From: Planctomyces sp.
Lineage (GTDB): Bacteria; Planctomycetota; Planctomycetia; Planctomycetales; Planctomycetaceae
Reading direction: 5' to 3'
Assembly: GCA_027483145.1 (NCBI GenBank)
Contig: JAIXVG010000343.1
Location: forward strand, 1 to 53,680
DNA length: 53,680 nt
A program made the position numbers and the translations under genes. Below, piece after piece: positions 1-53,680 of this stretch. Every line of letters begins with the position of its first letter. Position 1 is the stretch's first letter. The notes beneath the pieces are model-generated. The model was not told where the DNA came from, did not search any database, and worked only from the letters and a program-made list of their open reading frames with translations.

Positions 1-1144
1 CTCGCCCCGCCCCACCCTGCCCCGCCCCGACCGTCCCTGCCCCGCCCCCAAGGGACGATCGCAATACTTGACGACTGTTGGCAAACAGCACGTTCAGGTC
101 GGTCCCCATTTTATTCAGCTCAGACCGCTTTAATTCAGCCACCCGCATGGTAACTGCAATCTGATACTCGCCAGGAACGCGAAGCTCGTTGACGATCAAC
201 CCCGATAAGGCGTCAGCTGCGCCAAACCGCCCGCCACCGATGCCACCCCCAAACCCACCGACGGCTCCCGTATCGAAGCTGTTTCCAACCCCGCCGTTTA
301 GAACACCCTGGTTCGAACCTGCAAAGCTGCCGGGACCTAACAGGCTCCCTTCCTGGTTGATGACTTCACCCCGAATGATATTCAGGATGTGAGCGGCTTC
401 CTCTTGATCCCGAGCCTGACCCCGCACCACGATCTTGAACGACATTGGAATCAGGTAAACTTTGCTGTTGGGGAACAGCTTTTGCAATTTTTGTTCTAGC
501 TTGCCATAGTCAACCCGTCGCTGATTGTCGGCGTTGGGGTCACGCACGACTTTCACCAGGTAGTTGAGTGGCTCAGGCACGTTTTCGAACCAGATCGTTA
601 ACGTGGTGGTGGCCGAGTTTCGCCCAACACCAATCACCGATAGCTCGCGTGGGCTGTACTGCAACACGTCGATGACCGTTGGGTCGGCGATTGCGATTCG
701 AACGACGTTAGCGCGAGTGATAATGATCTGGCTACGGCGTTCGATGACTTCCAAATCTTCGTAGCTGTTGGGCATCGCCTGAATGAGATGGTGCAACGCC
801 CGGGCCGACTGAGCTGTATTCTGAACTGGCTGGATAACGGCAGGAGCCGTATTCATCGCTCCAGCCCGCAATGCCCCTGCAGGAAGTTGCAGCATGGGGC
901 CCCCTGCCGGAGCCATCTCTGTTTCAGTATACGCAGCTTGGTCGGGTGGCAAGGGGAGTGATGGTTGTGCAAACGCCACTTCACCAAGGCCAATCGCCAA
1001 TAACCACGCCGATGATTTGGCAACCCATGCGGTCCAGGCTCGACGGCTTTTAGGCGAGGAAAGTCGCCCATCGACAGGCGTACGTCCCGCCAGTTGATCG
1101 GGGGGCGTTGCTGAAGTGGTCTCGAAGCAGGTCAGTTTCAACAT
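1..1144 (-). CDS. Pilus/type II-III secretion secretin, CpaC-like (3' end cut by window)
   Basis: The frame is open from the ATG at 1142-1144 (minus) to the window edge, about 381 codons, so the C-terminal secretin pore is missing. GGAG lies 9 bases before the ATG. Residues about 35-55 form a hydrophobic export signal ending in VAFAQ. After a Pro/Ala-rich linker comes the N-terminal domain of pilus-assembly secretins (RSQIIITRANVVRIAIADPTVIDVLQ, read in two parts), then a BON-like segment (KIVVRGQARDQEEAAHILNII), a Gly-rich linker and the start of the secretin domain (ELRVPGEYQIAVTMRVAEL). The family forms outer-membrane channels for type IV/Flp pili or secretion. No other pilus gene follows upstream; the neighbour is a small exported protein. 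The last visible residues are a Gly/Ala repeat encoded by a C-rich tract at 1-50. The family call is good; the exact system is unknown. Confidence 0.85.
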   Translation of the reverse strand, partial: MLKLTCFETTSATPPDQLAGRTPVDGRLSSPKSRRAWTAWVAKSSAWLLAIGLGEVAFAQPSLPLPPDQAAYTETEMAPAGGPMLQLPAGALRAGAMNTAPAVIQPVQNTAQSARALHHLIQAMPNSYEDLEVIERRSQIIITRANVVRIAIADPTVIDVLQYSPRELSVIGVGRNSATTTLTIWFENVPEPLNYLVKVVRDPNADNQRRVDYGKLEQKLQKLFPNSKVYLIPMSFKIVVRGQARDQEEAAHILNIIRGEVINQEGSLLGPGSFAGSNQGVLNGGVGNSFDTGAVGGFGGGIGGGRFGAADALSGLIVNELRVPGEYQIAVTMRVAELKRSELNKMGTDLNVLFANSRQVLRSSLGGGAGTVGAGQGGAGR

Positions 1145-1621
1145 CCAATGTCGCTCCTGTTTGCCTTCGTCTCAACCGCACAACTGACTCGTTGTACGAA
1201 AGCGAAGGTAAACATCTCTGGTGACCGTCATCCGTGCGTCACTTGCAGCAAGTCTTGATCGTCTATCAAAACCCGCTGGAAACCGATTTCGTCTCTCATC
1301 CATTCAAGGCGCATTCGATCTCCCGGCCAATTCATCGGCGCGACTGGATGTCGAAAGCTTGGGAAAATGGGATGTTCGGGCGCTAATCGCTTCGGAAAGT
1401 CAGCAGCAACCCGCAAGGTTTCTCAAGCACCGAAACCGAAGCCGAACAAGCAAAAATGCCCGTTGTCGAGAAACAGGTTCTTCATCCTGCTCGCCAACGG
1501 GCAATCGGTAATCTGTAGCGGTCGGGTCAAAAGTTACTGATGGCAGACCTTTCCTTAGGAGAGGTTGAGTCTAGACGTGGCTCACCCCCCAAGGCGTTAA
1601 ACTCAACTTAACCACAAAGGC
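1145..1621. other. Gene-free stretch with promoter region of the secretin gene
   Basis: No convincing gene is visible in this 477-base stretch. It should hold the promoter of the minus-strand secretin gene and the 3' end of the transcript from the small exported-protein gene, including the hairpin at 1457-1503. Short open frames here have no family features. Confidence 0.5.
1452..1503 (-). terminator. Rho-independent terminator after the Tyr-rich exported protein gene
   Basis: Arms TGCCCGTTG (1457-1465) and CAACGGGCA (1495-1503) pair perfectly. The stem continues after one mismatch through CGAG/CTCG and then CAGG/CCTG around an 8-base loop. Reading the minus strand, the stem is followed by five T (1456-1452). 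It sits about 120 bases after the stop codon of the minus-strand gene at 1622. Confidence 0.75.
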
Positions 1622-1996
1622 CTACCACGGGAAATTTGTATCCCGGTTGTAGACCGCCCGCCCCGGGTAGTACCACGGCGCGCGATAGTTGTAGTAGGGA
1701 AAGCGGTAGTGGCCGTGGACAGCAGACCGCTGAAAGCCCGTGCCAAAGTGATTGACGTAAGGATCACCCGAAACCAGGCCCTGCTCTCCACCGTAGTAAT
1801 AGTATGGAGAGCCAATTCTGGCGTCGTACCCACCGGGGGCATAGTACATCGATCCGCTGGCGTAACCGCTGTTGTAGCTTCCCCCTGTGGACGGGTATCC
1901 AGGGTAGGCTACCCCGTACTGGGCACTCGCTTCGTTAGAAGCCATCCCTGCTAAAAGGACCATTGAGACTGCAATCGCTACTGCTTTTACTCTCAT
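1622..1996 (-). CDS. Small exported Tyr/Gly-rich protein, function unknown
   Basis: The product has 124 residues. A clear signal peptide covers residues 1-26 (MRVKAVAIAVSMVLLAGMAS, cleavage near ASAQ). The mature part is rich in Tyr, Gly, Pro and Ser with short YYYY and PYYNY runs and no known domain. GGAG lies 6 bases before the ATG. Small secreted aromatic-rich proteins like this are common in planctomycetes and may belong to the cell surface, which is inference. A strong hairpin terminator follows, so the gene is probably transcribed alone. Not recognised as a named family. Confidence 0.75.
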   Translation of the reverse strand: MRVKAVAIAVSMVLLAGMASNEASAQYGVAYPGYPSTGGSYNSGYASGSMYYAPGGYDARIGSPYYYYGGEQGLVSGDPYVNHFGTGFQRSAVHGHYRFPYYNYRAPWYYPGRAVYNRDTNFPW

Positions 1997-2384
1997 CCCA
2001 TTCTCCGATCAGAATTCTCTCGTGCCCAAACTCCGCGTTACCCTGCAGGACAATTACTGCTGGAACCCATGCAGGGAGGTCTTTGCTGAGTCAATGCCTG
2101 ACCGGTTAATACCGCGCCGAGGCTGCTTTACACCTAAACTCTAAACCACGAACGATTCGACGCCGGATGCAATCGGCGGTTTTTGCAGGAATTGGCCATC
2201 GAGTTGAAGGATTGTTCCTGAAACATCTGTTGGTGAAGCAGCGCAGTTGTTCTTAGAAAAGCATGGGTGCATTGGCCTGGCCGTCGATATATCGAGGCAG
2301 GGAAATGGATGTTGTTGCGCTGTTAACCATTCTCTGCTCCGCTTTGCAAACTAATGACGCGTCCAGGGACTGGAGGCCTAATTC
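1997..2384. other. Divergent intergenic region
   Basis: 388 bases between two divergent genes for small exported proteins, so it should contain both promoters. A small hairpin at 2161-2178 (CGCCG/CGGCG, 8-base loop) followed by TTTTT on the plus strand resembles a terminator, but no plus-strand gene lies upstream; it may end a short RNA or be chance. Confidence 0.4.
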
Positions 2385-2912
2385 ATGATTAACTTAATCG
2401 CCGCTGAAGTGGCATTGTGCGTTTCCATGCAGGTCGGAATGCCCGCCCCAGCCGAAGCTCCGGGATACCCTGCTTTGGGTAACGCCTTTGGACAGTCTGG
2501 GGTCGAAGGCCAATTCGAACAGCGATACCCGTTCGATAGTCACCAGAACTGGGTCCATGGTTATCACCAGGAGATTCCAGCTTACGGCGGCCACGTCTTC
2601 TTTCGGCCTTACAACTACAAAGACGTATTGTCGCAATCGCAAACGTCAGCAGGTTGGGGCCAGCCACCTACAATGCCTTATTCGCAGCAGTTCTGGCACA
2701 AGTACCAGGACCAGGCGACCATGCTGAAGATGAGTCACAGCCAGCCTACGATGCCAATGGTCCCCTACGGTCAGATGCAACCCGCAATGACCGGCTACTA
2801 CTACGGCGGGCAACCTGTTCAGCAGGAGATCGCTCCAGTCGGAGCGTATGAGAATCAGCCACCTGCTGCCGTGGCACCCTCAACCGGCACCCGGTTTCCA
2901 ATCGCACCGTAG
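2385..2912 (+). CDS. Hypothetical exported Pro/Gln/Tyr-rich protein
   Basis: The product has 175 residues. GGAGG sits 8 bases before the ATG, which supports the start. The N-terminus (MINLIAAEVALCVSMQVGMP) could be a short signal or hydrophobic anchor, but it lacks the positive charges of a classic signal peptide. The rest is rich in Pro, Gln, Tyr, Gly and Met (YGQMQPAMTGYYYGGQP), with no recognisable domain and probably little fixed structure. It lies divergent to another aromatic-rich small protein gene and convergent with the DUF1592 gene. The good ribosome site and the hairpin after the stop support a real gene. Function unknown. Confidence 0.65.
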   Translation: MINLIAAEVALCVSMQVGMPAPAEAPGYPALGNAFGQSGVEGQFEQRYPFDSHQNWVHGYHQEIPAYGGHVFFRPYNYKDVLSQSQTSAGWGQPPTMPYSQQFWHKYQDQATMLKMSHSQPTMPMVPYGQMQPAMTGYYYGGQPVQQEIAPVGAYENQPPAAVAPSTGTRFPIAP

Positions 2913-2942
2913 GAATTGGCCGCGAAACACATTGTTGTATTC

Positions 2943-2987
2943 AACGGGCGTCCGTCAACCAGGTTGATGGAACGCCCGTTCTGCTTT
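2943..2987 (+). terminator. Probable terminator between convergent genes
   Basis: Arms AACGGGCGT (2943-2951) and ACGCCCGTT (2972-2980) pair perfectly and enclose a second stem TCAAC/GTTGA. The plus strand then reads CTGCTTT, a weak T tract. It lies 30 bases after the stop of the plus-strand gene and about 70 bases beyond the stop of the convergent DUF1592 gene, so it could serve both. Confidence 0.6.
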
Positions 2988-3048
2988 AGTGCTCGCTGTA
3001 AGCAACAAACTTCCTGTATGGAAGCTGTACATCAACAGTGCTGCCATA

Positions 3049-5712
3049 TCAACGGTTTCGAAAACTATCCGACGTCGCACAAAACTCGATCAACGAAATC
3101 AAGGTATAGTCGTTCGCCTTCATGTGCTTGACTGCCGCTTGTACGGTTGGAGTGTCGCCCACTGTCAACTCCCTCCCAAGCGAGTACGTTAGCAGCTTCT
3201 CTGCCAGACACTTCAGAAACAAGTCTTCCTTAGTCAGCAGAGCCTGCCGTAAACCGGTTACCCCGGTAATGGGGGTCCCATCTGGCAGCTTCGAGCTGGC
3301 ATCGATGGCCGGGTCCCCAGGTTCAACGCGGCCCCGATAACCAAACCCCTCATGCGTGCGGTACTCACCAGCCGCATTGAAGTTCTCAAGTGCAAAGCCA
3401 AGGGGATCAATCTTGTTGTGGCAGCGGGCGCATTGGGCTAGAGTCCGATGAATTTCCAGTCGCTGCCGGACGGTCGCTTTATCGAGCCCGGGGACTTTGG
3501 GAGCGATATCACCCGCGTTCGCAACAGGCAGTCCCGGGTCTTGTCCTAGAAGATTCTTCATGACCCACGTCCCTCGCTTGACGGGAGAGGTTCGTGTTCC
3601 GTTGGAAGTGATTGATAGAATACTGGCCTGGGTCACAATTCCTCCCCGCTCGACCCCTTCCGGAACCTTGACCTTTCGAAACGCGTCCCCGTGCACATCG
3701 GGAATGCCATAATGGCGAGCCATTCGCTCGTTGATGACGACAAAGTCGCTACTTACAAAGTTCATCACGTTCAAGTTGTCGTTCAGAATCGTTCGAAAAA
3801 ACTCGCGAGATTCAGCCACAATCGATAGCTCCAAATGTCGATCGTAACGAGCATACAAATCCTTTGCGGGAGGATTCGACCCCACTTCGCGCAGTCCCAA
3901 CCATTGGTCGACAAAGCCCTTGACGAAGCGGTCAGCCTTAGGGCTGGCCAGCATTCGCTTGATCTGCTGTTTCACCACCTTGTCGTCAGCCAGTCGATTC
4001 TCTTTGGCCAATTCCAGCATCTCGTCATCTGGCAGCGACGACCACAAAAAGTAGGACAACCTGCTGGCATATTCATACGGCGACAACCGACCTTCAATTG
4101 AGCCTTTAGCCGCCGCTGCTCCATCAGGTGATTGTTCTGCCATATACAAGAAGTGAGGTGACGCCAGCACCGCCACCAGCGAAAGCTTCATCGCGTCGAC
4201 AAAATCGCTTCCCTGGTCGCGAGCCGTTTCGTAAAGCTTCAACTTTGTCGCCACTTCGTCCTTTGTCACCGGACGGCGATAGGCCTTCGGCATAAATCGC
4301 TCAAGTGTCTTCTGAGCATAGCCACGCTCGGCCTTAACCAACTGAGTGGTCGACTTCGCCTTGGGAAACGGCTCAGGGAAAATCGCCAAATGGCTCAGGG
4401 GTGGCCAGGCAGCCTGTGCAGCCAGCTTAGAAGCTTTTGGTTTCTTGGTGTTACCAGTCGTAGCCGCAGCCGCGGCGTTTGCTGTTTCAAAAACTGGTCC
4501 TTCCAGCTCAATCCAGTCAACATAGACTTCTGGGCGCGCGAACGCGTCGTGACCAATCATCCAGAAGTTCTCCACCACCGACGGAACATCATAAGCATAC
4601 TCCAGAAAGACCCCGGCCGACTCGGCCGTGAAGTAGGTCTGAAATTCGAAGACCTCCGGCGAGGATTCCTTCGCAGAGACATCAAACTCAGCGATGGTCG
4701 CTGGTTGAGGGCCCAGTTGCACAACCAGCTTTAGTCGCGGGGGACCATAGCCATAGTTCGGGTCAACTTCGAAATGTTTCAGGTCGTTGTCGAATGCTTC
4801 TCGGTGCCAGCGCTCGCCGTTCGGGTTCTCTTTGTTTTGCTGGTCAAACCGGGCCTGCAGTATGGCTTTGGCACTGGTGACCACTTCCGTGCGGCCAGGA
4901 GTTCTTCCATAAGTACGCAGACGAACGATGTAGTTTCCAGCTTCGGGAACCCTGAAATCGCGGACACCAATTCCCTTATCCCATGACGGGTGATGGATCT
5001 TCTTGAATCCGTTCACCAGCGGGTTATTTCCTGCGTTCACGATCGGGTTGTTCTTGTCATCAATGCGTATCCGGGTCGAGTCGTCAGCAGCACCGTTATC
5101 AACTTCGAACCGCCACTTAATGGCGTCAGGCCGGGGTGCTGTCACAATCGCCCGGTCGAGAATCTGCTGGGCTGCTGCCACGTGCAGTTCCATTTGCAGC
5201 GGGCTGAACGACAGGGTCTTTCCATTGTTATCAAACCCGCCAGCCGCGGGATCGAGCGGGAACATCGACACATCGAAGTCGACGTTCAGTAAGTCCTTGA
5301 TCGTATACTTGTATTCGTTGCGATTCAGTCGCCGCATGACAATCGTTTGGCTCTGGCCTGCTTGTTCGGCAGCAACCAATTGAGCAGTAATCCAATCGAT
5401 AATGGCGGCTGCTTCATCTGGTGTCGGTTGCGGCTCCCCTTCAGGAGGCATTTCGTGGCCACCCAGCACATTCAGCACTTCGCCCCACTTTTCACGGACG
5501 GCTCGGTCTGCAAAATCGTTCGGAAGCTTTTCCCCCAGTTTGAAACTCGACTCCTTCGAATCGGGCCCGTGGCACTTCAGGCAATACTGGTCAAAGAATG
5601 GTTTGGTCCGTGCGAATCCCCGTTCATCTGGGGTAAACGCCGACTCACCAGCCATCGCCGACACAATGGAAAGCGAACCAACGCAAACGGCAAGTAAGCT
5701 TCGCAGAAACAT
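3049..5712 (-). CDS. DUF1592-type planctomycete cytochrome c protein
   Basis: The product has 887 residues, with a signal peptide (residues 1-22, ending SAMAG) and a c-type heme motif C44-LK-C47-H48 in the N-terminal planctomycete cytochrome c domain. The DUF1587 region follows (RRLNRNEYKYTIKDLL), then a carbohydrate-binding-like insert, DUF1595, DUF1592 (YEYASRLSYFLWSSLPDDEM), DUF1588 with a second heme motif C761-AR-C764-H765 (HNKIDPLGFALENF) and a C-terminal DUF1585. These large exported proteins are highly expanded in planctomycetes, usually next to a DUF1552 gene; roles in extracytoplasmic redox or polymer use are proposed, not proven. Here no DUF1552 partner is adjacent: the 3' neighbour is convergent and the 5' side carries a MITE-like element. 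The family call is firm; the function is unknown. Confidence 0.93.
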   Translation of the reverse strand: MFLRSLLAVCVGSLSIVSAMAGESAFTPDERGFARTKPFFDQYCLKCHGPDSKESSFKLGEKLPNDFADRAVREKWGEVLNVLGGHEMPPEGEPQPTPDEAAAIIDWITAQLVAAEQAGQSQTIVMRRLNRNEYKYTIKDLLNVDFDVSMFPLDPAAGGFDNNGKTLSFSPLQMELHVAAAQQILDRAIVTAPRPDAIKWRFEVDNGAADDSTRIRIDDKNNPIVNAGNNPLVNGFKKIHHPSWDKGIGVRDFRVPEAGNYIVRLRTYGRTPGRTEVVTSAKAILQARFDQQNKENPNGERWHREAFDNDLKHFEVDPNYGYGPPRLKLVVQLGPQPATIAEFDVSAKESSPEVFEFQTYFTAESAGVFLEYAYDVPSVVENFWMIGHDAFARPEVYVDWIELEGPVFETANAAAAATTGNTKKPKASKLAAQAAWPPLSHLAIFPEPFPKAKSTTQLVKAERGYAQKTLERFMPKAYRRPVTKDEVATKLKLYETARDQGSDFVDAMKLSLVAVLASPHFLYMAEQSPDGAAAAKGSIEGRLSPYEYASRLSYFLWSSLPDDEMLELAKENRLADDKVVKQQIKRMLASPKADRFVKGFVDQWLGLREVGSNPPAKDLYARYDRHLELSIVAESREFFRTILNDNLNVMNFVSSDFVVINERMARHYGIPDVHGDAFRKVKVPEGVERGGIVTQASILSITSNGTRTSPVKRGTWVMKNLLGQDPGLPVANAGDIAPKVPGLDKATVRQRLEIHRTLAQCARCHNKIDPLGFALENFNAAGEYRTHEGFGYRGRVEPGDPAIDASSKLPDGTPITGVTGLRQALLTKEDLFLKCLAEKLLTYSLGRELTVGDTPTVQAAVKHMKANDYTLISLIEFCATSDSFRNR

Positions 5713-5784
5713 GATGTTGTCCGATGACGAGTGTTTGTCGAATGAATCAGATGAGTCGAAAGAGATTTCGATGTTAGATTGAGC

Positions 5785-5878
5785 TTAGAGCCTATCCGAA
5801 AACCGGTTGTGCTTGTTCGAAAACTCCATTGTTTCAGGGGTACGATCCATGCGTCAGAGGTTTTCGGATAAGTTCTTA
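5785..5878. mobile_element. 88-bp MITE-like element with TTA target duplication
   Basis: Inverted ends GAGCCTATCCGAAAACC (5788-5804) and the complement of GAACTTATCCGAAAACC (5859-5875) match at 15 of 17 positions, the inner 12 perfectly. The element is directly flanked by TTA on both sides (5785-5787 and 5876-5878), a 3-base duplication of TNA type. That is the target pattern of some IS5-family groups. It has no coding capacity. It lies between the starts/ends of the DUF1592 gene and pth. The IS5 link is inference from end sequence and target size. Confidence 0.6.
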
Positions 5879-5920
5879 TGGTCAGATGTTCGATTTCGTG
5901 GCAGGCAGCAATCGGCAAGT

Positions 5921-6583
5921 CTAACCCTCACTGTTGACTCGGTTCATGGCCAATTGGGTCCCCAACTGCAACCAGTCTTCCACCCCTTGCACCGCTCGCA
6001 GAATCGCATTCGTCACTGGTTCGTATTCCGATTTCGCAAAGCGGCCCAGCACATAGTTCGTTGCAACCACCCCTTCCGGCGGTCGCCCCACACCGAACCG
6101 CAGTCGCGGTACGTCAGGCGTGGCCAGACAGGCAATGATATTCGCTAGCCCCTTCTGCCCGCCAGCACTTCCGCTGCCACGCAACCGCAACTGACCTAGC
6201 GGCAAGTTCATGTCATCGCAAATCACCAAAAGGTCGGAGGGTGGAATCTGATAGAACTTGGCAGCCGCCTGAACGCTTCGGCCACTCAGGTTCATGTATG
6301 TTTCAGGGCAAAGCAGCAGCACCCGTTGTCCCTGCACGTTCACCTCTGCCAGTTGCCCTTCAAACTTCTTTTTCGATTGGCCAGCAAAGTGTCGCGTGGC
6401 AAAGGCCGAGACCACATCAAACCCAATGTTGTGACGCGTCCCATCATATTCCGGCCCTGGGTTCCCTAAGCCTACAACCAACTTCCACGCACTCGCTCCT
6501 TGCTCCCCCAATCGATATTCCTCTTTCGTAAGTTGGGTTCCAGGCGGCCGATTTTCGATGAGGGCCGCAACGTTTGCCGACAC
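5921..6583 (-). CDS. pth: Peptidyl-tRNA hydrolase
   Basis: The product has 220 residues from a GTG start and releases tRNA from peptidyl-tRNAs that drop off the ribosome. Family marks are VVGLGNPG (N41), TRHNIGF (catalytic H51), YMNLSG (N98) and ICDDMNLPLG (catalytic-support Asp 123/124). At the position of the E. coli His-Asn pair in the GGHNGL loop this protein has GGQKGL (Q143, K144), an unusual variant. The first 32 residues are an extension beyond the normal start of the fold; no better ATG exists in frame, so GTG at 6583 is tentative and lacks a clear ribosome site. It lies downstream of rplY, the usual pair, but a strong terminator separates them, so pth probably has its own promoter in 6584-6780. 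Confidence 0.93.
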   Translation of the reverse strand: MSANVAALIENRPPGTQLTKEEYRLGEQGASAWKLVVGLGNPGPEYDGTRHNIGFDVVSAFATRHFAGQSKKKFEGQLAEVNVQGQRVLLLCPETYMNLSGRSVQAAAKFYQIPPSDLLVICDDMNLPLGQLRLRGSGSAGGQKGLANIIACLATPDVPRLRFGVGRPPEGVVATNYVLGRFAKSEYEPVTNAILRAVQGVEDWLQLGTQLAMNRVNSEG

Positions 6584-6779
6584 GGAACTTCAGGGCTGCG
6601 TGAACTCGCTACTCCCTTCCCCGCGAAGCCCCTCTTTTGAGACCTCTCAACAGTATCTTGGGGCGCGGGTCACGTCAGGCGTCTCGCGATCTCTTACCCC
6701 AGATTGCACTCCAACTGTTCGTTGCAAATCAAGGCATAGGCCGTCGTTCATCTTCACGGAAGCATCTTCTACTCTCAAC

Positions 6780-6808
6780 AAAAAAGCCCATGGTTTCCCA
6801 TGGGCTTT
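6780..6808 (-). terminator. Strong Rho-independent terminator after rplY
   Basis: Arms AAAGCCCATGG (6783-6793) and CCATGGGCTTT (6798-6808) pair perfectly over 11 bases around a TTTC loop. On the minus strand the stem ends in a T run (6785-6780). It lies 55 bases after the rplY stop and about 200 bases before the pth start. Confidence 0.9.
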
Positions 6809-6862
6809 CTCAATTTCAAGTTTGCGATTCCCCTCGACTCAAGCGAAGGGACGCCAGCCTGA

Positions 6863-7516
6863 TTACTTCTTCTTAGCGTCCTTGGCAGGTTCAGCCGCAG
6901 CCGCTTCACCCGGCTTCTTGCCAACAACTTCAGGCTCTGCAGGGGCCGCCACCGCATCGAGAGCGCGAGTGTTGACCTGAACGACGTGCACGATGATAGC
7001 GTCGGCTGGAGTATGAACGTGGGCACTCTTTGGGAGTGGCAGGTCACGCACATAGATCGCCTGACCGAGACCTAATGCACCAATCTTGACGGTGATCACG
7101 CTCGGGATTTCGTACGCCAATACGTCGATCTGCACATGGTGAATCGGCTGCTCAAGCACACCGCCACTCAGGACGCCAGGAGCAGTCCCCTTGAGTTCGA
7201 TGGGGACATCGACGTTGACCCGCTCGTTTGGATCAACACGGAAGAGATCAACGTGAATGATCTCGGAACCCATTGCATCCCACTGGATGTCTTTGATGAC
7301 TGCCTTGTCGTGCTTGCCATCCACATCCAAATCGACGACACGCACACCACCGCGAATCAATGAGTTCAGCTCGGTTTCACCGACCGTCACGGACTGAACT
7401 GGTTGCTTGTGGCCATAAACATTCGCAGGAATTCGCCCCGCCCATCGCAACCGACGGCTTTCGGCAGAACCCAACTTGCTTCGATTTGTCGCAGTCAATA
7501 ACGCGTCGGCGCTCAT
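6863..7516 (-). CDS. rplY: 50S ribosomal protein L25, CTC form
   Basis: The product has 217 residues. It is the long L25/CTC type: an N-terminal 5S rRNA-binding L25 domain (residues about 5-95; RIPANVYGHKQPVQSV, VIKDIQWDAMGSEIIHVDLFRV) followed by the TL5/CTC beta domain (about 100-185) and a Lys/Ala/Pro-rich tail ending KDAKKK. It binds 5S rRNA in the large ribosomal subunit; the CTC form is also linked to stress in other bacteria. The ATG at 7514-7516 is used. It heads a minus-strand unit with pth downstream, but a terminator intervenes. The divergent gene at 7954 shares the upstream region. Confidence 0.95.
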   Translation of the reverse strand: MSADALLTATNRSKLGSAESRRLRWAGRIPANVYGHKQPVQSVTVGETELNSLIRGGVRVVDLDVDGKHDKAVIKDIQWDAMGSEIIHVDLFRVDPNERVNVDVPIELKGTAPGVLSGGVLEQPIHHVQIDVLAYEIPSVITVKIGALGLGQAIYVRDLPLPKSAHVHTPADAIIVHVVQVNTRALDAVAAPAEPEVVGKKPGEAAAAEPAKDAKKK

Positions 7517-7953
7517 GATACAGGCTAGCTCGCTTCAAACAGGCATTCTTCAGGTTAATCGGCAATGCAAATCGCACCTCAGGCGGGCAAATCTCCCCCC
7601 TAAAACGCGAGTCCCGCAGTGTATCCGGGCCGATCCCCCCCTGCAACTGGCCGCCAGAACTTGCTGCGTGACCCCCTCAGCCGCCCGATCGCCCGCCGTT
7701 GTGTGGACGAAAGCGTGTTCGCCGGTATAGTCTGCGAAACCCTTCTTTTCGAAGTTACTTCACGCCAGTCGGTCGTGTTGCACTCGATTTCGCGACACCT
7801 TCGTTGCCCCCTTAAGTCCCTGTTTTGCCGTTGTCAGCCGGTTGAACTTGGTTAAACTTGCAGGTTGAGCAGTCTGCGTAAGTCTTGCGATTTTAATGGC
7901 TTGGGTAAACCAGCGATCCCGCCGGTCCGTCTTTTCACCATGTCAGGCCGAAT
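7517..7953. other. Divergent promoter region of rplY and the GWGW protein gene
   Basis: 437 bases without a convincing gene, between two divergent genes. No clear hairpin or repeat was seen; both promoters should lie here. Confidence 0.5.
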
Positions 7954-10500
7954 ATGGCTTACCGCGAACTTGGGCCTTCACCTTATCAATCCCGTTCGTT
8001 CCAGGCTCGTCTGTTGGGCTGGCTGGCCCTTGCCTGTATTGCGGTCGTCGCGTTCAATTTCGTGTCGACTAAAGCACAGAAACCAGCCGACGAGATTGCT
8101 CCCCTCGGCAAAATCAACTACCGCGTTGTCGACCAGAACAGTTCGGACCTGGAAGCAGACGAGTTCCGGCTGGCACCCGAAAACAACACGCTTGATGGCC
8201 CACCAGCCACCCCGCTGACCAAATCGCCCAATCGCCCTGGCCCGAAAGTCATCGATCTGGATGCGAGCGATTCGCTCGAAGGGAGCCTGACCAACCCCGC
8301 CCGTGCAGGGGCCGCCCAGCTCACGCGAGAAATCCTCGAAGAAGTCCAAATTGACCGCCGTATCCTGGCCGATGTCCGCGACAACACGCTTGGCGTTCGC
8401 AGCGAAGAAGCCGATCCCTTTTTTCGTCTGCTCGCGCACACGCTGCAAATTCCTGCCAGCTCGCTCGCGATGGCAGCTCGCAAAGATGTCCTCTATCTCA
8501 ACTTAATGACCGAGTCCGACACCTTTCGGGGCGAGCTGGTTTCCATTAGCGGCGACCTGCGACGGCTCAATCGATTTCCCGCCAGCGAAAATCCCTATGG
8601 AGTCGTCGATCTCTACGAAGGTTGGGTCTTCACTGCCGACTCGGGGACCAATCCCTACCGAGTCGTCTGCACCGCCATTCCCAAGGACATGCCCACCGGC
8701 GAAACGATTAACCTCCCCGTCAGAGTGAGTGGCTACTTCTTCAAACGCGAAGGCTACGAAACTCCGGGTGGCTTGCATGTGGCACCACTGCTCTTGGCCA
8801 AAACAATCGCCTGGAATCTTCCTCCCAGCCTGCCACCAACTGACCCCGGGATTGCCCCCTATTTGATTGGTGGCCTCATCTTTGTATGTGCATCGCTGGG
8901 TGGAGTGCTCTTCTTCATCGCAGTAGCCGACACTCGCAGTCAGCGGCGGCGTGTCGCCTCGAAACCAGCCATGTCAGACGAACTGCTTGACGACCTGCAG
9001 CGGCGGGACATCAAAACGGTTTATGACACGCTCGATCAACTAATGCTGGCCGAGCAGGCTGCTAAACTGCCACAAGTCGAAGAGATCATCGACGGAGCCG
9101 AGCGCGACCTTTCTGCTGAAGAAATCTTCGAGCGACAATCGAAAACGCCCGGTTGGCTTCGCAACGAAGAAGAGCCAGCCGAGCCCCGCCGCCAATGGAA
9201 TTCAACAGCCAATCCAATTGAAGGTGATCAACAGCGGATCGATGTCACCCGCATTGCGATCACCGATCCCTTGGGAAATACCAATCTCGAATGGCAGTCC
9301 TCCAGCAACAAATCTGCTACCACGGTCGCCTCGTTTAAGTCTGACATGGCGATGTCGGCCGAAGAACTCGAACGCGAGCGGCTCGCATTAGAAGACGCCA
9401 AAGCCAAGTATCGCCAGCGTGAAAGCACCAGCTTCTCGCAACTTCCTCCCCAGCTAAATTCCACATCGGTCGGCAGCTATCGCCAGCCCGAACGAATCCC
9501 CGATCAAGCAACCTTTGTCCCACCCCGCGTTGACGTTCGGCCTCCTCTCACTTCAACAAGTGATGAACGCAACGACGGCCGCAGCATCGCCCGCGATCGA
9601 ACCCCAACCGACGGGTTCGTAGATGACGCCGACGGCCGCACTGCAGTCAACTGGACTCCCGCCATCGCCCAGCCTGCATTGCCCGCACCTTCCATGGCAA
9701 ACGGAACGACCAGGCTTGCCACCTCAAACACTAGCAACAACTACACTGCGAATACCATTTATTCGGAACCACTGCCCGATCGGCAGTTGGCTGCCCAAAA
9801 CCATTTCACCGACTATCAGCGTTCGTCCGATCAATCCGTCACCAACCGCACCAGTACCAGCAGCGACTCGTCGACCATCCAGACCAATCGAACCATTACG
9901 ACCAACGAACAAGACCGCACTCGTATCGATACGAGAACCAGCGGAGAGAGTCAGCCAGCCAAACCGGTCACCGGCCGCAACGGCTGGGGTTGGGGCAAAG
10001 CCGCCCGATCGGGGAAAGGGACCAACGAGGCCAGTTCCGATCGCAGAGCTACGACCGATTCCTCATCAACCTCAGGCAGCAGCACTCAGCAGTCAACGCA
10101 TGAAGCTTACGCATCAACCAGTTCGACAACCGAGTACCACACTAGCATCGACCAGCGAACTCAGTCCGAACTGACTAGCAACGCAACAGAAGCCAACTCT
10201 GGAACGACCAAACGTCGAGGGGGCTGGGGCTGGCCCCGACGCAATCAAACCGAGCGAACCGCCGACGACCAGCGCCAGGCCAATCAGGAAGCCGAGCGGC
10301 AACGAAACAACGAACAACGCTCTCCAGTCAACGAATCTTACGGCGAAGCTGAGGACGACACCGAAGTCGATGAAGAAGGGGATGAAGATTCTGGCGATCA
10401 AGCATCGGCTGACGATGACGCCAATCAGTCTTCATCGGGTGGCAAGCGCGGCGGCTGGGGCTGGGCAAATGGTCGCCGTAAACGTAAGCGCCGCAAGTAA
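7954..10500 (+). CDS. Large two-helix membrane protein with C-terminal GWGW repeats, function unknown
   Basis: The product has 848 residues. One membrane segment lies near residues 20-38 (LLGWLALACIAVVAF) and a second near 300-322 (YLIGGLIFVCASLGGVLFFI), with a folded region of about 250 residues between them. After the second helix the chain is long, polar and Ser/Thr/Asn/Gln-rich, likely disordered. Three GWGW motifs with basic residues nearby sit near residues 675, 755 and 832, and the protein ends in a very basic tail (RRKRKRRK). The pattern suggests a membrane-anchored protein with nucleic-acid or anionic-polymer binding repeats, which is inference. No named domain is recognised. The ATG at 7954 has no strong ribosome site. 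It is a plus-strand gene in a minus-strand neighbourhood, yet its third positions favour C like the rest of the left half. Confidence 0.8.
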   Translation: MAYRELGPSPYQSRSFQARLLGWLALACIAVVAFNFVSTKAQKPADEIAPLGKINYRVVDQNSSDLEADEFRLAPENNTLDGPPATPLTKSPNRPGPKVIDLDASDSLEGSLTNPARAGAAQLTREILEEVQIDRRILADVRDNTLGVRSEEADPFFRLLAHTLQIPASSLAMAARKDVLYLNLMTESDTFRGELVSISGDLRRLNRFPASENPYGVVDLYEGWVFTADSGTNPYRVVCTAIPKDMPTGETINLPVRVSGYFFKREGYETPGGLHVAPLLLAKTIAWNLPPSLPPTDPGIAPYLIGGLIFVCASLGGVLFFIAVADTRSQRRRVASKPAMSDELLDDLQRRDIKTVYDTLDQLMLAEQAAKLPQVEEIIDGAERDLSAEEIFERQSKTPGWLRNEEEPAEPRRQWNSTANPIEGDQQRIDVTRIAITDPLGNTNLEWQSSSNKSATTVASFKSDMAMSAEELERERLALEDAKAKYRQRESTSFSQLPPQLNSTSVGSYRQPERIPDQATFVPPRVDVRPPLTSTSDERNDGRSIARDRTPTDGFVDDADGRTAVNWTPAIAQPALPAPSMANGTTRLATSNTSNNYTANTIYSEPLPDRQLAAQNHFTDYQRSSDQSVTNRTSTSSDSSTIQTNRTITTNEQDRTRIDTRTSGESQPAKPVTGRNGWGWGKAARSGKGTNEASSDRRATTDSSSTSGSSTQQSTHEAYASTSSTTEYHTSIDQRTQSELTSNATEANSGTTKRRGGWGWPRRNQTERTADDQRQANQEAERQRNNEQRSPVNESYGEAEDDTEVDEEGDEDSGDQASADDDANQSSSGGKRGGWGWANGRRKRKRRK

Positions 10501-10550
10501 CCTCGGCCCCTGCCCAGTATCGTCAAAACCCCGCCGATCACCCAACCAAG

Positions 10551-10814
10551 TCACGGCGGATCATACCCCCCTGGATGCCAGGGATGGCAGCGACCAATAC
10601 GCCCCAGCCCCTTCCACACCCCGCGAACCGGGCCATACTTCAAGATCGCGTCAATCATATATTGGCTGCAGCCCGGATAAAACCGGCATCGCGGCCCAAT
10701 CAGCGGCCGAATGGTCCACTGATAGACCTTCACCAACCCAATCAACGGCCACCCCAGCGACACCGTGAAAAGCCTTCCCAGTCCTGATGGCTTCCCCTCG
10801 CCCGATGACTTCAC
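10551..10814 (-). CDS. yidD: Membrane protein insertion efficiency factor YidD
   Basis: The product has 87 residues. The family signature is clear: [21 protein letters not shown], then [11 protein letters not shown] and [16 protein letters not shown]. Conserved cysteines sit in [12 protein letters not shown] and GRCHPW. YidD is a small peripheral inner-membrane protein that helps YidC insert membrane proteins. Its ATG overlaps the rnpA stop by four bases (10811-10814), so the two genes are translationally coupled, as in most bacteria. No yidC follows here; the next gene is convergent, with only 50 bases between stops. Confidence 0.96.
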
Positions 10815-11197
10815 AGCGTCAATTCCTGGGAAGGGTCATTCGTTTTTGCCGGCAGCCGCTTCGCCAGTCGCTTTGCCAGGGCAATCAGCCTCCCGTGGCA
10901 TTCTGCTACCGAAAGCTCCGCCCCAATGGGTATTACCACCAGGTCAAGCCCCGCTGGTAACTCGTCTTGGCAATGACGGAACGCCTCTCTAATCAGCCGC
11001 TTCTCGTGGTGCCGCACCACCGAGTTTCCCCGCTTCTTCGAAACACTTGTCCCCAAGCGGCAATGCCCCAGCTCATTCCGATCAGCGAATACCAGCAGCA
11101 GCCCATCACTGGCTTTGCACTTCTTGTCGTAAACCGCCTTGTAGTCGGCTGCAGAATGCAGCCTGACCTGCGGCGGAAACGAAAATCGATTGCTCAT
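10811..11197 (-). CDS. rnpA: Ribonuclease P protein component
   Basis: The product has 128 residues. It is the protein subunit of RNase P, which with the RNA subunit removes 5' leaders from pre-tRNAs. The start is placed at the ATG 11195-11197 ([22 protein letters not shown]), because the family begins this way; a longer frame to 11344 exists but its first 49 residues look unrelated. Motifs seen: the [13 protein letters not shown] substrate-binding entry, [29 protein letters not shown] (read in two parts), which is the basic RNR-like helix, and LDLVVIP. It overlaps yidD by four bases. rpmH, usually just upstream, is not visible in the 250 bases before it. Confidence 0.95.
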
Positions 11198-11447
11198 AAT
11201 TGTTCTGCCGCTTGAAAACTGAACACGCTGAGAGCTTATCCAAGAACCTTCGGATGCAGCAATACTCCGTTTTTGATCCCCCCCGACCTTAGTCACGGGC
11301 CTCGCACCATACGTAAAGTACTCGAATCTTGCTCTCAACGGCACGCCAGCAATTCAATCTTCTCAGCGAAGCCTGCAAATGCTCACCGGTGTCGCCTAGG
11401 CACTGGGCACTGCTGTTTACCGTCATTCCGCTGTATTCGAGCCCGCT

Positions 11448-14400
11448 TTACTGCCCAGCCTGCTTGGCAAATTGCTCCAACTCCTGCTTCGCCCGATGCC
11501 TCAGCGGGTCCCCCAGCTGATCATAAACGGAATGACGCAATTCCAGAAATGGCCCGTGCCACGGGGCATGTGGTTCGTACACTCGCAGTGCTTCGGCCAA
11601 GCGTCCCATATTCGTCTTTTGAGACACAATCACGCGCTGCTCGGTTCGACTGGCGTTTAACAGGCCCGCAGCAAATGGCTGCCTCAAAATGGCTTCAAAG
11701 TCCCCCGCCAGACTCGGCTCGCGGCTACTCACCTGGTCGGGGATCTGCATCAGCACTTCCAAAATCGGCGATAGCATCCACGGGTTCGTCTGCAGCGTTT
11801 TGGCAGCGGTGCGAAACGAAAGAAACGCCCGTTGAGATTCTCCCAGTCGATTGGCCACTATCGCATCGAGCGCAGCCACTTCGCCAGGATGAACCGTCAG
11901 CCACTCGGCAAAACGGCCTCCATCATCAACCCCTTCAACAGCATACCCCAGCGCCATCAGCGCCGCTTCAGTGGGCGACAAGGGCCCACTACCCAACGTC
12001 TGAAATCGCTTGATTTGCACGTCAGATCTCCCCTGACGGTACGCCTCCCAAACCTGCAAATAGGCCGCAAAACGTTCGCGAATATCAACCGGCCATTCGA
12101 CCGCTTGCGAGTAAATCACATCCAGCACCAGCATTTCCCGAATCACTCGATCAACGTCTGCACTAGCCAGCTTTAATCGCTCGTTTAAGCGACCTGCCTG
12201 CCACTCCAGCCCTCTCAGCTTTGGTACAACCTCTACCCGCTTCCGAGACAAACTTCGGGCAAAGCCATAAGCCAATACGTTTCGATCGTCTGTATTCAAT
12301 GCCCCTTGCTCGCGATAAGCCTGCAGTGTCTCGCCAGTTGCAACCTGATGCGCAAAAAACTGCTCGGCCGTATTAACTCGCCACGCAGCAGCCACCCCCG
12401 ATCGAAACGGCTCGCTGGCTAAACGCTCCCGAATTCGAGGCAAATCAAGCGATTCTGGCAGGCTTTCCGGTCGGCACAACAACAGCATGTCCCCCGATTG
12501 GCTTTGCCACATCTCCACCTTAGGGAAAACGGTCGAAAGGGTCCGCAATACAATCTTGACCGTCTCTTCGTCAACTTCGTATCCCTGCAGCCATTGCACA
12601 AACAGTCCGCCACTCGCCAGCTTGCTCGATGCTGCTGCGTAAAACTCTCTCGTAAACAGGTTTGCCACTCCCACCCGATAAGGGTTCGATGGCTCTGAAA
12701 CGATCAGGTCGTATTGCTTGCGCGAGGTCAGCAAAAACTCCCGGGCATCGTTGAGGTAGACCTTCACCTTCGGATTGGCCAGCGCATTGCGGTTCACCAC
12801 CGAACATAGCTTGGCAACCTCCAGCATCGCTGGCTCAAGCTCGATCACGTCCACCTGCTGCACGCTATCCGCCTCGGCCAGCCAGCCTGCAGTCTCCCCC
12901 GACCCTAACCCCACCACCACCACCTCTCTGGGGTCGGGATGCAGCACCCCGCCCAATAGGCCCAGCATAATCTGGGTCCCAGCATCATGAACGGCGTTCC
13001 CGTCACTCTTGCCGTTCAGCAAGAACGAAAATCCGTTCTGAGCCATCAGGCCAATACAACCTTCAACCCCTTCAAATTCCTTGATAATCATGCGCTGCGT
13101 GCTGCGCCGCCAATTCATGATCGAATTCGGCGAGCGGTCTGCTGGTAACGAAGCTCGCAAAACGCCAATCGATCCATGCCGCCAAACAGCAGTCGGCCCA
13201 GTCGCCAGTAAAGCGGCAACGACCAATGCGGAAGGAAGCACTGGCACCAGACCTCGCAGCCACAAAGATCGCGTCCAGGCTTCAATCACCGAGTTTCGCC
13301 CAATCCACCAACCCATCACCAACATGATGATGGCTGCTCCCTTCCATACACCTGGCGCTGTCAGCAGCGGTAGCAGACCAAACCCACCAATCAAAGCGCC
13401 GGCAATACTCCCGACGGTGTTGGCGGCGAACGCCACCCCAGCCTGAAACCCGAGCTGCTCATCTCCCTCGCCAATCAATCCCATAAGCAGCGGAAACTGA
13501 AAACCGCTAACGAGCGCTGCGGGAAGAACCACGAAGCCCGCCGCCTGGAACCATATCAATAATAGAAGCCGAAACTTGTCGTCTTGATCCGACAACTGGG
13601 CCTGCGTCTGCGCCACCCAAATGGCCAAGCCATCTCCCCACCAGTACGGGGCGATAACTGCCAGCGATACGAGCGAGCACGTCAGCGAAAAGTGCCACGA
13701 TTCCGGCCTGCGGGTGCGATAGACAACCGTATAACAAAAGCTTCCAAGGCCAATCCCCAGCAGCACCACAATCAGTATCACGCCGAATGTATAGGTGTTA
13801 CCCCCCAGGATTGGGGCCAGCATGCGGAACCACACAATCTCCATCAGGAAAAAGCAGAATCCAGAGACACCCGCCGCAACGCAAATCGCCGACAAACTTA
13901 ATCGAGAACGTGAACGTGCTGCCAAACGAAGTTGGGAGTCAACAGATGAGTTCAAGGACCGGTCAGTGGAACTCATCGCTCCAGGAAGCGAACTCAAGTA
14001 AAACGCAACTATCGCCAGGACAAAGTTCAGGGCCGCTGCAGCCAAAAGTGTTGATCGAAGCCCCCAGGCTTCAATCAACACGAGGGAAACCACCCCCGTA
14101 CCAACTACGGCCCCTAACGTGTTACAAGCGTAGACCAGCGCCAAACTTGTTCGAGAAACATCATTCGAAGATGTCGCCGCCTTAGCCGCTGCCGGCAGCG
14201 TTCCTCCCATCAGAAACGTTGGTACCGCCAGAACGAGTGTTGCTAGTAACAGGCGATAAACGGTGGCCAGCGCCACGCCTAGGGTGGTCTGCCCTCCAGA
14301 AACCAGATAGGCTTCGCGGGCTAGTTCAATTACCCAGGGAGAAATAGCTGCCGAGATCGCAACTCCCAATTCCAGGTAAGCGTAAAGTCGCAACGGATTG

Positions 14401-14669
14401 ACAGTCTGGTCGATGCGCCGACCAAACCAGAGATTTCCCGTTCCCAGCCCTCCCATGAAAATGGCCAGAACCGCGCCTGAAGCCGCAGTTGACCCACCAA
14501 ACACAAGCTGCAGGCTTTGCTGCCAGATTGTTTGATAGCTAAGTGCACAACAGCCTGAAACCAAAAGTAAACAGGCAACAAGCAACGGGGACAATCGAGG
14601 CGGAGCCACTTTTTTCTCTGCTTTTTCCGAACAGAGGAATCGGGCAAATCCGTCATTTGCTGCGACCAA
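11448..14669 (-). CDS. MFS-like transporter fused to spermidine-synthase-like domain
   Basis: The product has 1073 residues. The N-terminal half (to about residue 510) has many hydrophobic helices of the kind found in fused MFS/spermidine synthases (ALSYQTIWQQSLQLVFGGS, FLMEIVWFRMLAPILGG). A Rossmann methyltransferase-type domain of the spermidine synthase family follows (about 560-760): VVVVGLGSGETAGWL, DVIELEPAM and LIVSEPSNPYRVG. The last 300 residues are helical, TPR-like and of unknown role. The family can transfer aminopropyl groups, but many fused members have unproven substrates. The start is a TTG; no in-frame ATG occurs before the first helix, so the exact start is uncertain. speA and speB of the putrescine pathway lie 35 kb away in the same window. 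Confidence 0.85.
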   Translation of the reverse strand: MVAANDGFARFLCSEKAEKKVAPPRLSPLLVACLLLVSGCCALSYQTIWQQSLQLVFGGSTAASGAVLAIFMGGLGTGNLWFGRRIDQTVNPLRLYAYLELGVAISAAISPWVIELAREAYLVSGGQTTLGVALATVYRLLLATLVLAVPTFLMGGTLPAAAKAATSSNDVSRTSLALVYACNTLGAVVGTGVVSLVLIEAWGLRSTLLAAAALNFVLAIVAFYLSSLPGAMSSTDRSLNSSVDSQLRLAARSRSRLSLSAICVAAGVSGFCFFLMEIVWFRMLAPILGGNTYTFGVILIVVLLGIGLGSFCYTVVYRTRRPESWHFSLTCSLVSLAVIAPYWWGDGLAIWVAQTQAQLSDQDDKFRLLLLIWFQAAGFVVLPAALVSGFQFPLLMGLIGEGDEQLGFQAGVAFAANTVGSIAGALIGGFGLLPLLTAPGVWKGAAIIMLVMGWWIGRNSVIEAWTRSLWLRGLVPVLPSALVVAALLATGPTAVWRHGSIGVLRASLPADRSPNSIMNWRRSTQRMIIKEFEGVEGCIGLMAQNGFSFLLNGKSDGNAVHDAGTQIMLGLLGGVLHPDPREVVVVGLGSGETAGWLAEADSVQQVDVIELEPAMLEVAKLCSVVNRNALANPKVKVYLNDAREFLLTSRKQYDLIVSEPSNPYRVGVANLFTREFYAAASSKLASGGLFVQWLQGYEVDEETVKIVLRTLSTVFPKVEMWQSQSGDMLLLCRPESLPESLDLPRIRERLASEPFRSGVAAAWRVNTAEQFFAHQVATGETLQAYREQGALNTDDRNVLAYGFARSLSRKRVEVVPKLRGLEWQAGRLNERLKLASADVDRVIREMLVLDVIYSQAVEWPVDIRERFAAYLQVWEAYRQGRSDVQIKRFQTLGSGPLSPTEAALMALGYAVEGVDDGGRFAEWLTVHPGEVAALDAIVANRLGESQRAFLSFRTAAKTLQTNPWMLSPILEVLMQIPDQVSSREPSLAGDFEAILRQPFAAGLLNASRTEQRVIVSQKTNMGRLAEALRVYEPHAPWHGPFLELRHSVYDQLGDPLRHRAKQELEQFAKQAGQ

Positions 14670-14852
14670 CTCTGACGACGAGAAAGATGGAGGAGACTCC
14701 CCGTATTCTAGAGAAACTTACAGAAAAGCCATATTGAAGCTTACGTAAAAGTTATGTTAAGGCCGTGGCAACAGCCGAGACCGGGCGTCAGACCAGCTAA
14801 GTCAACTCGTCGATGGATTTGTCGCAAACCGTTGATAAATAATTACTTGTGA

Positions 14853-16169
14853 TTATCTTTCACGATTTTTCAGTCCAAACCGCCGCGCTTCGACGTCACT
14901 CGACTCTAGCTCCAGCCTCCCACCCCGCCCCTGCCATGCCGCCAACCTCTCCGGAAAATCGGCTGCCTTAGCCAGCGGGCCCAGCGTCACCGATGTCTCC
15001 GCCGAACCTTGATTCACAACAACGGTGTAAACGGCCTCATCAGGGCGATCGGTCAATTGTTCCAATTCGGGAAGCAGCTCAACCAAATCATCTTGAGACC
15101 ACTCCCGATCCAGACGCAGCTTCACCTTCCCGGCAGGCACAATCCCCAATCGGGTCGCAAACAGAGAGACTTGCTCGACTGGTGGAAACAAGCCGACAAA
15201 CACGTCTTTCGCAATTCCGGGGGCCACTGGCCTCCCCGTTCGAAACTGGCTCAGAATCTGAAACCGCGACTGAACCAGACGCGACCGCAGGGCCGATTGC
15301 CAGGTTCGACCATCCTCACTCGCCAACCAATGGGCATGATCCTCCAGCACTTGGACCCCGGTCGACCAGTTCTCCAGCAACCGAGTCGGAAACCACCTCG
15401 TTTCAACGAACGATACGGCCAGTTCTCGACCAGAAGACGCCTCGGGTAGCTCGATTCGAATCACTGCCTGCATCATCTCCTGCGACACTCTTTCAGCTCT
15501 CGCGGCTTGCAATTGCTGAAGCAGTCGTGCAGCCGGTCCTCCCGTGTGGCTGCGGCTATCCTCAAGCAGCGATCCTCCAATCCCATGCACCAGCAGCGAT
15601 TGTCCGATGCCGATGTTTTGATCAAGTACGTCATACGATTTGGCTGCCACCCGTCGCATCGCTAGCAACATCAGTTTGACCGCGTCTTGACGAGAAACTC
15701 CCAAATCCTCAACCACTGGAGGCACCAGCAATCCCAGCTCTTCCAAGGCTTCCGAGTCTTGCTTAGTCACCTCATCCATGACTTCTGCCATTGTCGCCAG
15801 CTCGGCCCACGTCTCCGGCTCAAGCGACTCAATCAGTAGACCCCAAACACGATCAACATCTGCCTGCAATGTCCCGGGCAGTATCTCCCATAGTCCGCTC
15901 ATGCGACCGCCACCCAATTGGGCCAGAAAGTCATTCCAAGCCACTTCAGCCTGGCCAAGACGAAACGGAAGGTATTGGTAAGGCTCGAACTGCGACTGCA
16001 TATTCACTTCGCCCAGAAGCAACCCATCGGCCCCCCCTTTCGGTTTCAGCGCTTCAACGGCCTCATTTGAATCTCTTCCGCAGCCGATCAACAAAACAGA
16101 AAGAGAGGCAGTCAGAACCAGAAATCTCCCGACTAAGTTAAACCCCCGGGTAACTTTGCTTCGCGACAT
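14853..16169 (-). CDS. Predicted lipoprotein, function unknown
   Basis: The product has 438 residues. The N-terminus has a basic start and a hydrophobic stretch ending in a lipobox (SVLLIGC, Cys31), so it should be lipid-anchored on the outer face of the inner membrane or in the outer membrane. The body is mixed helix and strand with no recognised motif; it is not repetitive. It lies 183 bases upstream of the spermidine-synthase-like gene on the same strand and may be transcribed with it. The other side is the 1.16-kb gene-free stretch. Real-gene confidence rests on length, signal and coding-like composition. Confidence 0.75.
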   Translation of the reverse strand: MSRSKVTRGFNLVGRFLVLTASLSVLLIGCGRDSNEAVEALKPKGGADGLLLGEVNMQSQFEPYQYLPFRLGQAEVAWNDFLAQLGGGRMSGLWEILPGTLQADVDRVWGLLIESLEPETWAELATMAEVMDEVTKQDSEALEELGLLVPPVVEDLGVSRQDAVKLMLLAMRRVAAKSYDVLDQNIGIGQSLLVHGIGGSLLEDSRSHTGGPAARLLQQLQAARAERVSQEMMQAVIRIELPEASSGRELAVSFVETRWFPTRLLENWSTGVQVLEDHAHWLASEDGRTWQSALRSRLVQSRFQILSQFRTGRPVAPGIAKDVFVGLFPPVEQVSLFATRLGIVPAGKVKLRLDREWSQDDLVELLPELEQLTDRPDEAVYTVVVNQGSAETSVTLGPLAKAADFPERLAAWQGRGGRLELESSDVEARRFGLKNRER

Positions 16170-17326
16170 ACAAGAATCCCATTCTCAACTGCTACCGACC
16201 TGCCTCAGAAGTAATCCCGAGTGAGGTGTTGTCTCATTTAAAGGGCGTCATCTCTTTGTGTGCCACTTGCTCGGCCCGTGTCTCCATCTGATTCGACAGA
16301 TCCTACTGGCACGGCCATCAGCCGAGTTCACTCGTTCCAGAATGAGATCCCTCATTTGCGAGTCACCACACGATTGAGCAACACGGCACCAGCCGTCGCT
16401 TCTCTTTGTCTTTTCAACCATTCACCGAGATTTCTCTCATCGCCGCACGGTACAACGACTCACTCAGCCAACGATGCGAATGGTCGGGTTCTTCAACATC
16501 ACCTCGGCAGAAACGTATGCGAGAATCAGGTCGGGCCGATTCGCAAACCCTGTCTTAGTCTCGCAGCATCACCAACCACCCACCACGAAACACACCGCCT
16601 CAATCATCACCTATCACATGACCTCGCGACTCATTTGGTAACGTGGCACGTTGTTACTTCTTCAATCGCTGCCACAACTTGCTGAACTCCCACAACACGC
16701 CAGCATACCCAATCTCGTCCCTCCCTTCGCAAATCAACTACCTTTGTCTTGCCCCGGCTAGTCGAAGCTTCTTTGCGATTTTCCCCCTCCTTCAGCCCCC
16801 TCGCTTCTGGCAAAGCCAACCTCCCAACCTGATGATGACCGCAGGCCGAACCTGGCGACAACTAGCCATGGCTTGAGCCAACTCCGAAAAATCTTCGGCC
16901 ATCCGAATCTGGTCCTATTTTTCCGAAACCAAACAAGCAGTATCGCAAAAAGCGATTAAAATAGTCTGTTGATATCAGAGAAGGCGAACGAGTCGATTAA
17001 AAAACCCCTATTTTCATTGCAAAACTTGACGGTCGCCTTGTCGCAGCACTATTCTTCTTAAAAATCGGGGTCTGCGATTAATTACCGCGAACTCGATCAC
17101 GTTCCGCGATATCTCTTGATCTGGCGGTACTCCAAACATCCGGCAAAACCCGTTTTTCGCGCAACTACTCCAGTTAGGGTAGAGGGCGTTGCAAGCGGAC
17201 CAAGCCATAAAGCAAACAGCCTCAACAGGCCGGTCCTCGTCATCTGACAACTCACCTGTTGCCAAATAAGGCAGACCAAAGCAAGTAGTCCGAATCCGAT
17301 TTGCGAATCTGATTGGAGTCGAATCA
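16170..17326. other. 1.16-kb gene-free stretch; candidate replication origin region
   Basis: No gene with family features is seen between the divergent lipoprotein and LysR genes. From 16,200 to 16,870 the plus strand is very C- and A-rich (for example 16561-16620, where C outnumbers G several fold). From about 16,910 to 17,090 it is AT-rich and holds a small palindrome ATCGC-AAAAA-GCGAT (16942-16956) and three copies of CGATTAA (16953, 16994, 17075). The strand bias in G and C changes sign over this stretch and the next 2-3 kb. No cluster of classic DnaA boxes was found by eye. The origin idea is inference. Confidence 0.4.
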
Positions 17327-18307
17327 ATGGACACCCAAGATCTTGAGATCTTTCACGACGTAGTCGCCCTCAACGGTGTCGTTAAGGCTGCGCGCAGGTT
17401 GGGAAAGTCGCAGTCCTCTGTCAGCGAAACAATCACCAGCCTCGAAAAGCAACTCGGGGCCAAACTCTTTGATCGTTCCACTCGCCCTTATGAGATGACC
17501 CCGGCCGGTCGAGTCGTCTTCGAAGAATGCCGCGAAGTTTTGCAGTCGGTTCAAAGGCTCAAAGATCGCCTCCATCGCCAGGTTCACAAGGTCGTTGGCC
17601 AGGTCCGCGTCGGAGCCATCTATTCGGTTGGACTTCTGCAGATGGGCCACCATCGTCGCATGTTCGAAAGTCGTTATCCCGACACCGCCCTCGAACTGCA
17701 GTACCTGCACCCGAACGTCATTCTCGAACAAGTCCTCGCAGGTCAAATTGACCTGGGGCTGATCTCGTTTGCCCCCAAGCGGAACGATTTGGAAATCGTC
17801 CCGTGGCAGGCCCAGGAGATGGTGTTGATCGTTCCGCCGGGACATCGCTTCGCTAATCGATCATCCATCCGTGCTGGCGAACTCGATGGCGAACCAATGG
17901 TAGGCTACACGGAAGGACTTCCCATTCGCGATGTTCTCAATCGCTGGCTCAGGCTGGCCAAGGTTGGCGTCGAAGTAACGCAGACCTTTGACAATATCGA
18001 GTGTATTAAGCGAGCGGTCGAAATCGGTGTCGGTGTGGGGATCGTCCCCCGGGCCACCATCGACCGCGAACTCGAGCTTCGGTCGTTGATGGCCATTCCG
18101 TTCGAAGATGTCGACTGGACTCGCCCTCTCGGAATCATCTTCCGCAAAGGGAAGCCCCTGTCGAACGCCGCCTCCCGGTTTTTGGAAATGCTGGTTCCAT
18201 CACAACCTGCAGCGGCCAGCTTCGAAACAACGAGCGCGGCCAAGCTGGCTAAGCCAGCCCCTACAGCCCGTCCCCGATCGGCTGTCACCCTCCCTGAACC
18301 CTCATAA
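17327..18307 (+). CDS. LysR-family transcriptional regulator
   Basis: The product has 326 residues. Residues 1-60 form the winged helix-turn-helix of LysR regulators (DLEIFHDVVALNGVVKAARR, LGKSQSSVSETITSLEKQLG, KLFDRSTRPYEMTPAGR). The effector-binding domain covers about 92-295 (QVRVGAIYSVGL, GQIDLGLISF, GVGVGIVPRATID). GGAG sits 8 bases before the ATG. It lies 76 bases upstream of gltB in the same direction. In Bacillus the LysR protein GltC controls glutamate synthase, so a similar link is plausible here but unproven; GltC is divergent from its target, unlike this gene. The C-terminal 30 residues are Ala/Pro-rich and outside the family fold. Confidence 0.93.
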   Translation: MDTQDLEIFHDVVALNGVVKAARRLGKSQSSVSETITSLEKQLGAKLFDRSTRPYEMTPAGRVVFEECREVLQSVQRLKDRLHRQVHKVVGQVRVGAIYSVGLLQMGHHRRMFESRYPDTALELQYLHPNVILEQVLAGQIDLGLISFAPKRNDLEIVPWQAQEMVLIVPPGHRFANRSSIRAGELDGEPMVGYTEGLPIRDVLNRWLRLAKVGVEVTQTFDNIECIKRAVEIGVGVGIVPRATIDRELELRSLMAIPFEDVDWTRPLGIIFRKGKPLSNAASRFLEMLVPSQPAAASFETTSAAKLAKPAPTARPRSAVTLPEPS

Positions 18308-18383
18308 ACCATAAGCAATTGTTTGAAAATCGTTTTGTCACTCGCGATCACTTTTGGCTCTGTTTGAAACTGGTATCGACCTC

Positions 18384-21300
18384 ATGACCAATCCCAATTC
18401 CATGACAACCGACCTTCCACTGTATTCTTCCAATGGCGTCCCCGTTGCGCAAGGCCTGTACGATCCTGCCAACGAACACGATAGCTGTGGCGTTGGTTTT
18501 GTCGCCCATATTAAAGGCGAACGCTCACGGCAGATCATCGATGATGCCGATCGGATTTTGCGTCACATGTCCCACCGTGGTGCGTGCGGCTGCGAAGCCA
18601 ACACGGGTGACGGAGCAGGGATGCTGACCGGCATCCCCTATCAGTTCCTTTGCAAAGTGGTCGATCGTGACCTGGGAAAGAAGCTGCCACCTGAAGGAAA
18701 GTTTGGTGTCGGCCTCGTCTTCCTTCCGACCGAGCCAGGCCAGCGAAAGCTCTTCAAGGACACGCTGAACACCATCATTGCCGAACAAGGTCAGAAGCTG
18801 ATCGGCTGGCGCAGCGTTCCCGTCGAGCCAGACAAGGCCGACATTGGTCCTTCGGCTCGGGCCAACATGCCCTACTTCGAGCAATTGTTCATCGAGACAG
18901 CGGCTGGTCTCACCCAAGAGGCATTCGAGCGGCAGCTGTTCATCATTCGGAAGCGGGCCAGCCATGCTCTGCGGGAAAGCACCTACCCACAAGCTCTCAT
19001 GTTCTACATGGTCTCCCTTTCGTCACGCGTCCTCATTTACAAGGGAATGCTGACCCCGGGGCAAGTTCTCCCCTTTTTCCCCGACCTGCTCGATCTCGAT
19101 TACCACAGCCATTTGGCGATGGTTCACTCGCGATTCTCCACCAATACCTTCCCAAGTTGGGATCGCGCCCATCCGCAGCGCTACATCGCCCACAACGGCG
19201 AGATCAATACTGTTCGCGGCAACGCGAACTGGATGTATGCCCGCCAAGGGGTGATGAAAAGTGAACTTCTGGGCGAGGACTTGGCCAAGCTCTTCCCCAT
19301 TTGCGAGCCACACTGCTCTGATTCAGGGACATTCGATAACGCGCTTGAACTGCTCGTGATGGCTGGTCGCAGCCTCCCCGAAGCGGTGATGATGATGGTC
19401 CCCGAAGCATGGCAGAACCATCACTCAATGCCCGAAGACAAACGGGCCTTCTACGAGTATCACTCAGCCGTTCAGGAGCCATGGGACGGTCCGGCGAGTA
19501 TCTCGTTTACCGATGGAACCTGCGTGGGAGCAACTCTCGACCGCAATGGTTTACGTCCCAGTCGATTTTACGTCACTTACGACGATCGAGTCGTGATGGC
19601 GAGCGAAGTGGGGGTCCTCGATATCGATCCTGCCAACGTCAAAATCAAGGGACGCTTGCAACCCGGCAAGATGTTCCTCATCGACTTTGCTCAGGGGAGA
19701 CTGATCCCCGACGAAGAACTGAAGCGAGACTTCGCCAATCGCCGCCCCTATAAGAAGTGGCTCGAGAATCAGCGGATTCTACTCAGCGAACTGGCTGACG
19801 GCCCGGTGAAGCCGCGGCTCTTGGGGGATGATCTGCTCAGGCATATGCAGGTTTTTGGTTACACCACCGAAACCCTCAAGTTCATGCTTGTTCCGATGAT
19901 CAAGACCAAGAAGGATCCGCTTGGTTCGATGGGGGACGATGCGGCCTTGGCATGTCTCAGCGATCAGCCGCGACTCTTGTATGATTACTTCAAACAGCTC
20001 TTCGCCCAGGTGACCAATCCGCCGATCGATTCGACGCGCGAAGAAGTCATCATGTCGCTGGAGTGCTATATCGGTCCTGAAGGGAATCTCCTGGAGACGA
20101 CCGAAGGGCAATGCCATCGACTGGTTGTACCGCACCCCATTCTGACCAACGAAGAACTTTCTTCGCTCCAGACCCTCGATCATCGGGGTTGGAAGACCAA
20201 GACAATTGACGTCACCTATCCGAAGGCTGAAGGGGCCAAGGGATTAAAGCCTGCGATCGATCGCATCTGCGCCGAAGCGCGGCAGGCGATTGCCGATGGC
20301 TACGGTCTGGTCATCCTGAGTGACCGGGCAGTCTCCGAAGACCGCATTCCGGTCAGCAGTCTATTGGCTACCGGGGCTGTGCATCATCACCTGGTGGCCA
20401 ACGAGGAGCGAACCCGCATTGGCCTGGTGGTCGAATCGGGTGAAGCCCGCGAAGTTCACCACTTCTGCTTGCTGGTTGGCTATGGGGCCGACGCCATCAA
20501 TCCTTACATGGCTTTTGAAGCATTGTGGGAACTGCAGGACGAAGGGGAACTGGAAGGGGATTGGACCCACGAGCAGATCACTGCTGCCTATCGCAAGGCG
20601 ACCAAGCAGGGGATTCTGAAAGTGATGGCCAAGATGGGGATTTCGACTCTCCAAAGCTACAAAGGGGCGCAGATCTTCGAAGCGGTCGGCCTTAGCCCTG
20701 ATGTGGTCGATAAGTGCTTTATCGGTACTGCGAGCCGAATTAAGGGGGTCACGTTTGACGTTCTGGGCGAAGAAGCCATTCATCGCCATGAACTCGGCTA
20801 CCCCACCCGCACAGAAACTCCACGATTGCCAGTATTGCCCAATACGGGCCTGTTCGCATGGCGCTCCGGCGGCGAAAAGCATGCCTGGAACCCACACAAC
20901 ATTGCCAACATCCAGAGGGCAGCCCGACAGGGGGATAAGCAGGCCTACAAAGACTTCTCGAAGATGGTCAACGAGCAAACTGCCCGGGAGTGCCATCTCC
21001 GCGGCCTGCTGAAATTCAAGCCGGGCAAGCCGGTGCCGCTGGAAGAAGTCGACTCGGCTGCAGAGATCGTGAAGCGCTTCTGCAGCGGGGCGATGAGCTT
21101 TGGTTCGATTTCTGCCGAAGCTCATGAGACGTTGGCCATTGCCATGAATCGGCTCGGCGGTAAAAGCAACACGGGCGAAGGGGGCGAAGACTACAAGCGA
21201 TTCGCCGTCCTGCCTAACGGTGATTCGAAGCGATCGGCCATCAAGCAAGTCGCGTCGGGTCGGTTTGGTGTCACCAGTTGGTACCTGGCAAACGCCGATG

Positions 21301-22973
21301 AGCTGCAGATCAAGATTTCGCAGGGGGCCAAGCCGGGCGAAGGGGGGGAACTGCCGGGTCACAAGGTCGATCAGGTGATTGCCGCCACTCGGCATTCGAC
21401 TCCAGGGGTGGGTCTTATTAGTCCGCCACCACACCACGACATCTATTCGATTGAAGATCTGTCGCAACTGATCTTCGACCTGAAGAACTCGAACCCACGG
21501 GCGAGAATCAGCGTGAAGCTGGTCTCCGAGGTCGGGGTCGGCACGATTGCAGCCGGGGTGGCGAAGGGCCATGCCGACAACATTCTGATCGCAGGTGATT
21601 CGGGTGGGACAGGTGCTTCGCCATTAACCAGCATCAAGCATGCGGGTCTGCCGTGGGAGTTAGGGATTGCCGAGACTCATCAGACGCTGGTCCTCAACAA
21701 CCTGCGGAGTCGGGTACGACTGCAGACCGATGGTCAATTGAAGACGGGTCGCGATGTGGTGATTGCCTGTCTCTTGGGGGCTGAAGAATTCGGTTTTGCG
21801 ACCGCTCCGCTGATTGCTTTGGGCTGTATCATGATGCGGAAGTGTCATCTCAACACTTGCCCGGTGGGGATTGCGACCCAGGATCCCGAGTTGCGGGCGA
21901 AGTTCGATGGTCAGCCAGAGCATGTCATCAACTACCTGTTTATGGTGGCTGAAGAGACTCGGGAAATCATGGCCCAGCTTGGCTTCCGGACCATAAACGA
22001 AATGGTTGGTCGGGCAGACATGCTGGAGTATGACCGGGTGCAGACTCACTGGAAGCTGAAGCACCTCGACTTAAGTGCCATTTTGATGCCAGCGAAGAAG
22101 CCACATCCTGATGTGGAAACCTACTGCACGATTACACAGCAGCATGGGTTGGAATATCAGCTTGATAACGAGCTGATCAAGACGTGCGAGCCTGCGATCA
22201 AGCGTGGAGAAAAGGTGACTGCGGCCATTGAAGTGCAGAACATCGACCGGGCCTTGGGGACGATGCTCAGTAACGAGGTCTCTCGTCATTGGAAGGAAGC
22301 AGGTCTTCCAGACGAAACGATTCATGTGCGGTGTAAGGGGTCTGCAGGTCAAAGCCTGGGGGCTTGGCTGGCGAAGGGGGTTACCCTCGAAGTCGAAGGG
22401 GACGCCAACGACTTTGTCGGTAAGGGGTTGTCGGGTGGGCGAGTGGTTGTCTACCCACCAAAGTCAGCCAAAAAGTTTGTGGCTGAAGACAACATCATCA
22501 TCGGCAACGTCGCCCTGTATGGGGCGGTGGCTGGTGAAGCCTACTTCCGTGGGCGGGCAGCAGAGCGATTCTGTGTGCGAAACTCGGGGGCGTGGTGTGT
22601 GGTCGAAGGGGTGGGTGACCACGGCTGCGAGTATATGACGGGTGGCCGGGCAATCATTCTGGGACCAACAGGCCGAAACTTCGCGGCAGGGATGTCGGGT
22701 GGGGTCGCCTACGTCTACGATCCGGGGAAGCATCTTCTTGGGAATTGCAACCTGGAGATGGTTGAACTGGAGCCGGTGGTCGATGCTGAGGATGTTTCCG
22801 AACTGAAGCGGATGATTGAGAACCACGCCCAGTTTACCGAATCGACTGTTGCTAAAGAAATTCTGACTAACTGGGACCAGTCACTGGGCAAGTTCCAGAA
22901 GGTGATGCCAATCGACTATAAGCGGGCACTGGTTGAGATGAAGGCTTCGGGAGCCGTCGCTGCTCAGCATTAG
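18384..22973 (+). CDS. gltB: Glutamate synthase (NADPH) large subunit
   Basis: The product has 1529 residues from ATG 18384; TTG 18354 and ATG 18402 are alternatives, none with a good ribosome site. The enzyme moves the amide of glutamine to 2-oxoglutarate to give two glutamates. Domains in order: class II glutamine amidotransferase with nucleophile Cys35 (EHDSCGVGF), which must be exposed by removal of the propeptide; the central domain; the FMN-binding synthase domain (GGEDYKRFAVLPNGDSKRSA); a 3Fe-4S site C1148-x5-C1154-x4-C1159; and the C-terminal GXGXG beta-helix domain. Full length for the family. gltD follows after 182 bases and a terminator hairpin. The 5' half is C-rich and the 3' half strongly G-rich on the same strand, an unusual change within one gene. 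Confidence 0.97.
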   Translation: MTNPNSMTTDLPLYSSNGVPVAQGLYDPANEHDSCGVGFVAHIKGERSRQIIDDADRILRHMSHRGACGCEANTGDGAGMLTGIPYQFLCKVVDRDLGKKLPPEGKFGVGLVFLPTEPGQRKLFKDTLNTIIAEQGQKLIGWRSVPVEPDKADIGPSARANMPYFEQLFIETAAGLTQEAFERQLFIIRKRASHALRESTYPQALMFYMVSLSSRVLIYKGMLTPGQVLPFFPDLLDLDYHSHLAMVHSRFSTNTFPSWDRAHPQRYIAHNGEINTVRGNANWMYARQGVMKSELLGEDLAKLFPICEPHCSDSGTFDNALELLVMAGRSLPEAVMMMVPEAWQNHHSMPEDKRAFYEYHSAVQEPWDGPASISFTDGTCVGATLDRNGLRPSRFYVTYDDRVVMASEVGVLDIDPANVKIKGRLQPGKMFLIDFAQGRLIPDEELKRDFANRRPYKKWLENQRILLSELADGPVKPRLLGDDLLRHMQVFGYTTETLKFMLVPMIKTKKDPLGSMGDDAALACLSDQPRLLYDYFKQLFAQVTNPPIDSTREEVIMSLECYIGPEGNLLETTEGQCHRLVVPHPILTNEELSSLQTLDHRGWKTKTIDVTYPKAEGAKGLKPAIDRICAEARQAIADGYGLVILSDRAVSEDRIPVSSLLATGAVHHHLVANEERTRIGLVVESGEAREVHHFCLLVGYGADAINPYMAFEALWELQDEGELEGDWTHEQITAAYRKATKQGILKVMAKMGISTLQSYKGAQIFEAVGLSPDVVDKCFIGTASRIKGVTFDVLGEEAIHRHELGYPTRTETPRLPVLPNTGLFAWRSGGEKHAWNPHNIANIQRAARQGDKQAYKDFSKMVNEQTARECHLRGLLKFKPGKPVPLEEVDSAAEIVKRFCSGAMSFGSISAEAHETLAIAMNRLGGKSNTGEGGEDYKRFAVLPNGDSKRSAIKQVASGRFGVTSWYLANADELQIKISQGAKPGEGGELPGHKVDQVIAATRHSTPGVGLISPPPHHDIYSIEDLSQLIFDLKNSNPRARISVKLVSEVGVGTIAAGVAKGHADNILIAGDSGGTGASPLTSIKHAGLPWELGIAETHQTLVLNNLRSRVRLQTDGQLKTGRDVVIACLLGAEEFGFATAPLIALGCIMMRKCHLNTCPVGIATQDPELRAKFDGQPEHVINYLFMVAEETREIMAQLGFRTINEMVGRADMLEYDRVQTHWKLKHLDLSAILMPAKKPHPDVETYCTITQQHGLEYQLDNELIKTCEPAIKRGEKVTAAIEVQNIDRALGTMLSNEVSRHWKEAGLPDETIHVRCKGSAGQSLGAWLAKGVTLEVEGDANDFVGKGLSGGRVVVYPPKSAKKFVAEDNIIIGNVALYGAVAGEAYFRGRAAERFCVRNSGAWCVVEGVGDHGCEYMTGGRAIILGPTGRNFAAGMSGGVAYVYDPGKHLLGNCNLEMVELEPVVDAEDVSELKRMIENHAQFTESTVAKEILTNWDQSLGKFQKVMPIDYKRALVEMKASGAVAAQH

Positions 22974-22994
22974 AACGGTCTCAAATTTGAAAAT

Positions 22995-23027
22995 GGCTGG
23001 CTCTTTCAACGGAGCCAGCCTCTCTTT
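22995..23027 (+). terminator. Rho-independent terminator between gltB and gltD
   Basis: Arms GGCTGGCTC (22995-23003) and GAGCCAGCC (23012-23020) pair perfectly around an 8-base loop and are followed by TCTCTTT. It starts 22 bases after the gltB stop, so gltD may depend on read-through or its own promoter in 23028-23155. Confidence 0.85.
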
Positions 23028-23155
23028 CCAAGCCTGACGCGTCAGTGAAGGGCTTAAGAACCATCGCCAGCTAATGCAATAACTTTTCCGCGATTCAAAG
23101 TAATCGCATCCGATTTTTCAAACAGACTACCTCAATCGAATCGAGCAAGATTGTC

Positions 23156-24622
23156 ATGGGAAAGCCAACCGGATTTAAAGAATTCACTCGCCAGACACCC
23201 GCAGAGCGTGGTCCCAAACTGCGAATTCTTGATTGGAACGAATTCCACGAGCATATGGATATTCTAGATCTGCGGAAGCAGGGTGCCCGCTGCATGGATT
23301 GCGGCGTTCCGTTTTGTCATAGCGGGACAATGATGGCGGGGATGGCATCGGGCTGCCCGATCAACAATCTGATTCCTGAGTGGAACGATCTGGTCTATCG
23401 GAACCATTGGCGTGAAGCGCTTGATCGGCTCCATAAGACCAACAACTTCCCCGAGTTTACCGGGAGGGTCTGTCCTGCTCCCTGTGAGGGTTCGTGCGTC
23501 TTGGGGATTAACAACCCGGCGGTGACCATTAAGAGCATCGAATGCGCAATCATTGATCGCGGCTTTGAAGAGGGCTGGGTTGTTCCTCAACTTCCATCCA
23601 CCCGAACCGGGAAGTCGATTGCAATTGTCGGCTCGGGACCTGCGGGGCTGGCTGCGGCTGCGCAGCTCAATAGTGCCGGCCACAACGTGACTGTCTACGA
23701 GCGGGCAGACCGGATTGGTGGCCTCTTGATGTATGGCATTCCCAACATGAAGCTGGAGAAGCATATCGTCGAGCGGCGGGTGAAGCTGCTGGAGGAAGAG
23801 GGGGTCAAGTTTGTCACCGGGGTCGAGATTGGGAAGCAGATTCCGGCAGACAAGCTGAAGAGTGATTTCGATGCGGTGATTTTGTGTACGGGTGCAACTC
23901 GTCCGCGCGATTTACCGATTCCCGGTCGAGAGCTGAAGGGTGTTCACTTTGCAATGGAGTTCCTGTGGGCCAATACCAAGACGCTCTTGGATGATGGTCT
24001 GAAGAACGGGGCACCGATTTCAGCTAAGGGGAAGAACGTCGTTGTCATCGGGGGGGGTGATACCGGAAACGACTGCATCGGGACCTCGATGCGGCATGGC
24101 TGCAAGAGCCTGATCAATCTGGAGATCGTGCCCCAGTCTCCGGCTGAGCGGGCTGCCAATAATCCGTGGCCTCAGTGGCCGCGGATTTACCGTGTTGATT
24201 ATGGCCACGCCGAAGTGGAAGCGGTGTTTGGTAAGGACCCACGGTCGTTCAGTACGACTGCGCTGGAATTCATTGGGAACGCTGCGGGCGAACTGACGCA
24301 CATCAAGCTGGCTGAGGTCGATGCTGCTCCTCCGTTTAAGGCGAAGGCTGGGACCGAGCGAATTGTGCCTTGTGAGCTGGCCCTGTTGGCGATGGGCTTT
24401 CTGGGACCCGAGTCGCCGGTGGCAGAGCAGTTGGGGGTGAAGCTGGACAGCCGGTCGAACTATGAGGCAGAGCACAACAAGTTCACAACCAATGTGCCCG
24501 GGGTATTTGCCGCAGGGGACTGCCGCCGAGGCCAAAGTCTGATTGTGTGGGCCATCAATGAAGGGCGGGGCGTGGCTCGGGAGTGTGACCGTTATCTGAT
24601 GGGGAAGACGGAGTTGGTGTAG
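23156..24622 (+). CDS. gltD: Glutamate synthase small subunit
   Basis: The product has 488 residues. It passes electrons from NADPH through FAD and iron-sulfur clusters to GltB. The N-terminal region has the two-cluster cysteine pattern ([31 protein letters not shown]). The FAD-binding Rossmann motif is [17 protein letters not shown], with [19 protein letters not shown] after it; the NADPH-binding motif is [13 protein letters not shown]; the C-terminal FAD contact is [19 protein letters not shown]. Length and order match the family. It lies 182 bases after gltB with a terminator between. The ATG at 23156 begins [10 protein letters not shown], the usual family start. Confidence 0.97.
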
Positions 24623-25060
24623 GGCCAGTTCGATTGAACGAGAGGAAAAATAGTTATTAACCGGGGCCTCGTAGATTGAGCTGGGGTTTGTGTGAATTTA
24701 CTCTACCAGATGAGCCAGTTGCTTCTTTGGTTGCCGGAACACCTTTCTGCTTTGACATGAAGCTCGCACTTCGGTCGATGCCGTTAGGTGAAGTCGCAAA
24801 AGTCAGTTGAAGTGTTTCGATTGAGAGAGCAGGGCGAGTAATTCGGCGATTGGGGCTAGGTCACAGTCGATTTTCACCAGAATGGCCGGATTCGTGACCC
24901 TTTAGCATCTCATGGAAATAACCCGATCACTGGCGTGGTCGGCTCGGCTGGGATTTGCAGACTGCTTCTTAGGGCTGATCTCAGGCGACTCTGATTTGTC
25001 ACTGCCACCAACCGGGTTCTGGAACTGGCTGTCGTCCTTTTGCCAATGGGTCATCACTTC
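24623..25060. other. Intergenic stretch with one palindrome-A copy
   Basis: 438 bases between gltD and rpiB with no convincing gene. It carries one copy of the dispersed palindrome at 24923-24942 and should hold the rpiB promoter. Nothing else was recognised. Confidence 0.5.
24923..24942 (+). repeat. Dispersed palindrome A, copy 1
   Basis: Arms CCGATCAC and GTGGTCGG around the TGGC loop, with one T-G pair. It is followed by CTCGG as in all other copies (25622, 29996, 31477, 44663). Confidence 0.7.
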
Positions 25061-25543
25061 ATGAGTATTGCACTAGGTCGGATTGCGCTGGGCTGCGATC
25101 ATGGCGGGTATCCGCTGAAGGCTCGGATTCTCAAGGAGATTGAGGGGGCCGGGGGGATTGCTGTCGATTGCGGGACGCATGATACGTGTTCGGTCGACTA
25201 TCCTGACTTTGCCCGCAAAGTGGGCGAAGCGATCATCGGGGGGCAAGCAGACCGAGGGATTTTGCTGTGTGGTAGTGGAGTGGGAATATCAATCGCTGCC
25301 AACAAAATGCCAGGGATTCGGGCGGGGGTTTGCCACGACATTTACTCGGCCCATCAGGGGGTTGAGCATGATGATATGAACGTGCTGTGCCTGGGGTCGC
25401 GGATTGTGGGGGAAGAGGTGGCCGTCGAGCTGGTGCGGGCGTTTCTGGGAGCCCGATACACGGGTGAAGAACGCCATGCGCGACGGCTAGGTAAAGTGCT
25501 GCAGATTGAAGCGGATGCCATGGCAGGGGTGTTTGGTAAGTAG
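25061..25543 (+). CDS. rpiB: Ribose-5-phosphate isomerase B
   Basis: The product has 160 residues from ATG 25061 (MSIALGRIALGCDHGG). Upstream in-frame TTG 25040 and ATG 25046 are less likely because the fold begins at RIALGCDHGG. It interconverts ribose 5-phosphate and ribulose 5-phosphate in the pentose phosphate pathway. Family marks: the phosphate-binding CDHGG (D13, H14), the catalytic-cysteine loop LLCGSGVGISIAANK (C70) and the EHDDMNVLCLGSRIVG segment near the C-terminus. The length is normal. It stands alone between repeat-bearing intergenic regions. Confidence 0.95.
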   Translation: MSIALGRIALGCDHGGYPLKARILKEIEGAGGIAVDCGTHDTCSVDYPDFARKVGEAIIGGQADRGILLCGSGVGISIAANKMPGIRAGVCHDIYSAHQGVEHDDMNVLCLGSRIVGEEVAVELVRAFLGARYTGEERHARRLGKVLQIEADAMAGVFGK

Positions 25544-25856
25544 GGCTGGGCATTTGCCTGGGCGTTGTTTCATCCTTACGAACGAGCAAAGTGCGGCGTT
25601 TACGGTCATCGACTGAAGAACCCGACAATTGGCATCGTCGGCTCGGTGGGTCAACAGCGAGTTGGGTAGCGGTGCGGGACTTCGCCCAGATCATTCATCG
25701 GGTTAGCGTTGCAGAGTGCGTCACGGCGCACCATTCTGACCTGTTCTGCTAACATCGAGTCGATGGGGTGCGACAAGCCGCACCCTGCAAGACTAGCGCC
25801 CGGTCGCTCAAGGGAGGGGGGCGGGTGCTCGACGCTTGAATAGAACGTAGCGAGTT
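25544..25856. repeat. Intergenic stretch with palindromes A and B
   Basis: 313 bases between rpiB and the gspF-like gene. It contains palindrome A at 25622-25641 and a class B palindrome at 25766-25785 (GGGTGCG, loop ACAAGC, CGCACCC), followed by TGCAAG. No gene was seen. The gspF promoter probably lies at the right end. Confidence 0.6.
25622..25641 (+). repeat. Dispersed palindrome A, copy 2
   Basis: Arms CCGACAAT and ATCGTCGG around TGGC, with one mismatch in the stem. Preceded by GAAGAAC and followed by CTCGGTGGG, as in the copy at 31477. Confidence 0.7.
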
Positions 25857-27065
25857 ATGGCTGAGTATAACTATGTGGCGCGGGACCTGGCTGGCGGGCA
25901 AGTGGCTGGGACGGTTAGCGCCAATTCAGAGCGAGATGCGCTGCAGCAGCTTTCTTCGAAGAGTCTGTTTCCGGTATCGCTGAAGCTGGCGGAGTCGGTT
26001 CAGGCGACTAAGGCGCGGCTGGAAGGGCGGGTGCCGCAGCAGACGTTGGCACTGGCCTATTCGCAACTGGCAGACTTGTTGCGGTCGGGTGTGCCGCTGT
26101 TAAGGGCGCTGGACTTGTTGGCTCGGCAGGCGCGGCAGGCTTCACTCAAAGCGGTGCTGGAAGAGGTGCGGGGTGAGGTGGCTGACGGGAGCCGGTTTGC
26201 GGCAGCCCTGGCACAGCATCCCCGGATTTTTTCTGACCTGACGGTAAGCATGATTCGGGCGGGGGAAGAGGGGAGCTTTCTGGAAGATTCGCTGCAGCGA
26301 ATTGCTGACTTTGCGGAACTGCAGGAGGAACTGCGCGGCAGGGTGCTGGGAGCGATGGCGTATCCGGCATTTCTGTTGGTGGTGGGAAGCATCATTCTGG
26401 TGGTGATGCTGGTTTACTTTGTGCCGCAGTTTGAGCCATTGTTTGCGGAGATGAGTAACAATGGTCAACTTCCGACGGCAACGATCGTGTTGATGAGCGT
26501 AAGTAATACGCTGCAAAGTTACTGGTGGCTGTTGCCCATGGTGTTGGGTGGGGCAGGGTACTTTGCCCGGAACTGGATTGCGACACCAGCAGGTCAGAAG
26601 CAGCTTGATCAACTGTGGCTAAAGACCTGGGGGGTCGGAAATGTGGTGCGAAGTTTGGCCATTGCCCGGTTTTGTCGCGCGCTGGGGACGCTGTTAAAGA
26701 ACGGGGTACCGCTTTTGACGTCGCTGCGAATTGCAAAGGATGCAACGGGGAACCGGGTGTTGGGGGAAGCGATTCTGGCTGCTTCGGAAACGGTTTCGAC
26801 GGGGCAATCGCTGGCGAAGCCGCTGCGAGATTCGGGGCAGTTTCCGGAGGAGATCTTAGAGATGGTGGCGGTGGGGGAAGAGGCGAATAACCTGGAGCAG
26901 GTGCTGATTCAGGTGGCAGAGCGAATGGAGCGTCAGACGAATCGGCAGCTTGATTTAGTGGTGCGGTTATTGGAGCCGATGTTGCTGTTGGCGATGGCAT
27001 CGATCATTATGTTTCTGGTGATAGCGTTAATGCTGCCGATCATGCAGAGCTCTTCGGTTGCCTAG
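25857..27065 (+). CDS. Type II secretion/type IV pilus inner-membrane protein, GspF family
   Basis: The product has 402 residues. It is the polytopic platform protein of type II secretion or pilus systems. Two T2SSF domains are present, about residues 66-190 (LADLLRSGVPLLRALDLLAR, RAGEEGSFLEDSLQRIADF) and 268-392 (GTLLKNGVPLLTSLRIAKDA, VAVGEEANNLEQVLIQVA). Membrane segments lie near 168-190, 221-240 and 371-396. Length and order match GspF/PilC. It leads a plus-strand run of pseudopilin genes with a 99-base gap to the first. The ATPase (GspE) and secretin (GspD) are not adjacent, so they must be encoded elsewhere if the system works. Confidence 0.93.
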   Translation: MAEYNYVARDLAGGQVAGTVSANSERDALQQLSSKSLFPVSLKLAESVQATKARLEGRVPQQTLALAYSQLADLLRSGVPLLRALDLLARQARQASLKAVLEEVRGEVADGSRFAAALAQHPRIFSDLTVSMIRAGEEGSFLEDSLQRIADFAELQEELRGRVLGAMAYPAFLLVVGSIILVVMLVYFVPQFEPLFAEMSNNGQLPTATIVLMSVSNTLQSYWWLLPMVLGGAGYFARNWIATPAGQKQLDQLWLKTWGVGNVVRSLAIARFCRALGTLLKNGVPLLTSLRIAKDATGNRVLGEAILAASETVSTGQSLAKPLRDSGQFPEEILEMVAVGEEANNLEQVLIQVAERMERQTNRQLDLVVRLLEPMLLLAMASIIMFLVIALMLPIMQSSSVA

Positions 27066-27164
27066 GCAGCTGTTGCTTTTTGTGCTGGTGGAATAAGTGG
27101 TTCAGCCGCTGGTTGGTTTTGAACAGTTTCGTCTCTTGCGTGCTCACAGAGGTTAATCGTTTCA

Positions 27165-27662
27165 ATGAAAATCTTATCTAAAGCAAGTTGTTTCTCGCGT
27201 GGTCAAGGGTCTGGCACCGAGGTGCGGAGGCGAGTGGGCTTTACGCTGACGGAAATTTTATTGGTGCTGGCGATTTTGGGTGTGATTGCGGCAATGGTGG
27301 TACCGCAGCTATTGGGGCGGCAGAAGGAGTCGTTGATTCGGACCACGAAGATCAGCATCAAGGGGTTTGAAGATGCGCTAAAGCAGTATGCGATTGGTCA
27401 TGATGGAGAGTATCCGACCGGGACGCGGGAAGAGGTGATTGGGATGCTGGTGCGGCCGGGGAATGATCGGGATGGGAAACCGATCAGTGCGTATCTGGAG
27501 AAGTCTCCGAATGATGCGTGGGGGCAGGCGCTGTTTTACGAGTATCCGAGCAGCAAGATTGCGAATGGGACCAAGCCGGCGATCTGGTCGGCAGGGCCTA
27601 ACAAGCAAAGTGAAGATGGAAGTGGTGATGATGTGAATAACTGGACGGAAGGGCCGAAGTAG
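27165..27662 (+). CDS. Major pseudopilin, GspG-like
   Basis: The product has 165 residues. A prepilin leader of about 25 basic residues ends in RRVG, with cleavage before FTLTEILLVLAILGVIAAMV. Glu at mature position 5 is present. The C-terminal globular part keeps GspG features: LKQYAIGHDGEYPT, SPNDAWGQALFYEYPS and a final GPNKQSEDGSGDDVNNW stretch like the calcium-binding end of GspG. Main subunit of the type II secretion pseudopilus at the inner membrane. It is followed after one base by the frame of the gspH-like gene. Confidence 0.93.
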   Translation: MKILSKASCFSRGQGSGTEVRRRVGFTLTEILLVLAILGVIAAMVVPQLLGRQKESLIRTTKISIKGFEDALKQYAIGHDGEYPTGTREEVIGMLVRPGNDRDGKPISAYLEKSPNDAWGQALFYEYPSSKIANGTKPAIWSAGPNKQSEDGSGDDVNNWTEGPK

Positions 27663-27756
27663 GGTGGGTGAGAATTGTTGTAGTCGTGAAGATGGCAATG
27701 CGCCACATCCTACAAAGATGGAGTGGATCGGCCCAAATAAGGTGATGGGTGGGAAG

Positions 27757-28464
27757 ATGGTACGGCAATCCACACCCTACAAAGAGAGTTGCAAATGGCG
27801 AGGCTATTCGCTGTTTGAAGTGCTGTTGGTGCTGGCGATTTTGTGTGGGCTGGCTGCGGTGGCGGCACCGAATGTGTTGCGGTACTCCAGAGAGCAGGCG
27901 CTGGTGGAAAGTGGTGCGCGGGTGCAGGGGGGGCTGGCCAGTGCTCGACTGCGCGCGATTGAAAGTGGTGTCGAGTACCAGTTTCGATATGAGCCCGGGG
28001 GGGACTCGTTTGTGGTGATACCGCTGGAAATTGCAAAGACACAAACGGCGAGTGCTGGCGATGTGAAGAAGTCGGTTGGTTTATCAGGGAAGGGGAATGG
28101 GGCTGGCGCGGCTGATGTTGGTACGGGGGTGTATCGACAACCGAGTGCCACGGCCGGAATGCTGGAACGACTGGTGACGTTCGAGGCGGCGGAAGGGGCG
28201 GTAATGGAGGGGCTGCCGGAGATAGCGTTGCGGGATATCGCCGCAGAGACGAAGCTGACCGATAAGAAATGGTCTCGTCCGCTGGTGTTTCGATCAACGG
28301 GATCTGCCAGTAATGCGGTTTATCGACTGCGGGGGCAGGGTGGGGCTGAGCTGACAATTGAAGTTCGTGGTTTGACAGGCGCCACGAAGGTGGGGAGTGT
28401 CACTTATCGAGGGAAGACCAAGCAGCCTGGCGGGGATGTTCAGCCGGTCCCGGTGACACCATGA
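27757..28464 (+). CDS. Minor pseudopilin, GspH-like
   Basis: The product has 235 residues from ATG 27757 (GGGAAG just before it). The same frame is open from a GTG at 27664, with other ATGs at 27718 and 27745, so the start is uncertain. The leader ends WRG and the mature protein begins YSLFEVLLVLAILCGLAAVA with Glu5. The globular part has beta-rich GspH character (ASARLRAIESGVEYQFRYEP) and a Gly-rich insertion. The segment upstream of the likely start holds two short copies ending CCTACAAAG (27709-27717 and 27774-27782), suggesting repeat DNA has entered this gene's 5' end. The stop overlaps the next start by four bases. Confidence 0.82.
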   Translation: MVRQSTPYKESCKWRGYSLFEVLLVLAILCGLAAVAAPNVLRYSREQALVESGARVQGGLASARLRAIESGVEYQFRYEPGGDSFVVIPLEIAKTQTASAGDVKKSVGLSGKGNGAGAADVGTGVYRQPSATAGMLERLVTFEAAEGAVMEGLPEIALRDIAAETKLTDKKWSRPLVFRSTGSASNAVYRLRGQGGAELTIEVRGLTGATKVGSVTYRGKTKQPGGDVQPVPVTP

Positions 28465-28898
28465 GACGGGGTGGGCTGACATTACTGGAAGTGATTTTGG
28501 CGTTGGGCCTGTTTGTGCTGGCCTGTGCTGCGTTTGGACATATTTTGTGGAACGGAACTCGGGCGAGTGTGACGGCTCGGCTGCAGGCTCAAGGGCTACT
28601 TCGGTGCGAGACGAAGCTGGCCGAGATGCTGGCTGGGGCAGAGCCGTTTCAAAGCCGGAGCAGTGTGCCGTTTTCTGATGATGGGAATTGGGTCTGGTCG
28701 AGCCAGCTTGAAGCGACTGCAGCGGCGGACCTGTTGAAGTTGAGTGTGACGGTCAGCCATCAATCGTCGACACCCCTGGGGCGAGTCTCGGTGACGCTGG
28801 TGAGACTGGTACGGGACCCGGCTATCTTTACGGCAGGGGGATCGACTTCTACGCCGAAATCAACAACGACTCGGCAAACAACCAAGAAGTCCCAATGA
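28461..28898 (+). CDS. Minor pseudopilin, GspI-like
   Basis: The product has 145 residues. It has a very short leader MRRGG, then LTLLEVILALGLFVLACAAF with Glu5, the typical GspI/V start. The globular domain is small and ends in a Thr/Ser/Lys-rich tail (STPKSTTTRQTTKKSQ). It overlaps the gspH-like stop by four bases (ATGA at 28461) and the gspJ-like start by four (28895-28898), so the three genes are translationally coupled. Minor pseudopilins H-I-J-K form the tip of the pseudopilus. The assignment to I rests on size and order. Confidence 0.85.
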   Translation: MRRGGLTLLEVILALGLFVLACAAFGHILWNGTRASVTARLQAQGLLRCETKLAEMLAGAEPFQSRSSVPFSDDGNWVWSSQLEATAAADLLKLSVTVSHQSSTPLGRVSVTLVRLVRDPAIFTAGGSTSTPKSTTTRQTTKKSQ

Positions 28899-29872
28899 CG
28901 ACTAGCCAAACCGAATCCCTGATGACGCATGGGGCAGCGATCGAGGTTCGCAGGGGGGCGTTCTCGCTGTTGGAGACGATGCTGGCGATTGGCTTGTCGG
29001 TTGGCTTACTGGTAGGGGTGTTCGCTGCGATTGATCAGTTTTGGCGACTTGAGCGGACGGGTCGGTTGGCGCACGAGCGAACTCAGATTGCGCTGGCGGT
29101 GACTCGGCTGGTGGAGACCGATTTGCGGTCGGTGGCGTTTCAGCAGGCAGAGGGTGAGGCTAACGAAGAGTCGACCAGTACCGAGACGAGTTCTCAACAG
29201 AAGTTTGCAAAAAGCAGTAGCAGTAGCGGTAGTGGCAGCAGCACGAGTGTGACTGGGGCGGCCGGGGCTGGTGGTACTACTGCGAGCAAGACGTCGAGTG
29301 GAACAAGTCGTTCACAGAATAGTCCTGCAACGGTTGCGTGGGGGGTTAAGGGGACCGAGACAGAGCTGCGGCTGCAGGTGATGGGGGCGAGTGCGACTGG
29401 GAGCGCATTGGTGCGAGGGGGGGTGACGGGGAATGCTTTAAGTGGGACTGGAGCGAATACCGAGTTGAGAATGATTCGATATGGGATTGGGGTGGTTGCC
29501 AGTTCGCCACAGGGAAGTTCACAGGGGTTGAGCCGGAGTGCTGGGGGTGGTGAGTCGGGATGGCAACGGACGATTTCGATGAGCTTTCCGGGGACGGGCG
29601 CAGTTGAGATGGGAGAGCCGCTGGAAGTGGTGATGGTTCCGGAAATGGAGGGGGTACGGTTTCGTTACCTGGGGACTAGTGGTTGGGCGAGTGTGTGGGA
29701 TGCAGAAGTGGAGGGGCGATTGCCGCAAGCGATTGAAGCGACGCTGACGTTTCGTGAGCAGCCGGTGGTTCGTAAGCCGCTTTGGAATTTTTCTGATGCG
29801 GCTAACACGCAAGTGGTACGGGTGGTGTTACCGGTGATGATGGGGTTGAACGGGTTGGATGAAGAGGAGTGA
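28895..29872 (+). CDS. Minor pseudopilin, GspJ-like, with Ser/Gly-rich insertion
   Basis: The product has 325 residues. The leader ends RRGA and the mature protein starts FSLLETMLAIGLSVGLLVGV with Glu5. The residue before the cleavage point is Ala where most prepilins have Gly. A helix-rich start is followed by a low-complexity stretch, about residues 85-150, of Ser, Thr and Gly (SSSSSGSGSSTSVTGAAGAG), then a beta-rich domain ending NTQVVRVVLPVMMG. It is longer than classical GspJ, mostly because of the insertion. No gspK follows; repeat-bearing noncoding DNA begins after the stop. Confidence 0.83.
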   Translation: MTTSQTESLMTHGAAIEVRRGAFSLLETMLAIGLSVGLLVGVFAAIDQFWRLERTGRLAHERTQIALAVTRLVETDLRSVAFQQAEGEANEESTSTETSSQQKFAKSSSSSGSGSSTSVTGAAGAGGTTASKTSSGTSRSQNSPATVAWGVKGTETELRLQVMGASATGSALVRGGVTGNALSGTGANTELRMIRYGIGVVASSPQGSSQGLSRSAGGGESGWQRTISMSFPGTGAVEMGEPLEVVMVPEMEGVRFRYLGTSGWASVWDAEVEGRLPQAIEATLTFREQPVVRKPLWNFSDAANTQVVRVVLPVMMGLNGLDEEE

Positions 29873-30268
29873 GGGGCTGAATGAACGACGGGAGCAGATG
29901 GTGCGGCATCTTGCTGCTGCGCAGTCCGGCCAACAGTTGCCTGTGCCACACGAGTGATGCCCTATTCGATGAATGGTGTGGGTCAAACGAAGAACGCGAC
30001 CACTGGCGTGGTCGGCTCGGTGGGGGATCTGGTGCTTTTGAAGTTGCGCTATTCACTTCAAAATTGATAAGAAACCTCACAAGACACAGGGGGGAATGAA
30101 GTCACGACTCAGGCAGGGTCAAGCGATCGATGCCCCTCGCTGACGCTTCGGGCTACGAAAGAAATCAGCGGGATTTACAGTGTTTTTACGTGATTGGTTG
30201 GTCGACATTCAGAGATGCGCAACTTCAAAACTTGGTGCTTGGGGTGAAGCTGATTCGTGAGGCGGACG
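29873..30268. repeat. Intergenic stretch with palindromes A and C
   Basis: 396 bases between the convergent gspJ-like and TPR-like genes. It contains palindrome A at 29996-30015 and a 26-base class C repeat at 30134-30159 (starting CCCTCGCTGACGCTTCGGG) that recurs exactly at 44743-44768. Short frames here are built from these repeats and are not genes. Confidence 0.6.
29996..30015 (+). repeat. Dispersed palindrome A, copy 3
   Basis: Arms CGACCAC and GTGGTCG around TGGC pair perfectly; followed by GCTCGGTGGG. Confidence 0.75.
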
Positions 30269-31399
30269 CTACTTGGATTGAAGGTGCTGCAGTCGGGTTT
30301 GGGCTTTGTCGCTGAAGAGGGTGCCAGGGAACCGGGTGATGGTTTCCTGGTAGATTTCGAGCGCGAGCTGGTTGTCGCCGGCAGAAGCGAGGGCTTCGGC
30401 GGCTTGCAGGCTGGCGAGGGCAGCCAGGTGGCGATCATCGGGGAAAACGAGGGGGACCCAAAGCCAGGCGGTTGCGGCTCGGGTGGGTTCATCGAAGCGG
30501 GCGAAGCCGAGACCCAGCAGGTATTGAGCAGGGCCGCGAATTGATTCGGGCCAGTCGTCGATGGTTCGTTCCCAGCGAGCAACTTCGGTTTGGGTGAGGT
30601 CGGGTGAGGCAAGTCGATATCGCCACTGCTGGGCCTGGGCCAGGTATCGGAGTGGAACGGGACCACCACGGGCTTGCTCGGCAAAGGCGAGGCGGGCCTT
30701 CATGGCGAACTGCTCGTCGTCGAGCAGCATGCTGGCTGCAACGAGGTTTTTGACCAGGTCCTCATCGCCGAGCCAGTTGATGGCCGTGATACGGGCCGAC
30801 TCTGAGACGAGTTCGGCTGACCAGACGAGGGGGAGATGGGCCAAATGAAAGGTTGTTTTATCGCTGACATAGATTGGTGAGAAGGCTTCTGCTGCGGCAA
30901 TATAGTCCCCTTCATACAGCCAGGTTTTAACGATTTGGCTGAGGATTTCACGTCGGACCCAAGTGCGGGTTTCGGCTTTGAGGGCGGCCTGGAAGTGGGC
31001 GCGTGCATCGGCGGGACGGCCTGCTGCAAGGGCTTCGATTCCGCTGGTGTGGGGTGGGATGTAGTCGGTTTGGACCTCGATAAGCTGGTCGGGGGTGTAT
31101 TCTCCGACGGCAGAGCCTTGCTGAGTGCGAATTGTGAGCCGTTCCCCCGTGTAGTCGAGGATGAGGCCACGGATGGCGACCTTGCTGGTGCCCGAGGAGG
31201 TGCGAACGAGGACGCGGTCTTCGGCGAAGGCAGAGGAGAAGCTGGCGGCAAGGAGTGTGATGAGGGGGATGATGAAGAGAGCGAGGAGGGTTGGGAGTTT
31301 GAGTAAGGCGTAGGCAATTGTTGGAAAGAGGCGAAGGGACCGACGGCTAGTGCGGTTTCGCTGAGTGAGTGTGGTGAGTGATTGGGTGTTAATAATCAT
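30269..31399 (-). CDS. Exported TPR-like helical repeat protein, function unknown
   Basis: The product has 376 residues. The N-terminus has a long basic region, then a hydrophobic segment (LLALFIIPLITLLAASFSS) ending AFAED, a signal peptide or anchor. A short beta region follows (VLVRTSSGTSKVAIRGLILD), then helical repeats of TPR type through the C-terminus (ALAAGRPADARAHFQAALK, QLALEIYQETITRFPGTLF). TPR proteins of this kind hold protein complexes together. The first 25 residues are encoded by one copy of a 66-base repeat whose second copy lies downstream of the vWA gene. It is transcribed in the same direction as the vWA gene 190 bases upstream, a possible operon. Function unknown. Confidence 0.8.
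   Translation of the reverse strand: MIINTQSLTTLTQRNRTSRRSLRLFPTIAYALLKLPTLLALFIIPLITLLAASFSSAFAEDRVLVRTSSGTSKVAIRGLILDYTGERLTIRTQQGSAVGEYTPDQLIEVQTDYIPPHTSGIEALAAGRPADARAHFQAALKAETRTWVRREILSQIVKTWLYEGDYIAAAEAFSPIYVSDKTTFHLAHLPLVWSAELVSESARITAINWLGDEDLVKNLVAASMLLDDEQFAMKARLAFAEQARGGPVPLRYLAQAQQWRYRLASPDLTQTEVARWERTIDDWPESIRGPAQYLLGLGFARFDEPTRAATAWLWVPLVFPDDRHLAALASLQAAEALASAGDNQLALEIYQETITRFPGTLFSDKAQTRLQHLQSK
31302..31367. repeat. 66-base direct repeat, copy 1 (inside the TPR-like gene)
   Basis: It resembles 31510-31576 at roughly 85% of positions, with a shared core GAAGGGACCGAC, CTAG and GTTTCGCT. This copy codes for the N-terminus of the TPR-like protein. Confidence 0.7.
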
Positions 31400-31476
31400 T
31401 GCGAGCTGATGGTGTGGCTTTTTGCTGCTGGGTGGCCCGTGTGTGTGGACGTGATCGTGAGTAAGGTGCGAAGAAC

Positions 31477-31496
31477 CCGACGATTGGCATCGTCGG
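31477..31496 (+). repeat. Dispersed palindrome A, copy 4
   Basis: Arms CCGACGAT and ATCGTCGG pair perfectly around TGGC. Compared with the copy at 30 kb, the inner pairs differ on both sides together. Preceded by GAAGAAC, followed by CTCGGTGGG. Confidence 0.75.
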
Positions 31497-31509
31497 CTCG
31501 GTGGGTGGT

Positions 31510-31576
31510 TAAGTGGGCGGTAGGAATTGTTTGAAAGAGGTGAAGGGACCGACAGCTAGCGCCGTTTCGCTCAGTG
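31510..31576. repeat. 66-base direct repeat, copy 2 (intergenic)
   Basis: Second copy of the repeat at 31302-31367, same orientation, lying just past the stop codon of the vWA gene. Confidence 0.7.
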
Positions 31577-31587
31577 TTGAGAATACG

Positions 31588-32685
31588 TTATGGAGTGGGT
31601 TTATCATTGAAATTGCGGGGGACGCGGGTGACGTCGACGTAGCGATAGGAGCCTTCGTTCTCGCGGGCGAGCTTTTTGAGGAAGTTGTCGACGCCGTTGA
31701 GTTCTGAGCCTTTGCCAAACTCGATGCAATGGATGCGGGTGCGGCCCTGATTGAGTTTGTCGATCTCTTTGCGCTCAGCAGAACTGAGTTCGGGTTCATC
31801 GGCATCGGTCAGGAGATAGATGACTTCGGGACCAAGCTTTAGGGCCATCTTAATGGCTGGTAAATGCTGGGTGCCGTGGTCTGGCTGGATGCCACTGATT
31901 TGCTGTTTAGCTAAGGTGCGATTGATTTCGGTAGCAAAGTAGAGGCGGGGCTGGGCTTCGTTTTTTAGCTTGAGGTAGGTGATGAACTCGTTGTAGAAGA
32001 GGACCTGAAACTGCTGCCCCGCATCAAGACTTTGAAGGCTGCCAGCCAGCTCGGACTTGGCGACGCGCATGGCGTTATGGAAGAGCATGCTGCCGGAGCA
32101 GTCGATGACAAAAACGACTCGGGTGGCGTGATCTTTGATTCCCATGAAGGCCGTACCGGGGATGCCGGTGGCGGCTGGCTGGCCAGCCGCTTGACCCGAC
32201 CGCTGAGTGATACGGGAGGGGTTGGGTGAAGTCGTGGAGCCTGCTGTGGTGGCGACGCTTGCGGGTGTCCCTGCACCAATGATTGGTGAATTGGATGGAG
32301 CGTTTTCGCTGGAGGTCGAGGTCTCTTCGAAGGCAGGAGGTAAGGTAGCGGTGAGTTGCTGCAGGTCTAAGTCGGTGGCGGCCTCAGGAGAGGAATCTGG
32401 GTTAGACGGATTGGGTTGTTGGGGTTCGGTTAATTGAACTTCGCCCGGGGCGACAGCCCGGATGCCGACGGTGCGGGTTGGTTCGTCCCCTAAACCAGCT
32501 GGGGCCCGTTGCCAGTTTTGGAGATACCAGGAGAGGGCGAGGAGGAACAGGAAGTGAGCGATGACCGAGAGTAAGCCGCTGGGGAGGGCGAACCGCCCAG
32601 ACTGCCAATCGGGTCGAGAGGTAGTGGGTGGCCGTTTGGCAGGTATGGCGTGACTGTTCACGTTGTTGAACTCCTGTGACCACAT
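31588..32685 (-). CDS. von Willebrand factor A domain membrane protein
   Basis: The product has 365 residues from ATG 32685; a GTG at 32697 would add four. One membrane segment lies near residues 36-55 (GLLSVIAHFLFLLALSWYL). A long Pro/Ser/Thr/Asn-rich linker (about 60-180) follows, then a vWA domain from 188 with the metal-site motif D195-C-S197-G-S199. Later conserved parts are DHGTQHLPAIKMAL and VIYLLTDADEPEL. vWA domains bind protein partners through a metal ion; the orientation suggests an extracytoplasmic domain. Similar planctomycete proteins often sit with surface proteins, as here next to TPR-like and DUF11 genes. Partner unknown. Confidence 0.88.
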   Translation of the reverse strand: MWSQEFNNVNSHAIPAKRPPTTSRPDWQSGRFALPSGLLSVIAHFLFLLALSWYLQNWQRAPAGLGDEPTRTVGIRAVAPGEVQLTEPQQPNPSNPDSSPEAATDLDLQQLTATLPPAFEETSTSSENAPSNSPIIGAGTPASVATTAGSTTSPNPSRITQRSGQAAGQPAATGIPGTAFMGIKDHATRVVFVIDCSGSMLFHNAMRVAKSELAGSLQSLDAGQQFQVLFYNEFITYLKLKNEAQPRLYFATEINRTLAKQQISGIQPDHGTQHLPAIKMALKLGPEVIYLLTDADEPELSSAERKEIDKLNQGRTRIHCIEFGKGSELNGVDNFLKKLARENEGSYRYVDVTRVPRNFNDKPTP

Positions 32686-32979
32686 GACTGTGTTCACGTG
32701 AATGGGCTGGGGTGGCCGGGATGCAAGTTTACAATTTATCGGGCGGGGTCGGACAGATGGTCCGAGAGTTGCCTACTCCTCTTCCCAAGACCGGCAGATT
32801 CTGCTACTAAGGGCGATATTCGTCGAGAGGGAACCTGTCAGAAAACGTGTAAAGCGTTTCCTGTAAAGTACTTGGAGATTGATTTTGCCTGGCCATTTGA
32901 GGATTGGGCGAAGCAGGAATTACGACGAACGGATTGAAATTTTTCGCCGTTGGACAACACGGTTTGGGGAAGGATTCCC

Positions 32980-35592
32980 ATGACGAGTCGAGCCTGGAAG
33001 CTCTTTGGCGGTATTTTGGCCCTGGCGATTGCGACGCCGCTGCTATTGCATGCGCGTGGTACGGGCTGGGAGAGTCTCTGGCCCTCATCGGGGGAGGCGC
33101 TGGCTGCGGATGGGTTGATTAACCCGCAGCTTGAACCGGCGGAGGGAGTTCCTTCGGCGAACTCTCCGACGGGCGCGGTGCTGGCAGCCGGTGGTGTGGG
33201 CCAGCAGAGCCTGGTGAAAAAGTCTGGTCCTTCTTCTCGACCGGTTTACGTCGAGCAGCGGGTGCTGCCGCGTGGCCGGAAGTCGGGTGAAGTGGCTGAG
33301 GAAGAAACGGTGATTCGTGGGCAGAATGCCCCTGCGCCTCGAGAAGCGGCGGCTCCAGGTCGAGCAACGCTTGGTAAGGGTGGCCTCGATTTTCGGATGC
33401 TGTCGGATGCACCGCAAACGGCGGAGGGGCGAGCAGAGGCCTTTTCGCGCAAGCTGGCGAAGAAGGCGAAGTCGGCAGCTGATTTACTCGATGAAGTGAG
33501 TGATGACGTTGCAACGAAGACCACCGGTTCGAAGGCGATTGGCCCCAAGTCACCTGCCAGGTTGTTCTCGGCTGATCCTGATTCAATTACTCGGGGTTCA
33601 ATCGTGCAAACATCGGCGACCGATGAAGATCGGGGAGCTAATCGCAAGACGGCTGGGAAGGTTGATGAGCTGTCGCTCGATAATGATCCGTTGGGTGACG
33701 AGGCTGTTTCGCCACCGGCAACGCTGTCAATTCCGGGGATGAATGATGAGCCGGCCGCTGCGCCGGGACGGCTGCAGCCAATTCCTGAACGAGGAGTTGT
33801 TCCGGCAAGTGATGAGAAGGATGCCAGCGATCCTTTCGCCGATTTCCCTGATGCCGATGCGGAGCCTGCGAAGCCGAGTAGAGCCTCGGCTCCCACAGAG
33901 TTGGCGACTGATCCGTTTGATAATTCGGCGGCTGGTGGGGCAGCGGCTTCTGGTGGGGCGGCTTCGGGTCCGGCAATGAATGCTGAACCGGCCAAGCTTC
34001 CTCCACAGGAAGATACGTTTGCTCCGTTTGATGATGAAGCGGACGCCGATCTGCGACGAGGGGCTGGGGGAAGAGCGACCAACCTGCCTGCCAAGCCCGC
34101 TTCACCGATTGGAACGTTTGAGCAAACCCCTGTTTCAAGCGGTTTGGTTCCAGCGAGTAATAACGGGCCGCAAAAATTTGACCTGGTGGGTGACGGGGAG
34201 CCGGGGCCGCTGGTCCCACGGGGGTTACAGCAGCCACGCTTGACGATCGAAAAGATTGCCCCGCCACGTGTTTCGATTGGTCAGCCGCTGATCTATACGA
34301 TTGTGGTCAAGAACGTGGGGACCGTCGACGCGAATCAAGTAGTCGTCGAAGACCGCATTCCTAAGGGGACTCAACTGACGGGGACTGCGCCACAGGTGCA
34401 GATTGCTGAGAAGCGGTTGATTTGGAAGATTGGAACATTGAGGCCTGATGAATCGCAGAAGCTGGCGATTCGGGTCATTCCGATGCAGGAAGGGACGATT
34501 GGTAGTGTAGCGAAGCTGAGTTTTGCGGCTGAAGTGACGGCGGACATTGTCGTGACCGCGCCTCAACTGGCGATGCAGGTGCGAATGCCGAAGAAGGCCC
34601 GCGTGGGTGAGAATATTCCTGTCACGTTTCGGGTGACGAACTCGGGCAAAGGGGAAGCGATCGATGCGATTATTCGCGACATGGTTCCCGAAGGCTTAAG
34701 GCACGCGGCTGGGACCGATGTCGAATACAACATGGGGAGCTTGGCTCCGGGTGAAACGCGAGAAATTTCGCTCGATTTGGTGGCAGTGAAGCCGGGGCTG
34801 GTGGTTAACAAGACGACACTGGCTGCAAAGGGTGCGACACCTGTTCAAGAAGAGCTACCGATTGAAATTGTGGGTGAGCAACTGACGATTACGCGGTCTG
34901 GACCGCAGCGATCGTTTATGGGGCGACCAACGACGTACACCAATACGGTTCGTAACGATGGGACCGCGGCTGTGGTGTCGCTCGATATGTATGAAGTGGT
35001 TCCGAATGGGTTTGATTTTGTCGAAGCCTCGGACGGTGGTCGATTTGATCCGACTTCGCGACGAGTGAGCTGGCAGGTGGGAAGCATCGCCCCGCAGCGG
35101 CAAAAGGCTGTGACAGTTAAGCTGTTGCCGAAGGGTAATGGAGATCAGCGGTCGCAGGTTTCGGCGGTGGGACCATCGGGGACGCCAGTTTCGATTGAAA
35201 GCATGGTTTCGATTGAAGGGCTGCCGGCATTGGTGGTTGAGCCATTGAATGATCAGCGGATTGTGGGGATCGGCGAGCGAGTGACGACGAAGATTCAAAT
35301 CAAGAATAGAGGCTCGGCTGTTGCGCGACGCGTGGCGTTCTCTGTTGATTTACCACCTGGGCTGAAGCTGATTTCGGCGAATGGGCCCGGCCGAGTGAAG
35401 GAGCAAGGGAATCAACTGATTTTCGAACCGATTCCCGAGTTGAACGTTCAAGAGCAAATGACGTTTGACATTACGGTGGAAGCACTAGGGGCGGGGGACA
35501 GCTTGTTGGGTCTGAAAGTTCAGGCAGAACACTTGAACCGTCCGATGACCCGGGACGAGATTATTCAGGTCGTGCCGGACGATGGTCGGTAA
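32980..35592 (+). CDS. Exported DUF11 repeat protein
   Basis: The product has 870 residues from ATG 32980, with GGAAGG 6 bases upstream; an in-frame TTG at 32950 is less likely. A signal or anchor covers residues about 7-26 (LFGGILALAIATPLLLHA). Residues 30-410 are low complexity, rich in Ala, Pro, Asp and Glu, with repeated DPFDN/DPFADFPD-type acidic patches. The last 460 residues hold four DUF11/CARDB-like beta-sandwich repeats, each with a phrase like YTIVVKNVGT or VTFRVTNSGKG (starting near 425, 530, 640 and 745). Such repeats build cell-surface or envelope proteins. A class B palindrome and the DUF1573 gene follow. Confidence 0.88.
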   Translation: MTSRAWKLFGGILALAIATPLLLHARGTGWESLWPSSGEALAADGLINPQLEPAEGVPSANSPTGAVLAAGGVGQQSLVKKSGPSSRPVYVEQRVLPRGRKSGEVAEEETVIRGQNAPAPREAAAPGRATLGKGGLDFRMLSDAPQTAEGRAEAFSRKLAKKAKSAADLLDEVSDDVATKTTGSKAIGPKSPARLFSADPDSITRGSIVQTSATDEDRGANRKTAGKVDELSLDNDPLGDEAVSPPATLSIPGMNDEPAAAPGRLQPIPERGVVPASDEKDASDPFADFPDADAEPAKPSRASAPTELATDPFDNSAAGGAAASGGAASGPAMNAEPAKLPPQEDTFAPFDDEADADLRRGAGGRATNLPAKPASPIGTFEQTPVSSGLVPASNNGPQKFDLVGDGEPGPLVPRGLQQPRLTIEKIAPPRVSIGQPLIYTIVVKNVGTVDANQVVVEDRIPKGTQLTGTAPQVQIAEKRLIWKIGTLRPDESQKLAIRVIPMQEGTIGSVAKLSFAAEVTADIVVTAPQLAMQVRMPKKARVGENIPVTFRVTNSGKGEAIDAIIRDMVPEGLRHAAGTDVEYNMGSLAPGETREISLDLVAVKPGLVVNKTTLAAKGATPVQEELPIEIVGEQLTITRSGPQRSFMGRPTTYTNTVRNDGTAAVVSLDMYEVVPNGFDFVEASDGGRFDPTSRRVSWQVGSIAPQRQKAVTVKLLPKGNGDQRSQVSAVGPSGTPVSIESMVSIEGLPALVVEPLNDQRIVGIGERVTTKIQIKNRGSAVARRVAFSVDLPPGLKLISANGPGRVKEQGNQLIFEPIPELNVQEQMTFDITVEALGAGDSLLGLKVQAEHLNRPMTRDEIIQVVPDDGR

Positions 35593-35633
35593 TGTGGCTT
35601 GGGGCGGATTGGATTGAATTGGAATGAAGGGGC

Positions 35634-35650
35634 GGTCCGCGGAGCGGACC
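35634..35650. repeat. Class B palindrome between DUF11 and DUF1573 genes
   Basis: Arms GGTCCGC (35634-35640) and GCGGACC (35644-35650) pair perfectly around GGA and are followed by CTACGGG. It resembles the palindromes ending CACCCT at 25785 and 49665. It could act as a hairpin in the mRNA between the two genes. Confidence 0.6.
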
Positions 35651-35663
35651 CTACGGGTTGTGG

Positions 35664-36437
35664 ATGATGAGCTGGCTCAAGCCGATTAGTGTCGTATTGC
35701 TGGCGACTGGGCTGTTGCCGATTGGCCTTTCGATTCTGGCCCATGCCCAGCATAAGCCGGCTATTTTGTCGATTGCTGCTCCTGCCCGGCCGGGGCTGGC
35801 GTTTCAGCAGTACATGGTTGACCTGGGACCAATTCAGCCGACATCTGAAGTGCGGGGCTATTTTGTCTTTCGCAATCAATCGGCCGGGGATGTGACAATT
35901 ACGAGTGTTGAGCCAAGCTGTGGTTGCCTGGCTCCGCAGCTTGAGAAGAAGTCGTATGGTACTGGTGAAACGGGGACGATTGCGCTGCGGGTATTGCCTG
36001 CGAATGAAGCGCCGGGGAAGAAGGAGTACTTTGTTGATATTCGGTACACCGATACCGAGCCACGGGAGATTCGGCTGGTTTTCAGGCTGACGTTACCTGA
36101 GAAGAAGCTATCGGTGCGGCCGAGGGCGCTCATGTTTTATCAGCTGGGTGAAGAAGCGACTTCGCAGCGATTGAAGGTTTGCGATACGCGCGGGACGGCG
36201 GTGGTGATTGAAGGGGTGAAGTCATCGAACCCGCTGGTGACGGTTCGCTACCTGGGTGGACTGGAAACCGAAGGTGGGCTGATTGAACATCAGATTGAAG
36301 TAACGGCTGCGGCTAATTGTCCTGCTGGGCGACATCAGGGGACGATTAGCATCTCGACGGCGGATGAAGCGTTTCCGGAATTGCGGGTTCCGTTTATGGT
36401 TGAGGGGCGCCAGAAGACGGCTGAGCCTGGTCCTTGA
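35664..36437 (+). CDS. Exported DUF1573 protein
   Basis: The product has 257 residues from ATG 35664; the next codon is also ATG, and a TTG lies two codons upstream. A signal peptide spans residues 1-29 (VVLLATGLLPIGLSILAHAQ). The DUF1573 Ig-like fold follows: VDLGPIQPTSEVRGYFVFRN, then the family cysteine motif EPSCGC (C86, C88) and ALRVLP. DUF1573 proteins are abundant in planctomycetes and Bacteroidetes and are extracytoplasmic; their role is unknown. It follows the DUF11 gene by 71 bases with a hairpin between and may share its transcript. Confidence 0.88.
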   Translation: MMSWLKPISVVLLATGLLPIGLSILAHAQHKPAILSIAAPARPGLAFQQYMVDLGPIQPTSEVRGYFVFRNQSAGDVTITSVEPSCGCLAPQLEKKSYGTGETGTIALRVLPANEAPGKKEYFVDIRYTDTEPREIRLVFRLTLPEKKLSVRPRALMFYQLGEEATSQRLKVCDTRGTAVVIEGVKSSNPLVTVRYLGGLETEGGLIEHQIEVTAAANCPAGRHQGTISISTADEAFPELRVPFMVEGRQKTAEPGP

Positions 36438-36615
36438 TTTGGTTCGGACCAGTTGAAGGGGTGACGGTGGAGCTTCGCTGTGGACAGGCTCCTTGCCTTT
36501 CGTTCACCTCTTGGGAAGAATTGCGCCAATGTTTACTGCGGTTTGCGGTCATGCAAATCGTGATGACTTCTTGTAGGCGGAATGATTTTCCTGGAAGCTT
36601 ATCAGTTGGCGGGCC

Positions 36616-37425
36616 ATGACACGGATCATTACGGGGCTTGGCTGCTGGCTGCTGTTTCTGATGACTCCGCTGGGGAAGTTGTTGGGGTCTGAGCCCTATC
36701 GTCGCCATTCACGCGAACGATTCGAGCGAGGCTTGATTGTCGTTCTGCCGGGAATTGAAGGGCGGAGCTTTCTCAACTTTGCGGTTGTTTGGGGGCTGGT
36801 CCGAGGCGGCGTCGCCAGTGCCATTGAGACGTTTGATTGGACGTGGTGGCTGTTCCCGATTCATCCGCTGAACCTGCGGGCGGAGAAGCGCAATCGGGCG
36901 ATGGCGGTTAAGCTAGCGCAGCGAATTTGCGACTACCAGGACCAATACCCCGGCAGGCCTGTCACATTGGTCGGGCACTCTGGTGGCGGCGCGTTAACGG
37001 CCTGGGTGCTGGAGGCGCTGCCTGCAGGGAGAACGATTACCGGTTGCATTCAGCTTGCACCGGCGATTAGTCCGGGGTACCAGTTGGGTCCAGCGCTGTC
37101 GCGGCTGACCAGGGAGCTGGTCGTCTTTCATTCGTGGGGGGACTGGTTCTTCGTGGGGGTGGGGACGTGGGTGGTTGGAACACTCGATGGGGTGCATACA
37201 CCGTCAGCGGGGATGCTGGGTTACAAGGGGCAAGTTCTTGAGCAGCGCCTTGACGAAAAGCTGCGGCAGATGCCTTACCGGTTAAGCTGGCTGAAGCAGT
37301 TTCATCTGGGGGAACACTTTGGGTGTGTTCATGTGCTGTTTGTAGCTGAAACCGTCGCACCGATTGTTCATGAATGGGAACAGGCTAGCGTGAGGGGTGA
37401 TGAATTCGTTCACGCTGGTGGTTGA
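36616..37425 (+). CDS. Alpha/beta hydrolase-fold protein
   Basis: The product has 269 residues. The nucleophile elbow TLVGHSGGG puts Ser122 in the usual place for a serine hydrolase, after GLIVVLPGIEGRS which would form the oxyanion-side strand. A possible acid/His partner is HLGEHFGCVHV near residue 235-243. The N-terminus MTRIITGLGCWLLFLMTPLG may be a membrane anchor or uncleaved signal. No substrate can be assigned. It lies 178 bases after the DUF1573 gene on the same strand. The ATG at 36616 lacks a strong ribosome site. Confidence 0.8.
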   Translation: MTRIITGLGCWLLFLMTPLGKLLGSEPYRRHSRERFERGLIVVLPGIEGRSFLNFAVVWGLVRGGVASAIETFDWTWWLFPIHPLNLRAEKRNRAMAVKLAQRICDYQDQYPGRPVTLVGHSGGGALTAWVLEALPAGRTITGCIQLAPAISPGYQLGPALSRLTRELVVFHSWGDWFFVGVGTWVVGTLDGVHTPSAGMLGYKGQVLEQRLDEKLRQMPYRLSWLKQFHLGEHFGCVHVLFVAETVAPIVHEWEQASVRGDEFVHAGG

Positions 37426-37558
37426 ATGGTTGGCGGGCAGTGCAGTGGCGAGATGGTAAGATAGTACGTTTTTTCGAGTGGGTTGCGGGTTGGGTTGGCG
37501 TGAAGCGGAGGCGACTGGAAGACGGTATGAACAAGGCGAAATGTCCCTTAGGCTCACG

Positions 37559-38002
37559 TTAGGAGAGCTGTTCGCTCTCTTTACGCTTTCGGGGAACGGC
37601 CTTACCGACAACCTTGGTCTTCCGCTTGGACGCCTTGGCTGAGAGTTTCTTTGCGATTGCGGCTTTCGCGGTTCCAATCCGTAGTACCGCATCTTGAAGC
37701 TGCTCGGTGACCCACGCGTTCAGGCTCTTGCCGGAAACGGCGGCAGCGACATTGACTTGCCTGTGAAGTTCCGGCGGGATTCGGGTCACGAACTGCCCGG
37801 AAAAGGGTTTGTCGGGGGATTCGCCGCGCGACTTACAGAACTCAAGGTAATCATCGACCGACTCATGGAACGCCTGCTTCACCTCGGCGACGCTTTCGCC
37901 CTGAAAGGTGATGACATCGCGGGTGTTGATCACCTCGCCGTGGATGATCCCCGCCTCTTCGTCGAACTCGACTTTGCCGATGTAGCCTTTGTATTCCATC
38001 AT
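37559..38002 (-). CDS. hicB: HicB-family antitoxin
   Basis: The product has 147 residues. The N-terminal HicB-like fold (MMEYKGYIGKVEFDEEAGII, HGEVINTRDVITFQGESVAE) neutralises the toxin. The middle carries a ribbon-helix-helix DNA-binding segment (RIPPELHRQVNVAAAVSGKS, LNAWVTEQL). The tail is Lys/Arg-rich, longer than usual. Its ATG overlaps the hicA stop by four bases. The antitoxin normally represses its own promoter, and a perfect 7-base inverted repeat sits in the hicA promoter. Together with hicA this is a complete type II module. Confidence 0.93.
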   Translation of the reverse strand: MMEYKGYIGKVEFDEEAGIIHGEVINTRDVITFQGESVAEVKQAFHESVDDYLEFCKSRGESPDKPFSGQFVTRIPPELHRQVNVAAAVSGKSLNAWVTEQLQDAVLRIGTAKAAIAKKLSAKASKRKTKVVGKAVPRKRKESEQLS

Positions 38003-38253
38003 GGCGTCACTCCTGCCTCTGTCAGGAACCGCCGCATGGACTTGACGGCTCCTTTGTCTGTTTCCTTTTGGGGGTGCGGCCTGTGAAAGACGGCTCGAAT
38101 GCCATTCAAGGCGATCCGCACTCGCGATCCGGAACCCTCTGTGATCTCGGCACCGGCCGCCTCAAGCATGGCCTCGATGTCCCGCCAGGCGATGTTTGGC
38201 CTGACCGGGTCCTCGAAAATCGCCTCCAGCGTGCGTTGGTGCTTCGGTCCCAT
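37999..38253 (-). CDS. hicA: HicA-family mRNA interferase toxin
   Basis: The product has 84 residues from ATG 38251-38253 (MGPKHQRTLEAIFEDPVRPN). A longer frame to 38292 would run into the promoter and is rejected. HicA folds like a double-stranded RNA-binding domain and cuts mRNA with a catalytic His; here the family segment is IEMLE-like DIEAMLEAAGAEITEGSGSR followed by VRIALNGIRAVFHRPHP. The end MRRFLTEAGVTP matches this HicA subgroup. The toxin gene comes first, then hicB, overlapping ATGA. Confidence 0.93.
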   Translation of the reverse strand: MGPKHQRTLEAIFEDPVRPNIAWRDIEAMLEAAGAEITEGSGSRVRIALNGIRAVFHRPHPQKETDKGAVKSMRRFLTEAGVTP

Positions 38254-38263
38254 GCTGGCCTTT

Positions 38264-38292
38264 ATAGTATCATCAGGTGATACTGAAGTCAA
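38264..38292 (-). promoter_or_regulatory. hicAB promoter with operator palindrome
   Basis: On the minus strand TTGACT (38292-38287) and TACTAT (38269-38264) are separated by exactly 17 bases, a near-consensus sigma-70 promoter 10 bases before the hicA start codon. The spacer and -10 box contain the perfect inverted repeat AGTATCA-TCAGG-TGATACT (38266-38284), placed where bound HicB would block RNA polymerase. Confidence 0.75.
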
Positions 38293-38517
38293 GTTGTCTC
38301 TCTTAGGCGAGAGTCGCGGGAGGCCAAACGGCGAGACTTTCAGGGTTAACGCTTCTGTTTCTTGTCTGCCTCGATCGGCTGCGTCGCCCCGGTAGGCTAT
38401 CGCTAACTGGGGGTATCAGCGAGCCGCATTATGCCGCCAAGCAGGTTTTGAAACGGGCTCTCGACGTTCGTCTCGAATTTTGGCAGAATCATTGGAAAGG
38501 AATAGGGGGGTGACAAA

Positions 38518-38778
38518 ATGGGCATTCGAGATGAAATTGTAGAGCAGGCGATGTCGTTACCGCCGGAAGATCGGGCCTATGTCGCCGATCTTCTGGAAGG
38601 GAGCTTGCCGATCGGGGAGTTCTCTGATCCGAAGATCGCGAGTGCGTGGTCGCTCGAAATCGACCGCCGCGTTCGAGCCTATGACCAGGGAGAAACGACC
38701 GGCATCAACTTCGACGATGCGTTACGACAGATGCGGACGGCATTACGTGCCCGTGGCGACGATAAGGCTGGGAAATGA
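38518..38778 (+). CDS. Addiction-module antitoxin (ParD-like, TIGR02574 type)
   Basis: The product has 86 residues. It belongs to the short addiction-module component family: EIVEQAMSLPPEDRAYVADL, then LLEGSLPIGEFSDPKIASAW and EIDRRVRAYDQGET. It should bind and neutralise the RelE/ParE-type toxin encoded next, which it overlaps by four bases (38775-38778). A G-rich run sits before the ATG. A decayed relative of its C-terminal half lies at 40911-41063. Family call good; the exact antitoxin class is less sure. Confidence 0.88.
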   Translation: MGIRDEIVEQAMSLPPEDRAYVADLLEGSLPIGEFSDPKIASAWSLEIDRRVRAYDQGETTGINFDDALRQMRTALRARGDDKAGK

Positions 38779-39083
38779 TCTTGCGTGTTCTCCCAGAAGC
38801 GCAAGGGGAGGCGATCGAGGCAGCCGTGTGGTACGAAGATCGCCAACGGTCGCTGGGTGAAGAATTTCTCTGCGAGATCGAAACGGCTTTTGAACGCATT
38901 CGCCAGGGAGTGGATTCGCTTTCGCGACTCGAACAGTATTCGGGTTTGCTTGATATTCGCCGGATGATACTGCGGCGGTTTCCGTATGCAGTGATTGTTC
39001 TGTGGCGCACCGATGAAACGATAGTCGTGGCGATTGCCCATACACGACGCCGCCCGCTGTATTGGATGGACCGTGTGAATTGA
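38775..39083 (+). CDS. RelE/ParE-family toxin
   Basis: The product has 102 residues. It has the ParE/RelE fold markers: an N-terminal strand and helix (MILRVLPEAQGEAIEAAVWY EDRQ, read as two parts), GEEFLCEIETAFERI, and the C-terminal strands RRFPYAVIVLWRTDETIVVA with IAHTRRRPLYW. Family members poison gyrase or cleave mRNA on the ribosome; which applies cannot be told. It overlaps its antitoxin by four bases, forming an intact type II module next to hicAB. Confidence 0.9.
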   Translation: MILRVLPEAQGEAIEAAVWYEDRQRSLGEEFLCEIETAFERIRQGVDSLSRLEQYSGLLDIRRMILRRFPYAVIVLWRTDETIVVAIAHTRRRPLYWMDRVN

Positions 39084-39236
39084 TCGAATCACTTACCTGA
39101 AACGCATCGTTCGGGTAGTGCAAGTAGATCAATCGTAACCAGCCTCCCGCAGTGTGATTGCTTCAGAGTCTCGGTGATATCGCCATTTGATGGAATTGGA
39201 CCGGGGCGCTCTGAGATGTTTATCAGCCGAAAAACT

Positions 39237-39266
39237 TTGACGAATCCCCAGCTCTTCCGGTATCAT
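39237..39266 (+). promoter_or_regulatory. Possible sigma-70 promoter of the decayed gene
   Basis: TTGACG (39237-39242) and TATCAT (39261-39266) lie 18 bases apart, ending seven bases before the ATG at 39273. The spacing to the start is very short. Confidence 0.3.
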
Positions 39267-39272
39267 CACGGC

Positions 39273-39515
39273 ATGAGTACAGCAGCCGAATCACATCAAG
39301 GTTTTCATCGAGGGACAACTCCCATTTTCGAGTTGTTGACCGTCGAGCAGTAGCATCAACTTTCCCAACTGCAGGCGGACCCCTCACTGGCGGGCCGCAT
39401 CGAGGAACTGGCCGAGAAGGCGAATGAAGGGGAATTGATCGATTCGGAAATCGCTGAGTACGAAGCCTACATCGAAGCGAATAACCTTCTGGCCACCCTA
39501 CTTGCTACGCATCGA
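39273..39515 (+). pseudogene. Decayed small helical protein gene of the type that precedes HNH nuclease genes
   Basis: Reading from ATG 39273 gives MSTAAESHQGFHRGTTPIFE and LLTVEQ, then an in-frame TAG at 39351-39353, and the same frame continues with coding-like sequence (LAGRIEELAEKANEGELIDS, EIAEYEAYIEANNLLATLL). The second part resembles a small planctomycete protein family, often followed by an HNH endonuclease gene, which is recalled from family knowledge. The frame runs into the 3' end of the opposite-strand gene at 39505 and no HNH gene is present. The stop codon, lost partner and overlap argue for a pseudogene. Confidence 0.6.
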
Positions 39516-40401
39516 GGGCCGTCATCTTGCGAAGCTCCTCTTCGCGGTAGCGGCGCAGGATAGGTCGGGCATTAAGGCCAAATACCAGGGTGGCAATGCT
39601 TCCCATGAGAAGCAGTGGGTACGCGACGAAAAATGGTTGGCTCTGCAGAAGCGAGACTGCGCCAGCCGCAAGCAGGCCAACGCCACAGACCGATCCAATC
39701 ACGAGGAGCACGACGACCAACTTGCGCGAGCGCCGCAGCGAGGTGAGAATGCCGATCGCACCCCCCAGCAGTCCCAATGCGCCACCACCCACTCCTTCCA
39801 CTAACGCCCGCTGTGATGGGCTCCACCACGTCGCAACACTCGAGTCTGATTGAATGGTCAGTGGACTCAAGAAGATCGTGCCGGCCGCCGGCATGGCAAC
39901 ATTGATGGTGATTCGAGCTGGCTTCATACCGGGTTTCGCCGTAAAGGGGAGTGCGATGTCACGCCAATCGCTGGTTCCCGAGATGGACCGCAATGGCCCC
40001 GCATCGGCGAGCGTGCGGCTGAAGTAGGCACCCCGCTCACCAAAATCGTTCCACATTTCCAGGTAGGCCGTTCCCGCGACGTTTTCGTACTTCACGCGAC
40101 CCCGCACAACATACTGATGCGATGCGACGGGCGGGTTCGTCACCTGCACAATGGAAATGAGCGTCTCCCCGGCACTGCCGCGAATCTCGACCGCCTGGTC
40201 GGCCGCCGAAGGGGTTGGCTCGACCAGACGATACCGGTCCTGACCGGCAGCCGGTGGGATGAACTCCAAGGTCACCGGACCGGCCGGAGTGGCTGCGGCT
40301 GGCGGCGTTCCCAGCGGGCCGGATGCGTGCGGAGGGCCGTCAGCGGCTAGGAGGGGCCTTACGAGGATTAGCTGAAGAACGAGCAGTTTCACCGGCCACA
40401 T
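39505..40401 (-). CDS. Exported/membrane protein partner of the DUF2089 gene, function unknown
   Basis: The product has 298 residues. A signal peptide covers residues 1-20 (MWPVKLLVLQLILVRPLLAA). A beta-rich extracytoplasmic region follows (VEIRGSAGETLISIVQV, YVVRGRVKYENVAGTAYLEM), like a carbohydrate-binding jelly roll, then three hydrophobic segments in the last 100 residues (GGGALGLLGGAIGIL, LVVVLLVIGSVCGVGLLAAG, FFVAYPLLLMGSIATLVFGL). AAGGAG lies 7 bases before the ATG. Its start overlaps the end of the DUF2089 gene by 62 bases, so the two are one operon. Function unknown. Confidence 0.8.
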   Translation of the reverse strand: MWPVKLLVLQLILVRPLLAADGPPHASGPLGTPPAAATPAGPVTLEFIPPAAGQDRYRLVEPTPSAADQAVEIRGSAGETLISIVQVTNPPVASHQYVVRGRVKYENVAGTAYLEMWNDFGERGAYFSRTLADAGPLRSISGTSDWRDIALPFTAKPGMKPARITINVAMPAAGTIFLSPLTIQSDSSVATWWSPSQRALVEGVGGGALGLLGGAIGILTSLRRSRKLVVVLLVIGSVCGVGLLAAGAVSLLQSQPFFVAYPLLLMGSIATLVFGLNARPILRRYREEELRKMTALDA

Positions 40402-40696
40402 GGTCGGTCTCCTTGTGTGCTTCGTGCAAAGAGAGAATGGCCTTCATCGTATTGAGGTCGATCTTCCCGTCGGCATGCATGCCGCGCACCGTTCGCTCGA
40501 ATTCGTCCATGGGTCGCTGACTGTCAAAAACTTGAATTTTGGCAATCAGCCGATCGAGGCGCAGACGAACCGTCGGATAGGAGATGGCGTACGCAGCCGC
40601 CAAGTCCTTAAGCGACCCGGAAGCCAGCACGAATCGCTTGAGGAACGCCAAGTCTTCGTCGGCCAACAGATCGAGCCAGTCACGGGAATCGGACAT
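40340..40696 (-). CDS. DUF2089 family putative regulator
   Basis: The product has 118 residues. The DUF2089 signature is clear: WLDLLADEDLAFLKRFVLAS, then GSLKDLAAAYAISYPTVRLR, a helix-turn-helix, and LDRLIAKI. Members are thought to be DNA-binding regulators, often encoded beside a membrane protein they may control. Here it overlaps the downstream membrane protein gene by 62 bases, an unusually long overlap, fitting a regulator and sensor or target pair; this is inference. The C-terminal tail (about 30 residues) lies within the overlap. Confidence 0.87.
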   Translation of the reverse strand: MSDSRDWLDLLADEDLAFLKRFVLASGSLKDLAAAYAISYPTVRLRLDRLIAKIQVFDSQRPMDEFERTVRGMHADGKIDLNTMKAILSLHEAHKETDHVAGETARSSANPRKAPPSR

Positions 40697-40910
40697 GTGC
40701 AGATTATCGCGTTGAGTTCAATAAAACGCAAGTAAACTTTCATTTTATTTTTTGGATTATTTTAACCAGGCGCCAGAAACTCAACTTCGGGGGGCGAAGA
40801 GGCGGCGATCGGCCGGGTGGTACTGGCTTCGCAAGTATCTGCTCGAGTTGATTATGCTCGTACTCTGTTTCGACGAGCTCGTTCGGGGCTGTTGGGTTCC
40901 ATCGAGGAAC

Positions 40911-41063
40911 GATGTGCCACTTGGACGAACGTGCCCCCTGCACGAGTTCGCGTTCGAAATTGACCGGCGAGTTGAGGCTTATGACCGGGGAGAGACGTGT
41001 CACATCGGCTTCGATGATGCGATCTGTCAGATGCGGACGGCCTTGCGGCAGGAGAGAGTTTGA
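40911..41063 (+). pseudogene. Remnant of an addiction-module antitoxin
   Basis: In the frame ending at TGA 41061-41063 the sequence reads EIDRRVEAYDRGETCHIGFD and DAICQMRTALRQ. This matches the C-terminal half of the intact antitoxin at 38518 at most positions (EIDRRVRAYDQGET, FDDALRQMRTALR). The N-terminal half is unrecognisable and the frame upstream looks noncoding. No toxin gene follows; instead the ATG of the TlpA-like gene overlaps its stop (TGATG). It is a truncated relic. Confidence 0.6.
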
Positions 41064-42073
41064 TGACATCAGCCCTTTGTAGACGGTCTTTGCTCGCAAT
41101 ACTTTGTCTGGTGCTGCTCGTTGCCACTAGCGACATTCAAGCTGCAGAAACGAAACCAGCTTTCGACTTGCCGCGAGATGCGCGGTTCTGGATTAACTCC
41201 AGTCCCTTCAGTCTTCAGCAGTGCCGGGGCAAGGCGGTTTTTCTTTACTTTTTCGAAGCCGAGTGCCCGAGGTGTGCGGAGGGCTGGAGTCGGCTCAACG
41301 AAATGGCTCGAACTCACGCGGATGACCCCATCTTGTTTCTGGCAGTCAGTCCTGGAACCGGTCGTCAACAGATGGAACGCTATGTGGATAAGAACAACGT
41401 CCGTTGGGCGCTCGTTCTCGATCCCGACCGCCGTCTTGAAACGGTGATGGATGTCGGCACGATTAGTTTGATGAATATCGCGCAGGTTGTCACGATCGAC
41501 CCTGCTGGCCAGCCACAGCAAGGTAGTTGGCGAGATATGGAAGGCACCGTCAACGAGTCGCTCAACGGCGCGAAATGGACGATCGACCCCAAAACAATAT
41601 CCACGGCGCTCAGACCAACTTGGCAGCAGATTGAATTCGAAAACTTTGCGGCTGCGGCCCCTGCTCTTAACAAGGCGCTGAAGTCGCCGAAGGGAGACTT
41701 GAAGTCGAGCGCCCAAGCCCTCATGGAGGTCGTGCAGCGCCAAATTGACGAACTGGCGATGACCGGCGATACAGCCTACGAATCGGGCGATAAGTGGTCT
41801 GCTTTCCGTTCCTATACTGTCCTCAGTGAACGCTTCAAAGGGTACTCGTTGCCGCCGAAGGTCGAGTCCCGTACGAAAGAACTGCGAACCGACCCAAGCG
41901 TCAAAGCGGAACTGGCCGCGTTCCAAACACTGGAGAAGGCGAAACGACTGGCCACCGATCCGAAGCAGTCCAAAAACGCGATCCAGCTTTTGAAACTCCT
42001 CGCAAAGAACCATGCAGAGACCGAAGCCGGTAGAGAAGCCGCTGCTCTTTTGGGTACTTCGAAAGTGGACTAG
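41063..42073 (+). CDS. Exported thioredoxin-fold (TlpA-like) protein
   Basis: The product has 336 residues from ATG 41063, with GGAG 8 bases upstream. A signal peptide spans 1-28 (LLAILCLVLLVATSDIQAAE). A thioredoxin/AhpC-TSA-like domain follows (about 33-180): KAVFLYFFEAECPRCAEGW with an active-site pair C68-PR-C71, then FLAVSPGTGRQQM. The rest (180-336) is helical, with repeat-like segments (GDTAYESGDKWSAFRSYTVL). It may be a periplasmic thiol-disulfide protein. Its start overlaps the stop of the antitoxin remnant, so the present leader was probably created by the decay of that gene. Confidence 0.83.
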   Translation: MTSALCRRSLLAILCLVLLVATSDIQAAETKPAFDLPRDARFWINSSPFSLQQCRGKAVFLYFFEAECPRCAEGWSRLNEMARTHADDPILFLAVSPGTGRQQMERYVDKNNVRWALVLDPDRRLETVMDVGTISLMNIAQVVTIDPAGQPQQGSWRDMEGTVNESLNGAKWTIDPKTISTALRPTWQQIEFENFAAAAPALNKALKSPKGDLKSSAQALMEVVQRQIDELAMTGDTAYESGDKWSAFRSYTVLSERFKGYSLPPKVESRTKELRTDPSVKAELAAFQTLEKAKRLATDPKQSKNAIQLLKLLAKNHAETEAGREAAALLGTSKVD

Positions 42074-42334
42074 TTTGCGGGTGGATGGCGGGCGTGTGGG
42101 CCGGGTTGGCGTTTTTGTCTGCCTGGGGCGGAAGGCTAAGGGGCGACCAAGGGCACCTGCGAGTTCTTGATGGAATAGTCGGGATGACGGGACGGCTATT
42201 GAACTTTTTTTCGCTGGCGTCGGCTTGTGGGATGCGCGCTCGCAGCAATTAGTCCGCAGGTTGGCAAATGGGAAATGACCGAACGATCAAGCAGACCCGG
42301 CAGCCCGTCGAACGCGACGGTTAGTTCGAAGGCG

Positions 42335-42823
42335 CTATGCAAGTTCCGGCCAGCCAGCCATGTTTGAGCATGATTCGCGGGAGATGCCCGAATTCGGCAC
42401 TTCGCCGAATCTCTCTTCGTGAATGTGCCACGACAGATAGCACATTTCCTCGCACTCCAGATTCATCACGGCAGTTGACGGCTCGGCGTTCACCGCATCA
42501 TAGTATCCCTTACCAGCTGCAACGATGAAGCCGCGCGCATACAGAAAACCGTCGTCGGAGCCGTCCGTGTGCTCTTGGATCGCTGCGCGGTCAATGTCAT
42601 AGAGCTTTCTTTCCAGGATTCGGTCGAATGCCAAAAGCTCAGCTGCGGAAAAGTGGTTCAGTTGTTCACGCAATGCCGGAATGACTTCCTCCAGCGATTC
42701 GAGCAACTCCTCGGCTTTTTCTTCCGAAAGCTTTCGCTCAGTAAGCTGCTGGCGCACTTTGACTTTGCCACCCACCGCTTGCCACGCGGTTTCAATCACC
42801 GACCAAAAACGAGCGTCATCCAT
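42335..42823 (-). CDS. DUF4240 domain protein
   Basis: The product has 162 residues. The family opening MDDARFWSVIETAW and the segment QLNHFSAAELLAFDRILERK, LYDIDRAA, are typical of DUF4240, followed by YARGFIVAAGKGYYDAV. GGAGG sits 6 bases before the ATG. No enzymatic residue pattern is recognised; members occur singly in many bacteria and function is unknown. It is convergent with the TlpA-like gene, 261 bases between stops. Confidence 0.83.
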   Translation of the reverse strand: MDDARFWSVIETAWQAVGGKVKVRQQLTERKLSEEKAEELLESLEEVIPALREQLNHFSAAELLAFDRILERKLYDIDRAAIQEHTDGSDDGFLYARGFIVAAGKGYYDAVNAEPSTAVMNLECEEMCYLSWHIHEERFGEVPNSGISRESCSNMAGWPELA

Positions 42824-43167
42824 TTCGTGCCTCCTCCGCCAACCTAGTGATGTCCCGACCAGATTGCGGCCATAATAAGCGGCTGTGGCTGGGTCATCAA
42901 TGATCGATTTGGCTGCTTTGAGAACGAGTTCGGGTCAATTCGACGGCGCGAATTGACCGAGACTTTTTTGCAAAGCTGCAACGCTGAAATTTCCAGTTCA
43001 AGTTTACAACATCAATGCAACGCGAATGCGATGCCACTGCAACATAGTCGGGCCTACGGGATTTGAATTGGGCGGTGTAGGTTGCTTCAAATCCCTCTGG
43101 CGGGGAATACTATTGCAGGGGTTTTCAAAACGTCTGGTGCCGCTAACCAGGTTCTGAAGTTGATTTT
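42824..43167. other. Divergent intergenic region
   Basis: 344 bases between the DUF4240 gene and the glycosyltransferase gene. No gene, hairpin or repeat was recognised; it should hold both promoters. Confidence 0.45.
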
Positions 43168-44454
43168 ATGCATATTGCCATTTTGACTGCTGGCGGGGCG
43201 GGGATGTTTTGCGGCAGTTGCATGCATGACAATACCTGGGCGAAGGCGTTGCAAGAGGCGGGGGTGGAGGTCTCGCTGATTCCTGCGTATACGCCAATTC
43301 GAACTGATGAAGAGGATTTGTCGTCGGGGCGGGTCTTCTTTGGGGGGATCAATACCTATCTGAATCATCAGTCGCAGTGGTGGAGCAAGCTGCCACGGTG
43401 GACGACGCGGTGGCTGGATCATCCAACGATCATTCGCTGGGCGACCCGGTATGGCGTGAGTAATAACGCGCAGGAACTGGGAGAGATGACGCTGGCGATG
43501 CTGGCAGGGGAAGATGGTCCGCAGGGGACGGCCGGTGAAGAGCTAGCGAAGTATTTGGAAGTGCTAAAGCCGGATGTGTTGTTCTTTACCAATGCGCTGC
43601 TGGCAGGGGTGTTGCCGCAGATTCGGAAGCACTACCAGGGTCGCGTTTATTGCACGCTGCAGGGGGACGATATTTTTCTGGAAGGGCTGCCGGCCCACTT
43701 AAAACCTCAAGCAATCAGCCGCATTACCGAGCTGGCCCCGCTGTTTGATGGGTTTGTTTGCCATAGCGAATACTATCGCCAGTTTATGGCGGGCTATTTG
43801 TCGATTCCGACAGAGCGAATTCACTTGCTGCCGCTGACGATTGATGGGCGGAAGCATGCGGGGCAAACGGGGGCCAGCACATCGGGTACTTCGCCAAAGA
43901 AGCTGACGCGAATTGGCTACTTCGCCCGCATCTGCCCCGAGAAGGGGCTACATCAGCTCGTTGACGCAGCCGTTAGTCTGCATGAGCAGCGGGAAGAATT
44001 TGAAGTCGTGGCAGCAGGCTACTTGCCGCCACATCAGCAGACGTATCTGAAGCAAGTGCAAACAGCGGCTAAGCCGTTAGGTAGCCGGTTTCAGTACTTG
44101 GGGAGTCCCGACACTCACGCAGAGAAGGTGGCGATTCTGTCGACGTTTGATGTGATGTGCGTGCCGACCGAGTATCGCGATCCGAAGGGGATTTTTCTGT
44201 TGGAAGCGATGGCCAATGGGGTGCCGGTGGTGGCCCCGGCGCATGGGGCGTTTCCAGAAATTATTGCTTCAACGGGTGGGGGAGTGTTGTATCCCCCAGG
44301 TGATCAAGCAGCCTTAGCAGCCACCTTGCACAACCTCATTCATGATGCAGCCCAAAGGCAGGCATTAGCCGAAACCGGGCGGGCCAATGTTGGCCGACAT
44401 CATGATCTGGGGTCGCTGGCTAAGGCGACAGTGGAGCTATTGAGTCGGCCGTAG
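43168..44454 (+). CDS. GT4-type glycosyltransferase
   Basis: The product has 428 residues. N-terminal donor-independent domain opens MHIAILTAGGAGMFCGSCMH; the C-terminal nucleotide-sugar domain has RIGYFARICPEKGLHQLVDA, then CVPTEYRDPKGIFLLEAMAN with GVPVVAPAHGAFPEII, the E-x7-E type motif of retaining GT-B enzymes. No signal peptide, so it acts in the cytoplasm or at the inner membrane face. Substrate unknown. The gene stands alone, with repeats after its stop. The plus strand is again strongly G-rich here, unlike the preceding 5 kb. Confidence 0.9.
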   Translation: MHIAILTAGGAGMFCGSCMHDNTWAKALQEAGVEVSLIPAYTPIRTDEEDLSSGRVFFGGINTYLNHQSQWWSKLPRWTTRWLDHPTIIRWATRYGVSNNAQELGEMTLAMLAGEDGPQGTAGEELAKYLEVLKPDVLFFTNALLAGVLPQIRKHYQGRVYCTLQGDDIFLEGLPAHLKPQAISRITELAPLFDGFVCHSEYYRQFMAGYLSIPTERIHLLPLTIDGRKHAGQTGASTSGTSPKKLTRIGYFARICPEKGLHQLVDAAVSLHEQREEFEVVAAGYLPPHQQTYLKQVQTAAKPLGSRFQYLGSPDTHAEKVAILSTFDVMCVPTEYRDPKGIFLLEAMANGVPVVAPAHGAFPEIIASTGGGVLYPPGDQAALAATLHNLIHDAAQRQALAETGRANVGRHHDLGSLAKATVELLSRP

Positions 44455-44778
44455 GGTGTGTTCGCCTCGCTGTTGACGACGCGACTCTCTGTTTTGTTTG
44501 CCGCTGCAAGTAGCTGATTCATCGTCTGGGTGGGTGTCATGGTGCGGCGAGCCGCACTGGACAAGACTCCTATCGTTAAACCTCTTGTTGCGATGCAACC
44601 CGTCCCTTGAAGGTTCGTGCAAAAGTCGAATTTTGCATTATGCCCACGCAGAAGGAGTGCACCCGACCACTCGCGTGGTCGGCTCGGCAGGCAACTTGAA
44701 AACACGTTCGGAGCGGGTGTTGCGAAGGGAGACGGTGAAGATCCCTCGCTGACGCTTCGGGCTACGAACAAAAGGGGG
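44455..44778. repeat. Repeat-dense intergenic region (palindromes A, B and C)
   Basis: 324 bases between the convergent glycosyltransferase and protease genes. It holds class B palindrome GTGCGGC-GA-GCCGCAC at 44542-44557, palindrome A at 44663-44682 and the 26-base class C repeat at 44743-44768, which matches 30134-30159 exactly. All three families meet here. No gene was seen. Confidence 0.65.
44663..44682 (+). repeat. Dispersed palindrome A, copy 5
   Basis: Arms CCGACCAC and GTGGTCGG pair perfectly around TCGC. Followed by CTCGG like the other copies. Confidence 0.75.
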
Positions 44779-46833
44779 CTACTTCGCGGCGGTGGTGGCA
44801 GAGCGAAGGAGCCGGGTGTAGTCGGCGGCGATTCGCAGGACTTCGTCGTTGTATTCTGATTTGGCGAAAACGGGTTTGTCTTTCGGCGTTCCCATTTCGG
44901 CCTCTTCTTCCTGCTTGGCCAGTTCGTCGGCCGCCTTGTCTTCTTCTCGTTCTTTGACCAACGTTTCCTCATTCAGCGAGACCGTTTTGCGGTTCTTGCG
45001 TTCGAGATAGCGAGTAATGTCTTTTTGAACTTGCTGGAACCGGGCGTCCTGTGCCACTCGTTGGCTGCTGGCCTGCTGGAGCGATGTGACGATGGTTGGA
45101 TTCACATAGCTGAAGTAGGGATGGGCTGCGGCGGGGATTTGGTCGAATGCCAGCGCGTTATCTAGGAACGATTCGCCCAAGTCCATGTGATCGAGCAGCG
45201 AAGGGAGGACCACGTCTGATTCGACACCGCGGTTTTGAGTGCTGTCGCCATTGACGCGATAGAACTGGTTGATGGTCAGCTTCATGGCCCCCAGGTTCTG
45301 ATTATTGAACGCGGTGAACATGCGGTTGCTGACGGGCATGACGTTCTGGACGGTTCCCTTGCCGTGGGTGGTTAAGTCTCCCACGACGATTCCGCGGCGG
45401 TAGTCCTTGATGGCTGCCGCGAAGATTTCAGAAGCAGAGGCAGAGAGGCGATTGCACAAGACGACCAGCGGGCCATCGTAGGCGACACCCCGTTCTTCGT
45501 CGTCCAGGCTTTTCACTCGGCCGTTTTGTTCTTTCACTTGAACGACCGGTCCTTTGTCGATGAACAGGCCAGTCACTTCGATGGCTTCGCTGAGAGCGCC
45601 GCCGCCGTTAATTCGCAAGTCGATCACGACGCAGTCTACGCCACCTGCCCGCTTGAATTTTTCGAGAGCGGCCAGCACGTCGCGAGCGGTGCTCTTGAAG
45701 TTGTCTTCCCCCTCTTGAGCACCAGCGAAGTCGCGATAGAACGATGGGATGTTAACGACCCCGATCTTGCCAGTTGCGCCTGGAACGCGGTTAGGGAGAT
45801 CAATGATTTCCCCTTTGACTTCCTGGCCGGTCAGTTCGATGGTCTGGCGAACCAGGTCGTACGTGACGGTTTCATTGGCTTCGGTGACCACCCGCAAGCG
45901 GACCTTGCTGTTTTTGGGGCCACGAATGAGTCGAACGACGCGGCTGAGCTTCATTTCGACGATGTCGACAAATTCACCGGTGTCTTGAGCGACAGCGACG
46001 ATTTTGTCTTTGACCTTCAGGCGTCCATCCTTTTCGGCTGCGCCGCCAGGGACCACTTGGGCGACCACGGTGTAGCCATCTTCAGACCGGAGAGCTGCCC
46101 CGATCCCTTCGAGGCTGAGCTTCATTTGAATCTGGAAATCTTCAACCGACTGAGCCGACATGTAGTTGGAGTGAGGGTCAAAGCAGTGTCCTAAAGCGGA
46201 CAGATACATTTCCAGGATTTCGCTGTCTTCGGTGGCTTTGGCAGTCTTGCGGAGGGTGTCGTAACGCTTGTGAAGCCGGGTTTTGGCTTCGGTTAGTTCG
46301 GTTTTGTCGAGCCTCATGTTGAGCAGCTCGTACTTGATACGCTTCCGCCAGCGTTCGTTCAGTTCGTTGGGGGTGGTGGCGAATGGAATCAGGTCGCCGT
46401 CAACGGCCATTGATTCGTCGATGGAGAAGTCGTGATCGAGATCGATGAGCTTGTGGGCCATTTCGACCCGTTCTTCCAACCGCTTCTGGTAGCGCGAAAA
46501 CAGGCTGCGGGCAAACGAGACATCACCGACTTTGATCAGGTCATCGAGGTGATCGCGGAACTTGGAGAATTCATCGGCGTCGGCCTGCAACAGGTAGAGC
46601 TTTTGAGGATCAAGATCCTTCAGCATGCGTTTGTAAAGGGCCTGTGAGACTTTATCGTCAATCGGCTTCTGGCTGATGTGGAACTTGCTGACCATCTCGG
46701 CAACCAGCTTGGCTGTGGTTTGCTCGGAGGCGTTCGGCTTGGCGAGTTGCTGCGCGAAGATGGAGGTAGCAACCAGAAGAGCGGTGGTCAGAGCCAGGAG
46801 ACCAGTCGCACGAGAGGGGACGCGAAACGTCAT
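44779..46833 (-). CDS. prc: Carboxy-terminal processing (tail-specific) protease, Prc family
   Basis: The product has 684 residues. A signal peptide ends at IFAQQ (about residue 29). An N-terminal helical region ([39 protein letters not shown]) is typical of Prc. The PDZ domain lies near 236-310 ([34 protein letters not shown]). The protease domain contains the Ser-Lys dyad: Ser466 in [20 protein letters not shown] and Lys492 in [13 protein letters not shown]. Prc cuts periplasmic proteins from the C-terminus and shapes envelope turnover. One extra residue separates the dyad compared with the E. coli enzyme. The ATG at 46833 is used. It is a minus-strand exception in the right half. Confidence 0.94.
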
Positions 46834-47474
46834 AACGGAGTACCTGTCAGCGTGACCAGAGGAAGCTGGCCAAGGCCTTAGAAGAGTTGCTCAGTCAGTA
46901 TTTAGGACAACGGCAGTTTGGCGATCAATCAGGTTGTGGGAGTGTTGTTTCGGTGATTTGAAACAACTGACTCTTTGAAACCTTCGAAATGCTTTTGGCT
47001 CGCAGGAAAGGACTTGAACTATTATTGCCGGGCTGGCAAACGGCTCAAGACCTGTTATTCGACGGTTGGTAGTTAGTGTGATGTACGGCGGATTCCAGCG
47101 ACTTGTGAAACCAATCTTTGGAGATCGTGATTGGCAATTGCAGCGGCCTCGGCCTCCCTCGACTACCTTTGCATTGGAGCAGCGATTGTCTGGTGGCCAA
47201 AAGCCAGCTGGCCAATTGGCGGTGCTGCCTACCGGTTTGGTAGCTTGGGGGTTTTGCTGAGGATCTGCGAATTGCCATCGGCGATGCTATTCCATCCTGC
47301 CGGTCGCGACAAGAGGCGTTCTGCGGGGGAGGAGTCTGGCCTCGCGGCTGGACGGCACCACAAATCGGGCCGATGATGCTGAGGTAACCTCGGGGAGAAT
47401 AGGCCAATCCAATTGAATCGGGGTGGCTTTCGGTTTTCCCGAATGCAGCGCTTCCATTCAAAATTGCAAGGAAT
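46834..47474. other. 641-base divergent intergenic region
   Basis: Between the divergent prc and speA genes. No gene with family features and no strong hairpin were seen. It is long for a promoter region, so a regulatory leader or a small RNA is possible, but nothing supports a specific call. Confidence 0.4.
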
Positions 47475-49379
47475 GTGTCAGTGGACGAACAACAATTAGC
47501 GGCCGTGCATGAAGCTTATGGGGTGGAGCGGTGGGGTGGCGGCTATTTTGAAGTGAGCAGTAAGGGGCATATCGTGGTGAGGCCCCAGGCGGGTGATAGC
47601 CGGTACGCCGACTTGTTTGAGATTGTCGAGCACGTGACGAAAGACCGGCGGCTGTCGTCTCCGCTGATTGTCCGATTTCCACAGATTTTGAAGAACCAAC
47701 TGCGGCTGTTGGCGACCGCCTTTCAGACGGCCATTGCCGCCAACGAGTATAAGGGGAAGCACTGCCCGGTCTTTCCGATGAAGGTGAACCCTCGGCGCGA
47801 ACTGGTGGAAGAATTTTTGCGCGATACCGGGCGGCACATGGTGGGTTTGGAGTGCGGCTCGCGCCCCGAGTTGTATGCGGCGATAGCTCAGGATCAACAT
47901 CCCGACAGCCTGATGCTGTGTAACGGCTTTAAGGACGAGACGTTTTTGCGGATGGCCTTGCTAGCGACACAGGCAGGGAAGCGGCTGATTGTGGTTATCG
48001 AAAATTTGACCGAACTGGAAACGCTACTGCGGCTATCGACCGAAAGTGGTGTGATGCCATTTGTTGGTTTACGCAGCAAGCTGTACGCCCGCGGGTCGGG
48101 GAAATGGGCCTCTTCGGGGGGAGACTCGGCCAAGTTCGGGCTGACGACCAGCGAATTGTTGCAGGCGGTTCGGGTTTTGGAGCTATCGGGGAAACTGGAG
48201 TACCTGAAGCTACTCCATTCGCATATTGGCTCGCAGATTACCGACATCAAGCGAGTAAAGAACGCCGTGCGCGAGTCGAGCCGCGTGTACGCCAAACTGC
48301 GGCAGTTGGGATGTCCGATTGAGTACCTCGATGTGGGGGGGGGATTGGGTGTCGACTACGACGGATCCAAAACGCGGTTCGAAAGCTCGATGAATTACGA
48401 TGTGCAGGAGTTTGCCAATAGCATCGTCTACACCATGCAGGGTGTGTGCGACGAAGAGAATGTTCCCCACCCAAGTATTGTGACCGAGAGTGGCCGAATG
48501 ATGACGGCTTATCACTCGGCGCTAATTATCAATGTGTGCGATGAAATCGAAACGTTCGCTGATGACGAGCCGGAGGTGACTGTTGACGCCGATGATCCGC
48601 AGGTGATTTATGAACTAAAGGACCTTTGCGAAACGATCAACGGGAAGAATTTCATCGAGTATTACCATGATGCGCTCGAGCATAAAGATGAACTGCATAC
48701 ACAGTTCAATCTTGGACTGATTAGCCTGGAAGACCGGGCCAAGGGGGAGGTGTTGTTCTGGGAAACATGTGCCAGAGCGCTGAAGGAATCGGAGGGTGCG
48801 AAGCGTCCGCTGGAAGAGTTTGAGGCGCTGAAGCGGATACTGGCGGTGAAGTATCTGTGTAACTTTTCGCTGTTCAGGTCGGCCCCGGATAGCTGGGCGA
48901 TTGGACAGCTCTTTCCGATTGTTCCCATTCATCGTCTGGCAGAGAAAACGAGCGAGTTTGCAACGCTGGTTGATGTGACTTGTGATTCAGATGGCCAGAT
49001 TGACAAGTTCGTTGATTTGAAGGATGTGAAGGATGTGCTGCCATTACATAGTTTGACCAACAGTCCTTATTACCTTGGGATTTTTCTCGTGGGTGCATAC
49101 CAGGATGTAATGGGGAGTCATCACAATTTGTTTGGCTTGCCCGATGAAGCTCATGTAGTGATTGATGAGGCAGGGAAGTTTCATGTGACGAAGTTGATCC
49201 CTGGCAGCAGAATTGGCGAGATGATGCAGTTTGCTAAATACGACAAGGGGCAGTTGCTGGAGTCGTATCAGAAGCAATTGCAACGCCGAGTGACGGCCGG
49301 GGAGATGACGGCCGATACGGCTCGTAGGTTGCTGACGGAGTACGAATCTTACAGTCATAAGGGGACGTATCTGGATTAG
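47475..49379 (+). CDS. speA: Biosynthetic arginine decarboxylase
   Basis: The product has 634 residues from GTG 47475 with AGGA just upstream. It turns arginine into agmatine, using pyridoxal phosphate bound to Lys103 in CPVFPMKVNPRRE. Other family marks: GLECGSRPELYAAI, SAKFGLTTSELLQAV, LLHSHIGSQITDIKRVKNAV, DVGGGLGVDYDGS, IVTESGRMMTAYHSA. Length matches the SpeA family (about 630-660). speB lies 400 bases downstream in the same direction, completing arginine to putrescine. A repeat-bearing gap lies between them, so they may not share a transcript. Confidence 0.96.
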   Translation: MSVDEQQLAAVHEAYGVERWGGGYFEVSSKGHIVVRPQAGDSRYADLFEIVEHVTKDRRLSSPLIVRFPQILKNQLRLLATAFQTAIAANEYKGKHCPVFPMKVNPRRELVEEFLRDTGRHMVGLECGSRPELYAAIAQDQHPDSLMLCNGFKDETFLRMALLATQAGKRLIVVIENLTELETLLRLSTESGVMPFVGLRSKLYARGSGKWASSGGDSAKFGLTTSELLQAVRVLELSGKLEYLKLLHSHIGSQITDIKRVKNAVRESSRVYAKLRQLGCPIEYLDVGGGLGVDYDGSKTRFESSMNYDVQEFANSIVYTMQGVCDEENVPHPSIVTESGRMMTAYHSALIINVCDEIETFADDEPEVTVDADDPQVIYELKDLCETINGKNFIEYYHDALEHKDELHTQFNLGLISLEDRAKGEVLFWETCARALKESEGAKRPLEEFEALKRILAVKYLCNFSLFRSAPDSWAIGQLFPIVPIHRLAEKTSEFATLVDVTCDSDGQIDKFVDLKDVKDVLPLHSLTNSPYYLGIFLVGAYQDVMGSHHNLFGLPDEAHVVIDEAGKFHVTKLIPGSRIGEMMQFAKYDKGQLLESYQKQLQRRVTAGEMTADTARRLLTEYESYSHKGTYLD

Positions 49380-49778
49380 GTATTGGGGGCACTTTCATCG
49401 GGTGCGGCTCGCCGCAGTCCTTGAAAGCCGGTGGTCAGTCATAGAGTGAGAAGGCAAAAACAATTGGCACCACGAATCGCACGAATCTGACTAATGGAGG
49501 TGAGAATGAAACTGATTGATATCGGTTACAGAACCAAGCTGCGGGTTTGTCGTTGTTTCTATTCCTGAGATTAGTGCAGTTCGTGGTCGCCGTCTTCGGC
49601 TTTGAATTTGGTGTTTTGCCATTTGTGAACCAGGTGGCAAACGCTCGGTGCGGCGAGCCGCACCCTAGAAGTGGTTTCAAAACCCTCTGGCAGAAAAGTC
49701 GAGTCCGTGATTTGCCGAGGGAAATCTGCCACCAACCGGGTTTTGAAGAAGTCTCTACACGATTAAAGATCTATTCTT
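49380..49778. repeat. Repeat-bearing gap between speA and speB
   Basis: 399 bases. Class B palindromes occur at 49402-49417 (TGCGGC-TC-GCCGCA) and 49647-49664 (GGTGCGGC-GA-GCCGCACC, followed by CTAGAAG). A stretch near 49466-49490 with CACGAAT repeated resembles dispersed intergenic repeats in other planctomycetes, from memory. Short frames here show no family features. Confidence 0.55.
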
Positions 49779-50723
49779 ATGCTTCCTCTTCCGTTTAGTG
49801 GCATCACCACGTTTGCGCGGTCGACTCATGTTCCCGTGAATGAGTGTGGAGGGGTTCTAGCTGGCGACAAGCCAAGAATTGCGGTGCTTGGGGTGCCGTA
49901 CGACTCAGCCACTTCATCGCGAAGTGGGGCGCGGTTTGGACCACGGGGGATTCGAGAGGCATCGCTGTTGTTGTGGGGGTACAACAACGTTCAGAAGGTG
50001 GCACCGTTTGAAAAGCTAGATGTCTTTGATGCGGGTGATGCGGATGTGGTGCCGGTTGATATTCGGGCAACCTATGCCTCGATCGAGATGGCGACATCGA
50101 CCATCTTAAGTGGGGGGTACCGGCAGTTAACGCTGGGTGGGGACCACTCGATTTTGCTCCCCCTGCTGCGAGCGCATGCAAAGAAATACGGGCCATTAGC
50201 GGTCGTTCATTTTGATGCTCATCCTGATACGTGGGACCTAGAGTATGAGAATCAGCCATACAGCCACGGCACGCCGTGCAGGCGGGCGATTGAAGAGGGG
50301 CTGATTGACGTTGAGGCCTATTTCCAGATTGGGATTCGTGGGCCGACGGGCGGGCCGGAAGATTACCAGGATGCCCTGAAGTTGGGGGCCAGAATGGTGA
50401 CTTACGAAGAGTATCGCCGCTTGGGGGCGAAAAACCTGTTGCCCGAGATTCATGCTTGTGTTGGGCCCAGGCCGCTGTATGTGACGTTTGATATCGATGC
50501 GGTTGACCCGGCCTATGCCCCGGCGACAGGCACCCCGGAAGTGGGGGGGCTGACCAGCTATGAGGCGATTGAGCTGGTTCGCGGTCTGAAGGGGCTTAAT
50601 ATGGTTGGCTGCGATATTGTTGAAGTTGCTCCGCCGTTCGATCACGCGGGGATTACGAGCATTTTGGCCGCCAATTTGGGCTTCGAGTTTCTCTCGTTGT
50701 GGGCGATGCAACCGGGGCGTTGA
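49779..50723 (+). CDS. speB: Agmatinase family protein
   Basis: The product has 314 residues. It hydrolyses agmatine to putrescine and urea. The manganese-binding ligands are all present: H123 in LTLGGDHS, D146, H148 and D150 in HFDAHPD, and D238 and D240 in TFDIDAVDPAYAPATGTPE. The N-terminal part has GVPYDSATSSRSGARFGPRG, typical of agmatinases. The context next to speA supports agmatine over arginine or proclavaminate as substrate. Length is normal. ATG at 49779; no strong ribosome site. Confidence 0.94.
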   Translation: MLPLPFSGITTFARSTHVPVNECGGVLAGDKPRIAVLGVPYDSATSSRSGARFGPRGIREASLLLWGYNNVQKVAPFEKLDVFDAGDADVVPVDIRATYASIEMATSTILSGGYRQLTLGGDHSILLPLLRAHAKKYGPLAVVHFDAHPDTWDLEYENQPYSHGTPCRRAIEEGLIDVEAYFQIGIRGPTGGPEDYQDALKLGARMVTYEEYRRLGAKNLLPEIHACVGPRPLYVTFDIDAVDPAYAPATGTPEVGGLTSYEAIELVRGLKGLNMVGCDIVEVAPPFDHAGITSILAANLGFEFLSLWAMQPGR

Positions 50724-50864
50724 AACAATGTGGGGCAGAGGGGCTGAGCGGTTTGGCTGGCTGAAGAGGGTGGATGATGAAAGTTGCTGTTGGCCGGGAT
50801 TGGTGCCGATGGATGTTGAGCCAGGTTCACTTCGATGTTTTGCAGAGAGTTGCTGGAGGCCCGT

Positions 50865-51995
50865 ATGTACCAATTTCATCCGATGTGGCGATTGCTGAGC
50901 GGGGTCGCGTTGTCACTCGGAGCTATTGGACTGTTTCTTAGTTGTGGCGAAGGGTTTGCGCAGCCGCCTGGCCGAGGGTTTCGGGGGTTTGACGGTCTCG
51001 ACCAGGATGGGAGCGGGGTGATCGAGCGGTCCGAGCTGGCGAATCTGCCTGATCGATTCCGCGAGCGGCTGGAGTCGCTGATTGAGGAAGGGGAACCGGG
51101 GATCACTCGGGAGCGGTTCGAAGAAAGCATGCAGAACTTTCGGAGCAGGTGGCGCGAGGGTCGCGGCCCAATGCGGGAAGAAGGGGAGCCAGCAGCGAAC
51201 CGGCCGGACGGTGAGAGGGCTGATCAGAACGGGATGCAGGGTTCGGAGCAGGGGGAGTCCCGGCGGTCTCGTCGCAATCGAAATGACGACGTGACAGCAC
51301 CTCAGGAGAGCGGGGAAAAACGGCCAAGAGGTGAGAAAGAGGTGACGGCGATTGAGCGGGCTGCACCGACGCATCCGGAGGGAACGCAGCCTCGTTATCG
51401 TCGGCGTAAGACTGCCGATAAATCGAACGCAAATGCTTCTGGGAAAGAGGTTTCAAGCAAAAGCAGAAATGGTGCAGCCAAGCCAGAGCGAGTTGGTTTG
51501 CCGGAGGATTGGCAGAAGTCGGACGGTGACGGGGATGGGCAAATTGGACTTTACGAGTGCCCCCGCGAGCGATTTGTGGAGTTCCGCTTGAGAGACTTAA
51601 ACAGGGACGGGTTTCTGACGGCAGCCGAGATTCGCCGGGCAACGCAAAGTACTACGAGCCAGTTAGTTACGGCTAGCGAATCGCCTGCTACATCATCATC
51701 TGACGAGGCTGGGACTCGCACAGAGGTGACGAAGTCGACCCCGGAATTGGGCCAGGCGGCGGTAGCGGCAGGACTGACTTCGGCTGACGCCGACATTTCG
51801 GATGCGGTCATCGACGAAGGGGATCAGGCGTTTAAGCGTCTGGATGCCGATAAGTCGGGGTCGGTCGAGCCGGCAGAATGGGGTGTCAGCAAACGCCTGA
51901 AGCCTCGATTTGAAGGGGCGAAAGTCGACCTTTCGAAGCCCCTTTCCCGCAGGGATTTCATCAGAACTTATGCGGATACGCTTCCGAAGAAGTAA
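50865..51995 (+). CDS. Exported EF-hand protein
   Basis: The product has 376 residues from ATG 50865, with GGAGG 5 bases upstream; an in-frame ATG at 50835 is less likely. A signal peptide ends near residue 33 (EGFAQ). Four EF-hand loops with the D-x-D-x-[DS]-G pattern and Glu at position 12 are visible at residues 46-57, 220-231, 244-255 and 327-338. The region between (about 100-210) is charged and low complexity. Such calcium-binding secreted proteins are common in planctomycetes. It lies 140 bases after speB and 311 before the DUF1501 gene. Function unknown. Confidence 0.87.
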   Translation: MYQFHPMWRLLSGVALSLGAIGLFLSCGEGFAQPPGRGFRGFDGLDQDGSGVIERSELANLPDRFRERLESLIEEGEPGITRERFEESMQNFRSRWREGRGPMREEGEPAANRPDGERADQNGMQGSEQGESRRSRRNRNDDVTAPQESGEKRPRGEKEVTAIERAAPTHPEGTQPRYRRRKTADKSNANASGKEVSSKSRNGAAKPERVGLPEDWQKSDGDGDGQIGLYECPRERFVEFRLRDLNRDGFLTAAEIRRATQSTTSQLVTASESPATSSSDEAGTRTEVTKSTPELGQAAVAAGLTSADADISDAVIDEGDQAFKRLDADKSGSVEPAEWGVSKRLKPRFEGAKVDLSKPLSRRDFIRTYADTLPKK

Positions 51996-52306
51996 CCCGC
52001 TGGTGGTTTTGGTCAATCTGCTAGCGAGGGAACTACGAATTTTATTGGTGATTTCGGCGGGAATCCGGACTGCCTGGTTGGGTTTTCAAGTTGAAATTCC
52101 GCAAGATCGCGCTTGACTTCGTCGATACGACACCCGTAGCCTATCGTTGACATAGTTGGCTCCCGCCTTGGTAATCGGCTGCCCGCCGACCCTCCCGAAT
52201 ACAAATGTTGCCTTTGCTGGTTTCGGCCGCTCGCCCGAGAACAGCAGCCCAGAACCCTCCTGCCCGCCATCTACCCTCCCCGTTTAGATCAAATAGGTTG
52301 CCGAAC
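51996..52306. other. Intergenic stretch before the DUF1501 gene
   Basis: 311 bases. An open frame from ATG 52205 runs into the DUF1501 gene, but the Tat signal begins only at 52307, so this is treated as noncoding. Nothing else was recognised. Confidence 0.45.
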
Positions 52307-53632
52307 ATGACTCATCGTAGTTGTACCCCTTCGCATTTTCAGCGTTTGAACCGCCGCGGTTTCCTGTCTGTCGGGATGCTGGCCGGAACGTCGTTGACGC
52401 TGCCTCAGTTGCTGGCTCAGCGGGAAGCGCGAGCAGACCTGAAGGACTACAAGAATTTCGAGGGGACGGCCAAGTCGATTATTCACATCTTCCTGCCGGG
52501 GGGGATTGCCCATCAGGAGTCGTTCGACCCGAAGCCTTATGCACCGATCGAGTATCGGGGCGAAATGCGGCAGGTAGCGACCAAGATTGAAGGGGAAGTT
52601 TTTGGTGAGACGCTGGTCCAAACAGCAGCGATTGCGGACAAGCTGACCGTCATTCGTTCGATGACTCATGGTGAAGCGGCTCACGAACGTGGCACGCACA
52701 ACATGTTTACGGGCTATCGCCCCAGCCCGGCCCTCCAGTTTCCATCGATTGGTTCGGTGGTCAGCCACGAACTGGGACCGCGCCATAATCTGCCGCCATA
52801 TGTTTGCATTCCCAATATGCCCAACGAATACGCGGGGAGTGGCTACTTGAGCTCGGCGTTTGCGCCGTTCAGCCTTGGTTCCGATCCGGCACAGGGTGGC
52901 TTCCGGGTAAGGGATTTGAACCTGCCTAACGGGATTGATGATTCCCGGTTTGCCACTCGCAAGAACGCCCTGGAAGCAGTTAATGCTCACTTCACGCAGA
53001 AGGAAAAGTCAGACGACCTGACTGCGATGAATACGTTCTATGAGCGGGCCTATGCGTTAATCAGTTCGCCACAAGCTCGTGAAGCGTTTGATATTGAAAA
53101 GGAACCTGCTCAGTTGCGCGATGAATACGGTCGTGGAACGGCTGGTGCCCGGATGCTGCTGGCACGTCGCTTGGTGCAGGCAGGGGTGCGATTGGTCAAC
53201 CTGACATATGGCGGTTGGGACATGCACAACGGAATCGTGGCAGGGTTCCGCGGTCAGATGCCTGAGTTTGATAAGGCGTTTGCCACTCTGATTACCGACT
53301 TGGAGCGTCAGGGGATGCTCGACGAAACTCTGGTGATGGTCTCGTCTGAGTTCGGCCGGACGCCGAAGATTAATGCCAACGCGGGTCGCGATCACTATCC
53401 AAAGGTGTTTAGCACGGTGCTGGCTGGGGGTGGCGTTAAGAAGGGCTTTATTTACGGCTCATCGAACTCAACCGCTTCAGAGCCAGAGGAAAACCCGGTT
53501 GGCCCCGAGGATTTGTTTACCACCGTCTACCACTGTTTGGGTATTGTGGCAGACAAGGAATTGATGGCACCTGGTGATCGGCCAATTGAAATCGTCGATG
53601 GCGGGAAGGTGATTAAGGAAATCCTGGCCTAG
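52307..53632 (+). CDS. Tat-exported DUF1501 protein
   Basis: The product has 441 residues from ATG 52307. The Tat signal NRRGFLSVGMLAGTSLTLPQ places R16-R17 correctly, so the folded protein is exported. DUF1501 is related to sulfatases/alkaline phosphatases; typical parts are IHIFLPGGIAHQESFDPKP, MTHGEAAHERGTHNMFTGYR and VMVSSEFGRTPKINANAGRD with a HYP metal-site region. In planctomycetes it is usually paired with a DUF1549/DUF1553 cytochrome-type gene; none is adjacent on the left, though the window ends 48 bases after the stop, so a partner could follow. Family call firm; substrate unknown. Confidence 0.93.
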   Translation: MTHRSCTPSHFQRLNRRGFLSVGMLAGTSLTLPQLLAQREARADLKDYKNFEGTAKSIIHIFLPGGIAHQESFDPKPYAPIEYRGEMRQVATKIEGEVFGETLVQTAAIADKLTVIRSMTHGEAAHERGTHNMFTGYRPSPALQFPSIGSVVSHELGPRHNLPPYVCIPNMPNEYAGSGYLSSAFAPFSLGSDPAQGGFRVRDLNLPNGIDDSRFATRKNALEAVNAHFTQKEKSDDLTAMNTFYERAYALISSPQAREAFDIEKEPAQLRDEYGRGTAGARMLLARRLVQAGVRLVNLTYGGWDMHNGIVAGFRGQMPEFDKAFATLITDLERQGMLDETLVMVSSEFGRTPKINANAGRDHYPKVFSTVLAGGGVKKGFIYGSSNSTASEPEENPVGPEDLFTTVYHCLGIVADKELMAPGDRPIEIVDGGKVIKEILA

Positions 53633-53680
53633 TGGCGTGGGTTCCTTGTTGGTCCATTGTTTGCGGGGCCACCTGAATGC

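Follow-up and report, generated by a model that had tools for sequence, protein, structure and literature searches.

Miniature inverted-repeat elements (MITEs) that cannot move by themselves are established in bacteria, ERIC being one example. RUP and NEMIS are likewise named as bacterial MITEs in PMC3733652, which also reports GTAG/CGTC REP repeats of 20-40 bp in Planctomycetes. Among autonomous elements, PMC3196728 lists one of 893 bp that has two frames and is placed in the IS1031 group of the IS5 family. Eukaryotic PIF/Harbinger (Tourist-type) elements produce a 3-bp TWA duplication and have transposases related to those of bacterial IS5, according to PMC4482050, in which the duplication of IS5 is given as ANT, not TWA.

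The window analysed here, a stretch of 53,680 nucleotides, contains at positions 5788-5875 an 88-bp element without coding capacity, preceded by TTA at 5785-5787 and followed by a second TTA at 5876-5878. The arrangement of TTA, 88 bp and TTA described for 5785-5878 in an earlier sequence-only reading was thus found as claimed. The inverted ends of 17 bases, which the same reading had called well matched, are GAGCCTATCCGAAAACC on the left (5788-5804, plus strand) and GAACTTATCCGAAAACC on the right (5859-5875, minus strand; reverse complement of the right end), identical at 15 of 17 positions. An inverted-repeat search returned 18-nt arms with 89% complementarity, the sole inverted repeat of at least 14 nt in 5700-5950. 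In the alignment of copies the left end is followed by a conserved subterminal stretch, GGTTGTGCTTGTTCGAAAACT (5805-5825, plus strand), and then by a variable middle, element positions 39-63 (5826-5850, plus strand). The left subterminal sequence of the 88-bp family is GGTTGTGCTTGTTCGAA. Consensus positions 22-38 form a direct repeat of the left terminal inverted repeat, with 13/17 matches at an offset of 21 bp (shuffle fraction 0.002); since this offset equals two helical turns, the repeat could be a putative second transposase site, present on one side only. Two minus-strand genes enclose the element, which lies within the 208 bp that separate them. One is a PSD/cytochrome gene of planctomycete type with PSD2-5 and PSCyt3 domains (start 5712), the other a peptidyl-tRNA hydrolase gene (5921-6583), the 3' end of which faces the element. 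The domains of the former and the named planctomycetes among the sources of related IS elements lead us to regard the host as a planctomycete.

The window comes from a draft genome with a completeness of 89%, its 625 contigs amounting to 4.96 Mb. A 106-bp query matched 40 places in it (E<=0.001), the 17-bp end with up to two mismatches occurred 92 times compared with 4 times for the reversed control, and the end with TWA added, one mismatch being allowed, occurred 73 times compared with none for the control. Given the 40 matches and the excess of ends over the reversed control, the repeat is not due to chance. An iterated profile was run over stretches selected because a match, end or transposase hit lay in them (164,152 bases altogether, the window among them) and gave 64 non-overlapping matches. 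In this genome at least 55 copies are near full length and have both flanks; most measure 87-90 bp, with outliers of 67, 85 and 105 bp. Subtypes are distinguished by the inner end sequences GAAAACC, GAGAACC and GAATACC, and the inner sequence is often the same at both ends (18, 5 and 3 of the 55 copies, respectively). The family thus shows the features of a MITE, being short, noncoding, bounded by terminal inverted repeats, dispersed in many copies and associated with a target-site duplication.

An exact 3-bp duplication like that formed by the TTA at 5785-5787 flanks 20 of the 55 near-full copies, whereas random re-pairing of left and right flanks, repeated 10,000 times, gave a mean of 8.4 and a maximum of 18. 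The remaining 35 copies lack an exact duplication, as would be expected if many copies are old, and in 40/55 the flanks agree within one mismatch. TWA stands on both flanks of 21/55 copies, and 18 of those 21 carry the same W on both sides, although this would occur in about half of them if TWA were merely part of the ends (binomial p about 0.0007). Because W agrees in this way, TWA represents duplicated target sequence, and the ends do not extend into it. When the 18 TWA duplications are oriented as TTA, the preceding base is C in 15 and the following base is G in 10, so that the copies favour CTWAG as target. In four copies (L014, L015, L019 and L022) TAA on the left flank is accompanied by CAA on the right, a repeated one-base departure from duplication. 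For a presumed direct connection with the target consensus of plant PIF elements, the literature search yielded no paper.

The element folds far better than its shuffles (-34.8 kcal/mol, z -4.93), and 49/55 copies are neither wholly inside an ORF of at least 150 aa nor overlap one by more than 20 bp. Both observations would suit an intergenic palindrome of REP or ERIC type whose hairpin, in RNA or DNA, is under selection for a role at mRNA ends, in stability or in attenuation. The pattern of changes in the terminal stem speaks against this explanation. Among the 42 pair positions that have changed across 19 copies of 88-bp type, 39 are altered on one side and 3 on both, just 1 of these 3 restoring a match, so that the stem does not appear to be kept by compensatory change. 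The strong fold is consequently better regarded as a by-product of the inverted ends than as a maintained RNA. Substitutions were also counted along 14 copies of 88-bp subtype, after exclusion of copies that had another length or showed over 20 differences to the consensus. The 44 private substitutions are evenly spread (15 in the 25-bp middle, p=0.41), also at odds with a selected hairpin, whereas the 16 shared substitutions are concentrated in the middle (12/16, p=0.00015). Private changes mostly arose after insertion and shared ones were carried by the source copies, indicating that source copies were constrained at their ends, as by a transposase, and that inserted copies drift freely. The TWA duplications on the copies, the lack of any Rfam family at gathering threshold in 5000-12000 and the lack of sigma-70 promoter- or terminator-like sites in 5600-6000 also count against a selected hairpin, which we consider a very improbable account of this family.

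The sequence-only reading had pointed in addition to a lone related end near rnpA, possibly a relic. The position given in its text, 11232-11248, was correct and the 11231 of its title was one off. The likeness extends past the end itself to 11268, the 37 bp at 11232-11268 (minus strand) matching model positions 54-90 of 90 at 14.1 bits, about 35 bp upstream of the likely start of rnpA (about 11197; rnpA assigned by Pfam). From this match we read 11232-11268 as the surviving right end of an old, decayed family copy. A second stretch, 16512-16558 (plus strand; model positions 2-48 of 90, 13.6 bits), is a probable relic of the left end of a decayed copy of the same family and had not been mentioned in the sequence-only reading. 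The best score in 40 dinucleotide-shuffled windows was 10.1 bits.

The sequence-only reading had proposed, as a check, a search for full-length IS elements that have these ends and TNA duplications. Such elements (905-919 bp, with TWA duplications) were found in relatives but not in the draft genome of the window itself, in which a search for a cognate full-length IS was negative at 89% completeness. Searches of this genome with PF13586 gave no match, and PF01609 gave one sub-cut-off fragment of 79 aa at the edge of contig C117. NF033580 and a transposase profile (A2) built from four pieces, with which distant transposases could be missed, matched the same ORF on contig C435 only (A2 41 bits), and the ends are not nearby. 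Of the domains of an IS5 transposase, this ORF (L094:1387-1905, 173 aa) contains DUF4096 alone and lacks the catalytic portion; it may be a remnant, or a DNA-binding protein that has been retained. The source transposase gene appears to have been lost from this draft genome, or left unbinned or unassembled.

A class-wide scan for the end plus TWA covered 397 genomes and gave matches in 41, several of them with 20-57 ends and no control hits. The first 20 stretches taken from it held five full-length elements, 905-919 bp long and flanked by exact TWA duplications (three in G195, one each in G428 and G418), one decayed 935-bp element without exact duplication, and nine short pairs of 44-132 bp, seven of them with an exact target-site duplication; five stretches had no pair. 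A further 20 stretches held 18 short pairs, eight with exact duplication, and a 909-bp element with duplication in G105; one had no pair. In one stretch (L172:455-498, from G270) two such ends lie back to back in a 44-bp near-perfect palindrome, with TTA on one side only. In G105, which belongs to the same family as the genome of the window, a TWA duplication flanks two of the three IS elements examined (L178 and L250, not L191). The IS elements with these ends encode IS5-family transposases, with the domains PF13340 and PF01609 and with NF033580 above its cut-off in L158 (210.5 bits), L157 (193.9 bits) and both frames of L154; several copies have two overlapping transposase frames. We take these elements to belong to the IS1031-like subgroup of the IS5 family, with TNA as the duplication presumably typical of the subgroup. 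Ends of this type, separated by 0.9-1.06 kb, occur at eight of 28 named loci that are related to the G105 transposase. Exact TTA duplications were seen in three of the eight (Desulfococcus, a Desulfuromonadales and an Anaerolineales MAG) and were missing from the four planctomycete loci (Aeoliella, Rhodopirellula, Gemmataceae and Planctomyces records) and from a second Anaerolineales locus. The parent-type IS elements share the outer 17-20 bp alone with the family of the window and not its subterminal sequence; hence none of them is its direct ancestor.

The number of copies, the statistics of the duplications, the common target site and the full-length IS elements of relatives together support the nonautonomous, MITE-like nature proposed in the sequence-only reading, for which an absence of further copies and of a parent IS, here and in relatives, had been named as the adverse outcome; both copies and relatives' IS elements were found. 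On these grounds the element is very probably a MITE that an IS5-family transposase of IS1031-like type mobilised in trans. In the mechanism that we propose, a transposase with DUF4096 and DDE_Tnp_1 domains would recognise the GARCYTATCCGAAAACC ends and insert the element at CTWAG, which would create the 3-bp TWA duplication. That an IS5-type enzyme moved these particular copies is our inference from the ends and duplications that they have in common with the IS elements of relatives.

Within the set of genomes searched, the family of the window occurs in its own genome only. It was not found in 29 relatives, among which there is no second genome of the genus, and exact matches to a left-end pattern of 28-29 bases were lacking in genome_contigs and viral_contigs, the absence of this pattern fitting a lineage-private family. 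A sister family of about 77 bp is present in a complete 6.36-Mb genome of the same taxonomic family (G004), with 314 + 306 ends compared with 9 control hits; the query that matched it gave no match in any other of 170 family genomes. In this genome (G004:C1, e.g. L089:1498-1581, 4585416-4585590) three ends of the same orientation are spaced 79 bp apart, which suggests a tandem array. The only IS5-like gene in G004 that matches the transposase profile (at 1486 kb) has no matching ends, and the weak hits L096 and L097 belong to another transposase without these ends; the profile is a poor match both here and in the genome of the window. Two further genomes, G312 with 57 ends and G336 with 31, gave no match to the transposase profile. 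When 17 copies of the sister family were aligned, their flanks often shared only TA, which could point to a mover other than an IS5 enzyme, for instance one of IS630/mariner type with its TA duplication, or a RAYT-type system. However, in the window's family 3 bp are duplicated, W being identical in 18 of the 21 copies that have TWA on either side, and the full-length elements bounded by these ends code for transposases of the IS5 family, so that a non-IS5 mover is highly unlikely.

Other genomes of the family and class contain short elements with unrelated interiors bounded by the same ends. Interiors of about 66-69, 77, 78, 88-90 and 132 bp lie between nearly the same ends, and in individual genomes such elements number in the tens or hundreds, in some cases with no matching transposase seen. 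Unrelated interiors and absent transposases might suggest that such elements arise de novo time and again and are cross-mobilised by IS5 elements that visit or have since been lost, and not that one resident IS has decayed. As a tentative proposal, on which we would not yet rely, one IS5-type end with its CTWAG target may serve as a common currency in planctomycetes, by which unrelated short interiors are repeatedly captured and amplified. The family itself is a new one of an already known kind, and no description of it was found in the literature consulted, including PMC12730594, PMC4482050, PMC3196728, PMC9208149 and PMC3733652. A repeat noticed in raw sequence has thus been settled as an IS5-type MITE, for which the ends, the target site and relatives are now given. 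Some planctomycete genomes are rich in short elements bounded in this way, one complete genome of 6.36 Mb having about 620 ends, and such elements could mislead the prediction of promoters, small RNAs and terminators. The scale reached in related genomes and the recurrence of unrelated interiors between the same ends give the case a little added interest.

Among the closest known systems is the IS5/IS1031-like group, to which the relatives' IS elements are likened by their 905-919 bp length, 17-bp ends starting with GAG or GAA, TWA duplication and NF033580 transposase. The element of the window differs in being 88 bp long and noncoding, with a subterminal sequence common to no IS found. PIF/Harbinger elements, which are eukaryotic and have two genes, resemble it only in the way they work. 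GTAG/CGTC REPs are similarly short, dispersed and palindromic and occur partly in planctomycetes, whereas the element of the window has 88 bp, target duplications and IS5-type ends. In general form it resembles the bacterial MITEs RUP, NEMIS and ERIC, which are likewise noncoding elements of 70-300 bp with inverted ends of 15-30 bp and many copies, but its family has ends, a target site and a parent family different from theirs.
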